Assembly: GCA_944321125.1 (NCBI GenBank)
Contig: CALUKD010000003.1
Location: 186,001 to 250,000 of the forward strand
Length of the DNA stretch: 64,000 nucleotides
Source: Candidatus Butyricimonas faecavium
GTDB taxonomy: Bacteria > Bacteroidota > Bacteroidia > Bacteroidales > Marinifilaceae
Reading direction: 5' to 3'
Below, one piece after another: positions 1-64,000 of this stretch. The notes under the pieces are model-generated. The model was not told the origin of the DNA and ran no database searches. It saw only the letters and a program-made list of their open reading frames with translations. Numbering within the stretch: the first letter of the stretch is position 1; every line of letters begins with the position of its first letter. A program made the position numbers and the translations under genes.

Positions 1-330
1 AACAGCGGTGCTAGAGAAGTGCTTTGTATCCGTGTTCTTGGTGGTACCAAGAAAAGATATGCACGCGTAGGCGATAAAATCGTTGTTGCCGTGAAGAACG
101 CCATCCCGAACGGTGAAGTGAAAAAAGGTTCAGTTAGTAAGGCTGTGGTAGTTCGTGTAAGTAAAGAATACAGACGTCCGGACGGATCTTATATCCGCTT
201 TGATGACAATGCTTGCGTGTTGTTGAACAACGCAGGTGAGATGAGAGGAACTCGTATTTTCGGACCTGTTGCCAGAGAAGTTCGTGAGGGTTATACCAAA
301 ATTGTGTCACTAGCCCCCGAGGTACTTTAA
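1..330 (+). CDS. rplN: 50S ribosomal protein L14, 5' end cut by window edge
   Basis: This is L14, a 23S rRNA-binding protein at the subunit interface. The reading frame is open from base 1 (N-S-G-A-R-E-V), so the first ATG in view at 19 is probably not the true start. 109 residues are visible against about 121 in the family, so roughly the first dozen are missing. The typical L14 core ([14 protein letters not shown], then [11 protein letters not shown] and [11 protein letters not shown]) is intact, as is the C-terminus. It belongs to the S10/spc operon and is followed by a repeat-filled spacer before rplX. Confidence 0.97.
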
Positions 331-420
331 GATTTTAGATTTATGATTTTGGATTGTAGATGAATAATCAAATTTCTTGAATCATAAATCGTAAATCATA
401 AATCATAAATAATTTATACG
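331..420. repeat. Intergenic AATCATA heptamer repeat
   Basis: The spacer between rplN and rplX carries a left arm ATTTATGATTT (339-349) and, on the right, tandem heptamers AATCATA, AATCGTA, AATCATA, AATCATA (380-407). The arms are inverted, so the transcript can fold back. The left part is nearly identical over 25 bases to a stretch at 54030, and the heptamers recur at 58192-58226. It is a dispersed non-coding repeat of unknown function. Confidence 0.7.
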
Positions 421-744
421 ATGAGCAAGAAGTTTCATATAAAGAAAGGTGACTTAGTTCAGGTAAATGCAGGAGAGGACAGAGGGAAGCAGGGGAAAGT
501 ACTTGAAATGATTCCAGACAAGCAACGAGCAATTGTTGAGGGTATCAACTTGGTAAGCAAACATACCAAACCCAATGCAGCTCACCCGCAAGGAGGAATT
601 ATCAAGAAAGAAGCTCCGATTCACATTTCTAACTTGAACGTGGTTGATCCGGTTACGGGAAAACCAACAAAGGTTGGGCGTAGACGGAATGCCGAAGGAA
701 AATTAGTGAGATACGCTAAGAAATCCGGACAGGAATTGAAATAG
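421..744 (+). CDS. rplX: 50S ribosomal protein L24
   Basis: L24 is an early assembly protein of the large subunit that binds domain I of 23S rRNA. The 107-residue product has the KOW motif at about residues 8-33 ([20 protein letters not shown]) and the usual basic C-terminal half ending in [10 protein letters not shown]. Length fits the family. The ATG at 421 is the only sensible start. It follows the repeat spacer and precedes a 119-base gap that holds a hairpin and a promoter-like element before rplE. Confidence 0.97.
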
Positions 745-754
745 TAAAATAAAT

Positions 755-785
755 AATTGCAGGTTGTTTTAGAGCAACTTGCAAT
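755..785 (+). terminator. Hairpin between rplX and rplE, possible attenuator
   Basis: ATTGCAGGTTG (755-765) pairs with CAACTTGCAAT (775-785) with one G-U wobble around a short loop. Only a mixed T-rich stretch follows, so termination would be partial at best. It overlaps the -33 region of the promoter-like element at 779-809. Confidence 0.35.
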
Positions 786-809
786 TCTTGATTTAAATTT
801 GTAGCTTTG
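779..809 (+). promoter_or_regulatory. Internal spc-operon promoter upstream of rplE
   Basis: TTG (779-781), a 20-base spacer and TAGCTTTG (802-809) match the Bacteroidetes consensus TTTG-N19-21-TAnnTTTG. A second TAnnTTTG match (TAAATTTG, 794-801) lies just before. The predicted leader to rplE at 864 is about 50 bases and contains a small hairpin, ATGCC-GTGA-GGCAT (831-844). Confidence 0.5.
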
Positions 810-863
810 CAGCCGCAAATTTAATGTAATATGCCGTGAGGCATGATAAACAAATAATTATAA

Positions 864-1412
864 ATGAAATACGTACCAAATTACAAAACAAAGTATAACG
901 AAGAAATTGTACCGACTTTGATGAAAGAGTTCGGATACAAGTCAGTTATGCAAGCACCCAGATTGGAGAAGATAGTAATCAATCAGGGCGTGGGATCATC
1001 CATTCAGGATAAGAAAATCCTTGAGTTTTCAATGAACGAGATTGCAACCATCACCGGTCAGAAACCCGTTGCTTGTAAATCGACCAAGGACGTTTCTAAT
1101 TTTAAATTACGTAAAGGAATGCCGATCGGTGTTAGAGTAACTTTGCGTAAAGATCGTATGTATGAATTTTTAGAAAGACTTATTGTTTCTGCACTTCCGC
1201 GTATTCGCGACTTCAAAGGCATTAACAATAAGCTTGATGGAAGAGGAAATTACACATTAGGAATAGAAGAGCAGATCATTTTCCCGGAAATTGTGTTGGA
1301 CAGTGTTCACAAGATTATGGGTATGAATGTAACGTTTGTAACTTCGGCTAATACCGACGAAGAGGCTTTTGCTCTTCTAAGAGAATTTGGATTACCATTT
1401 AAAAAGAACTAA
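864..1412 (+). CDS. rplE: 50S ribosomal protein L5
   Basis: L5 binds 5S rRNA and forms part of the central protuberance. The 182-residue product is full length and carries the family pattern: an N-terminal [23 protein letters not shown]-like [12 protein letters not shown], and [18 protein letters not shown] near residues 127-144. The start at 864 follows a spacer with a promoter-like element and a small hairpin. It is followed 11 bases later by rpsN, which suggests translation coupling through the downstream small-subunit genes. Confidence 0.97.
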
Positions 1413-1423
1413 AAAGAAGCGAA

Positions 1424-1693
1424 ATGGCAAAAGAATCAATGAAGGCCCGTGAGGTAAAGCGTGCAAAATTGGTAGAAAAGTACGCCGCAAAACGAGCTAA
1501 GTTAAAAGAGGAAGGAGACTATATTGGATTAAGCCTTCTGCCTAAGAATTCAAGTCGCGTCCGTTTGCATAATAGATGCAAATTGACGGGAAGACCGAGA
1601 GGGTACATGAGACAATTTGGTATAAGCAGAATTCAGTTCCGCGAAATGGCATCTGCCGGACTTATACCTGGAGTTAAAAAGGCTAGTTGGTAA
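1424..1693 (+). CDS. rpsN: 30S ribosomal protein S14, zinc-free long form
   Basis: S14 sits in the head of the small subunit. The product is 89 residues, the long form, with the C-terminal signature [19 protein letters not shown] and [12 protein letters not shown]. Only a single cysteine remains, so the CxxC pairs of the short zinc-binding S14 are absent; this is the so-called C-minus type. It lies between rplE and rpsH in the standard order. Confidence 0.97.
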
Positions 1694-1711
1694 TATTTAA
1701 AATTTGAAGAG

Positions 1712-2107
1712 ATGACAGATCCAATAGCAGATTTCCTGACGCGTATTAGGAATGCAGTAAAAGCAGGTCATAAAGTTGTGGATATCCCCGGGTCAAAAAT
1801 GAAACGGGAAATGACCAAAATCTTAAAAGAAAAAGGATATATTCTGAATTATAAATTCGAGCAAGATGGTGTTAGAAGCAACATTAAAATTGCTTTGAAA
1901 TATCATCCTGAAACGAAGGCTCCCGCCATTAGGGCATTGACACGTGTTTCAAAACCGGGTCTGAGACGTTACACGAATGTAGAGGATATGCCTCGCGTGT
2001 TGAACGGATTAGGTATCGCGATTTTGTCAACGTCATTAGGTGTAATGTCTGATAAAGAGGCTCGCCAAAAGAATGTTGGAGGAGAAGTATTGTGTTATGT
2101 TTATTAA
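1712..2107 (+). CDS. rpsH: 30S ribosomal protein S8
   Basis: S8 binds 16S rRNA in the platform and in some bacteria represses its own operon by binding the mRNA near rplE. The 131-residue product begins [15 protein letters not shown] and ends with the conserved GEVLCYVY, and includes [10 protein letters not shown] at about residue 78. Length is normal. The ATG at 1712 lies 18 bases after rpsN. Confidence 0.97.
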
Positions 2108-2122
2108 TAAAAAGGGCGGAAA

Positions 2123-2677
2123 ATGTCACGAATAGGAAAATTACCAATAGATATACCACAAGGGGTTACAGTTACTGTAAATCCTGATAACACGGTCGTA
2201 GTTAAAGGTCCCAAAGGAGAACTTTCTCAGGACGTACACGGAGATATGATCGTGAAAGTGGAAGGAGCTCACGTTATTGTAGAGCGTCCGTCAGAAGATA
2301 AAGCGCATAAATCCATGCACGGTTTGTATCGTGCTTTGATTCATAACATGGTTGTAGGTGTTTCTGAAGGTTACACGATCAAACAAGAGTTGGTTGGAGT
2401 CGGTTACAGAGCAAATGCTGAAGGTCAGGTTCTTGAATTGGGATTAGGTTATTCACACGGAATTTTCATGGTGTTACCGAACGAAGTGAAAGTAAGTGTG
2501 CTTAATGAAAAACGTGCTAACCCGATTATTACGTTGGAAAGTTGCGACAAACAACTGATCGGTCAGGTAGCGGCTAAGATTCGTTCATTCCGTAAACCGG
2601 AACCGTATAAAGGTAAAGGTATTAAATTTGTGGGTGAAGTTCTTCGTCGTAAGGCTGGTAAATCAGCTAAAGTTTAA
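2123..2677 (+). CDS. rplF: 50S ribosomal protein L6
   Basis: L6 lies near the factor-binding site of the large subunit. The 184-residue product has two L6 folds: an N-terminal half starting MSRIGKLPIDIPQGVTV and a C-terminal half with the family signature PEPYKGKGIKFVGEVLRRKAG close to the end. The gene is complete, starts 15 bases after rpsH and precedes rplR by 22 bases. Confidence 0.97.
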   Translation: MSRIGKLPIDIPQGVTVTVNPDNTVVVKGPKGELSQDVHGDMIVKVEGAHVIVERPSEDKAHKSMHGLYRALIHNMVVGVSEGYTIKQELVGVGYRANAEGQVLELGLGYSHGIFMVLPNEVKVSVLNEKRANPIITLESCDKQLIGQVAAKIRSFRKPEPYKGKGIKFVGEVLRRKAGKSAKV

Positions 2678-2699
2678 TCACCTGTAAAAAAGTAATGTT

Positions 2700-3056
2700 A
2701 TGGCTTTAACTAAGGTAGAAAGAAGAATAAGAATAAAGAGAAGAATACGTAAAGTAATCTTCGGAACAGCTGAGAGACCTCGTTTGTCTGTATACCGTTC
2801 AAACACACAGATTTCTGCTCAGTTGATTGATGATAATGCCGGGAAAACTCTGGTATCAGCGTCTTCTTTATGCAAAGAGATTGCTGAAAAGAAAGGTAAC
2901 AAGACAGAACAGGCTCAATTATTGGGTGCTATGCTTGCTGAAAAGGCAAAAGCAGCCGGGATTACCGCTGTTGTGTTTGACAGAAACGGGTATTTATATC
3001 ACGGAAGAGTGAAAGCATTGGCAGATGCAGCTCGTAACGGTGGTCTTAATTTTTAA
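2700..3056 (+). CDS. rplR: 50S ribosomal protein L18
   Basis: L18 binds 5S rRNA together with L5. The 118-residue product has the basic N-terminus [18 protein letters not shown], then [20 protein letters not shown] and the C-terminal [20 protein letters not shown]. The length is typical. It is co-directional with rpsE, 12 bases downstream. Confidence 0.97.
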
Positions 3057-3068
3057 AAGTAGGCAAGA

Positions 3069-3575
3069 ATGGAACAGAAGATTAATAGTGCAGACTTGGA
3101 ATTGAAAGACAGATTGGTAGCTATCAACCGAGTAACAAAAGTTACCAAGGGAGGTAGAACCTTCAGTTTCTCTGCTATCGTAGTTGTAGGTGACGAAAAC
3201 GGTATTGTGGGTTACGGGTTAGGTAAAGCTAATGAGGTAACTACCGCTATTGCAAAGGGCGTTGAAGCTGCGAAGAAAAATTTGATTAAAGTACCTGTAT
3301 TGAAAGGAACTCTTCCTCACGAGCAAGAAGCTAAATATAGTGGAGCAACTGTATTCATGCGTCCTGCTTCTTCCGGTACCGGATTGGTTGCCGGAGGTGC
3401 TATGCGTGCCGTGTTGGAAAGTGTAGGGGTGAAAGATGTGTTAGCAAAATCTAAAGGATCATCTAATCCTCACAACTTGGTAAAAGCAACTTTCGCTGCT
3501 TTGAAGTTGTTGAGAGATCCTCGTACGATTGCTCAACAGAGAGGAATTAGTCTTGACAAAGTGTTTAACGGATAA
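3069..3575 (+). CDS. rpsE: 30S ribosomal protein S5
   Basis: S5 helps form the mRNA entry channel and affects decoding accuracy. The 168-residue product contains the double-stranded RNA-binding N-terminal domain ([20 protein letters not shown], residues about 17-36) and the C-terminal S5 domain ([20 protein letters not shown]). It starts at 3069, 12 bases after rplR, and is followed closely by rpmD. Confidence 0.97.
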
Positions 3576-3587
3576 ACTGGAATGACG

Positions 3588-3770
3588 ATGGCAAAGATTA
3601 AAATTACATTGGTAAGAAGTAGAATTGGTAGTGATAAACGTCAAGTTGCTACTTTGAACGCACTAGGCCTCGGAAAAGTGAACAGCAGTGTTGAACACGA
3701 AACTTCACCGCAAATCATGGGAATGGTGGCTAAAGTGCAACATCTCGTACGTGTGGAGGAAGTAAAGTAA
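3588..3770 (+). CDS. rpmD: 50S ribosomal protein L30
   Basis: L30 is a small protein of the large subunit. Two in-frame ATGs exist, at 3582 and 3588; the second gives the family-typical N-terminus MAKIKITLVRSRIG and is chosen here, giving 60 residues. The rest shows LNALGLGKVNSSVEH and the C-terminal MGMVAKVQHLVRVEE typical of L30. It follows rpsE by 12 bases and precedes rplO by 28. Confidence 0.93.
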   Translation: MAKIKITLVRSRIGSDKRQVATLNALGLGKVNSSVEHETSPQIMGMVAKVQHLVRVEEVK

Positions 3771-3798
3771 TTGTTAAACCTATTTTAAAGAGTATACA

Positions 3799-4245
3799 AT
3801 GGATTTAAGTAGCTTAAAACCGGCGGCTGGATCAACTCACAGAGAAAAGAGAATTGGTCGTGGTCAGGGTTCCGGAAAAGGAGGTACTTCTACAAGAGGG
3901 CATAAAGGAGCCAAATCGAGATCAGGTTATAAATCTAAGATCGGTTTTGAAGGAGGACAGATGCCTTTGCAGAGACGTGTACCGAAATTTGGCTTTAAGA
4001 ATATAAACAGAGTAGAATATAAAGCTATCAATGTAGGGATGCTTCAAGATCTGGCAGAAAGAGATAATCTTACCGTAATTGACCGAGATGTATTAATTCA
4101 AGCCGGGTTAATGTCTAAGAACGATCTTCTTAAGGTATTAGGTGACGGAGCGTTAACTGCTAAGCTTGAGGTGAAAGCTAATGCTTTCTCCACTAAAGCG
4201 GTAGCCGCTATCGAGGCTGTTGGCGGAACAGTAGTTAAATTGTAA
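3799..4245 (+). CDS. rplO: 50S ribosomal protein L15
   Basis: L15 is a late-assembly protein of the large subunit. The 148-residue product begins with the flexible glycine- and arginine-rich extension (GRGQGSGKGGTSTRGHKGAK, residues about 22-41) and continues with GFEGGQMPLQRRVPKFGF, both hallmarks of the family. It is the last ribosomal gene before secY and is separated from it by a 101-base spacer that holds a nested hairpin and a promoter-like element. Confidence 0.97.
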   Translation: MDLSSLKPAAGSTHREKRIGRGQGSGKGGTSTRGHKGAKSRSGYKSKIGFEGGQMPLQRRVPKFGFKNINRVEYKAINVGMLQDLAERDNLTVIDRDVLIQAGLMSKNDLLKVLGDGALTAKLEVKANAFSTKAVAAIEAVGGTVVKL

Positions 4246-4256
4246 GATTAAAAATT

Positions 4257-4320
4257 TGGGAGTTTAAAGTTGTTTTTAAAATAGAATTACTATTTTTGAA
4301 GCAACTTTAACAAAATCCCA
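4257..4320 (+). other. Nested hairpin in the rplO-secY spacer
   Basis: Three inverted-repeat pairs are nested: TGGGA (4257-4261) with TCCCA (4316-4320), TTAAAGTTG (4264-4272) with CAACTTTAA (4302-4310), and AAAATAG (4278-4284) with CTATTTT (4290-4296). No T-run follows the outer arm, so this is unlikely to be a simple terminator. It may protect or cut the mRNA between ribosomal genes and secY. Confidence 0.45.
4270..4298 (+). promoter_or_regulatory. Promoter-like element upstream of secY
   Basis: TTG (4270-4272), 18 bases, then TATTTTTG (4291-4298) fits the Bacteroidetes pattern with a slightly short spacer. It lies inside the nested hairpin and 49 bases before the secY ATG. Confidence 0.4.
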
Positions 4321-4346
4321 GATCAATGCCTTAAAAGAAAGAACTT

Positions 4347-5690
4347 ATGAAGTTATTTGATACATTAAAGAACATTTGGAAAATAGAAGAGCTCAAGACT
4401 AGGATTTTAACTACGCTTGGGCTTATTCTCGTTTACAGGTTAGGAACAGAGATCGTACTGCCGGGTATCGACCCTCATGGTTTGCAGGCTCTGAAAGATC
4501 AGACATCCAGCGGAGTGTTAGGCTTGTTGGATATGTTCTCAGGAGGTGCTTTCTCGAATGCGTCGGTATTTGCGTTAGGTATTATGCCCTACATCTCCGC
4601 ATCCATCGTTGTGCAGTTATTGGGAATTGCGGTTCCTTATTTTCAGCGCTTACAAAAGGAAGGCGAGAGCGGTAGACGTAAAATTAACCAGATTACGCGG
4701 TACCTCACATTAGTTATCCTGGTATTACAAGGTTCGGCGTATCTTACAAACTTGAAAGCTCAGGTGCCGGCAGAGGCTTTTGTATCTACTGGTTTTTGGC
4801 AATTCCAGCTCCCCTCCATCGTAATCATGGCCGCAGGTTCAATGTTTGTTCTGTGGTTGGGAGAGAGAATTACTGATAAGGGAATTGGTAACGGAGTATC
4901 CATCATTATCATGATTGGTATCATTGCTCGTTTGCCGTTCGCATTTATTGCAGAGTTAACTTCCAGAGTTTCTCAACAAGGAGGAGGTTTGGTAGCATTC
5001 TTGATCGAGTTGATCATATTATTCTTGGTATTTTGTGGATCAATCTTGCTTGTACAGGGAACACGTAAAGTGCCCGTACAGTATGCCAAGAGAATCGTGG
5101 GTAATAAACAATACGGTGGCGTCCGTCAATATATCCCATTGAAAATCAATGCTGCTGGGGTTATGCCTATCATCTTCGCTCAAGCTATCATGTTATTACC
5201 TGTTTCTTTGATAAACTATGCAAATTCGGAATCATTATCCGGCTTTGCTGCAGCGTTTTCAAACTTCACAGGATTCTGGTATAATTTCACGTTCTTTATC
5301 ATGATTGTCGCATTTACTTATTTTTATACGGCTATCACAGTGAATCCGATGCAAATGTCTGAAGATATGAAGAAGAATGGTGGATTTATTCCGGGAGTAA
5401 AACCGGGAAGAAAAACGATGGAGTTCCTCGATACCATTATGTCTAGAATCACACTTCCTGGATCTATATTTCTGGGGATTGTAGCGATCCTTCCGGCTTT
5501 TGCCCAAATCTCGGGTGTTAACCACCAGTTTGCTCAGTTCTATGGAGGTACGTCTTTGTTGATTTTAGTTGGTGTAGTGTTAGATACATTACAACAAATC
5601 GAATCTCACTTGTTGATGCGTCACTATGACGGGTTGATGAAATCAGGACGTATTAAAGGTAAAAATCCTGGGGGACCTGCTGCATATTAA
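4347..5690 (+). CDS. secY: Protein translocase subunit SecY
   Basis: SecY is the pore of the Sec translocon in the inner membrane. The 447-residue product is full length with the expected ten hydrophobic segments. It has the plug-region stretch GLLDMFSGGAFSNASVFALG, the signature PYISASIVVQLL and the cytosolic loop RTRKVP-like GTRKVPVQYAKRIVG. The C-terminus carries the conserved LLMRHYDGLMKSGRIKG. Its place between L15 and map is standard. A possible own promoter lies in the spacer before it. Confidence 0.97.
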   Translation: MKLFDTLKNIWKIEELKTRILTTLGLILVYRLGTEIVLPGIDPHGLQALKDQTSSGVLGLLDMFSGGAFSNASVFALGIMPYISASIVVQLLGIAVPYFQRLQKEGESGRRKINQITRYLTLVILVLQGSAYLTNLKAQVPAEAFVSTGFWQFQLPSIVIMAAGSMFVLWLGERITDKGIGNGVSIIIMIGIIARLPFAFIAELTSRVSQQGGGLVAFLIELIILFLVFCGSILLVQGTRKVPVQYAKRIVGNKQYGGVRQYIPLKINAAGVMPIIFAQAIMLLPVSLINYANSESLSGFAAAFSNFTGFWYNFTFFIMIVAFTYFYTAITVNPMQMSEDMKKNGGFIPGVKPGRKTMEFLDTIMSRITLPGSIFLGIVAILPAFAQISGVNHQFAQFYGGTSLLILVGVVLDTLQQIESHLLMRHYDGLMKSGRIKGKNPGGPAAY

Positions 5691-5702
5691 GAAAAATAAT
5701 TG

Positions 5703-5710
5703 TACTTTTG
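5703..5710 (+). promoter_or_regulatory. -7 element directly upstream of map
   Basis: TACTTTTG is an exact TAnnTTTG match ending 4 bases before the map ATG at 5715. No good TTTG is seen 19-21 bases upstream, so only the -7 box is convincing. Transcription from it would start at or next to the ATG, giving a leaderless mRNA. Confidence 0.5.
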
Positions 5711-5714
5711 CGGC

Positions 5715-6485
5715 ATGATTTTTTTAAAGACACAGGAGGAGATTGAGTTATTGCGGGAAAGTAACCAATTAGTAGGAAAAACTCTGGGTGAGGTGTCCAA
5801 ACACATTCGCCCGGGTGTTTCGACTTTAGAATTGGATAAGATCGCTGAGGATTTTATTCGTTCGCATGGTGGTGTTCCCGGATTTCTCGGGTATGGAGGG
5901 TTCCCGAACACACTTTGTATTTCAGTGAATGATGAGGTGGTTCATGGGATTCCGTCCTCTCGTCGTTTAGAGGAAGGCGATGTCGTATCTGTTGATTGCG
6001 GGGTTGTGAAGAATGGTTTTTATGGAGATAGCGCCTATACTTTTGCTGTTGGGGAGATTAGTGATGAAGTGAAAAAACTTTTGCAAGTGACAAAAGATAG
6101 TTTGTATAAAGGGATAGAACAGGCTGTTGCGGGAATGCGAATAGGAGATATTGGTTATGCTGTACAGTCGTATGCAGAGGCGAACGGATTCTCTGTTGTA
6201 AGAGAGTTAGTCGGGCATGGTGTAGGAAAGAACTTGCATGAAGAACCTCAGGTCCCGAATTACGGACGGAGAGGACAGGGGTGCAAATTGAAAATCGGAA
6301 TGGTGATCGCTATTGAACCTATGATCAATATGGGAGCACGTAACGTTTTCCAGATGGCAGATGGATGGACAATAAAAACAAGAGATCATTTACCAGCTGC
6401 CCATTTCGAGCATACGTTGGCTATCAGAAAAGGAGAAGCTGATATTTTGTCAACATTTGAATATATAGAAGACAGGAAATTCTAA
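5715..6485 (+). CDS. map: Type I methionine aminopeptidase
   Basis: This cytosolic enzyme removes the initiator methionine from new proteins. The start chosen at 5715 gives MIFLKTQEEIELLRESN, as in relatives; an upstream in-frame ATG at 5700 would place the promoter box inside the gene. The 256-residue product has the five metal ligands of the pita-bread fold: two Asp in SVDCGVVKNGFYGDSAYTF, His in LVGHGVGKNLHEEP, and Glu in IAIEPMIN and HFEHTLAI. It lies 24 bases after secY and 10 before infA. Confidence 0.96.
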   Translation: MIFLKTQEEIELLRESNQLVGKTLGEVSKHIRPGVSTLELDKIAEDFIRSHGGVPGFLGYGGFPNTLCISVNDEVVHGIPSSRRLEEGDVVSVDCGVVKNGFYGDSAYTFAVGEISDEVKKLLQVTKDSLYKGIEQAVAGMRIGDIGYAVQSYAEANGFSVVRELVGHGVGKNLHEEPQVPNYGRRGQGCKLKIGMVIAIEPMINMGARNVFQMADGWTIKTRDHLPAAHFEHTLAIRKGEADILSTFEYIEDRKF

Positions 6486-6495
6486 AAATTGAATT

Positions 6496-6717
6496 ATGGC
6501 GAAACAGCCTTCGATAGAGCAAGATGGAGTAATAACGGAAGCATTGTCAAATGCTATGTTTCGTGTTGAACTGGAAAACGGGCATATTATTACGGCCCAC
6601 ATTTCGGGAAAGATGCGAATGCACTATATAAAGATACTTCCGGGAGATAGAGTAAGAGTGGATATGTCACCTTATGATCTCACGAAAGGTAGGATAACAT
6701 TTAGATATAAAAATTAA
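6496..6717 (+). CDS. infA: Translation initiation factor IF-1
   Basis: IF-1 occupies the A site of the small subunit during initiation. The 73-residue product is a single OB-fold (S1-like) domain with [38 protein letters not shown] and the C-terminal [13 protein letters not shown]. Length and sequence are typical. It follows map by 10 bases and precedes the very short rpmJ by 11. Confidence 0.97.
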
Positions 6718-6728
6718 ATTGTTAAGCA

Positions 6729-6845
6729 ATGAAGGTAAGAGCATCTGTTAAGAAGCGTAGTGCTGATTGCAAGATTGTAAGAAGAAAGGGCGTTTTGTAC
6801 GTCATTTGCAAAAAGAACCCGAAGTTTAAGCAACGTCAGGGTTGA
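6729..6845 (+). CDS. rpmJ: 50S ribosomal protein L36, partly stripped of zinc ligands
   Basis: A 38-codon frame gives [20 protein letters not shown] at the N-terminus and ends KFKQRQG, clearly L36. Of the four zinc ligands in the classical protein (Cys11, Cys14, Cys27, His33) only Cys14 and Cys27 remain; position 11 is Ser and position 33 is Phe. It is therefore probably a zinc-free variant, as in S14 of the same operon. It lies between infA and rpsM, as expected. Confidence 0.95.
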
Positions 6846-6878
6846 TTATTAATTTAGTAAAAAGAGTAAAAAAGATTT

Positions 6879-7256
6879 ATGGCAAGAATCGTTGGTGTAG
6901 ATTTGCCCTCAAATAAGAGAGGGGAGATAGCTCTAACCTATATCTTTGGTATAGGTAGAAGTAGTGCTAGGACCATATTAGAAAAGGCCGGCATCGATTT
7001 TGACACTAAAGTGAAGGATTGGAATGACGATCAACTAGCTGCTGTACGTAATATCATCAATGGTGGGTACAAAGTAGAAGGAGAGTTGAGAACTTCTATC
7101 CAAATGAACATTAAGCGACTGATGGATATTGGTTGCTACAGAGGAATCAGACATCGTATCGGTCTTCCGGTAAGAGGACAAAGTACGAAGAATAATGCCC
7201 GTACGAGAAAGGGTAAAAAGAAAACTGTTGCTAACAAGAAGAAAGCAACTAAATAA
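6879..7256 (+). CDS. rpsM: 30S ribosomal protein S13
   Basis: S13 lies in the head of the small subunit and contacts the large subunit and P-site tRNA. The 125-residue product starts [20 protein letters not shown], has the helix-two-turn region and the C-terminal signature [20 protein letters not shown], and ends in a lysine-rich tail. It opens the alpha operon, followed by rpsK 18 bases later. Confidence 0.97.
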
Positions 7257-7274
7257 TTGATTAGAGATTGAATT

Positions 7275-7664
7275 ATGGCAAAGAAGTCTACATCAAACAA
7301 GAAACGGCTAGTTAAAGTTGAAGCCGTGGGACAAGCACACGTTCATTCCTCTTTTAATAATATCATTATCTCGTTGACTAATTCAAGTGGACAAGTAATC
7401 TCTTGGTCATCAGCAGGTAAGATGGGATTTAGAGGATCAAAGAAAAACACCCCTTATGCAGCCCAGACGGCAGCTACCGATTGTGGTAAAGTTGCTTTTG
7501 ATTTGGGAATGAGAAAAGTTAAGGTATATGTCAAAGGACCGGGTAACGGTAGAGAGTCTGCAATTCGAGCTATTCACGCTTGCGGAATCGAAGTTGCCGA
7601 GATCATTGATGTTACGCCGCTTCCGCACAATGGATGTCGTCCTCCCAAACGGAGAAGAGTGTAA
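7275..7664 (+). CDS. rpsK: 30S ribosomal protein S11
   Basis: S11 forms part of the platform and E site. The 129-residue product has the family features [37 protein letters not shown] and the C-terminal [18 protein letters not shown]. Length is normal. It is flanked by rpsM and rpsD in the usual order. Confidence 0.97.
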
Positions 7665-7700
7665 GTTAACATTGGGTGTAATTTTTTAAATCAAATAGAG

Positions 7701-8309
7701 ATGGCTAGATATACAGGACCTAAGTCTAAGATAGCAAGAAAATTTGGTGAGCCCATTTTTGGACCGGATAAAGCGTTAGAACATCGTAACTATCCTCCCG
7801 GACAACATGGTATTGCTCATCGTAGAAAAAAGATCTCTGAGTATGGAACTCAGTTGAAAGAAAAACAAAAAGCAAAATATACCTACGGTTTGTTAGAAAG
7901 ACAATTCCGTATTTTATTCGAGAAAGCTGAAAGTAGTAAAGGGGTAACCGGTGAAGTATTACTTCAATTGCTGGAATGTCGTTTGGATAATGTGGTTTAT
8001 CGTTTGGGAATCGCTCCGACCCGTGCGGCTGCTCGTCAGTTTGTTTCTCATAGACACATTACCATTAACGGCCACGTATGTAATATTCCTTCATGTCACG
8101 TTCGTCCGGGGGATGTTGTTGCTGTAAGAGAAAAATCTAAGGCATTGGAAGTGATTAACGAATCATTGAGAGGTAATAGAAGTAGCAGATATTCTTGGTT
8201 AGAGTGGGATGCTACAGCTATGAGTGGTAAACTACTTAATGTTCCGGAAAGAGCAGATATTCCTGAGAATATTAAAGAGCAGTTAATCGTAGAGTTGTAT
8301 TCTAAGTAG
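7701..8309 (+). CDS. rpsD: 30S ribosomal protein S4
   Basis: S4 nucleates assembly of the 30S body and is the classical autoregulator of the alpha operon in enterobacteria. The 202-residue product has a basic N-terminal domain with [18 protein letters not shown] and an S4 RNA-binding domain ([20 protein letters not shown], about residues 95-114, then [11 protein letters not shown]). No zinc-binding cysteine cluster is present near the N-terminus. It precedes rpoA by 16 bases. Confidence 0.97.
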
Positions 8310-8325
8310 TAAAATAAAAATATAT

Positions 8326-9318
8326 ATGGCAATATTAGCTTTCCAGAAACCGGACAAAGTAATCATGCTTGAATCAACAGACAAATTCGGTAAATTCGAA
8401 TTTCGTCCGTTGGAGCCAGGTTACGGCATCACTATTGGTAATCCACTACGCAGAATCTTGTTGTCTTCTTTGGAAGGCTTTGCGATTACCGGTATTAAAA
8501 TTCAAGGTGTAGATCATGAGTTTGCGACAATCCCTGGCGTTATCGAAGATGTTACCGAGATTATCTTGAACTTGAAACAGGTTCGGTTGAAAAGAAAAGT
8601 GGAGGACGTGGAGAATGAAAAGTTGACTGTTACCGTTTCTGGACAAGAGACGTTTACTGCCGGTGATATGAATCAATTCCTGAAAGGGTTTGAAGTTTTG
8701 AACCCGGAATTGGTAATCTGCAACATGGATACTTCCACGAGCCTAGACATAGAATTAACCATTCAGAAAGGACGCGGTTATGTTCCTGCTTCAGAGAATA
8801 TGCCTGCAGACGCAGAGATTGGTGTAATTCCTATTGATGCTATTTACACGCCGATTAAGAACGTGAAATACGAGATTGAGAATTACCGTGTAGAAGGAAA
8901 AACTGACTATGAACGTTTGGTTTTTGACATCGAGACTGATGGTTCTATCAATCCCACGGATGCGTTGAAAGAGGCTGCTAAGATATTGATTCATCATTTC
9001 ATGTTATTCTCTGACGAGAAAATTACTCTTGAAACAGAGGATAAATATGGAAACGAAGAGTTTGATGAAGAGGTATTGCATATGCGTCAGCTGTTAAAGA
9101 CAAAGCTCGTGGACATGGATCTTTCTGTGCGTGCGTTGAATTGTTTGAAGTCTGCTGAGGTTGAAACTTTAGGTGAGCTTGTCCAATTTAATAAGAATGA
9201 CTTGTTGAAGTTTAGAAACTTCGGTAAGAAATCTTTGACTGAGTTGGAAGCTCTTTTGGAGAACAATAACCTTGAATTCGGTATGGACGTTGCCAAGTAT
9301 AAATTAGACAAAGAATAA
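8326..9318 (+). CDS. rpoA: RNA polymerase subunit alpha
   Basis: The alpha subunit dimerises to scaffold RNA polymerase. The 330-residue product has the N-terminal dimerisation domain ([38 protein letters not shown]) and a C-terminal DNA-binding domain with two helix-hairpin-helix motifs ([20 protein letters not shown] and [19 protein letters not shown], residues about 262-310). The gene is complete, and rplQ follows after 5 bases. Confidence 0.98.
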
Positions 9319-9323
9319 GTAAA

Positions 9324-9827
9324 ATGAGACATAATAAGAAAATTAACCATTTAGGTAGAACTAGTTCTCACAGACATGCTCTACTTTCTAATATGGCTTG
9401 TTCTTTGATTCTTCACAAGAGAATCCAAACGACACTAGCTAAAGCTAAGGCCCTGAGGGTCTATGTTGAGCCGCTTTTGACGAAAGCCAAAAACGACACG
9501 ACTCACTCTAGAAGAACCGTCTTCTCTTACCTTCGTCGCAAAGAAGTTGTTGCTGAAATGTTCGGTGACATTGCACAAAAAATTGCTAACCGTCCAGGAG
9601 GATATACCCGTATTTTGAAATTGGGTAACCGTTTGGGCGATAATGCAGAGATGTGTATGATAGAGTTGGTGGATTATAACACGACTTATACTGAAGTGAA
9701 AAAAGAGGAGGTCAAGAAAACGACTCGTCGTAGAAGATCTTCTGCAAAGAAAGAGACAGCTCCTGCTGCAACTGAAGAAGTTCAAGTGGCAGAGACACCT
9801 GCAGAGGAGGCTCCGAAAGCTGAATAA
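9324..9827 (+). CDS. rplQ: 50S ribosomal protein L17 with C-terminal extension
   Basis: L17 lies near the exit tunnel. Residues 1-117 are the L17 domain ([50 protein letters not shown]). The 167-residue product carries about 45 extra residues: a basic stretch ([14 protein letters not shown]) and then a Glu/Ala/Pro-rich acidic tail. Such tails are common in Bacteroidota L17 and are probably disordered. It ends the ribosomal operon, with a strong terminator 21 bases later. Confidence 0.97.
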
Positions 9828-9848
9828 AGTGTTATTATTTCAGATAAA

Positions 9849-9884
9849 AATAACCCCGAACTCATTATTCGGGGTTATTTTTTT
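9849..9884 (+). terminator. Terminator of the ribosomal operon
   Basis: AATAACCCCGAA (9849-9860) and TTCGGGGTTATT (9868-9879) form a perfect 12-bp stem with a 7-base loop, followed by TTTTT. It is a textbook intrinsic terminator just after rplQ. Confidence 0.92.
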
Positions 9885-10006
9885 GAATATTAGAGAAGAA
9901 CGAGAGGAATATGAATATTAAGAATAGGGTGGAAATTATTCTTGTTATTGGATTCGATGTTGAGTTATGACTATTGTGATAAAGAGCGGGATTTTGTCAA
10001 AAGCGA

Positions 10007-10062
10007 TAAAAAATTAGCCCAGCTCAGGGTTGACGGAATACTCTGCAAAATTGGGCTGGGCG
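10007..10062 (-). terminator. Terminator of the beta-barrel receptor gene
   Basis: GCCCAGC (10018-10024) and GCTGGGC (10056-10062) form a GC-rich stem with a 31-base loop. Read on the minus strand it is followed by TAATTTTTTA, so it suits the receptor gene that ends at 10086. Confidence 0.55.
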
Positions 10063-10085
10063 GAGATGGGGGAGGTAATTAAAAA

Positions 10086-12551
10086 TTAGAACTCTTCTTC
10101 CATAATATTCATGTCTTCAGAAGAACGTTGATGCTTTTGTTTGGAGGCTTTCATGTTTCCAAAGTTATAGCTTAGTGTGAATCGGAAGATTCCGCCTTTT
10201 CTCCAACTATCACTGTCTTGTTTGAATCCGTTGCCGGAAGTAATGCTGTGCCAACTACGAGAATTCAAAATATCTTGTACGCTTATGCTAAGGTTTATTT
10301 TTCGGTCGAAGAAAAACTTTCGGGCTCCTAAATCTAAGCGATAACTTGCTTCTCGGTGTCCTTGGGCAATAATCTGTTTAGAGTTATAGCTTCCGGTGGC
10401 TTGCAACGAGATTGCGTATGGTAGCATAGCGTTGGCAATGATTTTGCCTGTCCAAGAGAAATTATCGTCCCGTTCTCCTGTAACTGGAGAGTCTGCTCCT
10501 GCCGGGAGGTAAGAAAAACCTTCCAATTCGTTATAATAAAAATTTAGGGTTGTTGTGAAATCTAGGAATTTCAATAATTTATTTTTTGCCACAATTTCGG
10601 CTCCGGCAGAAGAAGATTGCGTGATGTTAGCCGATGTACTTTTCATTACATCCCCTTCCCGGTAGCGAATACGTTGAATCACGTCGTCTGTGTTTCGGTA
10701 ATAGGTGGAAACGGATAGTGTATGCTTGTCCCAAGTCTTGATATAATTCAACTCGAAAGAATTGGAATATTCTGGGGTGAGGTAGGGATTACCGAACGAG
10801 ATATTAAGTGAATCGGTCATGTTCATGAAAGGGTTCAATTGCCAACCTCTAGGACGAGAAATTCGTCGGGTATAGTTGACCTGTATTTCATGGTTTTGGG
10901 GTAGGCTATATGATAGAAACAAGCTAGGAAATAAACTGAAATAGTCATCTTTGTACGGGGTGGCTGTGGTCTCGGTTTCTCCATATCCTAGTGATTGGGT
11001 TTCCGTGTCCGTGTATTCTCCCCGTAAACCCAGTTGCAATCCCAAATTATTCATTTTCGTGGAGAACGTGGCGTATAAAGCTTGAATATTTCGGTTATAA
11101 GAGTATTTATTATACAATAACTCATCAAACATTGCTGTTGCTTTTGTTTCACCGGAATAGGTTTCTACAGGGCTTTTTTGTCTACTAAGCGTGCCTTTGT
11201 AACCTGTTTCCAGCTTACTTTCTTCCGAGAATTGATTTACGTAGTCCGCTTGAAATTCCCAGCTTTGGGAACGGTTGTCACTTTCCTGTTTTTGCCAGGA
11301 AGAGGTTTCTTTATTCTGTGAATAAAGAGAATGCTGTTTGTATATGCTGGTTCCGTCAGAAACCCATAAATCCCAAGACACACGAGCTGTTATATTACTT
11401 TTCTCGCTGAATTCGTGTTTGTAGTCGAGATTAATGTTGCCTCCTTTTGAGGAGTTGTCAGAATCGCTGATCCGTTCGCTGCTAGTAAACGATTCGGGAA
11501 CATCACTTTCATAACGGATGGTGTTGTTGGAATTTCGGTTCCCAAAATGTCCGAATCCTTCAATTCCAATATGGTCGGTCTGTGTGATGTGAAAAGTCAA
11601 ACCTGCCCGGGTAAAGAGAGAACCCCCATCCCGATCGTTCTGACCTTTCTGATTCAGGTAAGAGACAGGATTGCCTTGATCATCTAGGTTGATGCGATCT
11701 GTATAATCTTTGCCTTCTGATTTTCTTTGGCGGTACCCGATATTAAGATAAGATTCAATCTTACCACTGCTATAATTGATGCTGCCACTGGCATTATACC
11801 CGCCTAAAATGTCTGTCCCAATTTGAAAACTCCCATAATGTCCGGCTTTTCGGTTTTTTTTCAAGATAATATTGATAATTCCGGAAGTCCCTTCTGGACT
11901 GAATTTGGCTGATGGGTTTGTAATCAATTCTATACGCTCGATACTTTCAGCAGGGATTTGCTCTAGAATTTGGGCTTGGTTGTCTGCAGATAGGCCTGAT
12001 GCCTTGCCGTTGATCCATACCGTTACGCTTGAGTTGCCCCGTAAAGAGATCTCTCCTTCGTTGTCTACCTCTACCGAGGGAATATTTTCAAGTAGTTCGC
12101 TGGCTGATCCTCCGGCCTGAGAAATATTGGATTCCACATCAAAGACTTTTTTGTCGATTTCGAATCTCATTTGTGCTCGTTGTCCTACAACTTTTATCTC
12201 GTCAATTACTTGGCTGTCTTCTTCCAAAAAGATATTTTTCACGTTCACGTTTCTTGCTGTTGACGAGATTGTAAATTCTTGTTCCACGGATTTGTAACCG
12301 ATAAACGAGGCAGAGAGTGTGTAAGTTCCGTTCTTTATCCTGTTGATACGGAAAAATCCAGTTGAATCGCTGACTGTTCCCGTTAATGGGGTTTTAGTTC
12401 CTATGGCTCGGATACTCACGTTGACAAACTCTAAGGGTTTCTTTGTTTTAGCATCTATAATTCGTCCTTTGACACTTCCCATTTGGGCAAAGGTCGGTAG
12501 GGCAAATAACATGAAAATGATAGCTAAAATAGCTTCTTTTACTTTACTCAT
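10086..12551 (-). CDS. TonB-dependent-type outer-membrane beta-barrel receptor
   Basis: The start at 12551 gives a clean signal peptide (MSKVKEAILAIIFMLFALPT then FAQ); a longer frame to 12608 is less likely. The 821-residue product has a carboxypeptidase-regulatory-like domain near the N-terminus (GSVKGRIIDAKTKKPLEFVN), a plug domain (LLENIPSVEVDNEGEISLRG; GTSGIINIILKKNRK) and a long beta-barrel ending in FRFTLSYNFG. It resembles the Bacteroidota outer-membrane beta-barrel family (OMP_b-brl_3) rather than SusC, and has no SusD partner. Its ligand cannot be told. It is a single gene with its own terminator, divergent from enolase. Confidence 0.88.
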   Translation of the reverse strand: MSKVKEAILAIIFMLFALPTFAQMGSVKGRIIDAKTKKPLEFVNVSIRAIGTKTPLTGTVSDSTGFFRINRIKNGTYTLSASFIGYKSVEQEFTISSTARNVNVKNIFLEEDSQVIDEIKVVGQRAQMRFEIDKKVFDVESNISQAGGSASELLENIPSVEVDNEGEISLRGNSSVTVWINGKASGLSADNQAQILEQIPAESIERIELITNPSAKFSPEGTSGIINIILKKNRKAGHYGSFQIGTDILGGYNASGSINYSSGKIESYLNIGYRQRKSEGKDYTDRINLDDQGNPVSYLNQKGQNDRDGGSLFTRAGLTFHITQTDHIGIEGFGHFGNRNSNNTIRYESDVPESFTSSERISDSDNSSKGGNINLDYKHEFSEKSNITARVSWDLWVSDGTSIYKQHSLYSQNKETSSWQKQESDNRSQSWEFQADYVNQFSEESKLETGYKGTLSRQKSPVETYSGETKATAMFDELLYNKYSYNRNIQALYATFSTKMNNLGLQLGLRGEYTDTETQSLGYGETETTATPYKDDYFSLFPSLFLSYSLPQNHEIQVNYTRRISRPRGWQLNPFMNMTDSLNISFGNPYLTPEYSNSFELNYIKTWDKHTLSVSTYYRNTDDVIQRIRYREGDVMKSTSANITQSSSAGAEIVAKNKLLKFLDFTTTLNFYYNELEGFSYLPAGADSPVTGERDDNFSWTGKIIANAMLPYAISLQATGSYNSKQIIAQGHREASYRLDLGARKFFFDRKINLSISVQDILNSRSWHSITSGNGFKQDSDSWRKGGIFRFTLSYNFGNMKASKQKHQRSSEDMNIMEEEF

Positions 12552-12739
12552 ATACACTTTATACACAATTGAACATTCCGTCGAAGAATGGATTGTTTTT
12601 GATTTCAAGCCTAAATCTTCGCACTACTAAGACAAATTTTACCATAGAAAGTTTATTGCGAGATTAAATTTATAACAAGGAACTTTACAAACTTTATAAA
12701 CCAAATTATGTGACTTTTCAATTGTTTTACGTATCTTAG

Positions 12740-14062
<1,323 letters not shown>

Positions 14063-14084
14063 TTGAATTTATTCATAAAATGTA

Positions 14085-14125
14085 AAGACTCTTATGGCAA
14101 TAGCTGTAGGAGTCTTTTCTTTTTA
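14085..14125 (+). terminator. Terminator after eno
   Basis: AAGACTC (14085-14091) pairs with GAGTCTT (14110-14116), followed by TTCTTTTT. The stem can extend imperfectly inward. Confidence 0.7.
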
Positions 14126-14153
14126 AGGTAGAATAATATGCTTGATTTTATAG

Positions 14154-14161
14154 TATATTTG
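14154..14161 (+). promoter_or_regulatory. -7 element of aqpZ
   Basis: TATATTTG is an exact TAnnTTTG match, 26 bases before the ATG at 14188. No clear TTTG is seen at the expected -33 distance. Confidence 0.5.
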
Positions 14162-14187
14162 TATTACGAAATCTTAAAAACAAATTT

Positions 14188-14841
14188 ATGAAAAAGTATG
14201 TAGCTGAAATGATTGGTACTATGGTACTTGTGCTTATGGGATGTGGTAGTGCTGTTATTGCCGGAAGTGAAGTTGGTTTTTTGGGAATTGCTTTTGCTTT
14301 CGGTTTGTCTGTAGTTGCGATGGCGTATGCTATTGGAAGTATTTCTGGGTGTCATATTAATCCAGCCATCACCTTAGGAGTTTTTTTGACGGGGCGAATG
14401 AATGGAAAGGATGCTGGAATGTATATGTTATTTCAGTTGATCGGTGCTTTGGTCGGTTCGGCAATTCTTCATGCAATTTCTTCCGGGATGGGATTGGAAG
14501 GAACGGGAGCGAATATGTATGGAGAAGGAAATATGGTTCCGGCTTTTGTGGCTGAGTTGGTGTTTACTTTTATCTTTATTCTTGTTGTTCTAGGAGCCAC
14601 AAGTGCTAACGCTCCTGCTGGATTTGCCGGATTGGTGATCGGTTTATCTTTGGTTTTGATCCATATTGTATGTATTCCTATAACAGGGACTTCAGTTAAT
14701 CCGGCCAGAAGCATTGCTCCTGCTATTTTTGAAGGAGGTAATGCTCTAAGTCAATTATGGTTGTTCATTATTGCCCCGTTCTTAGGAGCGATTCTTGCTG
14801 CTGGAGTTTGGAAATATTTCGAGTGTCAGAAATGTAAATAA
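14188..14841 (+). CDS. aqpZ: Aquaporin Z-type water channel (MIP family)
   Basis: This inner-membrane channel carries water. The 217-residue product has six transmembrane segments and the two NPA half-helices, HINPAITLG near residue 57 and SVNPARSIAPA near residue 172. The selectivity filter positions fit AqpZ rather than a glycerol facilitator: a His in VLIHIVCIPIT and the Arg after the second NPA. The gene stands alone between a promoter-like box and a terminator, tail to tail with rsmI. Confidence 0.93.
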   Translation: MKKYVAEMIGTMVLVLMGCGSAVIAGSEVGFLGIAFAFGLSVVAMAYAIGSISGCHINPAITLGVFLTGRMNGKDAGMYMLFQLIGALVGSAILHAISSGMGLEGTGANMYGEGNMVPAFVAELVFTFIFILVVLGATSANAPAGFAGLVIGLSLVLIHIVCIPITGTSVNPARSIAPAIFEGGNALSQLWLFIIAPFLGAILAAGVWKYFECQKCK

Positions 14842-14853
14842 GTGGGTATGAAG

Positions 14854-14881
14854 ATGGGGACTTGGTCGAGTCCTCATTTTT
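14854..14881 (+). terminator. Terminator of aqpZ, overlapping the end of rsmI
   Basis: ATGGGGACT (14854-14862) and AGTCCTCAT (14869-14877) form a 9-bp stem with one G-U pair and a 6-base loop, followed by a T-run. The T-run overlaps the rsmI stop codon on the other strand. Confidence 0.75.
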
Positions 14882-15572
14882 ATTCTGATTCTTCTTCTTT
14901 TTTAGACTTACCTTCCACGATTATGACGATCTCTCCTTTTACCCCGTTTTCGGTATAATAATCAATTAATTCTTTTAATGTACCCCGCTGGAAGTCTTCG
15001 AAAAATTTACTGATTTCGCGAGCTACACAGGCATGGCGATTTTCGCCGAAGAGTTCTGCCATTTGTTCGAGAGCTTTTACCAGACGGAACGGTGATTCGT
15101 AAAATATCATCGTGCGTTCCTCTTCAGCGAGAGTTATGATCTTCTTTTGACGACCTTTTTTTTGTGGTAAAAATCCTTCAAAACAAAAACGATCACAAGG
15201 TAGACCAGAGTTAACGAGAGCCGGAACAAATGCTGTGGCTCCAGGTAAACATTCAGTCTCTATTCCTTGTTCGATGCAGGTACGTACGAGTAGAAATCCT
15301 GGGTCGGAGATTCCTGGTGTCCCGGCATCACTGATTAAGGCTATGTCTTCCCCCCGGGCAATGCGTTCTGCAATACGACTCACTTGTTGGTGTTCGTTGA
15401 ATTTATGGTGCGAGAGCAAGGGAGTGCTGATCTCGTAATGTTTTAGTAGTTTCGCAGAGGTACGGGTGTCTTCAGCAAGTACAAGAGATACTTCTTTTAG
15501 TATGCGAAGTGCTCTCAGCGTAATGTCTTCAAGATTACCGACTGGGGTTGGGATCAGATATAATTTAGCCAT
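14880..15572 (-). CDS. rsmI: 16S rRNA 2'-O-ribose C1402 methyltransferase RsmI
   Basis: RsmI methylates the 2'-O of C1402 in the decoding site. The ATG at 15572 gives MAKLYLIPTPVGNLEDITLR, the family N-terminus; an earlier TTG at 15584 is not needed. The 230-residue product is a tetrapyrrole-methylase fold with LAEDTRTSAKLLKHY, the SAM-binding ALISDAGTPGISDPG and the CLPGATAFVPALVNSG stretch. It ends in a Lys/Glu-rich tail. It is a single gene with its own -7 box upstream. Confidence 0.95.
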   Translation of the reverse strand: MAKLYLIPTPVGNLEDITLRALRILKEVSLVLAEDTRTSAKLLKHYEISTPLLSHHKFNEHQQVSRIAERIARGEDIALISDAGTPGISDPGFLLVRTCIEQGIETECLPGATAFVPALVNSGLPCDRFCFEGFLPQKKGRQKKIITLAEEERTMIFYESPFRLVKALEQMAELFGENRHACVAREISKFFEDFQRGTLKELIDYYTENGVKGEIVIIVEGKSKKEEESE

Positions 15573-15621
15573 ATTAGTTACCAATTGAAAGTGAATTTCG
15601 ATCTTTAATGGTTTACGGAGA

Positions 15622-15629
15622 CAAAGGTA
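15622..15629 (-). promoter_or_regulatory. -7 element of rsmI
   Basis: Read on the minus strand this is TACCTTTG, an exact TAnnTTTG match, 49 bases before the start codon at 15572. The -33 box is not obvious. Confidence 0.45.
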
Positions 15630-15771
15630 GGGAATAAAGTATTTATATGTGTGAGGATGAGAAATTTTATTTTATGAATGTAGAATAATTGCGCATAATG
15701 TTAATTTTCAGTGGTTTATTCGTGTTTTTGACGTTAAATGTTCTGTAAAGAGAAAAAAAAATCACGTTTTC

Positions 15772-15802
15772 TTTGGTGGGAAGGAAATTTGCCGTATATT
15801 TG
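15772..15802 (+). promoter_or_regulatory. Promoter of the tRNA-Glu/rpsT cluster
   Basis: TTTG (15772-15775), exactly 19 bases, then TATATTTG (15795-15802): one of the two best Bacteroidetes consensus promoters seen in the window. The first tRNA starts 20 bases later. Confidence 0.8.
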
Positions 15803-15822
15803 CAACCGCTAAAGCAAAAGAT

Positions 15823-15894
15823 GGTCCGTTCGTCTAGGGGCTAGGACGCAAGATTCTCATTCTTGTAACACGGGTTCGATTCCCGTACGGACTA
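15823..15894 (+). tRNA. tRNA-Glu (anticodon CTC)
   Basis: A 72-base cloverleaf: acceptor GGTCCGT/ACGGACT with a G-U first pair, anticodon stem CAAGA/TCTTG around loop TTCTCAT (anticodon CTC, reads GAG), T-stem ACGGG/CCCGT with loop TTCGATT. The CCA is not encoded (genomic ACC follows). It is the first of three tandem copies. Confidence 0.95.
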
Positions 15895-15916
15895 CCGAGA
15901 TTTTAGTGGGTTTTAT

Positions 15917-15988
15917 GGTCCGTTCGTCTAGGGGTTAGGACGCAAGATTTTCATTCTTGTAACACGAGTTCGATTCTCGTACGGACTA
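15917..15988 (+). tRNA. tRNA-Glu (anticodon TTC), copy 1
   Basis: Same fold as the preceding tRNA, with loop TTTTCAT (anticodon TTC, reads GAA/GAG). The T-stem is ACGAG/CTCGT, a compensated A-T in place of the G-C pair in the CTC copy. Identical to the next gene. Confidence 0.95.
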
Positions 15989-16010
15989 CCGAGATTTTAG
16001 TGGGTTTTAT

Positions 16011-16082
16011 GGTCCGTTCGTCTAGGGGTTAGGACGCAAGATTTTCATTCTTGTAACACGAGTTCGATTCTCGTACGGACTA
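16011..16082 (+). tRNA. tRNA-Glu (anticodon TTC), copy 2
   Basis: Base-for-base identical to the tRNA at 15917-15988, including loop TTTTCAT and T-stem ACGAG/CTCGT. It ends 28 bases before rpsT, with no terminator between, so the cluster and rpsT may share a transcript. Confidence 0.95.
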
Positions 16083-16110
16083 CAAAGTTGAATTAAATTA
16101 ATTTGTAGAG

Positions 16111-16362
16111 ATGGCAAATCATCAATCATCAGAAAAAAGAATAAGGCAGACTGAAAAAAGAAGATTACATAATCGTTATTACGCAAAGACTGCTAGAAAT
16201 GCCGTTAGAAAGCTACGTGCAATGACCGAAAAGGAGACTGCAGCAGAATTGTTACCGAAAGTTTCGGCTATGTTGGATAAATTAGCAAAAAAACATATTA
16301 TCCACAAGAACAAAGCAGCTAACTTGAAGTCAAGTTTGGCTTTACATGTAAATAAATTGTAA
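16111..16362 (+). CDS. rpsT: 30S ribosomal protein S20
   Basis: S20 binds the body of 16S rRNA early in assembly. The 83-residue product begins [20 protein letters not shown] and is a basic helical bundle with [19 protein letters not shown] at the C-terminus, the family signature. It lies 28 bases after the last tRNA-Glu with no promoter-like box between, and is followed by a strong terminator. Confidence 0.96.
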
Positions 16363-16383
16363 TTTTATTATTTTAAGATATTG

Positions 16384-16420
16384 AGGTAACAAACATTTTG
16401 TTTGTTACCTTTATTTCTTT
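16384..16420 (+). terminator. Terminator after rpsT
   Basis: AGGTAACAAAC (16384-16394) and GTTTGTTACCT (16400-16410) form a perfect 11-bp stem with a 5-base loop, then a T-rich tail. Confidence 0.88.
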
Positions 16421-16430
16421 ATGGTGATTG

Positions 16431-16461
16431 ATCTTGAGAAATCCTTCTCGAGATTTTTTTT
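16431..16461 (+). terminator. Second hairpin terminator before radC
   Basis: ATCTTGAGAA (16431-16440) pairs with TTCTCGAGAT (16445-16454) with one G-U, loop ATCC, followed by seven T. It lies 44 bases before radC, so it may back up the rpsT terminator or attenuate radC. Confidence 0.7.
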
Positions 16462-16504
16462 GTTGTAAAAAAATGCCTATATTGCCAGCAATAAAGAAAA
16501 AATT

Positions 16505-17200
16505 ATGGCTGGAAATTATATCCCGATTTCCTCGTGGGCGGAAGATGATAAGCCTCGGGAAAAGATGTTGTTGAAAGGTGTTGCAGCACTTTCGACAAAT
16601 GAGCTACTTGCAATTTTAATTCGTTCGGGGAGTGGAGGAGAATCTGCCTTGGATTTATCTCGCAGGATATTAACGGATGCTAGTAATGATCTGAATTCGT
16701 TGGCTCGTCTTTCTGTTTTGGATTTTATGAATCGTTACAAAGGAGTTGGGATGGCGAAGGCCACCTCAATTATTGCGGCGATGGAATTAGGACGTCGCCG
16801 GGCGTTATCTACGGTAAGGGAAGAACCATCCTTAACTACTAGTCGTGATTTGTATGATTATCTCCAGCCATTAATTGGAGATTTGGACCATGAAGAATTT
16901 TGGGTTGTGACTCTGTCTAGTGCTTGTCGGATTAAGTCGTGTGATCGTTTGTTTTCAGGGGGAATTGAAAGTACGATTATTGATATTCGTATGATATTTC
17001 GGAAGGTATTGGAATCAAAGGCTTGTTCTATCGTGATAGCTCACAACCATCCTAGCGGTAATAACCGTCCGAGTTCTTATGATATTACTTTGACGAAGAA
17101 GGTGCAAGAGGCTGGGCGGGTGTTGGATATCACACTGCTGGATCATATTGTTGTTTGTCCTGATCGATATTATAGTTTTGCGGATAATGGAATGCTTTAA
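16505..17200 (+). CDS. radC: RadC family protein (MPN+/JAMM domain)
   Basis: The 231-residue product has an N-terminal helix-hairpin-helix-like region (FMNRYKGVGMAKATSIIAAM) and a C-terminal MPN+ domain with the JAMM metal motif in IAHNHPSGNNRPSSYDIT (His-x-His, then Ser and Asp). The family was once assigned to DNA repair; its true substrate is unknown. It is full length with ATG at 16505. It lies between two hairpins upstream and the grpE promoter downstream, so it is probably transcribed alone. Confidence 0.93.
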   Translation: MAGNYIPISSWAEDDKPREKMLLKGVAALSTNELLAILIRSGSGGESALDLSRRILTDASNDLNSLARLSVLDFMNRYKGVGMAKATSIIAAMELGRRRALSTVREEPSLTTSRDLYDYLQPLIGDLDHEEFWVVTLSSACRIKSCDRLFSGGIESTIIDIRMIFRKVLESKACSIVIAHNHPSGNNRPSSYDITLTKKVQEAGRVLDITLLDHIVVCPDRYYSFADNGML

Positions 17201-17245
17201 TCCCATTAAGTGCTAAAAAGTTGAATTGAAAGAATATCTTTTTTG

Positions 17246-17253
17246 TATCTTTG
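17246..17253 (+). promoter_or_regulatory. -7 element of grpE-dnaJ
   Basis: TATCTTTG is an exact TAnnTTTG match. TTG triplets lie 17 and 22 bases upstream (17226-17228 and 17221-17223), neither at the ideal distance. The leader to grpE would be about 95-120 bases. Confidence 0.5.
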
Positions 17254-17374
17254 TGGCAGTTGTTTGTGTCACATTGGCACTTGTTATGCTTGTCAATGTG
17301 GCATATTGATGATTGGCAGGGATTTTGCTTGGAAAGAGTAACTTAGAATGTTTATTCATAAAAATATATACGAT

Positions 17375-17968
17375 ATGGCAGAAGAGAAGAGATCGGCTCA
17401 AGAAAATGAGTTTGAAGAGTCACAGACAAACGAGATGAAGAAAGAAGAAGTGAATTCTGAAAAACATCACGAGGAGGCTCACAAAAAGAAGGAAGATAAG
17501 TCTTGTAGAAAAGAAGATAAACAACTTGAAGAATTGGGACAGAAGCTGATCGAGATGAATGATAAATATTTACGTCTGTCTGCAGAGTTCGATAATTATC
17601 GGAAACGTACCTTGAAAGAAAAAATGGAGTTAACTAAAAGTGCGGGGGAACAATTGTTAAGTAATATTTTGCCCGTGGTGGACAATTTCGAGCGAGCTTT
17701 AAAGAGTATGAGTATGACGAAAGATGTGGCGGCTCTGAAAGAAGGGGTAGATTTGATCTATGCTAATTTCAAGTCTTTTTTGACACAGAATGGCGTGAAA
17801 GAAATAGAAACTGAAAATGCTGATTTTAATACAGATATTCACGAGGCGGTAACGACTATCCCAGCCCCTACTCCGGAATTGAAGGGGAAAGTATTGGATT
17901 GTATTGAGAAGGGGTATTATTTGAATGATAAGGTCATGCGTTTTGCGAAGGTGGTTGTTGGTGAATAA
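17375..17968 (+). CDS. grpE: Nucleotide exchange factor GrpE
   Basis: GrpE releases ADP from DnaK. The start at 17375 gives [16 protein letters not shown]; an in-frame ATG at 17348 would add nine residues. The product of 197 residues has a charged, probably disordered N-terminus, a long coiled coil ([20 protein letters not shown]) leading into [13 protein letters not shown], and the C-terminal beta domain with [20 protein letters not shown]. dnaJ follows 17 bases later; dnaK is not in view. Confidence 0.95.
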
Positions 17969-17985
17969 AATATAGTTGCGTGGTA

Positions 17986-19134
17986 ATGGAAAAGAGAGAT
18001 TATTATGAGGTGTTGGGGGTATCTAAGAGTGCTGATGCCACTGAGATCAAGAAAGCATATCGGAAATTGGCTTTGAAATATCATCCGGATAAGAACCCGG
18101 GAGATAAGGAGGCCGAGGAAAAATTTAAAGAAGCTGCGGAAGCATACGATGTGTTGAGTAATGAGGAAAAGAGACGTCGTTATGACCAGTTTGGACATGC
18201 CGGTGTTGGAGGTGCCGGGCAAGGAGGCTTTGGTGGCGGCATGAGTATGGATGATATTTTCTCTCAGTTCGGGGATATTTTTGGAAGTTTTGGCGGCTTT
18301 AGTGGTTTCGGGGGTTTTGGTGGTGGCCGTAGTGCCCGTCGGGTCAACCGGGGAACTAACTTGAGAGTGAAAGTGAAAATGAATCTTCAAGAAATTGCTA
18401 CCGGAATTGAGAAAAAAATCAAAGTAAAAAAATACGTGGCTTGTCAACATTGTAACGGTACGGGAGCAAAGGATGGAAAATCCTATTCCACTTGTTCTAC
18501 CTGTAAGGGATCGGGACAGGTGACGCGGGTACAGAATACAATATTGGGAGCGATGCAAACTACTTCCACGTGTCCTACTTGTGAAGGTGAAGGAAAGATT
18601 ATTAGTGAAAAATGTACTTTCTGTAATGGAGAGGGTGTGTTGATGTCGGAAGAGGTAATTTCTATCAATATTCCGGCAGGAGTGGCAGAAGGAATGCAAC
18701 TATCATTGAGTGGTAAAGGAAATGCCGCTCGTCGTGGAGGTGTGAACGGGGATTTGATCGTGTTGATAGAAGAAGAAGAGCATCCGGAGTTGGTAAGAGA
18801 TGGGAATGATTTATTGTATAATGTGTTTATCGGATATCCGGAAGCTGTGTTAGGAGAAACGGTTGAGATTCCAACTATCGAAGGAAAAGTGAAAGTGAAG
18901 ATTGAAGCAGGTACTCAACCGGGTAAAATATTGCGTTTACGAGGAAAAGGATTGCCTGATGTAAACGGTTACGGTAAAGGTGATTTGTTGGCAAAGGTAA
19001 ACGTGTGGATTCCTAAGAACTTGTCGAAGGACGAGAAAAAGCTCGTTGAAAAGATGAGAGAGGCGGAAGGTTTTAAGCCAGGGAGTAGCGATAAGAAAAG
19101 TATCTTCTCCAAGATGAAGGATTTTTTTGATTAG
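17986..19134 (+). CDS. dnaJ: Chaperone protein DnaJ
   Basis: DnaJ delivers substrates to DnaK and stimulates its ATPase. The ATG at 17986 gives [20 protein letters not shown]; a GTG at 17980 is in frame but unnecessary. The 382-residue product has the J domain with HPD at residues 33-35, a Gly/Phe-rich region ([13 protein letters not shown]), four CxxCxGxG zinc repeats ([32 protein letters not shown]) and the C-terminal substrate domains. It is a type I DnaJ, co-transcribed with grpE. Confidence 0.97.
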
Positions 19135-19145
19135 AAAATAGATAT

Positions 19146-20096
19146 ATGATTACACTGACACAATTAGAATATATTGTTGCGGTCGATGAATTCCGGCATT
19201 TTGCAACAGCGGCAGATAAGTGTTTCGTGACACAACCGACACTGAGTATGCAAATTAAAAAGTTGGAAGATGATCTGGGTGTAATCATTTTCGATCGAAG
19301 TCGACAACCGGTTGTGCCCACAGATATTGGTTATAAGTTGATAGAGCAGGCCAGAACAGTGTTGGCTTCGACACAAAGAATAAAAGAGATTATTAATGAA
19401 GAGAAACAGGAGGTAGCGGGATCTTTAAAAATAGGTATTATTCCTACGCTAGCTCCTTATTTATTGCCGATATTTATCGGGGATTATATTCGTCGTTATC
19501 CTGGAGTACAAGTGGAGGTGGAAGAATTGATTTCGGAAGAGATTATTCGGCGACTGAAACATGACACGTTGGATGTGGGTATATTCGTGACTCCTTATCA
19601 TGATGATAAAATTAGTGAACAGCCTGTGTTTTATGAGGAAATGATGATATATGCCCATCCTGATCACGAACTTTTAAAAAAGAAAGACGTAGAAACACAA
19701 GATATAGCAACTCCTGAGTTATGGATGTTGGGAGATGGACATTGTTTCCGGGATCAAGTTGTAAATTTATGTGAGATGCGAGGAACGCAGCATAAAAATT
19801 TACCTTTTGATTTCGAAAGTAATTCTTTGGAGACTTTGATGAAGATTGTGGATCGGGAGGGTGGATTTACCCTGATTCCAGAATTGGCTACGTTGTACAT
19901 GACAGAGGAAAAGAAAAAGCAAGTACGTTCGTTCACAACGTCCAAACCTTTGCGGGAGGTCAGTGTAATATATTCTCGTCATTTCACGAAACAAAAGTTA
20001 ATTGATTTACTTTGTGAAGATATACGACAAGTGGTTCCCCCAGGAATGTTGAAGAAAGAAAGAGGAAAAATCGTTGAATGGAAAAAGGTAAGATAA
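19146..20096 (+). CDS. oxyR: LysR-type regulator, OxyR-like peroxide sensor
   Basis: The 316-residue product has an N-terminal winged helix-turn-helix (residues 1-60, [20 protein letters not shown]) and a periplasmic-binding-like effector domain. Cys200 and Cys209 in [17 protein letters not shown] have the same spacing as the redox pair Cys199/Cys208 of E. coli OxyR, in a matching sequence setting. It is therefore probably the activator of catalase, ahpC and dps genes, none of which lies in this window. It begins 11 bases after dnaJ. Confidence 0.92.
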
Positions 20097-20113
20097 ATGT
20101 AATACTCGAATAT

Positions 20114-20692
20114 ATGGATAGTATCAAAAAAAGTTTTTTGGAGGCGCAGCAGGTATTAGCAGATTTCGTGGCGGACGAGGAGAAATTGAAACAAGTTGGG
20201 TTGGCGGCAGAGATATTATCCCGGGTATTGAAAAACGGAGGTAAGGTGATAAGTTGTGGAAATGGAGGTTCTATGAGTGATGCCATGCATTTCGCAGAAG
20301 AACTTACCGGGCGTTTTAGGGGAGATCGTCCTGCACTACCGGCAATAGCAATTTCCGATCCGACCCATTTGACGTGTGTGGCAAATGATTTCGGGTTTGA
20401 GTACGTGTTCTCCCGTTACGTGGAAGCCCACGGGAAAGCAGGTGATGTGTTACTGGCAATCAGTACTTCCGGTAATTCCGAGAATGTTATAAAAGCCATT
20501 GATGAGGCTCACCGAAAGGGAATGTTGGTGATCGGGTTAACCGGTAAGGATGGCGGTAAAATGAAGAATAGGTGTGATGTGAATATCTGCGTACCTTGGA
20601 ATGGGTATTCTGACAGGATTCAAGAGATTCACATCAAAGTGATTCATATCTTGATCGAGCAAATCGAGATGCATTTGTTTACGGAACAATAG
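20114..20692 (+). CDS. gmhA: Sedoheptulose-7-phosphate isomerase (phosphoheptose isomerase)
   Basis: GmhA starts heptose synthesis for the LPS core by converting sedoheptulose 7-phosphate to D-glycero-D-manno-heptose 7-phosphate. The start at 20114 gives [19 protein letters not shown], matching the family; an ATG at 20078 would overlap oxyR. The 192-residue SIS-domain protein shows [31 protein letters not shown] and LTGKDGGKM. It is 17 bases after oxyR, although the two have no known functional link. Confidence 0.93.
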
Positions 20693-20726
20693 AAAGAGGT
20701 GTGTATATGTTCTTAATAGTATAGTT

Positions 20727-21398
20727 ATGGGAAATAAAATTAATGATCCTATTGTCCGTTTAATGGGACTTAGGTATAAGTCACATCCGTGGCATGGTTT
20801 GGATATTGGAACGGATGCGCCGAATGTGGTCACCGCCTTTATCGAGATGGTACCGACAGACACGGTAAAGTATGAGTTGGATAAAGTGAGTGGGTATATA
20901 AAAATAGATCGTCCGCAGAAATATTCGAACGTGGTTCCCGCTTTGTATGGTTTTTTACCGCAAACGTATTGCGGAGATTTGGTTGCCGAATACTGTATGT
21001 TGCAGACCGAGAGAACGGATATTCATGGGGACGGTGATCCGCTTGATATTTGTGTCCTGACCGAGAAAACGATTTCTCACGGGGATATTATTGCGGAAGT
21101 TCGTCCTATTGGAGGATTCCGGATGTTAGATAAGAATGAGGCAGACGATAAGATTATTGCTGTGTTGAAACATGATGCTACGTATAATATTTACAATGAT
21201 ATTTCCGAATTACCACACGTGGTGATTGATCGGTTGCGGCATTATTTTTTAACCTATAAGGATCTTCCCGGTGAAGAGCGGCGTACGGAAATTACTCATG
21301 TCTATAATAAGGAAGAGGCTTTTGAGGTAATTCGCCGAAGTGCAGAGGATTATAAAAATCACTTCCAAGGACTTGAAGATATACTAAGTCGGGTATAA
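20727..21398 (+). CDS. ppa: Inorganic pyrophosphatase, family I
   Basis: This soluble enzyme hydrolyses pyrophosphate and drives biosynthetic reactions. The 223-residue product has the family I signature DGDPLDICVL (around residue 105), preceded by LYGFLPQTYCGDLV and followed by IGGFRMLDKNEADDKIIAVL. It is somewhat longer than E. coli Ppa (about 175) because of N- and C-terminal additions. It is the last gene of the + strand run that began at grpE and ends at a bidirectional hairpin. Confidence 0.93.
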   Translation: MGNKINDPIVRLMGLRYKSHPWHGLDIGTDAPNVVTAFIEMVPTDTVKYELDKVSGYIKIDRPQKYSNVVPALYGFLPQTYCGDLVAEYCMLQTERTDIHGDGDPLDICVLTEKTISHGDIIAEVRPIGGFRMLDKNEADDKIIAVLKHDATYNIYNDISELPHVVIDRLRHYFLTYKDLPGEERRTEITHVYNKEEAFEVIRRSAEDYKNHFQGLEDILSRV

Positions 21399-21415
21399 CG
21401 ATAAGGTAAAAGATA

Positions 21416-21460
21416 AAAACTAAAAGGTAAAAGTTCGGCTTTCTTTTATCTTTTAGTTTT
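21416..21460. terminator. Bidirectional AT-rich terminator between ppa and comM
   Basis: An 18-base arm at 21416-21433 (AAAACTAAAAGGTAAAAG) pairs with 21443-21460 (CTTTTATCTTTTAGTTTT) with one G-U, around loop TTCGGCTTT. The two genes converge here. Confidence 0.65.
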
Positions 21461-21468
21461 AAATTCTC

Positions 21469-23004
21469 TCATCCACCCCATCCGTCTTTGTCAAGACTGC
21501 GATATTGTATCGCTTCGGCTATATATTGCGGGGTAATCTTTTCATTGTGGTCCAGATCGGCAATCGTTCGAGACAATTTGATGATTCGGTCGTAAGCCCG
21601 AGCTGAAAGTCCGAAACGTTGCATGGCAATTTTTAGTAACGCAATACATTTATCATCCAAAGGACAATACTTTTTAAGTAATGGGGAGGTCATTTGTGCA
21701 TTACAATAAATCCCCGGGTAAGATTGGAAGCGTTGGGTTTGGATAGTCCGGGCTGCGATCACTCTAGCTCGAACAATGGAGCTTGGTTCACTATCCGAGG
21801 AATTCGAAATTTTATCAAGTTCTACGGGGATCACTTCAATATGTATGTCAATCCGGTCGAGTAAAGGGCCGGATATTTTTGATAAGTATTTTTGGACCGC
21901 TCCAGGAGGACAACTACACTCCTTTGTAGGATGGTTATAATATCCGCAGGGACAAGGATTCATGGAAGCGACCAACATGATGTTAGCTGGATATTCCACG
22001 CTAAACTTGGAACGGCTGATCATAATCTTCCGATCTTCAAGTGGTTGTCTCAATACTTCTAGTACTGCCCGGCGAAATTCGGGAAGTTCGTCTAGAAATA
22101 AGATTCCATGATGGGCAAGTGATATTTCTCCCGGTTGGGGCCAAGAGCCTCCGCCAACAAGTGCGACATCAGATATGGTATGATGTGGCGAACGGAAAGG
22201 ACGGGAGGTAATTAAGGAGTGATTGTTTTGGATTTTCCCCGCGACGGAATGAATTTTTGTCGTTTCTAGGGCCTCTTCGATTGTCATGGGTGGGAGAATT
22301 GTCGGTAATCTTCGGGCCAGCATGGTTTTTCCGGAACCTGGGGAACCGATCATAATCATGTTATGTCCACCTGCTGCGGCAACTTCCATTGCACGCTTCA
22401 CGTTTTCTTGTCCTTTCACGTCTTTAAAATCAAGTAAATCATTATCGGGAAACGCCGTCATGGCTTGTTGATCAAAAGAAATGGGCGAGAAGTCTTTTTC
22501 TTGTTTTAGAAAAGTGATTACTTCATTCAGATGATGAAAGCCGTAAACTTCAATATCTTGAACAACAGCAGCTTCGTTAGCATTTTGGTAGGGCAAAAGG
22601 ATTCCTTTAAAACCTTCTTTTTTGGCATGTATGGCGATGGGAAGTACCCCTTTGACCGCTTGAAGGCTACCATCTAATGACAATTCTCCCAAGATTAAGT
22701 ATTTATCCAGTTGTGCATTAGGTAGCTGATCATTAGCTGCGAGAATTCCAATAGCCAACGGTAAGTCGAAAGATGACCCTTCTTTCTTTACATCAGCAGG
22801 GGCCATATTAATAATTACTCGTTTACCTGGGATTTTTAACCCTATCTCCCGGAGGGCAGAATCAATTCTTTGTTGACTTTCTTTTACTGCGTTATCAGGC
22901 AAGCCGACAATAATGAATTTCGCACCCCAAAGAATATTAACTTCGATCGTGATGGTTAAAGCATTGATTCCGTACACTGCACCCCCGAAAATTTTAACTA
23001 ACAT
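21469..23004 (-). CDS. comM: YifB/ComM-family magnesium-chelatase-like AAA+ ATPase
   Basis: The 511-residue product has an N-terminal Lon-protease-like fold (IFGGAVYGINALTITIEV; NMAPADVKKEGSSFDLPLAI) and an Mg-chelatase-type AAA+ core with Walker A GSPGSGKTMLARRL and Walker B FLDELPEF, followed by the C-terminal helical domain. A cysteine-rich stretch NPCPCGYYNHPTKECSCPPG lies mid-protein. ComM is a branch-migration helicase helping natural transformation in Vibrio; the Bacteroidota role has not been shown. It is complete and full length. Confidence 0.92.
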   Translation of the reverse strand: MLVKIFGGAVYGINALTITIEVNILWGAKFIIVGLPDNAVKESQQRIDSALREIGLKIPGKRVIINMAPADVKKEGSSFDLPLAIGILAANDQLPNAQLDKYLILGELSLDGSLQAVKGVLPIAIHAKKEGFKGILLPYQNANEAAVVQDIEVYGFHHLNEVITFLKQEKDFSPISFDQQAMTAFPDNDLLDFKDVKGQENVKRAMEVAAAGGHNMIMIGSPGSGKTMLARRLPTILPPMTIEEALETTKIHSVAGKIQNNHSLITSRPFRSPHHTISDVALVGGGSWPQPGEISLAHHGILFLDELPEFRRAVLEVLRQPLEDRKIMISRSKFSVEYPANIMLVASMNPCPCGYYNHPTKECSCPPGAVQKYLSKISGPLLDRIDIHIEVIPVELDKISNSSDSEPSSIVRARVIAARTIQTQRFQSYPGIYCNAQMTSPLLKKYCPLDDKCIALLKIAMQRFGLSARAYDRIIKLSRTIADLDHNEKITPQYIAEAIQYRSLDKDGWGG

Positions 23005-23077
23005 ACCGTCTGAGCTTATGTTTCACATACAAGCGTGTAAGTTAGGATTATTTTGCAGGAAAACAATGCAAAATAGG

Positions 23078-23839
23078 TTATTTTTTGCGATCTATTTTTT
23101 CGAGAAACACCTTCTCCCCGTTGAATACGGCATAACTGAAATGCGTAATCCAATCTCCCGTGTTGATATAGTGGCTATTGGGTGCGAGTTCAAGGTAGAG
23201 AGGTAAATGGCGATGGCCGAAAATGAAATAATCCACGTGGTGTTCTTTTAAGATATTCCTGCAATAAATGACAATTTCTTCCTTGTCATCTCCCAAGTAA
23301 CCTCTAGCCTCTATTTTTCCGTTTCCTTTCAACCGAGAATGGGATGACCATTTATTGGCTAAAACGATTCCCCAGTCGGGATGGATAAATCGGAAGCATT
23401 TTTGTAAAAAACGATTGTGAAAAGCATTACGTAAGAAAAGGTATCCTTTATCATTCGGATTTAGACCGTCACCATGTCCGATAAGGAAAGACTTTCCGTT
23501 TATCGTGGTTTCCTGTATGGAAGTATGTAGGATGACGCCACACTCTTTTGCCAAGTAGTCGAAAGCCCAGATATCGTGGTTTCCTGTAAAGAAATGTACC
23601 TTAATCCCTTGATCCGTGAAATGGGTTAGTTCGGCAAGAAAGCGTACATGACCTTTGGGTACGACGTATTTGTACTCAAACCAAAAGTCAAACATATCAC
23701 CAAGCAGGTAAAGCTCTGAGCAATCAGGTTTGATGCTTTCTAAAAACTCTACGAGCATAATTTCTCTCTCCCGATTATCTTTCAATAGTTTGGCACCTAA
23801 GTGTGCGTCTGAAAGAAAATAAACTTTCTTACCCTGCAT
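23078..23839 (-). CDS. lpxH: UDP-2,3-diacylglucosamine diphosphatase, LpxH type
   Basis: LpxH makes lipid X (2,3-diacylglucosamine 1-phosphate) in lipid A synthesis. The ATG at 23839 gives MQGKKVYFLSDAHLG; a TTG at 23857 is an alternative. The 253-residue product has the calcineurin-like metallophosphoesterase motifs in order: SDAHLG, GDMFDFWF, GNHDIW, LIGHGDGL and FGHRHLP. Family assignment to LpxH rather than a general phosphoesterase rests on these spacings and the length. It lies 23 bases downstream of the thioredoxin-fold lipoprotein. Confidence 0.85.
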   Translation of the reverse strand: MQGKKVYFLSDAHLGAKLLKDNREREIMLVEFLESIKPDCSELYLLGDMFDFWFEYKYVVPKGHVRFLAELTHFTDQGIKVHFFTGNHDIWAFDYLAKECGVILHTSIQETTINGKSFLIGHGDGLNPNDKGYLFLRNAFHNRFLQKCFRFIHPDWGIVLANKWSSHSRLKGNGKIEARGYLGDDKEEIVIYCRNILKEHHVDYFIFGHRHLPLYLELAPNSHYINTGDWITHFSYAVFNGEKVFLEKIDRKK

Positions 23840-23862
23840 GATGATATGTTCGTCCAATATAA

Positions 23863-25023
23863 TTATTTTTTCAACAAGTCGTTCAAACGGTCTTCCAAAC
23901 GGCTACCATACAAATTTTTACCGACAATTTCTTTCTTCTGGTTAATGATGTAATTTGCTGGAATACTCTTCACGTTCCAAGTCGAGGCAGCCCGACTCTG
24001 TAACGCTCCTTCATCCCATACGCAAATCCAATTGATCTTGTTCGTTTTTACTACATCTTCCCAGAGAAGTCTGTTTTTATCCAAACAAACCATGTAGATT
24101 TCCACTCCCCGGTTTTTAAATTTGTTGTACACGCTTTTCATCTGGTTAATGTACTCTTGGCTCTCTTTGGCTGTAATCAGCCCGAAGTCAAGCACGATGA
24201 GTTTTGATTTGAGAGAGTTTAGTGAAATATCCTTGCCATTTACATCTGGTAAATTAATATCCGGTAATGAACCTTCCGAGTTATTAATCACGGCTGCTAG
24301 CTGCTGGTTGCGGATAGCTTGGGATATTTGTTTCAGGTGATTCATGATTGCCTTTGTGTATTGAGATTCGGGATAAAGGGCTGTTAAGGATGATGCCACT
24401 ACTTTAAAATAATGAAGGTCTTCGAATTCGTCCATCACTCCGATATTATCATCGATCTTTTGATAAAGAGCGTAATAAGACGCCGGAGAGGTGGCGTGTT
24501 TAATGATGAAGTCACGGGTAAAGCTGATCTGTTTGTTTATTGCTTCTTCCCATGCTTTACTATATTCTTGGCGTTGAGCATCGTACTCGGTTCCTTGCGG
24601 GAGGGCTTGGTAAGATCTCTTCAGAGAATCCGTCAACGTAATGGTACGGGTAATTTGGAAATTTAGGAGTTTGATCCATAACGAGTTTTCAGAACCGTCT
24701 ACCCAGTAGTTATTTTTTATGTCATTCAGCGTACCGCTGACTTCAAGCACCTCATTCGGACTAGCGATCAAAATCACTTGTTCATTGTTAGAAAATCTTA
24801 AAGAATAAAATGTCGGGAGTTCAATGTCAAGTTTAAATTTAAACTCCCCGTTTTTGTTAATTTTTGTTGAATCGATAGTTTTTCTTGAACTTACATCTAT
24901 TTGTTCCAGATATACTTTCGTGTTGGCTGCATCTTTGATGGCTCCTGTAATTTCGACATTCGTCTTTTTACTACAGGATGCAATAAGAACTACAAGTAGT
25001 CCAAGTAATAGTATTTTTCTCAT
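23863..25023 (-). CDS. DUF4369/thioredoxin-fold lipoprotein lacking CxxC
   Basis: The 386-residue product starts with a lipoprotein signal (MRKILLLGLLVVLIASCSKK, lipid-bearing Cys at 17), then a DUF4369-like domain (GAIKDAANTKVYLEQID; residues about 25-110), a helical linker and a C-terminal AhpC/TlpA thioredoxin fold (LPDINLPDVNGKDISLNSLK). Where TlpA proteins have WCxxC, this one reads LDFGLITAKESQEY, with no cysteine, so it cannot act as a dithiol oxidoreductase. It may serve as a binding or scaffold protein in the periplasm. It shares strand and close spacing with lpxH. Confidence 0.82.
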   Translation of the reverse strand: MRKILLLGLLVVLIASCSKKTNVEITGAIKDAANTKVYLEQIDVSSRKTIDSTKINKNGEFKFKLDIELPTFYSLRFSNNEQVILIASPNEVLEVSGTLNDIKNNYWVDGSENSLWIKLLNFQITRTITLTDSLKRSYQALPQGTEYDAQRQEYSKAWEEAINKQISFTRDFIIKHATSPASYYALYQKIDDNIGVMDEFEDLHYFKVVASSLTALYPESQYTKAIMNHLKQISQAIRNQQLAAVINNSEGSLPDINLPDVNGKDISLNSLKSKLIVLDFGLITAKESQEYINQMKSVYNKFKNRGVEIYMVCLDKNRLLWEDVVKTNKINWICVWDEGALQSRAASTWNVKSIPANYIINQKKEIVGKNLYGSRLEDRLNDLLKK

Positions 25024-25184
25024 AATTTGTTGGAATGATATAAATAATCTACATCTTGATTTATGAAGTTCGAAAGTAATACTTTTTTTCTATTTTTTAC
25101 ATCGTCGGCCCAGATTTTGAATAAAAAAACCGTTAATTAATTGTTAAGGGTGTATTCTGGAGAATCGAAAATTGAAAATTATTT

Positions 25185-25192
25185 TACTTTTG
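25185..25192 (+). promoter_or_regulatory. -7 element of the metal-handling module
   Basis: TACTTTTG is an exact TAnnTTTG match ending 6 bases before the ATG at 25199. Transcription would begin within a few bases of the start codon, so the message is probably leaderless or nearly so. No convincing -33 element is seen. Confidence 0.5.
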
Positions 25193-25198
25193 CAAACG

Positions 25199-25624
25199 AT
25201 GAAGCAGAAAAAATTGAATATACCGGCACTTTTATTACTGTTCATTTTTTTATTGGGTACAGTAGGTGTGAATGTGAGTCGGGTCTCTTGCCAGCGTTGC
25301 CAAGAAACTTACTTGCACGTGATGGTTATTCCCGAGGACATCCCGTGTCCGTGTACACATGGTTGTTTCTGTTGTCACCAAAACTGTCACAATGCGCATA
25401 AGAAAAATTGTGATAATGCGAAACAAGAACATACTTATTACAAAGTAGCCGGTGATTGGACAATGTCCCATTTTGAGATACAATTCTGTGATATGGTGCA
25501 GGAGTGTAATTTCATGATGTTTTTACCGGATACGGTTATTTCTAATGTAAAACCTTTTAATTCTCCTATTGCATACATAGATATGTCTCCGCCCTTGGAG
25601 TTACTATGTATTTTTCGTTGTTGA
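25199..25624 (+). CDS. Exported Cys/His-rich protein, HYC_CC_PP-like
   Basis: The true start is the ATG at 25199; a TTG at 25172 is in frame but lies before the promoter box. The 141-residue product has a signal anchor (residues 8-24), then 13 cysteines after residue 30, including CQRC at 31-34 and the cluster CPCTHGCFCCHQNCHNAH (50-67), and ends MSPPLELLCIFRC. The PP-x-LL-C-x-FR ending resembles the small Bacteroidota HYC_CC_PP proteins found near metal-linked TonB receptors. Function is unknown; periplasmic metal binding is the obvious inference. Confidence 0.75.
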   Translation: MKQKKLNIPALLLLFIFLLGTVGVNVSRVSCQRCQETYLHVMVIPEDIPCPCTHGCFCCHQNCHNAHKKNCDNAKQEHTYYKVAGDWTMSHFEIQFCDMVQECNFMMFLPDTVISNVKPFNSPIAYIDMSPPLELLCIFRC

Positions 25625-25793
25625 TTAAATTTTGATCCGTGATGAAGATGCTTTAAAAGTATCTTTCGACGAGTCGTGTGTATGCGCCTGACTTGACTGA
25701 AACATTATTTAAAATTTAATCAAGAGAGAACGTGTTCCGTGGCATTGGATAAAAGAAGTATCCCGGCGCGTTCCAGAAAATTGTGGAATCTAT

Positions 25794-28082
25794 ATGAGAA
25801 ATTTGTTCATTATAATGTGTTTAATTGCCTCTGTTGGTTTACAGGCACAGACCATAAAAGGGCGTGTCATGGAAGAAACGGAAGATGGGGAGGTGGCATT
25901 ACCCGGGGCGAATGTTTACTGGGTAGGAACTTCGAAAGGGGCTGTTTCGGATGCGAACGGGGAATTTAAAATTAAGTGGGAAAAGGTTGGGAAGTTGGTT
26001 GTTAGTTTTATCGGGTATGGGTCGGATACGATAGAGGTAAAATCTACGGATAAATTCGTGACCTGCACGTTGAAGTCGGGGGAACAGTTGGACGAGGTGA
26101 GTGTGGCTGCCCGTAAACAGAGTACCGTGATGTCAACACAGGGACCTTTGATCGAACAATTAATCACGGGTGAAGAGTTGTGTAAAGCGGCTTGTTGTAA
26201 TTTGGGCGAGAGTTTCGAGACGAATGCCTCGGTTGACGTGTCGTATGCTGATGCGGTGACGGGTGCGAAGCAAATCCAGCTATTGGGATTGACTGGAAAA
26301 TACGTACAAATGATGACTGAGAATATGCCTAATTTCCGAGGATTGGCCTCTTTGTACGGTTTGACTTATATTCCGGGTCCTTGGATGTCCGCAATCTCCG
26401 TGTCAAAAGGAACGGGATCGGTGATTAACGGTTACGAATCAATGGCCGGACAAATTAGTGTGGATTACAAGAAACCCCGTGATTTGGAATTGCTTTCAGC
26501 TAATGTCTTCACGAGTAGCGAGGGAATGTACGAGTTTAATTCTAATTTCAGTATCAAGTTCAATGATAAGTGGAGTACGATGTTCCTTTTGCACGGGGAT
26601 TGGATGGAAGAGCCTCATGACGGGAACAAAGATGGATTTTTGGATATGCCGGAAAAAACACAATATAACGTGATGAATCGTTGGGCGTATAAAGATGACA
26701 CTTGGTATTTGCAATTCGGAGGCAAATTCATTGATGAGGAGCGAAATGGAGGGCAAACCTCTCATGGCGGACATGCTCAGGCCGACGAGAAATACGGGTT
26801 GTATAAAATTGGAATAGATACCCGTCGTTACGAGGCTTTCTTGAAATTAGGTTACCTGATGCCCCAGTACGAGAATACGAGTATGGCAATTTTGGTGAAC
26901 TATTCTGATCACACGCAAGATTCCTATTATGGGCCGAAGATGTATAATGCCGGGCAAAAGAGTTTATTCGTGAACTACATTTATCAATCTATTTTTGGGA
27001 CAAATCCAAGCCAGATGTACTCTGCCGGGTTAAGTTTCAATTACGACAAATACGACGAAGATTTCCGTGATCCGGTTTTCAATTATGGAGAGGATATTTC
27101 TACTGACTTCATAAACATGAAACGGGAAGAACGGGTGCCGGGAGCTTTCTTCCAGTACACGGGAGAATTCTTGGATCAGCGCTTTATCGTGATGGCAGGA
27201 TTGCGCTATGATTATCACAATATCTTCGGGAGTATCTGGACTCCGCGAGCTCACATCATGTACAAGCCGGATGAGTTTACCAGCATCAAGGCCACTTTCG
27301 GTCGCGGTCTACGTACGCCGAATATCTTGGCTGAGAACAGTTATTTGTTGGCCTCTGCTGCAAACTTCTACGTGAATGGAGAGTTGTTGGGTAAGAACCC
27401 GGCTTTGCTGGACGATTTGAAGATGGAGGATTCTTGGAATTTCGGGGCTAACGTGAACCGGAAGTTCGAGGTGTTCGGGCGTATCTTGAATATCAATTTG
27501 GATTATTACCATACGAAATTCAACGACCAAGTGGTAGTTGATAATGAGACGGCATACAACAAAGTGAACTTTTACAACTTAGATGGGGATTCCTATTCGA
27601 ATTGCTACCAAGTAGAAGTGAAATACGAGTTGATACCACGTTTGGAAGCTACCTTGGCCTATCGTTACAATGACGTGAAGACAACGATTAACGGTGATTT
27701 GAAACGTACCCCTTTAACGAGCCGTTACAAGGGATTGGTGAATTTGTCATACTTCACCAACTTGAAGAAATGGCAGTTCGATTTCACTACCCAATTCAAC
27801 GGTTCCGGACGTTTGCCGGAGCAGGGAGGAATTGCCGATGAGTATCGGGTAGCTTCCCGTTTCGATGATTTCCAGATCATGAATGCACAGGTCACGAAAT
27901 ATTTCCGTTTGTGGAGTATTTATGCGGGATGTGAGAATATCGGGGATTTCACCCAAAAGAATCCGATCGTGAATTCTCATAATCCTTGGAGCGATACCTT
28001 TGACTCGTCGAAAGTGTGGGGGCCTCTTCACGGACGTAAATTTTATATCGGTTTAAGATTTGCCTTAGATCGAAAAGAATAA
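25794..28082 (+). CDS. TonB-dependent receptor, probable metal transporter
   Basis: The 762-residue product has a signal peptide (MRNLFIIMCLIASVGLQAQ), a carboxypeptidase-regulatory-like domain (TIKGRVMEETEDGEVALPGA; SFIGYGSDTI), a plug domain (LGLTGKYVQMMTENMPNFRG; GSVINGYESMAGQISVDYK) and a 22-strand-type barrel ending GRKFYIGLRFALDRKE. In the plug, three cysteines stand close together (C130, C134, C135 in GEELCKAACCNLGES). A linked HMA-domain protein downstream and a Cys-rich exported protein upstream suggest copper or another soft metal rather than a siderophore, but the ligand is inferred. Confidence 0.87.
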   Translation: MRNLFIIMCLIASVGLQAQTIKGRVMEETEDGEVALPGANVYWVGTSKGAVSDANGEFKIKWEKVGKLVVSFIGYGSDTIEVKSTDKFVTCTLKSGEQLDEVSVAARKQSTVMSTQGPLIEQLITGEELCKAACCNLGESFETNASVDVSYADAVTGAKQIQLLGLTGKYVQMMTENMPNFRGLASLYGLTYIPGPWMSAISVSKGTGSVINGYESMAGQISVDYKKPRDLELLSANVFTSSEGMYEFNSNFSIKFNDKWSTMFLLHGDWMEEPHDGNKDGFLDMPEKTQYNVMNRWAYKDDTWYLQFGGKFIDEERNGGQTSHGGHAQADEKYGLYKIGIDTRRYEAFLKLGYLMPQYENTSMAILVNYSDHTQDSYYGPKMYNAGQKSLFVNYIYQSIFGTNPSQMYSAGLSFNYDKYDEDFRDPVFNYGEDISTDFINMKREERVPGAFFQYTGEFLDQRFIVMAGLRYDYHNIFGSIWTPRAHIMYKPDEFTSIKATFGRGLRTPNILAENSYLLASAANFYVNGELLGKNPALLDDLKMEDSWNFGANVNRKFEVFGRILNINLDYYHTKFNDQVVVDNETAYNKVNFYNLDGDSYSNCYQVEVKYELIPRLEATLAYRYNDVKTTINGDLKRTPLTSRYKGLVNLSYFTNLKKWQFDFTTQFNGSGRLPEQGGIADEYRVASRFDDFQIMNAQVTKYFRLWSIYAGCENIGDFTQKNPIVNSHNPWSDTFDSSKVWGPLHGRKFYIGLRFALDRKE

Positions 28083-28141
28083 TCAGTCAATAAAATAATT
28101 ACTTTTGAAAAACAATGTTTTTAATAACTAATACATTTACT

Positions 28142-28678
28142 ATGAAGACGATAAAAATTTTATTCACGCTGGCAGTGTTTGTTATGATGGGTTTAACCGT
28201 GAGTGCCCAGACTAAAAAAGATACAACCGTTATTTTTAAAGTTGGTATACATTGCCCTTCTTGCAAGGCTAAACTGGATAAAAATATGCCTTTTGAGAAA
28301 GGAATCAAGGATTATAAGTTGAACATGAAGGATTCAACCGTGCTGATTTCTTTCCGTGCCGACAAAAATTCAGTTGAGGCGTTGAGGGCTGCTATCGAAC
28401 GTCACGACGTGAAAGTGATAGGAATGTGCGATAAAGACGGTAAGTTAATGAAATGTGGTAAAGCACATAAATGTTGCAAAGAAGGGAATAAAGAAGTTTG
28501 CAAGGGGAATTGCGATGAGAAGCATAATTGCAGCGGTACTTGCGGGCAAAGTTGTGGAGAGAAAAAGTGTGATCAGAACTGCGAATCGAAGGATAGTAAA
28601 TGTGAAGGGGAATGCGGTGATAATTGCTGTTCCAAAACAGGCAAAACCGACGAGTGCTGCAAGAATAAGAAGAAGTAA
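28142..28678 (+). CDS. Exported HMA-domain protein with 17-cysteine tail
   Basis: The ATG at 28142 gives a signal peptide (MKTIKILFTLAVFVMMGLTV, then SAQ). Residues 30-92 form a heavy-metal-associated ferredoxin-like domain with its metal-binding loop GIHCPSC (C38, C41). The remaining 85 residues are rich in Cys, Lys, Gly and Glu and hold 17 cysteines (96 to 173) in patterns such as CCKEGNKEVCKGNC and GDNCC, resembling a metallothionein. The 178-residue protein probably binds copper or similar ions in the periplasm. It ends the module, with a strong terminator behind it. Confidence 0.85.
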   Translation: MKTIKILFTLAVFVMMGLTVSAQTKKDTTVIFKVGIHCPSCKAKLDKNMPFEKGIKDYKLNMKDSTVLISFRADKNSVEALRAAIERHDVKVIGMCDKDGKLMKCGKAHKCCKEGNKEVCKGNCDEKHNCSGTCGQSCGEKKCDQNCESKDSKCEGECGDNCCSKTGKTDECCKNKKK

Positions 28679-28696
28679 GGATTTCTAAGTTGTACG

Positions 28697-28724
28697 AAAA
28701 ACGGTAGCGGAAGCTACCGTTTTT
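28697..28724. terminator. Bidirectional terminator
   Basis: AAAAACGGTAGC (28697-28708) and GCTACCGTTTTT (28713-28724) pair fully around loop GGAA, with T-runs on both strands. It serves the HMA gene and the converging kinase gene. Confidence 0.9.
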
Positions 28725-28731
28725 TTTTGTA

Positions 28732-29814
28732 TTATTGATTTAGAATAAATTGGTTCATCTTGTCGAATTGTTGTTCCATACCCTGTAACAATTTTACTTG
28801 AACTTTAGCCCGTTGTAAGTTATGTTCGGGGTAAGTAATCGGGTAATAATGATCCCCATCTAGATAATCCGTCAAAAAACGAACGGCTTGCAGGTAGGTC
28901 ATCAACGTGCATCCTTGTGCAAGGGTCTTTTTCTCCTTGAGCGTGAAAAGATGCTTTGCTTTTTCCATAAATCCAGCAGTGAAGGCTTCGAAATAGTCCA
29001 TGTTAAAATGTACTTCATCAACGCTACGTGTTTCCTCTCCGGCAGTGTTGCAAGACGAACGGATAGCGTCACCGAAGTCGTAATGCACGATCCCCGGCAT
29101 TACGGTGTCCAGATCGATCACGCATAATGGGTGATCATTGTGGTCGAACAAAAGGTTATTTGCTTTCGTGTCATTGTGCGTAACCCGGAGTGGTAGAATC
29201 CCCTCGTCTTTCATCCGTTGTAATTCCAGCATCTCGTTATCGAATTTTTTCAAGTATTCGAGTAGTTCCTTGCTTGCCTCGACCCGTTCTGGTTCAGCCT
29301 TGGCTAAGGCTTCTTTTAATTCCCGTTGACGGCGGGGAACATTATGGAAAAGCGGGATTGTCTCGATCAACAACTTTGCGTCGAAATCGGAAATCCTGTT
29401 TTCGAATTCTCCAAATCCAATACCCACTTGGTAAGCGATCTGCGAATCCGGGATAACATCATAACTCTTTGATCCTTTGATAAAGAGTGATAGAGTCCAG
29501 TAGTTTCCCTCGTAATCCTTGTAGTAAGCGTTTCCTTTGTCCGTGTAAAAATACGTGATGTATTTCCTAGTGATATCGCTTACTTTATACCGGATAAGCC
29601 GGTTGCGGATATGTCCGCATACCAATTCTTTGTTTCGTACCAGTTTTGGGATGTCCTTGAACACTTTGCCATTGATTCTTTGGAGAATGTACTCGACATC
29701 CTCGTCTACTTTCACCAGATAGGTATCATTAATATGACCAGAACCATACGGTGTAGCGGATATAAACCGCCCGCTCGATACGAACGTGTCGTAAATTCTC
29801 TTCAGTTTGTCCAT
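28732..29814 (-). CDS. NahK-like N-acetylhexosamine 1-kinase (APH fold)
   Basis: The 360-residue product is a phosphotransferase of the aminoglycoside-kinase fold. Its N-terminus (PYGSGHINDTYLVKVDEDVE, then YILQRINGKVF), catalytic loop RVTHNDTKANNLLFD, metal motif VIDLDTVMPGIVHYDFGD and ending TYPEHNLQRAKVQVKLLQGM follow Bifidobacterium NahK almost element by element, including length (359). NahK phosphorylates GlcNAc and GalNAc at C1. The next gene in the operon is a sugar nucleotidyltransferase, so the pair probably salvages free amino sugars into UDP-sugars. The exact sugar is not proven. Confidence 0.82.
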   Translation of the reverse strand: MDKLKRIYDTFVSSGRFISATPYGSGHINDTYLVKVDEDVEYILQRINGKVFKDIPKLVRNKELVCGHIRNRLIRYKVSDITRKYITYFYTDKGNAYYKDYEGNYWTLSLFIKGSKSYDVIPDSQIAYQVGIGFGEFENRISDFDAKLLIETIPLFHNVPRRQRELKEALAKAEPERVEASKELLEYLKKFDNEMLELQRMKDEGILPLRVTHNDTKANNLLFDHNDHPLCVIDLDTVMPGIVHYDFGDAIRSSCNTAGEETRSVDEVHFNMDYFEAFTAGFMEKAKHLFTLKEKKTLAQGCTLMTYLQAVRFLTDYLDGDHYYPITYPEHNLQRAKVQVKLLQGMEQQFDKMNQFILNQ

Positions 29815-29852
29815 GCTTAGTTGTTTTTTATGTTTACCCGTTTTTATGTTGT

Positions 29853-30755
29853 TTACTGCCCCATGTCAGTATATAATCCTTCTCCGTCAAATTTCTGTAA
29901 GGCATTGTTCACCAGCTCAGTGTCTTCTTTGTACGTCACGCCGAACCATTGGGCATTGGTATTTAAGACTTTTACTTTCACGGCCTTTTGCTTGATGAGT
30001 TCGTCTACCACGAAAGGTATATAAATCTCCGCTTTGGGGTTTTCGCTGTTCTTGTGGTAGAATTCGATAAACTGTTTTTCGATTTCCTCAAAAAGCATGG
30101 GCGAAAATCCCCAGAAATTCATGGAAACCACGTCATCTTCATGCAGTACGACACCTGAGTTTAGATCTTTAATCACGTCATTTTCCCGGCCAATTTTCGT
30201 GCATTCGGTGATACTCGTCAAGAAGTTGTTTTCGTCTACCGTACATATTCCTCTCGATACTGTCCCATTTTCGGATAGGGTGGCAGCCAACCGATAACCG
30301 GCTAGGCTGAAACATCTTTCATCGGTATTGCTGGCCACGAAATCGTGCATTTTCACGAAGGCATCCCGTCCGTAAAAGTCATCAGCATTGATAGCGATAA
30401 ACGGTTCATGAATATAGTCTTTTGCAGCCCAGATGGCGTGTGCCGTTCCCCAAGGTTTCTCCCGTTGGATCGGGGGTAAATTACCGGGTAGTTGATCCAT
30501 TTCCTGAAAACAGTACACGGTTTCAACCAAGCTTTCGGCATATTTTCCCACAGCCTCTTTGAATTCGTTCTCGAAACTCCGGCGGATGATGAAAACAATC
30601 TTGTCAAATCCCGCGTGTACGGCATCATAAATTGAATAATGCAACAATGTTTTTTTGTGGGGTCCGAGTAGAGCTAGTTGTTTTAGACTCCCGAACCGAG
30701 AACCCATTCCTGCTGCCATAATGAGCAAGGTCGTTTTATTTTTCGTAGTCTCCAT
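29853..30755 (-). CDS. Sugar-1-phosphate nucleotidyltransferase
   Basis: The 300-residue product is a GT-A-type nucleotidyltransferase with the N-terminal pyrophosphorylase signature LLIMAAGMGSRFGSLKQLAL, a metal-binding AINADDFYGRDAF and GFSPMLFEEIEKQF. It lacks the left-handed beta-helix of GlmU, so it has no acetyltransferase part. The family includes uridylyltransferases for GlcNAc-1-P and GalNAc-1-P. It lies 38 bases upstream of the NahK-like kinase, and the two would turn an amino sugar into its nucleotide form. Confidence 0.83.
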   Translation of the reverse strand: METTKNKTTLLIMAAGMGSRFGSLKQLALLGPHKKTLLHYSIYDAVHAGFDKIVFIIRRSFENEFKEAVGKYAESLVETVYCFQEMDQLPGNLPPIQREKPWGTAHAIWAAKDYIHEPFIAINADDFYGRDAFVKMHDFVASNTDERCFSLAGYRLAATLSENGTVSRGICTVDENNFLTSITECTKIGRENDVIKDLNSGVVLHEDDVVSMNFWGFSPMLFEEIEKQFIEFYHKNSENPKAEIYIPFVVDELIKQKAVKVKVLNTNAQWFGVTYKEDTELVNNALQKFDGEGLYTDMGQ

Positions 30756-30799
30756 GTCTCTATATTTAATCTTTGTATTTGATATTACCTTCTTTCGGA

Positions 30800-30807
30800 C
30801 AAAGCTA
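30800..30807 (-). promoter_or_regulatory. -7 element of the nucleotidyltransferase-kinase pair
   Basis: On the minus strand this reads TAGCTTTG, an exact TAnnTTTG match 44 bases before the start codon at 30755. The -33 box is poor. Confidence 0.45.
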
Positions 30808-30875
30808 ATAAAAACTACGGAAAGAATCTAGCAAGTCGTGTCTTGTTTTATAGGGAGTAAAAATCTTTGCTGTTT

Positions 30876-32177
30876 TTATGTTTCATCCTCTTCTGAATAT
30901 GAATCCAATAATACGTTTTGTTCTTCTTTAGCCGGAAGTGCTTCAATCGAACGAAGTTGTCTTTGTATGGCGCGGGTTCGTTTTCCCATGACTTCTTCCA
31001 GTTGATTATTGGCCGTTTGAAGGTTTTTTTGGGCTTTTTCCAAAAGTCCCCCGAACTTCTCAAATTCGGCTTTCACACCGCCAAGAATCCGCCACACCTC
31101 GCTACTACGTTTTTGGATGGCAAGCGTGCGGAATCCCATTTGCAGGCTATTGAGAATCGCTGCCAGTGTGGTAGGACCCGTGACAATCACGTGGTATTCC
31201 TGCTGTAATTGTTCCAACAAAACAGCCCGACGGGTAATTTCACCATATATGCTTTCGAAAGGTAGGAACATGATCCCGAAGTCCGTGGTATGTGGTGGGG
31301 CAAGGTATTTGTCTCGGATGTCCTTTGCCATGCTGCGAATAGTCTGTTCGAGTATACGGGATGTGGCTTCCACCCGTTGTAAGTCTCCGGATTCGTAGGC
31401 ATCAAGGAGTTGCTCGTAAACATCCTTCGGAAATTTGGCATCGATGGGAAGATAGACGGATTCGTCACCATCCGCCCGTCCGGGAAGTTTCACGGCGAAC
31501 TCGACTTGCTTGTCCGATCCGGGTTTGGTTTTCACGTTTGTATCATATTGATCCGGGGCTAGAATTTGTTCCAGTAACATGGAAAGTTGTACTTCCCCGA
31601 TCGTTCCTCGTATTTTCACGTTACTAAGCACCCGTTTCAGCCCGCCAACATCCTGCGCTAGCGTCTGCATTTCTCCAAGTCCCTGCTGCACGTTTGCCAG
31701 TTGTTTGCTGACGAGTTCAAATGATTGTCCGATACGTTCGTGTAGAGTTTTTTGTAATTTTTCATCTACCGTGGCACGCATTTCTTCCAGCTTTTTTTCT
31801 GTGTTTTGCAGAAGTTCTTGCTGACGGAGGGAGAGTTCCCCAAACTTTTCCCGTTGCAGGCGGTTGAACAATTCCATACTTTCAGCGAAACTTTTCTGGA
31901 AAGCCTGTATGGCGGAGTTTGTCTGGGTGGAGATATTCTTCAAAGTTTCCCGGTGTTCCGTTCGGAAATGGTTGAGGGTGGAGGTGAGTTCTTCCCGGTC
32001 TTTGCGGGAACGTTCCTCGTCATTTTCCCGGTTATAGCGGGATTCATCCCGTATCGCTTTTTCGAGGTCCGAGATGGATCGTGATACTTCTTGGGTGATG
32101 CTGTCCTTGCGAGAACGAACGTGCAGGCTGATGAGAATGAGAAGTAAAATGCAAAATATAAGTATTAATAATTCCAT
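30876..32177 (-). CDS. rmuC: DNA recombination protein RmuC homolog
   Basis: The 433-residue product has an N-terminal membrane segment (LLILIFCILLLILISLHV), a long coiled coil (residues about 35-190) and the RmuC nuclease-like domain with GTIGEVQLSMLLEQILAPDQ, YLPIDAKFPKDVYEQL and IMFLPFESIYGEI. RmuC limits DNA inversions at short inverted repeats; it is related to PD-(D/E)xK nucleases. The C-terminus carries another helical region with a basic patch (GKRTRAIQRQLRS). It follows the lipocalin by 40 bases. Confidence 0.92.
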   Translation of the reverse strand: MELLILIFCILLLILISLHVRSRKDSITQEVSRSISDLEKAIRDESRYNRENDEERSRKDREELTSTLNHFRTEHRETLKNISTQTNSAIQAFQKSFAESMELFNRLQREKFGELSLRQQELLQNTEKKLEEMRATVDEKLQKTLHERIGQSFELVSKQLANVQQGLGEMQTLAQDVGGLKRVLSNVKIRGTIGEVQLSMLLEQILAPDQYDTNVKTKPGSDKQVEFAVKLPGRADGDESVYLPIDAKFPKDVYEQLLDAYESGDLQRVEATSRILEQTIRSMAKDIRDKYLAPPHTTDFGIMFLPFESIYGEITRRAVLLEQLQQEYHVIVTGPTTLAAILNSLQMGFRTLAIQKRSSEVWRILGGVKAEFEKFGGLLEKAQKNLQTANNQLEEVMGKRTRAIQRQLRSIEALPAKEEQNVLLDSYSEEDET

Positions 32178-32217
32178 ATTTCTGAACCTTTAATTGTTCA
32201 AAAATATGGAAAATAAC

Positions 32218-32781
32218 TCAGAGTTTGGTCAACTCTTCCTGAATTTGTTCCTGCCCGTGCGGGACGAAGATAAGGGCTGCCGTGTCGTATCCTCTGCGCT
32301 GAGCCCGTTGTATCAGGTCTTTCAATTTGTTAGGCGGTAGTTTCGGAGTGCGGCTCACGATCCAAAGATGATCGCATTGGGAACTTCCGATGAGGGCTGC
32401 ACTGTAATCTTTCTCTACTTCCAGAATGTGGTAGTCCGTGTTGAAGATCAAAAAAAAGGTCACTTTTAGAACACCCGGTTGGGTGGTGTCCGGGATATGC
32501 ACGTGGCCCACGATTTCTTTTTTCTCCCCTCGGAGACTGTCCTGGTAACCTCGTCCGACAACCTTGATGCTCCCGTCAGGTTTGATGGTGTACTCGGTCG
32601 TTACCCCGACCAAGCCTCGTTCGAAAGGATGGTCAAAGCGTGCGATTTCGTACCATAGACCGACATACTTTTTTAAATTTAGGGTGTCTATGGCTCGATT
32701 ATCAATGATCTTGTCGGATTGTGCTGTTACTGCCATGATATTGCATCCGACAAGCAATATGGCTAATAAGAAGGATTTCAT
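32218..32781 (-). CDS. Lipocalin family protein (Blc-like)
   Basis: The 187-residue product has a short signal (MKSFLLAILLVGCNIMAVTA): either a lipoprotein with Cys13 or cleavage after VTAQ. The lipocalin fold is marked by KKYVGLWYEIARFDHPFERG (the G-x-W motif), VVGRGYQDSLRGEKKEI, and the late LWIVSRTPKLP. Bacterial lipocalins of the Blc type bind fatty acids or lysophospholipids at the outer membrane. It lies upstream of rmuC on the same strand; no shared function is evident. Confidence 0.88.
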   Translation of the reverse strand: MKSFLLAILLVGCNIMAVTAQSDKIIDNRAIDTLNLKKYVGLWYEIARFDHPFERGLVGVTTEYTIKPDGSIKVVGRGYQDSLRGEKKEIVGHVHIPDTTQPGVLKVTFFLIFNTDYHILEVEKDYSAALIGSSQCDHLWIVSRTPKLPPNKLKDLIQRAQRRGYDTAALIFVPHGQEQIQEELTKL

Positions 32782-33190
32782 ACTATGAGTTGATAATTAG
32801 GTGTTTATTTCCTTATGATACGAGAATTCAAGACCCAATGTTCGTTTATAAGATTTATAAAGTCTGTAAAGTTCATAACATCTTTTGGGGGAGAGGAGGT
32901 ATAATGAAACATGAACTTCTAAATGCAGGAGTCCATGCATTACCACCCGTTATTAAATGAAGAAAGAATGAGTGTTTAAGGTAATCATTTGATAATCATA
33001 ATACAAAATCCTATCAACTTCGGTGCAAATACGTTCGTGAACGTCTTTGAAACGTCTTTGATTCGAAGTTGAAACGTCTTTAATCCCTAAATACATCGAA
33101 TACACAACGGGTAAACACCGTGTATTACCCTGAAAAAGTTTGCTGTAATCCAGAGTAAACTTTTGTCAGAATTATTAAAATAATAGTAGG
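32782..33190. other. 409-base non-coding gap with repeats and hairpins
   Basis: No gene is seen. From left to right it holds an AT-rich stretch with TTTATAAAGTCTGTAAAG (32847-32880), the 11-bp-phased array at 33039-33082, two mutually exclusive hairpins (AATACAC 33099-33105 with GTGTATT 33120-33126; GGGTAA 33109-33114 with TTACCC 33125-33130) and AAAAGTTT (33134-33141) with AAACTTTT (33157-33164), which might act as the rlmN terminator on the minus strand. Confidence 0.6.
33039..33082. repeat. 11-bp-phased direct repeat array (AAACGTCTTTG)
   Basis: Four consecutive 11-base units fill 44 bases: GAACGTCTTTG, AAACGTCTTTG, ATTCGAAGTTG, AAACGTCTTTA. Just upstream is the palindrome ACGTTC-GT-GAACGT (33031-33044). 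One helical turn per unit would place like bases on one face of the DNA. Confidence 0.7.
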
Positions 33191-34225
33191 CTAACTATTT
33201 TTATTGGCCAGTTGTCCGCAAGCCGCATCAATGTCTTTCCCTTTGCTGCGGCGGATGTTTACCACGATATTTTTACTTTCGAGATAACGGACAAATTGAT
33301 CCCTGCTGGCCTCTGGGCTGTGGCGATAGGGGGCGTTGTCCACTTCATTATACTCGATAATATTGATTTTCACGGGGAATTGCCGACAGAATAAGGCGAG
33401 GGCTTTGGCATCATCAAGGCTATCATTGACACCCTTCAGTAATAGGTACTCGAACGTGGGACGGGTTCCTGTTTTATCCACGAAATACCGGATAGCCTCG
33501 GCTAGCTTGGGAAGCGGGTAAGCCTTATTGATCGGCATGATTTTGTCCCGGGTCGTGTTGACTGCCGAGTGGAGCGAGATGGCGAGATTGAAACGGACGT
33601 TGTCATCTGCTAAGCGTTTGATGCCTTCCACGATGCCGGAGGTGGATAGTGTGAGGCGATAGGGTGACATCCCTAATCCATCTTCTGCGGTGATGCGTTC
33701 AATGGCGGTAAGGACATTTTCGTAGTTTAATAGTGGTTCTCCCATACCCATCAATACGATATTGGATAACGGGAGTCCCCGCTCTTCCCCCAAACGCTTC
33801 ACGGCAACGACTTGGTCGAATATTTCTTCCGGCAACAGGTTCCGGGTGAATCCCAGTCCACCCGTGGCGCAAAAACTGCATTTTAGTTTGCACCCGACTT
33901 GCGAAGAAACGCATACAGTCGATTTATCTTTGCTCGGGATAAGTACGGTTTCTATTAGGTTTCCATCGGATAGGGTGAAGCCGAGCTTCGTCGTACCGTC
34001 ACTGCTCTCTTGTTTATGGGTTAGCGTGGCTGTTTGCAGGATAAAGTGAGAGTCAAGAAATTCCCGAAAGTCTTTTGACAAATTGGTCATATCCTCGAAA
34101 TGGGTTACACCCTTTTGCCAAAGCCATTGCCAGATTTGTTTTGCCCGGAAAGCTTTTTCTCCGTGTTGTACGAGGATGTTCGCTAATTCCTGTAATGTGT
34201 ACCTTCTTATATTCGTTTTTTCCAT
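33191..34225 (-). CDS. rlmN: Dual-specificity 23S rRNA/tRNA adenine-C2 methyltransferase RlmN
   Basis: RlmN methylates C2 of A2503 in 23S rRNA and A37 in some tRNAs. The 344-residue product is a radical SAM enzyme with the cluster motif CKLKCSFCATG around residue 112, the preceding CVSSQVG, and the conserved VLMGMGEPLLNYENVL and LSTSGIV. The second catalytic cysteine lies near the C-terminus in DIDAACGQLA. It is full length. A TAnnTTTG box lies 20 bases before the start. Confidence 0.95.
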   Translation of the reverse strand: MEKTNIRRYTLQELANILVQHGEKAFRAKQIWQWLWQKGVTHFEDMTNLSKDFREFLDSHFILQTATLTHKQESSDGTTKLGFTLSDGNLIETVLIPSKDKSTVCVSSQVGCKLKCSFCATGGLGFTRNLLPEEIFDQVVAVKRLGEERGLPLSNIVLMGMGEPLLNYENVLTAIERITAEDGLGMSPYRLTLSTSGIVEGIKRLADDNVRFNLAISLHSAVNTTRDKIMPINKAYPLPKLAEAIRYFVDKTGTRPTFEYLLLKGVNDSLDDAKALALFCRQFPVKINIIEYNEVDNAPYRHSPEASRDQFVRYLESKNIVVNIRRSKGKDIDAACGQLANKNS

Positions 34226-34245
34226 GTGTTCTCGTTTTTCTGCCG

Positions 34246-34253
34246 CAAAGATA
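34246..34253 (-). promoter_or_regulatory. -7 element of rlmN
   Basis: On the minus strand this reads TATCTTTG, an exact TAnnTTTG match followed by GCGGCAG, and leaves a leader of about 15 bases before 34225. Confidence 0.5.
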
Positions 34254-34288
34254 AGTAGAAAATTGTTCTATATTCGTGAACTGAATTC

Positions 34289-34822
34289 TTAAAACTTTAT
34301 CCCAATATTATTATCGGAAAAATATTCCCTTAATTTGTGGATGGCCCGACTTTTTAACACCTTGACGGTGTTTGTGGCAATACCTAATTCTTCTGCGATC
34401 TCTTTCGTGTTGTTGCCGGCAAGGGAAAGGTCTATGATACGTTTGCATTGTGGAGGTAAGGTCGTGATAGCCTTGATTAATAACAAATTTGTTTCCTGCT
34501 CTATAATGGCATCCCATAGGGAATCTTCCTGTTCGTTGATAAAGCCTACTTTCTTGTAGCGATTCTTTTCACGAGCGAATCCTCGGAGGTAATTCAAAGA
34601 TTCGTTCCGTACCATGATAAACAGGTAATTCTCGATGGATTCTAGGTTTTCGTGTTGTTTTTTGTTCTCCCAAAATTTGATGATGACCTCTTGAGATATA
34701 TCTTGTGCTGCTTCCGGATCTCCGGTTAATTTAAAGGCGATTGCGCATAGAGATGCGAAATGATTTCGGATAAAATTTTCCAGATCAAAATGCTTGCTCG
34801 TGAATTCGTTATAACTTCGCAT
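34289..34822 (-). CDS. ECF-type RNA polymerase sigma factor
   Basis: The ATG at 34822 gives MRSYNEFTSKHFDLENFIRN; a longer frame from a TTG at 34861 is unlikely. The 177-residue product has sigma region 2 (CAIAFKLTGDPEAAQDISQE, VIIKFWENK) and region 4 with a helix-turn-helix (NNTKEIAEELGIATNTVKVL). It belongs to the Bacteroidota ECF sigma factors paired with FecR-like anti-sigma factors. It is transcribed away from fecR, whereas most such pairs run in the same direction. It probably drives the SusCD genes to its right. Confidence 0.92.
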   Translation of the reverse strand: MRSYNEFTSKHFDLENFIRNHFASLCAIAFKLTGDPEAAQDISQEVIIKFWENKKQHENLESIENYLFIMVRNESLNYLRGFAREKNRYKKVGFINEQEDSLWDAIIEQETNLLLIKAITTLPPQCKRIIDLSLAGNNTKEIAEELGIATNTVKVLKSRAIHKLREYFSDNNIGIKF

Positions 34823-34984
34823 ACAGATTTTTTTAATCAATCCAATACCAGCACAGTACAATATTGGATGAACAAATGTGCAACAAATATAATTATTTTT
34901 GTATGATTTTTATAGAATGTGATTTCGTGTTTCTTTAAAAATTTGGGAGTACATGATCTTGATAAAAAATATTTTCAAAAAAAA

Positions 34985-34992
34985 TACTTTTG
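34985..34992 (+). promoter_or_regulatory. -7 element upstream of fecR
   Basis: TACTTTTG is an exact TAnnTTTG match, 50 bases before the fecR ATG. A TTG lies 23 bases upstream (34959-34961), rather far. The divergent sigma gene starts 160 bases away. Confidence 0.45.
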
Positions 34993-35042
34993 TGTAATAC
35001 CAAACGATAGTTTGTGGTGTCTTTAAGAAAATATTAAAAAGA

Positions 35043-36266
35043 ATGAAGGAATTTCAGAGTCATCAAATCGCACGGATAATTTTACGAATGAGATATGGCA
35101 TTGCTACCGATGAAGAGAAGCAATTGTTTGAGGTTTGGAGGAAAGGAAGAGAGGGACGTCCGGCGCTTTACGACAAGATTGTTGCAAACGGGAGTCTGAA
35201 AGAACATTTGAATTTGAAGTCAGATTATGATCATAAAACAGATTACGAAAAATTAAAGTCTGATATTTTGCGCTCGTTGAATAAACGGAATAGGCAAAAA
35301 CAAATAAAACGTTATCTCTTGTGGTACGGAAGTGCGGCGGCTGTTTTAATTTTGAGTAGTATGTTTCTTTTTAGATATGTGGTAGATACCTCGAGAGAAC
35401 TTAAATCCCAAAAAATGGAGGTTACCAAGATTATCCCTCCGACGGGAAATCAAGATAAGGTGGTCTTGATATTAGCTAGCGGGGAAAAAGTGGGGATGAC
35501 AAAAATACAGCAGGATTCTGTGCGGGTGGGGACGGCTGTAGTCATGGGGCAGGAAGATAAACTCGTTTACGATTCCGACCGGGTACAGGCAGACTCAGTG
35601 GTGTCCGAGAAGTTGGAAATGAATAAAATCATTACAACAACCGGAGGCTTCTACTCGTTGGTATTGAGTGATGGTACGCGGGTTTGGCTTAATTCCGAGA
35701 GTGAACTAGAGTTTCCGGTTCTTTTCGGTCGGGGAGAGCGAGTTGTCAAGTTAGAAGGAGAAGCTTTTTTCGAGGTGGCGCCGGATTCCATGCGTCCTTT
35801 TATCGTGAATACAAGCGATGTACGCACGAGAGTGTTGGGGACCTCTTTCAATATCAAGGCTTACAAGAATGAGTGCGACGTGATCACCACGCTTTTTACC
35901 GGAAACGTGGATGTCGCTTCTTTAGCGGATACGAGTGGGAATGTGGTGCTTTCTCCCGGTAAACAAGCGGATTGGAATCGACAAACCGGGAAATTAAGTG
36001 TGTCGGAGGCGAATTTGGATAACGTTATCGCTTGGAAAGAAGGAATGTTTGTGTTTAACAAAGAAAATATAGAAGTCGTAACCCGCCAAATAGAGCGTTG
36101 GTATGGAGTGAAATTTATTTATAAAGCCGATGGAAAAAAAGACTACACGTTTAATGGTTATTTCAGTAAGGACGAAACTTTGAAATCTATTTTGGATGCG
36201 TTCACTTATACCGGAGGACCGGAATTTAAAATCGAAGAAAATATTGTCTATGTAAGAGATAAATAA
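35043..36266 (+). CDS. FecR-family anti-sigma factor
   Basis: The 407-residue product has a cytoplasmic N-terminal helical region (IARIILRMRYGIATDEEKQL), one membrane segment (YLLWYGSAAAVLILSSMFLF, about residues 92-111), a periplasmic FecR domain (SLVLSDGTRVWLNSESELEF; LGTSFNIKAY) and a C-terminal DUF4974-type domain (KFIYKADGKKDYTFNGYFS), related to STN. It is expected to hold the divergent ECF sigma factor until signalled by the STN domain of the SusC protein downstream. It precedes susC by 95 bases. Confidence 0.93.
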   Translation: MKEFQSHQIARIILRMRYGIATDEEKQLFEVWRKGREGRPALYDKIVANGSLKEHLNLKSDYDHKTDYEKLKSDILRSLNKRNRQKQIKRYLLWYGSAAAVLILSSMFLFRYVVDTSRELKSQKMEVTKIIPPTGNQDKVVLILASGEKVGMTKIQQDSVRVGTAVVMGQEDKLVYDSDRVQADSVVSEKLEMNKIITTTGGFYSLVLSDGTRVWLNSESELEFPVLFGRGERVVKLEGEAFFEVAPDSMRPFIVNTSDVRTRVLGTSFNIKAYKNECDVITTLFTGNVDVASLADTSGNVVLSPGKQADWNRQTGKLSVSEANLDNVIAWKEGMFVFNKENIEVVTRQIERWYGVKFIYKADGKKDYTFNGYFSKDETLKSILDAFTYTGGPEFKIEENIVYVRDK

Positions 36267-36276
36267 TAATAAAAAG

Positions 36277-36333
36277 CAAAATGGAGCAACTTTGCAGGCA
36301 ACTCCATTTTGACAACCTTGTTCTGCAACAAGG
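36277..36333 (+). other. Two hairpins between fecR and susC
   Basis: CAAAATGGAG (36277-36286) pairs with CTCCATTTTG (36302-36311), and CCTTGTT (36316-36322) with AACAAGG (36327-36333). Neither is followed by a clean T-run. They may attenuate or process the message so that fecR and susC are made in different amounts. Confidence 0.55.
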
Positions 36334-36361
36334 ATATTGTTAAATTTAATATCACAAATTT

Positions 36362-39300
36362 ATGAAAAAAAGGACGAAACCAAAAGTCTTTTCGGGACTT
36401 TTATGCACGTGCAAAAGATCGTTTAGTGTTTTTTCACTTTTCTTGGCCGTGTTACTTCTCTGTTCTGCTTCTCTTTTGGGGCAGCAGACAAATCAGAAAA
36501 CTATTTCATTTAACTTTAAGGATTTCAGTGTGTTGAGGGCATTGCATGAGATTAATCGATTAGGAGGAAATGTGGTGACTTTCCGGGAAGAAGTGGTTAT
36601 GAAAGAGACTAAAAAGATTACTTTAGAACGGGAAAACATCACCGTGTTCGAGGCGATAAAAGCTTGCCTGGAGGGTACGGGATTAGTTTGTTCCCAACAA
36701 ACGAACGGTAAGATTTTGGTCGGACCGAAGCAGGAAATTAAACTATCCCGGGTTAGCGGCCGTATTGTGGACGAGAAGGGAAATCCTGTTCCCGGTGCTA
36801 CTATTGTTATTCAAGGAACGACACAAGGTGTGGCTTCTGATGCGGAAGGTTATTACACGATTCCCGTGAAACCAGATGATGTATTACGGGTTTCTTTTAT
36901 CGGTTACAAACCGGAAATTGTAGAAGTAAAAGGAAAGACGAAATTGAATATTCGTTTGAAACCCACGGAGGAAAATTTGGAAGAGGTGACCGTGGTTGCT
37001 TTCGGGGAACAGAAAAAAGAAAGCGTGGTGTCTGCAATTACAACTGTAAGACCGATGGATTTGAAGTCTTCCAATAGTGATTTGACCTCAAGTTTTGCCG
37101 GGAAGATAGCCGGGATGATCGGATGGCAAACGGGTGGCAAGCCTGGTGCGATGACCGAAGAAGAAATGAATACTAAATTCTATATCCGTGGTATAACCTC
37201 GTTTCAAACTAGTGCAAATGTTGATCCGCTGATCTTGATTGATGGTGTGGAGTCATCGAAATTGGATTTGTCGCGAATGGTGCCGGAAGATATCGAGAGT
37301 TTCAGCGTGATGAAAGATGCGTCGGCAACCGCCATGTATGGAGCCCGTGGAGCAAATGGCGTTATTCTGGTGACAACCAAAAAAGGAGAGGAAGGAAGCG
37401 TGTATACTTCATTCCGTTATGAAGCAATTGCTTCTATGCCGACACGAGAGATAGAAGTTGTGAATCCAGTTACGTATATGGAGATGTACAATCAGGCTTT
37501 ATTGGCTCGTAACCCGAGTGCAACACCCCAATATAGTTTGGAACGTATCCAACGCACGGGTTCCGATAAATATCCCTCATGGGTATATCCCGCCAATGAT
37601 TGGTATGATATCTTGTTCAAAGATTATTCCATCAATCATCATGCGGGTTTAAATATCCGGGGAGGTTCCCGTGTGATGCAGTATTATGCATCGGTGAATT
37701 ACAACAGGGACGAGGGTATGTTGAAAACAGAACGTTTGAATCAATTTGATTGTAATATTATCAGCAATACTTTTTCGTTCCGCACGAACTTGACGATTGA
37801 TTTGAATGCGGGAATTAAGTTGTTGATTAACGCATCGGCTAACTTGGATAAATATCATGGGCCATATACAGATGTTACTTCAGCTTACTCTTTGGCTTTC
37901 AACGCTTCGCCGGTGGACTTTGCCCCGGTCTATCCGGCTGATGCGGAGACTGCTTGGCCTCATATTCGATTCGGTTCGTTAACAAGTAATTCTGTTAATC
38001 CCTATTTGAGTATTCATTCGGGATACCGAGATCGGAGCCGTTATTCCGCCACAACTCGTGCAGAATATATTCATAATCTTTCGACTCTGCTCAAAGGTTT
38101 GGAATTACGGGCAAGTATTTCTTTGAATAAAGTCGGGTATTACAATAATGCTTTCAAAACAGTTCCTTTCCGGTACGCTTTGGGAAATTATGATTTTGAA
38201 ACGGGAGAACACACGTTGACTATATTGAATGAAAATTCAGCCAAAAGAACATTAGAATTAGATAAATCTAATAACACGGCTAATGTGAACCGTTATCAAA
38301 CCACACAGTTAAGTTATGAGGTGCGTGCTTTACATGTGGCGGCATGGAAAGAACATCAAACGAGTTTGACTGCAGTACTTAATGCGCAGGAAACTACGAT
38401 CTCTAATACCACGAAGAATATCGAAACAGTTTTGGATTACATCCCGCAACGGAATCTGGGTTTCTCCATGCGTGGTACTTACGGGTTCAAAGATCGTTAT
38501 TTTGTAGAAGCCAGTTTCGGGTATAACGGATCGGAGCGTTTTGCCAAAGATCACCAGTATGGATTTTTTCCGGCGATCGGGATGGCATGGATCGCTTCCA
38601 AGGAACGCTTGTTGGCAGATAATACTTCAGGGTGGTTGTCTTTCTTGAAATTTCGTCTTTCTTGGGGAAAAGTGGGTAATGACGGGATTATTGCTTCCCC
38701 GCGTTTCACGCATTTGCCGTTGTTGAACAAGACGACGAGTACGACAGATCCTCGTCCAGGGCAATCAAATATGAGCCGGTATCAGGTAACCTCTTACCCG
38801 AATAGTAAGATCAAATGGGAGATTGCGGAGCAAGTGAACTTGGGTATAGAGACAAAATTGTTCGATGGGATACTGGAAGTAAATGCCGATTTTTATCAAG
38901 AGATTCGTCATAATATTCTTGATTATCGTACGGTTATTCCACAGACAACGGGATTGGAAGCCTACCAGTTGTCAAATGTGGGTAGGGCTCGTTCCCGGGG
39001 TATAGATTTGTCGGGAAAAATCCAACACGCTTTTTCGAAAGACTTGTGGGTGATTTTTAACGGTACGTTCACTTATACTAAGGCTATTTACCAGAAGATA
39101 GAGGAAGCCATGGATAAGCCGGAATGGCAGTTGAGGAAAGGGCACGAGATATCTCAAACGATTGGGTATATTGCGGAAGGATTATTCAGGGATCAAGCGG
39201 AAATAGATAACTCTCCCGTGCAAGGCGGTGATGTTATGCCCGGTGATATTCGCTACCGGGATTTGAATGGCGATGGAGTGATTGATGTGAATGATGCCAC

Positions 39301-39832
39301 GTATATTGGTTTCCCGACAACACCAAGGGTAATCTATGGATTTAGCGGATTCGTGAACTATAAGAATTGGGAGTTTAGTTTTGCTTTTCAAGGATCGGGT
39401 AAACGTTCGTTCTTTATGGATCCGACAAAAATTAATCCTTTTATCGGAGATAGAGCAATGCTAAAAGCGATTTATGATGATCATTGGGAAGAGGACAACA
39501 TGAAAGAGCGTCCTTTCTGGCCGAGGCTTTCCACGCAATACATAAGCGTGCATAACCCACAAGAAAATTGGTATTCTGGGGCAGAGGTGCGGAAGAGTAC
39601 TTACTTTATGCGTTCTTGTACATTCCTGCGTTGTACTTCAATTGAGTTAGCGTACAATTTACCCAAAAATTTGATGGATAAGTTGAAAATGCAAAATGTT
39701 AAGTTTTACGCACGAGTGAATAATCCTTTCTTGATTTCAAATTTCAAGATATGGGATGTGGAGTTGGGGGATAATGGTTTCAATTATCCGATACAGCGAA
39801 CTTATTCAGTTGGATTGAGTGTTAGTTTTTAA
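36362..39832 (+). CDS. SusC/RagA-family TonB-linked transporter with STN domain
   Basis: The 1156-residue product starts with a long basic signal (membrane part VFSLFLAVLLLCSASLLG), then an STN domain (ISFNFKDFSVLRALHEINRL, residues about 45-118), a carboxypeptidase-regulatory-like domain (VSGRIVDEKGNPVPGATIVI), a SusC plug (DPLILIDGVESSKLDLSRM; AMYGARGANGVILVTTKKGE) and a large barrel ending in YSVGLSVSF. The STN domain marks it as a signal-transducing transporter able to talk to FecR. With the SusD protein 15 bases downstream it forms the outer-membrane import pair. The substrate is unknown, since no glycosidase is linked. Confidence 0.94.
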   Translation: MKKRTKPKVFSGLLCTCKRSFSVFSLFLAVLLLCSASLLGQQTNQKTISFNFKDFSVLRALHEINRLGGNVVTFREEVVMKETKKITLERENITVFEAIKACLEGTGLVCSQQTNGKILVGPKQEIKLSRVSGRIVDEKGNPVPGATIVIQGTTQGVASDAEGYYTIPVKPDDVLRVSFIGYKPEIVEVKGKTKLNIRLKPTEENLEEVTVVAFGEQKKESVVSAITTVRPMDLKSSNSDLTSSFAGKIAGMIGWQTGGKPGAMTEEEMNTKFYIRGITSFQTSANVDPLILIDGVESSKLDLSRMVPEDIESFSVMKDASATAMYGARGANGVILVTTKKGEEGSVYTSFRYEAIASMPTREIEVVNPVTYMEMYNQALLARNPSATPQYSLERIQRTGSDKYPSWVYPANDWYDILFKDYSINHHAGLNIRGGSRVMQYYASVNYNRDEGMLKTERLNQFDCNIISNTFSFRTNLTIDLNAGIKLLINASANLDKYHGPYTDVTSAYSLAFNASPVDFAPVYPADAETAWPHIRFGSLTSNSVNPYLSIHSGYRDRSRYSATTRAEYIHNLSTLLKGLELRASISLNKVGYYNNAFKTVPFRYALGNYDFETGEHTLTILNENSAKRTLELDKSNNTANVNRYQTTQLSYEVRALHVAAWKEHQTSLTAVLNAQETTISNTTKNIETVLDYIPQRNLGFSMRGTYGFKDRYFVEASFGYNGSERFAKDHQYGFFPAIGMAWIASKERLLADNTSGWLSFLKFRLSWGKVGNDGIIASPRFTHLPLLNKTTSTTDPRPGQSNMSRYQVTSYPNSKIKWEIAEQVNLGIETKLFDGILEVNADFYQEIRHNILDYRTVIPQTTGLEAYQLSNVGRARSRGIDLSGKIQHAFSKDLWVIFNGTFTYTKAIYQKIEEAMDKPEWQLRKGHEISQTIGYIAEGLFRDQAEIDNSPVQGGDVMPGDIRYRDLNGDGVIDVNDATYIGFPTTPRVIYGFSGFVNYKNWEFSFAFQGSGKRSFFMDPTKINPFIGDRAMLKAIYDDHWEEDNMKERPFWPRLSTQYISVHNPQENWYSGAEVRKSTYFMRSCTFLRCTSIELAYNLPKNLMDKLKMQNVKFYARVNNPFLISNFKIWDVELGDNGFNYPIQRTYSVGLSVSF

Positions 39833-39847
39833 TTAAGTAATGAAGAT

Positions 39848-41770
39848 ATGAAATATTTGTTATCGATAATATGTGCTGTTATATTGTTTACAGGGTGTAA
39901 TTATTTGAATATGGTGCCGGAAAATGATATCGAAACTATCGAAACTATATTCGAGAGAAGGAATAATGCTCAGGACTGGTGGAAGGGATTGCATGGGCAA
40001 ATGGTAGATTTGTTTTCCAATATAGCAACGAATACTTCTTTCGTGGGTACGGATGAATTTGTGGCGTGTGAATACATGAGGAATAGGGGATGGGATGCGT
40101 TTAAGATTCCCGAGGGACAACAAATGTCCCAGTCTCCTTATGGAGCAACGTGGAGAACGTCTTATATAATTATTCGTAATTGTAATACTTTTCTAGAAAA
40201 TATAGATAATGTTTACAATATGGAGGATTGGGAAAAACAACAGTGGAAAGCGGATGTATGGGCGTTGAAAGCATACATATATTTTGAACTAGTGCGCCGT
40301 TATGGGCCGATTGTTTTAGTTCCGGAGAATATTTCTGCCGATGCTGATATAAAACAATTGCAATTGCCGAGACAACACGTGGATACGTGTTTTAAGGAAA
40401 TAGTTCGGTTGCTGGATGCCGCAGCAGAGCATGTTCCGGTGGGAAATGCAAGATCTACTGATGATATCCACGCCTTTTGCAAGGAATCTGTGTATGCGCT
40501 TAAGGCTCGCGTATTACTTTATGCCGCTTCGCCACTCTTTAATGGTAATATGTTTTACTCAGATTTTAAAGGTAAAAATGGAGAATCTCTTTTTTCTGCG
40601 GAATATGATCAAGAAAAATGGCGGTTGGCAGCAGAAGCTGCAGATGAGGCGGTTCGGGTGTGTGAAGAAAATGGTCGGACGTTGTATGGTGGACAAGGAA
40701 GCAAAGCAACCGAGTTGTTGAACAAAATGGATGATATCGAGAATATTATGTATTCCACTTATTCGAATCCGGAATATTTATTCGAGTGTAAACAAAAATC
40801 TTACTTGTGGTTTGACAGGTGGATTATGCCTCGCCTCGTGAATGACCCGAATAATTATAGTGATCAATTATTTGGTGCTATTTTGCCATCGATGAAAATG
40901 GTTGAAATGTATTACACTGAACATGGGTTGCCCATAGATGCCGATAACACGTGGAATTACGCAGGACGTTATCAAATGGGTACGGAGTCCAGTGGGCTTT
41001 ATAAAGATGTGGTACCACTCAACACGCAAGTGTTGCAATTACATTTGCGTCGCGAACCTCGGTTTTATGCGTGTATTGCCGGAGACCGTTTATATTGGCA
41101 ACGCGGGGTAAACACGGCGAGTACAAATTACAATCAATTGGTTGAAGCCTATAAGGGGGAAAAATGGGGAACTTCGTTTGATATTATTTCTAGCAATGAT
41201 TATCAGAATATTAACGGTTATTGGTTGAAAAAACATACTTTTTCGAAATGGCCGACGAGGACTTACATGAGTAATCTTTCGAGTGGAAATGCTGGTTTGA
41301 CGATACCGCTTATTCGTTTGGCAGAAGTTTACATGATTCAGGCTGAGGCTTGGAATGAATACTTGGAAAAGCCTGATAGTCGTGTTTATGACCCGCTAGA
41401 TAAAGTGCGCGAACGTGCTGGAGTGCCGAAAGTCGTGTCTGCTTGGAAAGCTTACTCCAAAACACCTGGTAAGGTGGATACGAAAGAGGGGATGCGCGAG
41501 ATTATCCGTCAAGAGAATAATATCGAGTTTGCGTTCGAGGGACATCGCTATTGGAATATTCGCCGTTGGAAAATTGCACATGAGTTACTAAATGAAAAAC
41601 AGTATGGTTGGAATGTGCTTGGGGAATCGGCACGGAGTTTTTACAACAATTTTAATGGTCCTGTTGTCGTGTTTAGTAAGTGTAAATTTACGGCTCCTCG
41701 AGATTATCTTGATCCGATTGATGCTGAAGAAATATTGATTTCCAGTATGGTTCAAAATCCCGGGTGGTAA
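39848..41770 (+). CDS. SusD/RagB-family nutrient-binding outer-membrane lipoprotein
   Basis: The 640-residue product has a lipoprotein signal (MKYLLSIICAVILFTGCNYL, Cys at 17) and the SusD helical scaffold: QWKADVWALKAYIYFELVRR, LPRQHVDTCFKEIVRLLDAA, AFCKESVYALKARVLLYAAS and the C-terminal RQENNIEFAFEGHRYWNIRR. It is expected to cap the SusC barrel like a lid. Length is within the family range. It is followed by two surface lipoprotein genes at 34 and 2 bases, so the four genes form one operon. Confidence 0.94.
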   Translation: MKYLLSIICAVILFTGCNYLNMVPENDIETIETIFERRNNAQDWWKGLHGQMVDLFSNIATNTSFVGTDEFVACEYMRNRGWDAFKIPEGQQMSQSPYGATWRTSYIIIRNCNTFLENIDNVYNMEDWEKQQWKADVWALKAYIYFELVRRYGPIVLVPENISADADIKQLQLPRQHVDTCFKEIVRLLDAAAEHVPVGNARSTDDIHAFCKESVYALKARVLLYAASPLFNGNMFYSDFKGKNGESLFSAEYDQEKWRLAAEAADEAVRVCEENGRTLYGGQGSKATELLNKMDDIENIMYSTYSNPEYLFECKQKSYLWFDRWIMPRLVNDPNNYSDQLFGAILPSMKMVEMYYTEHGLPIDADNTWNYAGRYQMGTESSGLYKDVVPLNTQVLQLHLRREPRFYACIAGDRLYWQRGVNTASTNYNQLVEAYKGEKWGTSFDIISSNDYQNINGYWLKKHTFSKWPTRTYMSNLSSGNAGLTIPLIRLAEVYMIQAEAWNEYLEKPDSRVYDPLDKVRERAGVPKVVSAWKAYSKTPGKVDTKEGMREIIRQENNIEFAFEGHRYWNIRRWKIAHELLNEKQYGWNVLGESARSFYNNFNGPVVVFSKCKFTAPRDYLDPIDAEEILISSMVQNPGW

Positions 41771-41804
41771 ATGAATTTTAGATTTATTAATAAAAAATAG
41801 AGAG

Positions 41805-43130
41805 ATGAAAAATAAGATTTTGATATTATTTTTAATAATCGGGTTGTTTGCTTGTAGGAACGAGGAATCGATATTCAACATCAATGTACCCGAAGATGCT
41901 TTCTTTTTTAAGGCCATGCCGGGAGGAGCTATGATGCATTATAAGTTGCCGGATGATAGCGATATTTTTGCACTTAATGTTCGGTACACTAACGCTCAGG
42001 GGAAAGAAGTTCTGAAAGTAGGCAGTTATGTGGGTGATTCACTTCTCATGGACGGGTTTAATGAGGCTCGGCAAAATGTTCCCGCTCGTATCACTTTTGT
42101 CAATAACCGCAACGAGGAGTCGGAACCGATTTGTATGACATTTGATACGCAAGACAGTGCCCCTTATGCCTTTTTTAAGGAGTTGGAAGTATCTCCCTCA
42201 TGGGAGGGATTCCAAGTGATTTATAATACTCCCGAAATAGTAACGGGTATGGTACATGTGTTTTATATGGGGACGAACCCCCAGACACAACAAGAGGATA
42301 CGATTTTGTTGAGAAGTTTTCCTATCAACAAAGGAGGTGATACGTTGCAATTTGCTTTGCAGCAAGCACGGGAGAAAAACACGGTGATTATTCGTACCGA
42401 TGATTTCCGCGGATATTGCGTAAGGCAGGAAATATGGAAGGATGTCGAAGCTTATTTTACTGAAAATTTCCCGATGACAAAAGATAATTATAATGACGGG
42501 GGATTATCACTGGAGCGTGATGATGCCAAAACAGGCGTGGAATACCTGTTCGACGGGGAGCGGAAAGGATTAGGCAGGTTACAGTACGTTCTGAAAGACC
42601 CTAACAATAAAGATGAATGTTACACCTATGTGGCAGGACCTTATGCTTTGGGTAAGCCTGTTATCATTGATTTGAAAGAGGAAAAAGTTCCTGCCTTTAT
42701 ACGGATTTATAGTATGTTACCCATGAGCGGGTCATTTACTTATAACAGTGGGGCGTTATACTCGGTATGGTCTGGATTTTATTATGATAAATTGCCTTGT
42801 GATATAACCGTTTATGCGGGGAATGATGGTGATCCCAATGCTGATTCATGGGTAAGAATGGGTTCGCTGAAAGAGTCACCCAGCCTGAACAGGGCGGATA
42901 GGTGGACGCATCCCTATGAACTCTATACGGCAGTAGTAAAAAGCGAGAGGGACCTTGAAGCTGCAGATGAAATCTATGTCGATGTGAAATTTGTGGCTTC
43001 TTCGAAGAAATACCGTTATTTGAAAATGATTGTCAATGATACGTATGACTCTGCCACAACAACTAGAAATACAAATAGCGGTGATTATTTCACGATGCAG
43101 GAATTGGAAGTTTATGTGAAAAAAGATTAA
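41805..43130 (+). CDS. Surface lipoprotein with DUF4959/DUF5126/DUF5000-like domains
   Basis: The 441-residue product has a lipoprotein signal (MKNKILILFLIIGLFACRNE, Cys at 17). Fold order appears to be an N-terminal Ig-like domain (PGGAMMHYKLPDDSDIFALN), a second Ig-like domain (EVSPSWEGFQVIYNTPEIVT) and a C-terminal discoidin-like domain (YRYLKMIVNDTY; DYFTMQELEVYV). This layout resembles the DUF4959-DUF5126-DUF5000 lipoproteins that sit next to SusCD pairs. They are thought to help bind the ligand outside the cell. The domain names come from memory of the family layout. Confidence 0.78.
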   Translation: MKNKILILFLIIGLFACRNEESIFNINVPEDAFFFKAMPGGAMMHYKLPDDSDIFALNVRYTNAQGKEVLKVGSYVGDSLLMDGFNEARQNVPARITFVNNRNEESEPICMTFDTQDSAPYAFFKELEVSPSWEGFQVIYNTPEIVTGMVHVFYMGTNPQTQQEDTILLRSFPINKGGDTLQFALQQAREKNTVIIRTDDFRGYCVRQEIWKDVEAYFTENFPMTKDNYNDGGLSLERDDAKTGVEYLFDGERKGLGRLQYVLKDPNNKDECYTYVAGPYALGKPVIIDLKEEKVPAFIRIYSMLPMSGSFTYNSGALYSVWSGFYYDKLPCDITVYAGNDGDPNADSWVRMGSLKESPSLNRADRWTHPYELYTAVVKSERDLEAADEIYVDVKFVASSKKYRYLKMIVNDTYDSATTTRNTNSGDYFTMQELEVYVKKD

Positions 43131-43132
43131 CC

Positions 43133-44662
43133 ATGAAAAGATATGTAATAAATTTATTGGTACTGGCAGTTTTACTGGTTAGTTGCAATGAAAGTTTGGA
43201 AGATACCTATAGCGATTACGCTGGTAACGGGAAAATCCGTTATGTCGGAAAATGTACCGAACTGGACATCACTCCCGGTTGGAAGAGGTTGAGTTTGCAG
43301 TGGAAAAATAGTATGGATGCAACTGTTGATAAGATAAAAGTAACGTGGTCATCTGATAACGTGAAAGGAGATACATTGTTGGATGGGAATGCAACAACTT
43401 TTGAGTTGCGTGATCTGGAAGAAGGTACCTTTCGTTTTGATATTTGTGGGGTAGATAAAAATAATAACGAGTCCTTGACATTGACTAATTATGGGCGCCC
43501 TTACACGGAGGATCACGAGGCTGTTCGTACATTTACAAATGTAATCACAAAGTTTTACAGAGTGGGGTCCAATTTGGTGTTCTTCATGGATCAATGGAAT
43601 GATAATATTATAGATGTCAAGTTAAAATACACTGATGTTCAGGGTTATGAAATTACTCTTCCTTTGGAAGAGAAAGATTTTACGAAAAATTTTATCACGT
43701 TGAAAAATGTGAGCACGCTTCCTACGGATTCTATTTTTATTCTTCGAGAAGGAAAATTAGAAGGTTGTCCGGACACGATTCGGTTTTCACCTCTTGCGTT
43801 GAGTTCTACAAAAACTTTCACCTCGGAATTCGAGTCTGCGATACGTCAGCGGTACGGATTTTCGAACCAGACAGAGGCGGGGAAGCTGGATTTTGATAAC
43901 TTTATAGATACGGTGAAGGTGTTGGAATTCGACTATGATATAACTTCTTTTGAAGATGTCCTCTATTGTCCTAAACTAGAAAAGATCGTGTTGGGAAAAA
44001 ACCGTTATCTTTATCCGGATCCGAAATACAGGACGAAAGCTGATAGTAGTATCTTGCATGACAAATCGAGAAGTATAAAGGTGCTGGATAAGGCGAACGA
44101 GTTGGTAGGGCTGAGAATCGAGCGTTATGGAAAGCATTATTTCAATGATATGACAATAAATTACATGACGGATTTGGGATATTCAACACTGCCTGCTATA
44201 AATTGTATTCCTGTGGCGGAAGTGGATACCATCAGATGCTCCATTGAAGATTCCAGAGCAGATAAAATGTTGATTAATTTGTTGGATGACGATCCGACTA
44301 CTCGTTGGGAAACAACAATATTGTCTTATCTCCGTAGCTACACGTTGACTATCGAGTTGAAAGAGGCGAAAAATATTCGTGGGATAAAAATTTCCCAAAT
44401 GTTGTTTGATCCGCAATTGGATAGCGAGTCTCAATATTTCTTGCCGCCTTCGATTATTGTCAAAACTTCAATGGATCAAGCAGACTGGAAAAATGTCACC
44501 TATACTGAAGAAAATATGCTTGGTCGGGGATCGGGTGAAGTAACTTTGCTTCCGATTGCCGAAGGGTCTCGTGAGGTGCGGTATATTCGTGTAACCGTGT
44601 ATGACCAAATGGATGGAAGTGCGGCACGGGTTAAACTGGGAGATATCGTACCTTATTATTAA
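43133..44662 (+). CDS. Surface lipoprotein with DUF4998-like and discoidin-like domains
   Basis: It begins 2 bases after the preceding stop codon. The 509-residue product has a lipoprotein signal (MKRYVINLLVLAVLLVSCNE, Cys at 18), an N-terminal DUF4998-like Ig domain (ITPGWKRLSLQWKNSMDATV), a middle part with LEFDYDITSFEDVLYCPKLE reminiscent of a leucine-rich-repeat edge, and a C-terminal F5/8-type discoidin-like domain (DDDPTTRWETTILSYLRSYT; REVRYIRVTVYDQ). It is the last gene of the SusCD operon. A carbohydrate- or glycoprotein-binding role is an inference. Confidence 0.78.
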   Translation: MKRYVINLLVLAVLLVSCNESLEDTYSDYAGNGKIRYVGKCTELDITPGWKRLSLQWKNSMDATVDKIKVTWSSDNVKGDTLLDGNATTFELRDLEEGTFRFDICGVDKNNNESLTLTNYGRPYTEDHEAVRTFTNVITKFYRVGSNLVFFMDQWNDNIIDVKLKYTDVQGYEITLPLEEKDFTKNFITLKNVSTLPTDSIFILREGKLEGCPDTIRFSPLALSSTKTFTSEFESAIRQRYGFSNQTEAGKLDFDNFIDTVKVLEFDYDITSFEDVLYCPKLEKIVLGKNRYLYPDPKYRTKADSSILHDKSRSIKVLDKANELVGLRIERYGKHYFNDMTINYMTDLGYSTLPAINCIPVAEVDTIRCSIEDSRADKMLINLLDDDPTTRWETTILSYLRSYTLTIELKEAKNIRGIKISQMLFDPQLDSESQYFLPPSIIVKTSMDQADWKNVTYTEENMLGRGSGEVTLLPIAEGSREVRYIRVTVYDQMDGSAARVKLGDIVPYY

Positions 44663-44680
44663 TCATTATTTCTGTAAAAA

Positions 44681-44717
44681 TTAGGACTGTTCATTTTGAA
44701 CAGTCCTAAATTAATTT
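44681..44717 (+). terminator. Terminator of the SusCD operon
   Basis: TTAGGACTGTTC (44681-44692) pairs perfectly with GAACAGTCCTAA (44698-44709) around loop ATTTT, followed by ATTAATTT. It separates the SusCD operon from the TlpA-like gene. Confidence 0.82.
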
Positions 44718-44810
44718 CCTAAAGTGAATAAATTCCTGTAGAAATTCTTATTGGTGGTTTTATGTCCGTGAAAAAGGCATCAAAAAATGGGGAAAATAAT
44801 AGTATTGATT

Positions 44811-45890
44811 ATGGAAAGATTTGTTTTATTAATTTTAGTACTGGTAAGCTCTTTGTTTTGTAGGGGGCAAGAGGGGTATCGGATAAACGGTAAAATTGAC
44901 GGGATTTCCGGTGACGTACTTTATCTAGTAAGTGATGAAAGTGGGAAACCGGATACATTAGGAACGGCACGAGTCGTAAATGGGACTTTTGAATTTACCG
45001 GAAAGGTGAATACTGCCCGGTCTGCTTATATTGTTACGGCGGATCAAGCGGGAGTTATCCCCTTGATTCTTGAAAATACTCGTTTCATGGTAAATATGAA
45101 CGGTCATCGAGTTTTGGTAAAAGGTGGAGAACAGCAGGAAATCCTCGTGAGATTTAATAAGCTGAATATGGATTTATTACAAGTTCAAAGTACGCTTCAG
45201 CAAGAGTATAATCAAGCGGAGCAGTCCGGTGACCAGCAAAGACTTAAGGCTTTGAACGAGCAGTTTGAAATGGCGATAGGGAATGCCCGTGATAAAGAGG
45301 AAGAACTGCTTCGGGAATACGCAGACTCGTATGTTGCGGCTCACGTCGTTGCTGCCGGAGCCCAACAATTGGAACTTGATTTACTCAAGAAAAGATATGC
45401 TTTACTGGGAGATGCGGCTCGACGAACTGTTCCGGGACAGGCGGTGGCGGCACTTATCGCGGATATGGAAAGATTCTCCGAGGGAAACGTTGTACCCGAT
45501 TTCACGGTTATGTCACAAACGAGGGATTCGCTTTCCCTGTATCCCGTGAAAGGAAAATTTAAACTTCTCGTGTTTTGGGAATCAACAGATCTCTCCTGTC
45601 GGGAAGAAAACGTGAATCTTCTCGATATGTATCAAAAATATCACTTACGAGGCTTGGAAATTATCAGCGTCTCCCGGGACTCAAACGTGCAGGCGTGGGA
45701 AAAGGCTATAAACACGGATGGAATGTTTTGGAAGCAAGGTATCGATTCTAGTGGCGTTGTCTTTGACCGTTATCACGTGCAGACGGTTCCTTACATCTTT
45801 TTGTTGGACGAGGAAAATAAAATCATTGCCAAGGGATTGAAAGGTAACGACTTGCGCAAGAGTGTTTCCGGGTTATTGAAAAAGAAATGA
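44811..45890 (+). CDS. DUF4369/TlpA-like thioredoxin-fold protein with one active-site Cys
   Basis: The ATG at 44811 gives a signal peptide (MERFVLLILVLVSSLFCRGQ); one at 44787 adds eight residues. The 359-residue product has a DUF4369-like domain (YRINGKIDGISGDVLYLVSD, residues about 24-115), a helical linker with a Gln-rich coiled coil and an AhpC/TlpA fold (VVPDFTVMSQTRDSLSLYPV). At the active site it reads FWESTDLSCREEN, so only the second cysteine of CxxC remains. It could react as a monothiol, reductase-type function being doubtful. It lies past the terminator of the SusCD operon, 59 bases before an exported unknown. Confidence 0.82.
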   Translation: MERFVLLILVLVSSLFCRGQEGYRINGKIDGISGDVLYLVSDESGKPDTLGTARVVNGTFEFTGKVNTARSAYIVTADQAGVIPLILENTRFMVNMNGHRVLVKGGEQQEILVRFNKLNMDLLQVQSTLQQEYNQAEQSGDQQRLKALNEQFEMAIGNARDKEEELLREYADSYVAAHVVAAGAQQLELDLLKKRYALLGDAARRTVPGQAVAALIADMERFSEGNVVPDFTVMSQTRDSLSLYPVKGKFKLLVFWESTDLSCREENVNLLDMYQKYHLRGLEIISVSRDSNVQAWEKAINTDGMFWKQGIDSSGVVFDRYHVQTVPYIFLLDEENKIIAKGLKGNDLRKSVSGLLKKK

Positions 45891-45949
45891 ACTTATAAAG
45901 TTAACTTATGAAGAGAATTAATTTGGTATGTAGGCGCCTTAAATATACT

Positions 45950-46555
45950 ATGAAACGAATTGTTTTATTATTGATTGTCGTATTGTCGTCGTGTGTGTTG
46001 TCCGCTCAGGGGCAGGAAACGAGTGGTGTTGTGAAAGGGAAAAAAGTGGGAGATATTGTGAAAGGAAAGCGAGTGAAATACATGATGGTCGGCGAAGGTG
46101 ATTATTCCTTTGAGGTGAAAAATGTAAAGAATCGGGATACGGTTAAACGTAAGGAAAATATTCATATACCCAAAAGTATGAAAGATAAAATATACGAGGT
46201 TGTGTATAATGCCTTATCTCCCGAAATATTATCGAGGTGTATAAAAGAAAAATACGAAGCGTTGGATTTGAAATGTATTATGAATAAAAAGTTCATGGTA
46301 GAGGAAATCACTTTTTTGATCGATAAAGAGGGGCGTTTTTGGTCGAATTTTCCGGTGGATCAGCTTTACAGGATAGAAAGAGAGATTATTAAAAATGTCG
46401 AAATAGATGTACGGGAGAGGGTGTGGGTCACAAAAGAAGAGATTGAGAAACAGTATTTTGTGGTTTCAATTCAGCCTCAGGTACTTCGGGCAATACGGAT
46501 AAGAAAAGCAAAAGAAGCCGAGGAAAACGCTAAGCTAAAATCTAGTGGAGAGTAA
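45950..46555 (+). CDS. Exported protein of unknown function
   Basis: I do not recognise this family. The ATG at 45950 gives a signal sequence (MKRIVLLLIVVLSSCVLSAQ), with a possible lipobox LSSC or cleavage after SAQ; a start at 45908 would add 14 basic residues. The 201-residue product has two short similar segments near residue 25-40 (VVKGKKVGD, IVKGKRVKY), a lysine-rich middle, and a region FLIDKEGRFWSNFP followed by an amphipathic helix. The tail is charged (KAKEAEENAKLKSSGE). It is close behind the TlpA-like gene and probably shares its message. Confidence 0.65.
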   Translation: MKRIVLLLIVVLSSCVLSAQGQETSGVVKGKKVGDIVKGKRVKYMMVGEGDYSFEVKNVKNRDTVKRKENIHIPKSMKDKIYEVVYNALSPEILSRCIKEKYEALDLKCIMNKKFMVEEITFLIDKEGRFWSNFPVDQLYRIEREIIKNVEIDVRERVWVTKEEIEKQYFVVSIQPQVLRAIRIRKAKEAEENAKLKSSGE

Positions 46556-46838
46556 AATAGGGATCAAAAAGAGCGTGTATTATTGAATGTGTTTGGAGGG
46601 AGTTGTATATTATCATATAAATTCCCTCTATTTTAAATTTTGTGTAAACGAGGGAAAAGCGTTTTCATGTCTACTTTTCCAATAGTAATATGTTATAATA
46701 ATATTAAATCACGGTGAGTTACATGAGGTTTCATGGAATTAAATTGTATATTCGCGATCGTTTGTGAGGGGGCGAGGGCATAATTTGACAGGAATTGAAT
46801 TAGATCAGATTATATAATTAAACGTGAAATTTAAACAG

Positions 46839-49001
46839 ATGAAGAGAGTTTTTATTATTGTATTTGCTTTGCTTTCAACGTCAATCGTGCGGGCGGATGA
46901 AGGTATGTGGCTTTTGTCATTGCTCGGGAAAAATATCGAGCAAATGCAGGCACAAGGTTGTAAATTGACGGCGGAAGATATTTATTCCGTAAATCAGGCA
47001 TCGTTAAAAGATGCGATCGTTGGATTAGGAAACGCTGGACGTCCTTTCTGGCATTTCTGTTCTGGAGAGATCATTTCGGATAAAGGATTGGTGTTAACGA
47101 ACCATCACTGTGGATTTGGAGTGATTCAGCAGCATTCAACCGTGGAGCATGACTATTTGTCAAACGGTTTTTGGGCTTACAAATACAGCGAGGAGTTGCC
47201 GAATCCTGGTATTACCGCATCTATTTTGCAACGTATGGAAGATGTGACTGATCAAGTGAATGCAGTTTTGAATGATAATATGTCAGAAGAGGAACGTGCT
47301 GCAGCTATCAGTGCTATTTCTAAACAAATTTCTGCCAAGGCTGTACAAGGAACAAACCTTCAAGCTCAAGTGCAGGAAATGTTCGAGGGAAATCAGTTCT
47401 TCTTGTTGGTTTACAAAATTTATCAAGATGTTCGTTTAGTAGGTGCACCGGCTCAAAGTATGGGTAAATTTGGTGGTGACACGGATAACTGGTCTTGGCC
47501 CCGTCACACGGCAGACTTCTGTATGATGCGTATCTACACGGGACCTGATGGAGAACCGGCTCCTTATAACACGAAAAACATTCCGTTGAAACCGAAACAT
47601 CATTTGCCTGTTTCTGCGAAAGGTGTACAGGATGGAGATTTCGCTATGATCATGGGATTCCCCGGAACAACCGATCGTTTTTTGACCAGCTTTGGTTTGA
47701 AAGAGACGATGGAGGTAACCAATGATATTCGTTATAAAGTACGTACGGAGAAATTGCGTATCATGAAAGAGGGAATGGACGCTGCGGCAGCCACTCGTAT
47801 TCAGTATGCATCTAAATATGCATCATGTGCAAACTATTGGAAATATTCTCACGAGCAGAATATCGCTTTAGAGAATTTGAACACGATGGGCGAAAAAGAA
47901 AAAATCGAGCGTGAATTTACCGCTTGGGTGAATGCTGATCCGGCTCGTAAGGCTAAATATGGTAATGCTTTGACGTTGATCAAAGAGGGGTATGAGGCTA
48001 TGCACCCGTATAATGTGGCTATGTCTTATATGCAGGAGGCTGCATTACAAGGTCCAGAAGTTCCCTTGTTCGCATTCCAAGTGGCTAATACCTTGGAAAA
48101 AGCTTTGGATGCAGATACTCAGGCTGAAATGAAGGGTATGTATCTTGAGGCTATCAAGAAAAATGCAGCAGGTTTCTTTAAAGATTTCAACAAAGATGTT
48201 GACAAAAACTTGATGGCTTCTTTGTTCAAAATTTATAGTGATAACGTGGCTGCAGAATGGCATCCGGAAGTGATTAACTTGATCAACAAGAAATACAAAG
48301 GCAACTACGAGAAATTTGCTAAGGAATTGTCTGACAAATCTATTTTCACGGATGAGGCTCGTTTGAATGCTTTCCTTGAGAAACCGGATATGAAAAAATT
48401 GAATAAAGATTTGGGTTATATCACGGGAAAGAGCCTGTTTGAGGTTTACCAGAAATTAAACGAGGAAATGAGTTCCATGCGTAGCAATATTGCCAAGGGA
48501 GATCGTTTATTCGTGAATGGATTGATGACGATGGAACCGGATAAGGTTTGGGCTCCGAACGCTAATTCTACTATCCGTTTAACTTATGGAAACGTGAAGA
48601 GTTACAAGCCGAGAGATGCTGTATTCTATGATTATTACACCACGTTAACCGGTGTTATGGAAAAAGAAGGTCCGAAAGGTGGTGAATTCGAAGTTCCGCA
48701 AAATTTGAAAGATCTGTATTATGCGAAGAATTTCGGACGTTATGGTACAGACAACATTTCTGTGAACTTCATCACGAACAATGATATTACAGGTGGTAAT
48801 TCCGGTTCTCCGGTTATCAATGGTAACGGAGAGTTGATTGGAACAGCTTTTGACGGAAACTCTGAGGCTATGTCCGGTGATATTGATTTCGAGGAAAACT
48901 TGCAAAGATGTATTAACTTGGATGCTCGTTATATGTTGTTTATCGTGGACAAGATTGCAAATGCACAGAACTTGATCAACGAGATGACGATTGTATTCTA
49001 G
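46839..49001 (+). CDS. S46-family dipeptidyl-peptidase, DPP7-like
   Basis: The ATG at 46839 gives a signal peptide (MKRVFIIVFALLSTSIVRAD); a GTG at 46824 is an alternative. The 720-residue product has the chymotrypsin-like catalytic triad of S46: His90 in LTNHHCGFG, Asp in GDTDNWSWPRH and Ser in ITGGNSGSPVI. Eighteen residues after the serine stands Gly (in AFDGN), the position that is Gly in DPP7 and Arg in DPP11, so cleavage after hydrophobic rather than acidic P1 residues is likely. It acts in the periplasm and feeds dipeptides to amino-acid catabolism. It is a single gene with a strong terminator. Confidence 0.92.
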   Translation: MKRVFIIVFALLSTSIVRADEGMWLLSLLGKNIEQMQAQGCKLTAEDIYSVNQASLKDAIVGLGNAGRPFWHFCSGEIISDKGLVLTNHHCGFGVIQQHSTVEHDYLSNGFWAYKYSEELPNPGITASILQRMEDVTDQVNAVLNDNMSEEERAAAISAISKQISAKAVQGTNLQAQVQEMFEGNQFFLLVYKIYQDVRLVGAPAQSMGKFGGDTDNWSWPRHTADFCMMRIYTGPDGEPAPYNTKNIPLKPKHHLPVSAKGVQDGDFAMIMGFPGTTDRFLTSFGLKETMEVTNDIRYKVRTEKLRIMKEGMDAAAATRIQYASKYASCANYWKYSHEQNIALENLNTMGEKEKIEREFTAWVNADPARKAKYGNALTLIKEGYEAMHPYNVAMSYMQEAALQGPEVPLFAFQVANTLEKALDADTQAEMKGMYLEAIKKNAAGFFKDFNKDVDKNLMASLFKIYSDNVAAEWHPEVINLINKKYKGNYEKFAKELSDKSIFTDEARLNAFLEKPDMKKLNKDLGYITGKSLFEVYQKLNEEMSSMRSNIAKGDRLFVNGLMTMEPDKVWAPNANSTIRLTYGNVKSYKPRDAVFYDYYTTLTGVMEKEGPKGGEFEVPQNLKDLYYAKNFGRYGTDNISVNFITNNDITGGNSGSPVINGNGELIGTAFDGNSEAMSGDIDFEENLQRCINLDARYMLFIVDKIANAQNLINEMTIVF

Positions 49002-49027
49002 TTAGTCGATAAAGTCTAAAAATTTAT

Positions 49028-49075
49028 AAATTCCATAAGGTCTGGATTTCATAGTAGACCTTATGGAATTTTTTA
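49028..49075 (+). terminator. Terminator of the S46 peptidase gene
   Basis: AAATTCCATAAGGTCT (49028-49043) and AGACCTTATGGAATTT (49056-49071) form a perfect 16-bp stem with a 12-base loop and a T-run behind. Confidence 0.9.
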
Positions 49076-49303
49076 TGTACGTTACTTCTTAAGTAATATT
49101 TTTACATACACTATTATTTTTCCATAGTTGAATGTATTTAAGTGTTTGGGGATATACAGAAGGAGGGTGTTTCAAAGCATAAGACAATGGGGATATTAAT
49201 ATTTTTGTCGTTGTACGAACAGCATTTTGTCAACGATTTTAGTTAATGGAAAATATAAAATTTACAATATAGCTATATTTTTGAATGTATTTTTTGTAAT
49301 TTA

Positions 49304-49334
49304 TTTGCTTGTCAAATTAATATCTTTACATTTG
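49304..49334 (+). promoter_or_regulatory. Consensus promoter without a nearby gene
   Basis: TTTG (49304-49307), exactly 19 bases, then TACATTTG (49327-49334): an ideal Bacteroidetes promoter. The next start codon is at 49601, so it makes either a leader of about 260 bases or a small RNA. Confidence 0.55.
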
Positions 49335-49506
49335 TATTGAGTTCTTATTAAAGATTTAAAAAAGGCATTTGTTATATATTAAAGATTCATGCTTTGATAG
49401 AAATCATAGTTCGATTAAAAGGAAATATCGTGTAAATCGATAACTGTTCCCACCGAGTTTATCAAGTTTAAACATAGGCTTGCATATAGGTATTATGAAT
49501 GGGATG

Positions 49507-49574
49507 GTTGTCCAAAACTTGTTTGTAATTAGATACTTTATATTGATTCAAAATCGGAAATACTTTTGGACAAC
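49507..49574. repeat. 11-bp inverted repeat flanking a -7 box
   Basis: GTTGTCCAAAA (49507-49517) and TTTTGGACAAC (49564-49574) are exact inverted copies, 46 bases apart. The right arm overlaps the -7 box TACTTTTG (49561-49568) in front of the lipoprotein gene, so it could be an operator. Confidence 0.55.
49561..49568 (+). promoter_or_regulatory. -7 element of the frameshifted lipoprotein gene
   Basis: TACTTTTG is an exact TAnnTTTG match 33 bases before the ATG at 49601. A TTG lies 15 bases upstream, short of the usual 19. Confidence 0.4.
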
Positions 49575-49600
49575 AATTTAACTTGTTAAACTTCAATGTG

Positions 49601-50621
49601 ATGAAAAATATAATTGTTATTGTATTATTGTTAAATATGTGGTTGTATGCTTGTCATGGCGGGCAGGATAGAGAAAAATTAATTATTACAGATGCAGATA
49701 CGCTAGTTTCTTCTTCTAAAATAATATGGAAAAATTGTTTATCGTCTTCTTTGCAGTTAGTAAAAGATAGTATATGGCCAGATCAAAAAGGGCATAGTTT
49801 TTTTGTACAAAGTCCAAGACTGTATGTATCTCCTGATATTAATCAGAATATATATATTGGGGCTATTGTTACTCGTAAATTTAATGTATTTCCTTGTGTT
49901 GATGTACAGGGAAGCATGGATAATGAGGCTAATTTCTTTATCCTTTAGTTTTGGTAGTGGAAAACAGTATTGCTATCCTCAAATACCTTCGAAAGAAAGT
50001 ATGGATTCGTTGATAAGAGCTTATTTGGAGGATAATAAAGTACAACAGTTTACGTCGATAATATATAATAACAGTATAAAGTATAGTTCTTATAAAGAAT
50101 TATATTTACAATTCTCTTATTTGGGGATACGATTAGATAGTTTACTTGGAGGAAATAAGTACGATTTTGTCTCAATGAACAGAAAAAATGGAATTGCGAT
50201 TATTCTAGAAAGATCATTATTCAGCCTCGATATGGACATGCCTTTAACTGGACCGGTAAATGTACTTGAGTGTGATAAAAATGATTTAGCATATATTTCT
50301 TCTATTATGTTTGGTGATATAAAGATAATGTTGGTCGAGTCTGATTTGTCAATGGATGAGATAAGTTCATTTGTTGAATTGATAAAAAATAAAGATATAT
50401 TGAATTATAAAAGCTGTGAAATTGTTAATGATTTTGATGTGTTTATAGTTGATTTTAATAGTCGACAAATAAAAAAAAGAATGGGTAAGTGTGATTTAAT
50501 ATACTCGTTTTATAATGAGTTTTTTGAAATAGATGGAAGCATAACCCCTCTTTATGCACTTTTTAGCAACTATTATAATCATAATCCTTCTGATATTTCT
50601 TTTTATATACACTTACCTTGA
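49601..50621 (+). pseudogene. Lipoprotein gene interrupted by a +1 frameshift at CTT-TAG
   Basis: Two frames together make one protein of about 340 residues. Frame one starts at 49601 with a lipoprotein signal (MKNIIVIVLLLNMWLYACHG, Cys at 18) and stops at TAG 49946-49948. Frame two is open from before 49803 to 50621; its first 45 or so residues are spurious, and it makes sense from SFGSGKQYCYPQIPSKESMD on, exactly one base past the stop. The shift site is CTT TAG T, like the CUU UGA C site of prfB, so either programmed +1 shifting, a mutation or a sequencing error is possible. I do not recognise the family. The gene is markedly AT-rich. Confidence 0.65.
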
Positions 50622-50752
50622 ATTGGAATGTAGGGGGTAGACCATAAGTCAAAAGTACGCTTGATAAGTCGTATGTTTTGATTCAAAATTTTTCTTGTAT
50701 TTTGGGTTTATGGGGGTGGATACTTTTCAAGGTGATTATTTGAATGTAAATT

Positions 50753-50884
50753 AACCCAAATAAAGAAGTAATCAAACCCAAATACTCTCACTTATTCAGA
50801 GATCATTCAGAGGTTATTCGTGGCTTAAATATCACGGTATGTAGAATCTCTGAATGATCTCTGAATGAAGTTCGAATAATGGGT
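50753..50884. repeat. 11-bp-phased repeat array with 19-bp inverted repeat
   Basis: Twelve successive 11-base steps show repeated words in phase: AACCCAAATAA/AACCCAAATAC (22 apart), CAGAGATCATT/CAGAGGTTATT, GTAGAATCTCT/GAATGATCTCT/GAATGAAGTTC. The arms ATTCAGAGATCATTCAGAG (50794-50812) and CTCTGAATGATCTCTGAAT (50848-50866) are exact inverted copies. It sits just beyond the 3' end of the RND gene and may also terminate it. Confidence 0.7.
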
Positions 50885-50893
50885 ATTATTTCC

Positions 50894-53800
50894 CTAGGAT
50901 TTCTGTTTCTTTTGGCTTAATCGTTCTTGTAGAGACTGCATGACATAGTAGAAGTTTGGCATGAAAAGAGTGCCAACTAGCGACGTCATCAACATCCCGG
51001 CGAAGACGGCTATTCCTAATGAGATTCGACTTGCGGCTCCGGCTCCGGTGGAAACGACTAGCGGGAAAACACCGAGGATAAAGGCGAATGAGGTCATCAG
51101 AATCGGACGTAGACGAACTTTCCCGGCTTCAATGGCTGCTTCGGAGATCGGTTTCCCGGCAGTTCGATAATCCCGTGCAAATTCCACGATCAGAATGGCA
51201 TTCTTGGCGGTTAGGGCGATTAACAGGATGATACCGATTTGGGTGTAGACGCTGATCGGAAGATTCATCACGAGACACCCGATGACAACTCCCAACAGGG
51301 CAATGGGTAATCCCATAATCACGGCAAATGGTGAAGTCCAGCTTTCATATTGGGCAGCGAGAATGAGGAAAGCCACGAGAATGGCGAGTATGAAAATCAT
51401 TGTCGTGGTCGATCCTGCACTCTCTTCCTGATAGGCGAGTCCGGTCCATTCGTAACCGAACGTGTTGCCTAATTCCTGTTCAAATACCTGTTGCATGGTA
51501 GTTAAGGCTTGCCCGGAGCTATACCCCGGAGCTGCGCTTCCGGATAGGGAGGCTGCAGAATAGGTGTTGTATTTGGGAAGAAGCTCTGTTCCTAGACGTT
51601 GTTCTACTGTCGTGAAAGCGGAGAAGGGAACCATTTCCCCTTGTGTGTTTTTGACATTTAGGAACAGAACATCGTCAATTATTCTCCGGCTATCGGGAAT
51701 ACCTTGGAGTTTAACTTGGAAAGTCCTGCCGTATTTCACGAAGTTATTCACGTAAATGGAACCAATATATGCCGAAAGGGCGTTAAACACGTCTCCTATC
51801 GGTATTTGCATTAATTCAACCTTGTCCCGGTCAATATTCAAGTAAAATTGTGGAACACTGGCACTGAAAGTGGTACGAAGCATGGATAGACCGGTCGTTC
51901 TGTTCCCGGCATCAACCAGATGGTTGACGGCTTGTTGCAGGGATGTGGAACCGTAGTTATTGATGTCTTCCACCATGAGTTCGAACCCGCTACTTTCTCC
52001 CAAGCCGGGGATAGGAGGTGGGGATACAGCATAGCTTTGTGCTTCCGGAATTTCGAGATAGGCCAGTTCATTGAATCGTGTCGTGATAGCATCCACTCCC
52101 AAGGCTTTGCTTTTCCGTTTGTCCCAGTTTTCGAGCATGACGAAAATGGAAGCTGCGTTAGAATTTTGGGCATTATCCATCATGGAGAAACCATTGATAG
52201 CAATATAGGTTTTTACCCCATCGATTTGTTTCAGTATTTCGCCTGCTTTGGCTGATGCGGCTTGGGTCCGAGATAGGGAAGAACCATCCGGTAGTTGCAT
52301 GGAAACCACGAAATACCCTTGGTCTTCGTTCGGGACGAAAGTTGTCGGTAATTTTAAGAAACCGATAAATGCCAGTATGGCGAGTACCAGAAACGCTAGG
52401 ATAGTCAATACCGATTTGCGAATAAAACCTTGGACGACCCACGTGTACCCGTTCGTGGTTTTCTCGAAAAACTTGTTGAATCCTTTGAACAGGAAGAATT
52501 TGGATGGTTTGGCCGGTTTTAGGAAAAGGGCACATAATGCCGGACTTAGGGTTAAGGCATTAAACCCACTAATGACGGTTGCAGCTGCAATGGTTAAGGC
52601 GAATTGTTTGTAAAGCATTCCCGTAATTCCGCCAATAAATGCAGTCGGGATAAATACGGCCAGAAGGACAAGGATAATACCCACGATAGCTCCCGACACT
52701 TCTTTCATGGCTTGGGTGACAGCAGATTTCATGTCTGCATATTTTCCGGTCTCGATTAGGCGGTAACTGTTTTCAACAATAATGATTGCATCGTCCACTA
52801 CCAATCCGATGGCCAAGACTAACCCGAATAGAGTTAGTGTATTGATGGAAAAGCCCATGAGGGCCATGAATGTGAAAGTTCCGACAAGTGATACCGGAAT
52901 GGCGATTAGGGGAATCATCATGGCTCTCCAGTTTTGTAAGAAGATTAGAATGACAATCAACACGAGTAGAAAAGCCGTTCCCAGTGTTTTATATATTTCT
53001 TTGATGGATGCGTGAATGAATTCGGTTGTGTCGAGCGTGATATTTAGGTGTACACCTTCGGGTAAATATGAGGATAACGTGTTTACCCGGGCTTTGATGC
53101 GTTGGGCCACGTCCAAAGCGTTTGCTCCCGGAAGTTGATAGATGGCTATGGCGGCCACTGCCTGACCTTTTAATAGGGCATTTGTCGAGTACGTTTGGCT
53201 TCCCAACTCAATTGTAGCTACGTCTTTCAGCCGTAGGTATTTCCCGTCGGAAAGTGTTTTTACAATGATGTTCCCGAATTCTTCTTCACTAACTAACAAG
53301 CCTTGGGTTTCCAACGTGTATTGGAAGGCTACCGGACTGGCAAGCGGGGGAGCCCCGACTGCACCGGGGGCTACCTGTATGTTTTGGCTTTCAATGGCAG
53401 AGATTATCTCTTGTGGACTAACGCCCCGGATCGTTAGTAAGTCGGGATTCAGCCAGAGGCGCATACTGTAATTTCCGGCTCCGAATTCCCCAACGCTACC
53501 TACTCCTTTTACCCGTGATAATTCGTTCACGAGGTTTAATTCAGCATAGTTGGATAGGTAAAGAGCATCGTAACTCGGATTATCAGAGGTCAACGTGAGA
53601 AACATGACTACGTTGGTGGATTCTTTGGTGGTGGTAACCCCTATTTTTGTTACTTCTTGCGGAAGTGAACCAAGGGTCATGTTTACCCGGTTCTGTACAA
53701 GAACGGTGGCCATGTCTAGGTCGGTTCCTACCTCGAAAGTTACGGTAAGACGATAAACCCCGGCACTGGAAGATGTGGATGACATATAAAGCATTCCTTC

Positions 53801-54019
53801 GACCCCGTTGACTTGTTGTTCGATCGGGGTGGCTACCATCTGTGCGATGGTTGTGGCGTTTGCTCCCGGATATTGTGCTTCCACGACTACCGTGGGGGGT
53901 GTTATCGTAGGGTATTGTTCTACGGGTAGGGATCTCAAGGAGACCACTCCCGCAACCACGATCAATATGGATAGGACGGTGGCAAATATCGGTCGATTAA
54001 TGAAAAAACGAGATAACAT
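50894..54019 (-). CDS. RND efflux pump permease (AcrB/MexB, HAE1 type)
   Basis: The 1041-residue product is the inner-membrane proton-driven pump of a tripartite exporter. It has twelve transmembrane segments and two large periplasmic loops. The N-terminus [20 protein letters not shown] and [15 protein letters not shown] are typical of HAE1 pumps; the proton relay appears as [12 protein letters not shown] (paired Asp) in the fourth segment and [12 protein letters not shown] (Lys) in the tenth. Substrates are probably drugs, bile salts or detergents. It is the last gene of the operon, after the fusion protein. Confidence 0.95.
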
Positions 54020-54029
54020 TTTTATTTCG

Positions 54030-54131
54030 GATTTTAGATTTATGATTTTAGATTCTGTTTATGTTCTCGATTCATGATTTTAAATTTTGTAATTCTCGAA
54101 GCGTTGTCTTTATGCGATTGGAATCTAAAAT
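54030..54131. repeat. AT-rich inverted repeat of the AATCATA family
   Basis: In the spacer between the RND and fusion-protein genes, ATTTTAGATTC (54045-54055) is the exact inverse of GAATCTAAAAT (54121-54131). The left part (54030-54054) differs at one base of 25 from 331-355 in the ribosomal operon. Confidence 0.65.
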
Positions 54132-54145
54132 CGTAAATTATTAAA

Positions 54146-55237
54146 TTATAAAGTCGGTTTGATTTTCATTCCCGGGCGTACATTGATGAGAGCCTTGGTC
54201 ACGTAGCGATCTTCTAGGGTGAGGCCACTGGTAATTTCCCGCATCCCATCGGGGGTGAGTACACCGACCTCAACTTGGCGGAAAACGATAGTATCGTCCG
54301 GTCCCACGAGGTAAACATAGCGTCCACCTTGATTGGTGCCGAGGGATGCTTCTGGAATGACAATCGCTTTCGGGACACTTTTGTAGGGGACAATGACTTT
54401 CACGTACATCCCACTGAGAAGTTCTCCGTTTGGGTTACGGGCAATAGCTCGTAGGCTGAGGGTTCCCGTGGTGAGATCAATGTTCGGGGAACTGTAATCC
54501 AGAGCGGCGATCCAAGTCTTTTCCGGATTATTCACGTCTTGTATTGTAACCGGAAGAGCAGATGGGGTATTCTTGGGCAACCGGGCAAAATCTGGATAAG
54601 CCATATTGAAATAGAGATACATTTGGTTGTCCTTGTATATGGTGGCTAGAGCCGAATTGCTGGCATCTGTTCCGACCATGTTACCCGGATCGACCATGTT
54701 CCGGGAGATTCGTCCGGTAAAAGGTGCTTTCACGTTACAATACGAAAGGTCTATGTTGGCCAGACTTAATTGGCTTCGGGCCTCTTCGTAAGCCGCAAGG
54801 GCTTCTCCATAGTCGGATTGGGCTTGAAGGTAGTCAATCTCGCTGATTGCTTTGGTCTTCACTGCTTCCTGCATCCGTTCGTAGGATGCTTTCGTGTAGG
54901 CGAGTTTTGATTTACTACTTTCCACGTTCGCTTCGGCTTGTGTTACTTTATCTTTATAAGGTTGCGGTTCAATCACGAAAAGAGTTTGTCCTTCGTGGAC
55001 CCGTTGGCCGGGAGTAAATTGATAAGATTCTAGGTAGCCTGAAACTCGTGCCACTAGATTAACCGTTTGTTCTGCTTGTAGGTATCCGGGGTATTCGAAC
55101 GTGTAAACCACCGTGCGCAACTGCGGATGGTCAACGGCAACCGAGGGTGCCGGGGGTGTTTCCTGTTGTTTCTTCGATTTCCCGCATCCGGTAAAAAGAA
55201 GGATGGAGATAACGCAAATAATGGAAAATGCTTTCAT
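54146..55237 (-). CDS. RND efflux periplasmic adaptor (membrane fusion) lipoprotein
   Basis: The 363-residue product links the RND pump to the outer-membrane channel. It has a lipoprotein signal (MKAFSIICVISILLFTGCGK, Cys at 18), a lipoyl-like barrel half (ARVSGYLESYQFTPGQRVHE), a coiled-coil hairpin (QAEANVESSKSKLAYTKASY), the second lipoyl half (YCNVKAPFTGRISRNMVDPG) and the beta-barrel and proximal domains (GGRYVYLVGPDDT). It lies between the channel and pump genes; the repeat spacer follows it. Confidence 0.94.
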   Translation of the reverse strand: MKAFSIICVISILLFTGCGKSKKQQETPPAPSVAVDHPQLRTVVYTFEYPGYLQAEQTVNLVARVSGYLESYQFTPGQRVHEGQTLFVIEPQPYKDKVTQAEANVESSKSKLAYTKASYERMQEAVKTKAISEIDYLQAQSDYGEALAAYEEARSQLSLANIDLSYCNVKAPFTGRISRNMVDPGNMVGTDASNSALATIYKDNQMYLYFNMAYPDFARLPKNTPSALPVTIQDVNNPEKTWIAALDYSSPNIDLTTGTLSLRAIARNPNGELLSGMYVKVIVPYKSVPKAIVIPEASLGTNQGGRYVYLVGPDDTIVFRQVEVGVLTPDGMREITSGLTLEDRYVTKALINVRPGMKIKPTL

Positions 55238-55277
55238 ATGGTTAGTTTATAAAATTCTTAAGGTTTTAAATTTAAAA

Positions 55278-56705
55278 TTAGAATTCTCCCACTGGCCATC
55301 CGCCCCCTAGGGCTTGATAAAGTTCTATCAAGTAGCGAAGAGAGGCTGTTCGGGCTTCTACAAGGGAATTTTCATAGTTTAAAAGACTGATTTGGGAACT
55401 TAACACGGTCTGGTAGCTGGCTAATCCGTTTTTGTATTGCTCTATTGCTAACTCCAACGTTAATTGTGACTGTTGGAATGCATCGTTCAAGGCGGATATT
55501 TGCAGGAGTGATTTGTTGTAAGTCACCAGAGCATTATCTACCTCTTGCAAGGCGGTTAGTAATGTTTGATTGTATGAATTGATTTCTTCGTCAAGTTGTA
55601 GTTGGGCAGATTTCTTGGATTCCACTAGGTTTCTACCACTGAAAATCGTCCATTTGATGGAAGGGGCGATTTGCCAGATCATGTTTTCCTTGTTGGTAAA
55701 CTGTTCGAAGTTTTCGGACGAGTAACCGAAGTATCCGGTCACGAGGAATTTGGGCCACCAATCGGCACGGCTTGCACCCACGGCTTCGGCCAATCCGTCG
55801 ATTGTTCTCTCTGCCGAACGTACGTCAGGACGCTGACGGATCAGGTTGGCAGGAATTCCGTTTGCCGCTTGCCGGGGATTGGTCGGAATGGGACGGATTT
55901 TTAATAACGAGTCCCGGATGGCAACTGAATGTTCGCCAATAAGAACTCCGATTAAGTTAATTTGCTGGGCGATAGTTGATTCTATTCCCGGTAATGACGC
56001 TTTGGTTTGCAGATAGAGGCTCTTGGCTTGTGCCGCATCAAGTTGGGAGGCTAATCCGAGCCTGTATCTCGATTCGGTGAGTTCCATGACCTTCTTCTGT
56101 GATTCTATGTTTTCACGAGTTACTTCCAGTTGTTTCTGGGCACTTCGTAAGTTAATATATGCCGTGGATAATTGTGCGGCGAGAGATACCATCACACCCC
56201 GGTAGTCTTCTTGTGCGGCGAGATAGAATTCTTTTTGTGAAGAACTCTCTTTCCGGATTCGTCCGAACACGTCGAGCTCCCAGTTTAGGTTGACAGTGGC
56301 GGTTCCATTCCGTTCTATAATATTTTTTTTATCTGCGCTAAGGCTGCTTTTTTCCGGTGCATAGTTGGCTGAAAAATAGATAGTCGGGTAGTAGGGACTA
56401 CGATCAACCCGTAGTTTTGCCTTTGCCATCTCTATTTTACGAATAGCATTCCGTACATCATAGTTCTTGATAACGGCTTTATTGATAAGCGTATCGAGAA
56501 TCGGATCTTTGAACAATTGCCACCATTCATCGTTGGAGGGTAAAGTTTGTTGCAGGTTCGACTGTTCGCTTACCTTTTTATAGGGCTTGATCTTTTCCGG
56601 TTGGTCGGGTAGGTATTGTCCGGCATTTCCAACGGAAGGAATAACGGTAAGTAAAAGTAATGTCAGGAAATAACTTCCTGTTCTTGTGATAGCAGCCAAT
56701 TTCAT
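55278..56705 (-). CDS. RND efflux outer-membrane channel (OprM/TolC-like)
   Basis: The start at 56705 gives a signal peptide (MKLAAITRTGSYFLTLLLLT); a longer frame to 56747 would begin inside the palindrome. The 475-residue product has two outer-membrane efflux-protein repeats: NDEWWQLFKDPILDTLINKA, NLNWELDVFGRIRKESSSQK and later SIKWTIFSGRNLVESKKSAQ, plus NGLASYQTVLSSQISLLNYE. The usual lipid-bearing cysteine of OprM is not seen at the signal site. It is the first gene of its operon, an uncommon order (channel, adaptor, pump). Confidence 0.93.
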   Translation of the reverse strand: MKLAAITRTGSYFLTLLLLTVIPSVGNAGQYLPDQPEKIKPYKKVSEQSNLQQTLPSNDEWWQLFKDPILDTLINKAVIKNYDVRNAIRKIEMAKAKLRVDRSPYYPTIYFSANYAPEKSSLSADKKNIIERNGTATVNLNWELDVFGRIRKESSSQKEFYLAAQEDYRGVMVSLAAQLSTAYINLRSAQKQLEVTRENIESQKKVMELTESRYRLGLASQLDAAQAKSLYLQTKASLPGIESTIAQQINLIGVLIGEHSVAIRDSLLKIRPIPTNPRQAANGIPANLIRQRPDVRSAERTIDGLAEAVGASRADWWPKFLVTGYFGYSSENFEQFTNKENMIWQIAPSIKWTIFSGRNLVESKKSAQLQLDEEINSYNQTLLTALQEVDNALVTYNKSLLQISALNDAFQQSQLTLELAIEQYKNGLASYQTVLSSQISLLNYENSLVEARTASLRYLIELYQALGGGWPVGEF

Positions 56706-56740
56706 AACGTGTGCGTTGATTGTTAGTTTATAGCGAGAGC

Positions 56741-56761
56741 GTGTCAAAAGTTGTTTGACAC
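56741..56761 (-). promoter_or_regulatory. Palindromic candidate operator of the RND operon
   Basis: GTGTCAAA (56741-56748), 5-base spacer AGTTG, TTTGACAC (56754-56761) is a perfect 8+8 palindrome centred 46 bases before the channel start codon. It is the size bound by TetR or MarR-type repressors. No such regulator gene lies in the window. Confidence 0.55.
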
Positions 56762-56803
56762 CCCCTCGTGTATTGCTGCTATACGTTTTTCAAAAGAGAA
56801 ATG

Positions 56804-57997
56804 TTAGAAGAAGAACCCCATTTTATCGGTCACGATAATGACTTGGGCTGATGGGGCACCGAATAACTGGCGTTCCAGCTCGGATGCCGGGCGAATTTGT
56901 ATAATCTGTACCGGATCAATATTGAAACTTCTTGTCAGACGGTTGTTGATAAGCAAAGCCGGTTCTTCTAGCTTTTCAGGATTCAAGGTGTATTCCTGTT
57001 TGTTGTACTTGTATTTCAGTACACCATTGGCATAACTGATGAATTGTCCTTTTTTCTGTTTTGTGTTGATTACCACGTATGATTTTTTTGCATTCGTTGG
57101 AGAGGTAATCATGTTTACGGTGGCGATCTCGTCAGGGATACCGTTTTTAAGGGAATCTGCTGCGTATTCGATTCCATCGATTACGTAAGATACTTCCGAG
57201 TTTTTGGCATTTACTTTTATACGAGTTTTCCCGTTTTCTTGGATGACTTCCAGACCATTGGAAATAGATTCGCTGATATTCCCCATGTCTGATTCACCGT
57301 TAAACATAGGACCCATATCACGGAACATTTCTTCTGCTTTTTTGAGCATATCGTCCATACTGCCGAAACTTTCCCGAAATGAACCAAAAGGATCTTTCCC
57401 GAAAATGGAGTCTCTTTTTATACCAAAACGTTCTTCCAGTTTTTTGATGAAATCAGAACTGGATGCGACTTGATCTGTTGGTGTATTGATGTAAGCTAAA
57501 CGGTCAAGGCCTTTCACTTTTAAAGCATTGGCAATTTCATCCACGTTGTCCAGTTGAATATTCCCTTTGAGCTCCACGATAGAAAGTATTTCTGCATCTT
57601 CGCTCCATAAAACGAGAGACGTGATACGTTCTTCGTGTTGTGTTACATAGAGGTATTCTTGACTGTAAGCTCCCCGATGACTGCGCACAAGTGTATACTT
57701 GGCCTCATTCTCCACGATTGGAGAGATTCGTTGGGAAATTTCTTCCACAACCTTTGGAGTGGCTCGTTTGATATCAACTTGCATCACGTTGATCTCTTTC
57801 ATATTTTTTAAAGCTTCTTCCGCGGGTAGGGATAGATCTCCTTGTTTATAAAGACTGTAAAGTGATGGGTTTAACATTGTTACGGTTATACCATCCTTGT
57901 TGCGGAACGCTTTCATTTCCTTGCCGACCTGAGCCTGTAGTGGTAGGATTGTGACAAGGCTTACCAGCATGCATGTTAATAGACTTTTGATCTTCAT
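56804..57997 (-). CDS. Exported DUF4252-like protein with two TonB-plug-like modules
   Basis: The 397-residue product has a signal peptide (MKIKSLLTCMLVSLVTILPL, then QAQ). Residues 30-170 resemble DUF4252 (EALKNMKEINVMQVDIKRAT; ILSIVELKGNIQLDNVDEIA). After an acidic Met/Phe-rich linker come two stretches patterned like TonB receptor plugs: YVIDGIEYAADSLKNGIPDE with SYVVINTKQKK (271-316) and ALLINNRLTRSFNIDPVQII with AQVIIVTDK (347-392). Usual DUF4252 proteins are about half this length. The function is unknown. It lies 99 bases upstream of the RND operon start, with the palindrome between. Confidence 0.72.
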   Translation of the reverse strand: MKIKSLLTCMLVSLVTILPLQAQVGKEMKAFRNKDGITVTMLNPSLYSLYKQGDLSLPAEEALKNMKEINVMQVDIKRATPKVVEEISQRISPIVENEAKYTLVRSHRGAYSQEYLYVTQHEERITSLVLWSEDAEILSIVELKGNIQLDNVDEIANALKVKGLDRLAYINTPTDQVASSSDFIKKLEERFGIKRDSIFGKDPFGSFRESFGSMDDMLKKAEEMFRDMGPMFNGESDMGNISESISNGLEVIQENGKTRIKVNAKNSEVSYVIDGIEYAADSLKNGIPDEIATVNMITSPTNAKKSYVVINTKQKKGQFISYANGVLKYKYNKQEYTLNPEKLEEPALLINNRLTRSFNIDPVQIIQIRPASELERQLFGAPSAQVIIVTDKMGFFF

Positions 57998-58125
57998 AAC
58001 TTGATTATTTTAATGTTTTACTGACACGTACTTCTATTCGGGGAGTAAATGTAATGTAATAACTTGTTCATTCTCCCCTGCTTAACGTTATTTACAAAAG
58101 TTATACCATTGGGCGATAAATTTTA

Positions 58126-58133
58126 TACCTTTG
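58126..58133 (+). promoter_or_regulatory. -7 element of waaA
   Basis: TACCTTTG is an exact TAnnTTTG match. Transcripts from it would run through the heptamer repeat at 58149-58233 before the waaA start. Confidence 0.45.
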
Positions 58134-58148
58134 GCAGCGAAAAATAAA

Positions 58149-58233
58149 TTTATGATTTACGATTTCATGATTTATGATTGGATGATGAGGAAATCGTAAA
58201 TTGTAAATCATAAATCATAAATCATAAATTGTC
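58149..58233. repeat. Heptamer repeat hairpin abutting the waaA start codon
   Basis: The left arm is TTTATGA, TTTACGA, TTTCATGA, TTTATGA (58149-58178). The right arm is AATCGTA, AATTGTA, AATCATA three times (58192-58226), then AATTGTC, which directly touches the ATG. The arms are inverted, so a long AT hairpin forms just before the start codon. Confidence 0.75.
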
Positions 58234-59451
58234 ATGTATAATTTGGGAATTATCGCATACCGTTGTGCTATTGGAGTGGTCTCTCTTTTTAACGAAAAAG
58301 CAGCGTTATGGGTGAAAGGGCGAAAAGGAATATGGAAACGAATGGAGGTTGTTGAACGGGGAAAGGGACGATTGGTATGGTTTCACGCCGCATCGTTGGG
58401 AGAATTCGAGCAGGGACGTCCGGTGATTGAAAAATTGAAAGAGATCGAGCCTCATACGAAAATATTATTGACTTTTTTTTCTCCTTCCGGGTACGAGATT
58501 CGCAAGAATTATCAAGGAGCCGATTATATCTATTATTTACCGATTGATACCCCGTCGAATGCCCGTCGTTTTGTGGAAACGTGGAAACCGGATGCTGCCG
58601 TGTTTGTGAAATATGAATACTGGTATAATTATCTGAATGAATTGCATAAACATCAGGTGCGGACATATTTGATTTCTGCTATTTTCCGTTCGGAGCAACC
58701 GTTCTTCAAGAAATGGGGGCATCTTCATCGTCGTATGCTTGGGTTCTTTACCCGTCTTTTCGTACAGGATGAGGAATCCGTGAAATTGTTGTCGACAATT
58801 GGTATCACTCACGTACAACAGACGGGAGATACTCGTTTTGATCGGGTAAAGCAGATTGCGGATGCGGCAAAGAGAATCGAAAAGGTGGAAGCTTTCTGTA
58901 ATGACCGGAGAGCCGTGGTCTGTGGAAGTACTTGGCCCGGAGATGAAGATATTATCTTGGATTATATTAATGCACAAGAAGGAGATTTCAAGTGGATTAT
59001 TGTACCTCATGAGATCGGGGAAAGCCATATCAAGGATATTTTGGGTAAGTGTCGTAAGGCGGTAGCTCGCTATACTGATGAAACGGCTGACGTGACGAAA
59101 TGTCAGGTTCTCGTGGTCGATACAATTGGGGTGTTGTCATCAATTTATCGTTACGGTTCTATTTCCTATATTGGAGGTGGTTTCGGAAAGGGAATTCACA
59201 ACACGCTTGAGGCGGCAATCTATGGTATTCCGGTTATATTCGGACCTAAATATCACAAGTTTAAAGAGGCTGTTGATCTGATCGCTTGTGGTGGTGCGTT
59301 TTCAATTTCGGATAAAGAACAATTTACTTCCTTGATGGATTCATTAATAAACAGCCCGGCAATCGCTGAGGCGGCCGGGCAAAGTGCTTTAAAGTTTGTT
59401 AATCAACAACTGGGTGCGACAAACGTGATTATTCGTCAGTTAGTAGATTAA
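58234..59451 (+). CDS. waaA: 3-deoxy-D-manno-octulosonic acid (Kdo) transferase
   Basis: WaaA adds Kdo to lipid A precursors at the inner membrane. The 405-residue product is a GT30 glycosyltransferase with an N-terminal hydrophobic stretch, the catalytic-site GLU in HAASLGEFEQGRPVIE, the SPSGYEIRKNY motif, KYEYWYNYL and the C-terminal donor site YIGGGFGKGIHNTLEAAIYG. It is complete. Its last 12 bases overlap the end of the converging peptidase gene, and its ATG touches a heptamer repeat. Confidence 0.95.
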   Translation: MYNLGIIAYRCAIGVVSLFNEKAALWVKGRKGIWKRMEVVERGKGRLVWFHAASLGEFEQGRPVIEKLKEIEPHTKILLTFFSPSGYEIRKNYQGADYIYYLPIDTPSNARRFVETWKPDAAVFVKYEYWYNYLNELHKHQVRTYLISAIFRSEQPFFKKWGHLHRRMLGFFTRLFVQDEESVKLLSTIGITHVQQTGDTRFDRVKQIADAAKRIEKVEAFCNDRRAVVCGSTWPGDEDIILDYINAQEGDFKWIIVPHEIGESHIKDILGKCRKAVARYTDETADVTKCQVLVVDTIGVLSSIYRYGSISYIGGGFGKGIHNTLEAAIYGIPVIFGPKYHKFKEAVDLIACGGAFSISDKEQFTSLMDSLINSPAIAEAAGQSALKFVNQQLGATNVIIRQLVD

Positions 59452-60807
59452 AACTTCTTCAATTTCTTCTTCGACTTCCATACCTGTGAGCCATGATTTC
59501 AATACTTTGACAATGGCAGAACGGGTAAGGTTTTCGAAACTTGCGATGCGGCATTTGTGATCCATGTTGGCTTTGATGTACTTGCGGCATTTGTCGTTTT
59601 TCTTCAAATCGACAGCTGTAGCGCTCCAAGGATCGCTTCCACCGTAAATGAAAAGAATATTTTCGGCGTTGGTCTGTAACCAGTGGTTAATATCCTGTAA
59701 TTGTTGCGTGTTGAACGGGGCATTTTCATATCCTTTCGGCATGGCGAAGTCGAACGTGATGATCGGTGTCGGTTCATCCTTGAAGAATTTTTTGAAAGGT
59801 TTGGTATTATAAGCGTACATACCTGTTTCCGTTAAAGCTGCGTAATAGAAGGCCTGCAAATTTTCAATGGTTTTGTCGTCAAAGAAATCTGGAGACGACA
59901 CTTTCACCAAATAATTGAATATTTCGTTGTAATCGTCTTCTTCCGGTTGGGGCATATCGTTGATGTTATTCCCCCATTGCCAAAATGCAAATGGGAACTC
60001 TAGGATCGTGAGCTTTAAAGCCCGTTCTGTTCCACCGACTTTGTTGAAAGAATATCCTTTGGTTTGTGTTAATTCCTGCATGAGCGGCATGAGTTTGTCC
60101 AAATTCTCAAGACATCTCTTTTGAAAATCGAAAATTTGCCATTTAATCTCTTTTCCACCACCCTCTAGTAATTTTCTGTTTTCCGGAGTTCCACCTAGTT
60201 TGGAAAGGAATTTTTCTAGCCGGGGATCGATTTTTTCTAAATTAATAGGAGCCACATAAGGTACACTTAGCTCCACGTCTTTTGGATAGAAATAACGGTG
60301 ATAGACAGTTGTCTGTCCTCCCTTACTGATACCTGTGGATATCCATTTCGTGTTCGGATATATCTTTTGCCGTAAAGTTTGAATAATTTCGTGCTGGTCT
60401 GTGGCAGCCTGTTTCAGGGTTAAGTCAGCCCATGGGGTTTCGCCTTCGGGTTTGCTGTTGTTGAAAAAGCGATGTTCGATGGTAAGCTGGTTCGTTTTGA
60501 ATAGTTTTGACAACTCACTTTCTGCCGGGGAATAAATCCCATATCCTTCAAGGATCGCTACCATGGGAGCATTGAAATCTCGATGGCCCAGCAATACTCT
60601 TTGTTTGAAAGTTCCTTTCGAGGGATTATTGTGGTCTATCGGTTGTTCATACCAGAATTCGTAGTATTCCGTGTAAGGTTGAACTTTTAGTTCCCGAATA
60701 CCGGATATTTCTTTGATTTGTTGTAATTTCTGTAATAACGGACCGTTTGCAAGCACTGATCCGCAAGCTAATAATAGAGTTACAAAAAGTGAAAATACAT
60801 ATCTCAT
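59440..60807 (-). CDS. S37-family peptidase (PS-10-type tripeptidyl aminopeptidase)
   Basis: The 455-residue product is exported (MRYVFSLFVTLLLACGSVLA; LLAC could also be a lipobox). It has an alpha/beta-hydrolase core with the nucleophile in STGISKGGQTTVYH, the front part YYEFWYEQPIDHNNPSKGTF and EHRFFNNSKPEG, and late IYGGSDPWSA and ANMDHKCRI, which would carry Asp and His of the triad. This layout resembles S37/S28 peptidases that take tripeptides from N-termini. With the S46 enzyme it would degrade peptides in the periplasm. Its 3' end overlaps waaA by 12 bases. Confidence 0.83.
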   Translation of the reverse strand: MRYVFSLFVTLLLACGSVLANGPLLQKLQQIKEISGIRELKVQPYTEYYEFWYEQPIDHNNPSKGTFKQRVLLGHRDFNAPMVAILEGYGIYSPAESELSKLFKTNQLTIEHRFFNNSKPEGETPWADLTLKQAATDQHEIIQTLRQKIYPNTKWISTGISKGGQTTVYHRYFYPKDVELSVPYVAPINLEKIDPRLEKFLSKLGGTPENRKLLEGGGKEIKWQIFDFQKRCLENLDKLMPLMQELTQTKGYSFNKVGGTERALKLTILEFPFAFWQWGNNINDMPQPEEDDYNEIFNYLVKVSSPDFFDDKTIENLQAFYYAALTETGMYAYNTKPFKKFFKDEPTPIITFDFAMPKGYENAPFNTQQLQDINHWLQTNAENILFIYGGSDPWSATAVDLKKNDKCRKYIKANMDHKCRIASFENLTRSAIVKVLKSWLTGMEVEEEIEEVLIY

Positions 60808-60892
60808 AGTTCAGTTCTTTGCGTTATCGTGCTGCAAGGTATAAATTATTTCTGTTTTTTCCTGTCTTGTCTGCACTTTTGTGTAAAAAAGG

Positions 60893-60900
60893 TATCTTTG
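60893..60900 (+). promoter_or_regulatory. -7 element of the DUF2059 gene
   Basis: TATCTTTG is an exact TAnnTTTG match 24 bases before the ATG at 60925. TTG triplets upstream are off the usual spacing. Confidence 0.5.
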
Positions 60901-60924
60901 TAACACAAATTAAAATATGATGTT

Positions 60925-61389
60925 ATGAGAAAAATTTTATTTATCCTTGTTCTTGTTTTGGGTATAGGAGGTGTAAGTGTCGCTCAGACAGCACAAACTC
61001 AACCTTCTAAAGAATACGTTGCCGCATTGAAAAAAATGATCGTGGTTTCCGGAAGCGATGCGACATTTAAGCTTGTTATCCCGCAAATGTTTGCCATGAT
61101 GAAACAACAAGTCCCGAATGTTCCCGCTGAATTTTGGAGTGAGGCAGAAAAAGAGATGATGAAAACTTTAGTGGATGACTTAGTTGAAATGTTAGCTCCG
61201 ATTTATCACAAACGTCTTACTTTGTCCGATTTACAAGAAATCACGAAATTTTACGAATCTCCTGTTGGTAAAAAAATGGCAGCGGCGCAACCGGCAATTG
61301 CTACTGAAAGTATGGCTGTTGGGCAACAATGGGGAATGAAGATTGCCACTAAGGTACAGGAGGCGTTGAAGGCGAAAGGGTATTTGTAG
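60925..61389 (+). CDS. Exported DUF2059 protein
   Basis: The 154-residue product has a signal peptide (MRKILFILVLVLGIGGVSVA) and an all-helical DUF2059 domain. Its marks are PQMFAMMKQQVPNVPAEFW, LAPIYHKRLTLSDLQEITKF and YESPVGKKMAAAQPAI. The domain is common in exported proteins of many bacteria and has no known function. It is complete and has its own -7 box; a hairpin lies between it and the MATE gene. Confidence 0.88.
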   Translation: MRKILFILVLVLGIGGVSVAQTAQTQPSKEYVAALKKMIVVSGSDATFKLVIPQMFAMMKQQVPNVPAEFWSEAEKEMMKTLVDDLVEMLAPIYHKRLTLSDLQEITKFYESPVGKKMAAAQPAIATESMAVGQQWGMKIATKVQEALKAKGYL

Positions 61390-61399
61390 GAGTTTTAAA

Positions 61400-61470
61400 G
61401 TTATAGAGTTGTGCTCCATGTGGGTGCTTTATGAACCTTATAAACTTGGTGAACTCTATAACCTTTTATT
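61400..61470 (+). terminator. Long-loop hairpin between the DUF2059 and MATE genes
   Basis: GTTATAGAGTT (61400-61410) and AACTCTATAAC (61452-61462) are exact inverse copies with a 41-base loop, followed by CTTTTATT. It may terminate the upstream gene. Confidence 0.5.
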
Positions 61471-61478
61471 ATATTGAA

Positions 61479-62822
61479 ATGAATTGGCTGCAAAAATATA
61501 GAGAGGATTATTCGGCAACGATTAAAATCGGGATTCCGATCGTGTTGGGACAATTGGGGATAGTGATTGTCGGATTGGTAGATAATATTATGGTGGGACA
61601 TTATAGTACGTCCGACTTGGCGGCCGCTTCTTTCGTGAATAGCGTGTTTAATATTCCAATCTTGTTCGGAATGGGATTTTCTTACGGTTTAACCCCTTTG
61701 GTCGGACAATTTTTCGGACGAGATGACAAATTTCGAGTTGGAGGGTTGTTGCGTAACAGTCTGTTGGCGAATTTTATGATCGGGTTGTTACTATCAATCG
61801 TGATGGGGATTGTGTATTTGAATGTACACAGGATGGGACAGCCGGAAGAGTTGCTGCCCTTGATTCGGCCTTACTTCCTATTGCAGTTGACTTCTCTCGT
61901 ATTTGTTATGATGTTCAATAGTTTCAAGCAGTTTGCTGATGGTATCACGGATACAAGAACTTCAATGTGGATTATGTTGTCTGCTAACATGCTGAATATT
62001 ATTGGAAATTCCCTGTTGATTTATGGGGTATGGGGACTGCCGGCGTTGGGATTGACAGGTGCGGGGATTTCTACTTTGTCCTCTAGGATTTTCATGTTCA
62101 TAGCTTTTGCTATTCTTTTTTTTCGGAAACTATCTTATCGTCGTTATCTGGTCGGTTATCGCCGGACAGCTTATAATACAGGAGATTTGAAAGTGTTGAA
62201 TAGAATGGGGATGATGGTCGGTTTACAGATGGGTATGGAGACGGCATTATTCAGTATCAGCGGGGTTATGATCGGTTGGTTGGGAACGGTGGCACTAGCA
62301 GCTCACCAAGTGGTAGCATCCATTTCTACGTTAGGGTTTATGGTCTATTATGGGGTTGGCTCGGCTGTTTCTATACGAGTTAGTAATTTTTTCGGGAGGG
62401 GGGATATGGTTGGCGTCCGACGGGCAACTTTGGCGGGGGCCCATTTGTTGGCGGTGTTGGCGATTTTGGTTTCTATATTCTTTTTGTTGGTTCGGGGACA
62501 CATTGGGTGGCTATATACGTCGTCAGAAGATGTGGTGAACTTGGTTGCAGTATTGATGGTCATCTTGGTGTTCTACCAGTTTGGTGACAGCTTGCAGATC
62601 ATTTTTGCCAATGCCTTGCGTGGCGTGGCAGATGTGACCTCTATGGCGGTAATCTCCTTTATCGGGTATTTCGTGATCGCCTTACCTGTTTCTTATATCT
62701 GCGGTTTCGTGTTAGATTGGGGTATTGAGGGAATATGGGTCGGTTATCCCGTGGGGCTAACGCTTACCGGGGGAATGATGTGTTGGCGATTTTATTATTT
62801 CTTGCGGAAAAAAGATTTTTAA
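61479..62822 (+). CDS. MATE-family multidrug/sodium exporter
   Basis: The ATG at 61479 gives MNWLQKYREDYSATIKIGIP; a longer frame from 61431 runs into the hairpin region. The 447-residue product has twelve membrane segments in two MATE halves: PIVLGQLGIVIVGLVDNIMV with GHYSTSDLAAASFVNS in the first, and VGLQMGMETALFSISGVMIG with STLGFMVYYGVGSAVSIRVS in the second. It should export cationic compounds in exchange for sodium or protons. Its stop codon directly abuts the stop of the converging gene at 62823. Confidence 0.93.
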   Translation: MNWLQKYREDYSATIKIGIPIVLGQLGIVIVGLVDNIMVGHYSTSDLAAASFVNSVFNIPILFGMGFSYGLTPLVGQFFGRDDKFRVGGLLRNSLLANFMIGLLLSIVMGIVYLNVHRMGQPEELLPLIRPYFLLQLTSLVFVMMFNSFKQFADGITDTRTSMWIMLSANMLNIIGNSLLIYGVWGLPALGLTGAGISTLSSRIFMFIAFAILFFRKLSYRRYLVGYRRTAYNTGDLKVLNRMGMMVGLQMGMETALFSISGVMIGWLGTVALAAHQVVASISTLGFMVYYGVGSAVSIRVSNFFGRGDMVGVRRATLAGAHLLAVLAILVSIFFLLVRGHIGWLYTSSEDVVNLVAVLMVILVFYQFGDSLQIIFANALRGVADVTSMAVISFIGYFVIALPVSYICGFVLDWGIEGIWVGYPVGLTLTGGMMCWRFYYFLRKKDF

Positions 62823-63431
62823 TTATATCTCTTTGGCGATAAAAGGCGGAAGTTTGTCTGCCGATAGTTTTCTTTCCATTGATTCGGGATTCACGTCGTA
62901 ATAAAAGGGAATATATTCAAATCTCAGTTTCCCTTCTTCCATGTAGAATCGTGCATCCGCATCAAAAGCAACAGGACGAAAATTCCCATCACTGGATGGC
63001 ATATCCCTGTAAAGGAGTTGTTGTTCTTTCCACCTTAATTCGTTATTTTCCAGCTTTATATCGTAAACTCCTTGTACCACAGCATCCATTTCAGGAGTTA
63101 TTGTCGTTGTTGAAATCATTCGCATGTATCCGGTAAATTCACGGGTACTTTTTCGCTTTGTCAGTTCGTAACGGAACACGCTTGTTCCGGTATAATCCTT
63201 CTTGATACCCGTATGTTCTCCTTTTTCATTCAAGAAATAGACCCTTTCTTTTGCGATTGTCGTCATGCTAAAGTGTACTCCGTTCTCCGTAAGCTGTAAA
63301 TCGGAAAACATCATTTGATCGGAATATACGTCTTTCAATTTTCCTTCATCAAGAAAGTAAATTACATCGTCCGTCCTTAGAATTTTACCAAAAACTTTTT
63401 CTTTCAAATAGATTACTAATTGCTCTTTCAT
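62823..63431 (-). CDS. Conserved-looking cytoplasmic protein of unknown function
   Basis: I do not recognise this family. The ATG at 63431 gives MKEQLVIYLKEKVFGKILRT; an earlier in-frame start at 63503 would overlap the HAD gene. The 202-residue product has no signal or membrane segment. It is mostly beta-strands with many aromatic residues (GVHFSMTTIAKERVYFLNEK; VQGVYDIKLENNELRWKEQQ; FDADARFYMEEGKLRFEY), suggesting a beta-sandwich or barrel. It begins 17 bases after the HAD hydrolase gene and is probably co-transcribed with it. Confidence 0.65.
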   Translation of the reverse strand: MKEQLVIYLKEKVFGKILRTDDVIYFLDEGKLKDVYSDQMMFSDLQLTENGVHFSMTTIAKERVYFLNEKGEHTGIKKDYTGTSVFRYELTKRKSTREFTGYMRMISTTTITPEMDAVVQGVYDIKLENNELRWKEQQLLYRDMPSSDGNFRPVAFDADARFYMEEGKLRFEYIPFYYDVNPESMERKLSADKLPPFIAKEI

Positions 63432-63448
63432 GCTTTCAGGTTTGGAAG

Positions 63449-64000
63449 TTATATGGTTGTCCGTTGTTTTTTCTCTTTTAGTCTTTCTCTGATTTCCTCG
63501 CAACCTTTGTGCTTGTTCGTGAAATGTAGCGTGTTTATGCCTACTGCTTGTGCAGCCTTCACGTTGGGTTCTAAGTCATCGATAAATAGGCTTTCTTCGG
63601 GTTTTAAATGATAGCGGTTCAAAAGCAGGTTGTAAATTTCCCGGTCGGGTTTTACCATGTGTTCTAGGGCGGATATGATTTGTCCGTCAAAGTACTTGAA
63701 TACTTCCCGTGTTTTCAGGTAATCGTAGAAATCGACTGACATGTTGGAAAGGCAATAAAGTTTGAATCCCCGGGCGGAAAGTTCTTTAATCAAGGTTTCA
63801 GTTTCAGGAATAGGGGCTAATGAATGTTTCACGTGTTCAATGAATTCATTACAATCTTTGGTTGGACAACCGGATAGGAGTGCGACTTTGTCGATCAGTT
63901 CTTGACGGGTGACGTCTCCCCGGTCATAGGCCCGCCAGTCGTTCAAGAAAAGACGGTTTTCTTTAACAAAATTTACAAGAATGGGATTTCCGTTAAAAGT
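63449..64000 (-). CDS. HAD-superfamily hydrolase, 5' end cut by window edge
   Basis: The frame is open to base 64000, so the true start and the nucleophile motif DxD lie outside the window. 183 residues are visible, from TFNGNPILVNFVKENRLFLN on. Motif II is in LYCLSNMS (Ser/Thr-like), motif III is the Lys in EHMVKPDREIYNLLL, and motif IV is FIDDLEPNVKAAQAVGI. This matches HAD phosphatases of the haloacid-dehalogenase/YihX type that act on small phosphorylated metabolites. The substrate cannot be given. Confidence 0.9.
   Translation of the reverse strand, partial: TFNGNPILVNFVKENRLFLNDWRAYDRGDVTRQELIDKVALLSGCPTKDCNEFIEHVKHSLAPIPETETLIKELSARGFKLYCLSNMSVDFYDYLKTREVFKYFDGQIISALEHMVKPDREIYNLLLNRYHLKPEESLFIDDLEPNVKAAQAVGINTLHFTNKHKGCEEIRERLKEKKQRTTI

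Follow-up and report, generated by a model that had tools for sequence, protein, structure and literature searches.

The window analysed here is a stretch of 64,000 nucleotides from Candidatus Butyricimonas faecavium, and it contains a compact unit of three genes (Table 1). As the initial annotation had claimed, these genes are co-directional and are bounded by a -7 box and a strong terminator, and inspection of the sequence recovered all of the cysteines attributed to them: six in residues 50–63 of the gene 1 protein (C50, C52, C56, C58, C59 and C63), three in the receptor plug, and an HMA domain with a CPSC motif fused to a tail carrying 17 cysteines in 78 residues (C96–C173; 16 fall in residues 101–178, plus C96). 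A further pair, C31xxC34, is present in gene 1. An Rfam scan of positions 25000–28900 gave no match. In close pairs, dN/dS was 0.08 for gene 1, 0.01–0.03 for the receptor and 0.05–0.06 for the HMA domain, while the value for the Cys tail, 0.01–0.03, was obtained where dS is large. These values place all three genes, the tail included, under purifying selection; the cysteine pattern is therefore neither a chance occurrence nor the product of a wrong reading frame.

Table 1. Features of the three-gene unit (positions in the window)
Feature	Position	Strand	Remarks
-7 promoter box TACTTTTG (consensus TAnnTTTG)	25185..25192	+	Sequence; ends 6 nt before ATG at 25199
Gene 1, Cys/His-rich small protein, 141 aa	25199..25624	+	Hydrophobic N-terminus, HYC_CC_PP-like
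C-terminal PPLELLCIFRC plus stop codon	25589..25624	+	Pro-Pro plus C-terminal motif common to HYC_CC_PP proteins
Leader gap, gene 1 to receptor, 169 nt	25625..25793	+	
Two adjacent stem-loops	25638..25693	+	First one 13 nt past gene 1 stop; prediction and covariation
Gene 2, TonB-dependent receptor, 762 aa	25794..28082	+	Signal peptide, carboxypeptidase-regulatory-like domain, plug, barrel
C130-KAA-C134-C135 at plug start	26181..26198	+	AACCNL signature
Gene 3, exported HMA protein, 178 aa	28142..28678	+	
HMA domain, residues 32–87, with CPSC (C38-P-S-C41)	28235..28402	+	PF00403, 35.2 bits vs cut-off 24.8
Cys-rich tail, 17 Cys in residues 96–173	28427..28660	+	
Intrinsic terminator at end of unit	28696..28735	+	13-bp hairpin plus T run, 28696–28725

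The conserved neighbourhood that the initial annotation proposed to look for exists across Bacteroidota, where a small Cys-rich gene, the receptor gene and an HMA gene are kept in this order. Within the host family, the receptor adjoins an HMA gene in 40/40 loci, and a small Cys-rich gene lies upstream in 36 of these; in the phylum, 51 of the 80 loci gave a match to the gene 1 profile, most of them with an adjacent HMA gene. Phylum-wide, the HMA gene is found downstream of the receptor, upstream of it, or fused to its N-terminus (loci L158, L179, L184, L185, L205, L209 and L215–L217). Moreover, five Bacteroides loci (L123, L125, L126, L127 and L132) have an HMA-bearing P-type ATPase behind the HMA gene. 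A CPC motif was seen in four of these ATPases, and the one that was scanned, from L125, is of the copper type (TIGR01511, 580 bits versus a cut-off of 397). Both the fusions and the ATPases reinforce the pairing of receptor and HMA protein. In a few Ignavibacteria/Chlorobiota-type loci, the place of HMA is taken by YHS proteins (L178, as well as L170, L182 and L195 as read by eye) or, in L183, by a Cys-rich exported HMBD protein. The site of the cassette (21469–30755 in the window; L070–L085) is much alike in the host genus and several related genera, with conserved genes for 511, 259 and 386 aa on one side and for 360 and 300 aa on the other. Such a similar chromosomal place suggests vertical inheritance. 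In marine relatives (L088–L108), several cassettes are located just 3' of a cluster of multi-cytochrome/cytochrome b-like type, and a Crp-like regulator is found in the vicinity.

In the receptor, the barrel is recognised with 91.6 bits (PF00593, cut-off 27) and the plug with 21.8 bits, slightly below its cut-off of 23.9. At the profile level, 81 of the 296 Bacteroidota genomes contain this receptor subfamily, mostly as a single copy. Among the host-family receptors found via the HMA gene, C134 and C135 are invariant (41/41) and C130 is present in 35/41; at least 15 of the 20 receptors in a phylum sample have AACCNL or SACCNL in the plug, and two more have ACCDL. Only these two samples were used to assess the invariance of the Cys pair, the 80 genome-contig loci being partly selected by the search pattern. 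Judging from ordinary plugs, the helix at the plug start would lie near the TonB box, so that a hand-over of metal from the Cys pair to the HMA protein is conceivable.

Gene 3 resembles MerP, CopZ and other HMA metallochaperones in its HMA domain with CxxC; it differs from them in scoring below the MerP cut-off (TIGR02052, 19.5 bits versus 92.55), in its 17-Cys tail and in being tied to an outer-membrane receptor. In a Pfam scan, the tail matched no family, metallothionein or other. Within the host family, just two sister genera share the long tail with the host genus; some members of a third genus have short Cys tails, and most other members have none. The fusion of HMA domain and tail, presented initially as an unusual architecture, is real, but it is a lineage-specific addition to a standard HMA partner and not the core of the system. 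Cys- or His-rich tails on HMA partners have arisen separately elsewhere (L121, L122, L124 and L129), and Cys-rich exported third genes likewise recur independently. The tail is thus a recurrent elaboration, which plausibly serves to buffer Cu(I).

The protein encoded by gene 1 (P0001) gave no match at all to the HYC_CC_PP model (NF047658, curated cut-off 28 bits), and DUF2946 (Pfam) was detected neither in P0001 nor in 22 relatives. The HYC_CC_PP cut-off is passed by five of the ten receptor-linked relatives that were tested, and gene 1 is a divergent relative of this uncharacterised family, linked to it at the profile level via intermediate proteins. It shares with HYC_CC_PP the architecture, the operon position and the C-terminal motif. 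Gene 1 relatives have in common a hydrophobic N-terminus, a CxxC or CC region and a C-terminal motif reaching the stop codon; they usually end in Pro-Pro plus this motif, and they head metal uptake or efflux operons. The Pro-Pro (PP131-132 in gene 1) is missing in 39/99 homologues, and an [FY]xK-like element, where both are present, usually lies 44–51 residues upstream of it. A difference concerns the distance from Pro-Pro to the end of the protein: it is 9 residues in P0001, mostly at least 16 in receptor-linked relatives outside the host family, and about 15 in efflux-linked ones.

In the 296 Bacteroidota genomes, the HYC_CC_PP model gave 116 matches, of which 41 are directly upstream of this receptor; the genomes carrying HYC_CC_PP (86/296) are about as many as those carrying the receptor. 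Of the other HYC_CC_PP genes, 40 were fetched, and most of these precede pumps of the CusA/CzcA type, one of which was checked and scored 785 bits with TIGR00914 (cut-off 701); some precede HMA or other metal-domain genes, and in L254 a relative stands before a multicopper-oxidase-like gene.

From the position of the -7 box, the mRNA of gene 1 is predicted to be near-leaderless. Transcription from F. johnsoniae promoters starts 4–5 nt past the box (PMC6847099). As published baselines, 5.5% of F. psychrophilum mRNAs are leaderless (PMC9723704), and in B. thetaiotaomicron about 3.7% of 5' UTRs are shorter than 10 nt (PMC7366714). A sigma70 promoter scan is uninformative in Bacteroidota. The position of the box is kept in the host genus, and a box no more than 11 nt from the start was found in 52/95 gene 1 homologues versus 18/413 other first genes of the same loci (Fisher 2e-29, on loci that are not independent). 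The same geometry recurred in a second set, namely 28 of the 40 HYC_CC_PP genes that do not adjoin this receptor. A leaderless mRNA is not universal, since about 20 marine relatives are without a close -7 box.

The gap downstream of gene 1 is structured as well. Its two predicted stem-loops show, within the host genus, five pairs changed on both sides in a compensating manner, which reflect few independent events; 95% of cells are paired, against 34–48% when the structure is slid. A related genus has a separate compensated hairpin of its own in the gap. Receptor-linked gaps in general are just slightly above controls (pairs, p 0.03; mean z -2.0 versus -1.2, p 0.0008): they are more folded, and a clamp is less frequent in them than in non-receptor gaps. 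In the latter, mostly 70–135 nt long, a stem from the bases just past the leader stop to at or near the next start is predicted in 31/35 cases, with 30 different 5' arm sequences. Predicted pairs average 9.6 in the non-receptor gaps, as opposed to 3.8 in controls and 3.1 after shuffling (p 3e-8). The HYC_CC_PP genes of these loci (L252–L291), which mostly head CusA/CzcA-type efflux operons and have an RNA clamp from stop to start, form a candidate family of translational attenuators. Such an arrangement corresponds to the anatomy of leader peptides like CruR and CutF in Proteobacteria, and a ribosome halted at the leader end would open the stem. No clamp or stem occluding the next start was found in the window's own gap. 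Copper should shut uptake genes and open efflux genes, and a different device is thus to be expected in the uptake operon of the window; for an uptake operon, CruR employs Rho-dependent termination (PMC9426467).

The closest likeness to the whole unit is found in the copper-uptake operon cruR-crtA(bfrG)-bp2921 of Bordetella pertussis (PMC9426467, PMC12914433), in which a small exported protein with a Cys motif is likewise followed by a TonB receptor and a partner protein. CruR is about 145 aa long, has a C-terminal Pro-Pro motif and is separated from the receptor gene by 162 nt, versus 169 nt here (PMC9426467). However, its RAPP lies three residues before the end, whereas P0001 has SPP 9 residues before the end and lacks a DUF2946 match; the cruR mRNA has a 45-nt leader, unlike the near-leaderless gene 1. 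The partner protein in B. pertussis is PepSY_TM instead of an HMA protein, and CrtA is without conserved cysteines, in contrast to the invariant C134 and C135 of our receptor (PMC12914433). CutF, which leads the copper operon cutFOG of Rhodobacter capsulatus (PMC9973294), is also small and exported, and it combines a Cu motif with a proline motif at its C-terminus. Its intergenic stem-loop, covering the start region of the next gene, has a counterpart in the non-receptor, mostly efflux, HYC_CC_PP operons and not in the window's gap; gene 1 further differs from CutF in having no detectable sequence family match, in its near-leaderless start and in belonging to Bacteroidota. Overall, gene 1 has the architecture of a CruR/CutF-like leader: it stands first in a metal operon, carries a Cys metal motif and a C-terminal proline motif, and is followed by a long gap. 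It is probably a leader and a candidate nascent-chain metal sensor.

Considering all of the above, our best reading is copper import with hand-over to the periplasmic HMA protein, and the three-gene set probably imports copper across the outer membrane. We are evenly divided on the fuller proposition, in which the operon is an acquisition unit for copper (or a soft metal) and gene 1 most likely its co-translational leader. In such a scenario, the nascent chain of gene 1 would bind metal through its Cys clusters, the C-terminal Pro-Pro motif would make ribosome movement metal-dependent, and this movement would decide whether the downstream receptor and HMA protein are synthesised; by analogy with CruR, they would be expected to be made under copper scarcity. 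The receptor would then import the metal, free or chelated, with TonB energy, and the HMA protein would take it over in the periplasm via its CxxC; the donor may be the conserved Cys pair, which would sit close to the periplasmic end of the plug. In the host lineage, the Cys tail would hold extra Cu(I) in a metallothionein-like manner and act as a buffer for an organism that lacks heme-copper oxidase. It is tempting, though slightly short of even confidence, to extend this proposal to HYC_CC_PP-type genes as near-leaderless leaders across Bacteroidota, which, as nascent chains, would detect copper and control efflux operons, through a start-hiding stem, as well as uptake operons such as this one.

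Other explanations should be weighed against this scenario. Gene 1 could encode a normal exported chaperone that binds metal, periplasmic or membrane-anchored, and partners the receptor and the HMA protein; its near-leaderless start would then be incidental. The initial annotation likewise saw in gene 1 an exported metal-handling protein. This alternative agrees with the signal-like N-terminus, the Cys/His clusters and the purifying selection, yet we find it unlikely in view of the start geometry, the conservation of the C-terminal motif as far as the stop, the structured gaps and the occurrence of such genes ahead of both uptake and efflux operons; the AlphaFold model, with a mean pLDDT of 57 and an unstructured C-terminal third, is not interpretable as a fold and speaks against it as well. 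A regulatory leader is the likelier role, and gene 1 may be both, possibly acting as an exported metal-binding protein too.

The nature of the substrate also has to be considered. We infer the metal and its direction of flow, copper being suggested only by the neighbouring genes and the HMA type. No named receptor subfamily reached its cut-off. Although weak matches to siderophore and heme models exist, they are far below threshold, and TIGR01778 (OprC/TonB-copper) was not among the matches at E<=1. The receptor shares with OprC of Pseudomonas aeruginosa (PMC8610252) the TonB-receptor fold and soft-metal residues in the plug, with the difference that its Cys pair at the plug start, within a conserved CxxxCC, replaces CxxxM-HxM. 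A fold search returned a generic TonB receptor, and Foldseek ranks PfeA and BtuB beside OprC, so that the fold does not discriminate OprC from siderophore or vitamin transporters; a receptor clearly grouping with the latter was named at the outset as a result that would overturn the metal reading. Still, a siderophore, heme or cobalamin transporter merely standing beside an HMA gene is highly improbable in the face of the conserved HMA neighbourhood, the HMA fusions and the invariant plug Cys pair. Rather doubtful is a cassette for zinc, nickel or cadmium, or a mainly protective one in which the Cys tail serves as a sink. HMA domains bind Zn and Cd too, a cation diffusion facilitator-like gene is found at the related locus L139, and heme-copper oxidase is absent from all six host-genus genomes, which rules it out as the copper consumer. 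NosZ is absent from the host genus as well, so that neither enzyme accounts for a need to import copper, a point against our best reading. Against such a cassette stand the adjacent copper-type ATPase in Bacteroides and the HYC_CC_PP relatives ahead of CusA-type operons and of the multicopper-oxidase-like gene; moreover, TonB receptors normally import.

Copper import across the outer membrane is in general poorly characterised (PMC12914433), and our literature searches turned up neither a description of this cassette from Bacteroidota nor a copper leader from the phylum, nor any mention of HYC_CC_PP. As far as we have found, metal-sensing leaders of the gene 1 type are known in other bacteria and have not been described for Bacteroidota. 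A survey of RAPP/RGPP leader peptides reports copper-gene-linked ones from various lineages, Bacteroidota not being among them (PMC12992588); HYC_CC_PP-like leaders, with their different C-terminal motif, could be the counterpart missing from that survey, and our leader reading supplies a testable function for the family.

Two minor observations can be added. The host's nearest receptor paralogue (27% identity; L112:6040-8974, on contig C16 of its own genome) is preceded by a small His-rich membrane-type ORF of 120 aa (L112:8612-8974), possibly making a second metal-uptake pair with a leader-like gene. Upstream in the window, at 15823–16083, there are three tandem tRNA-Glu genes with the anticodons CTC, TTC and TTC.
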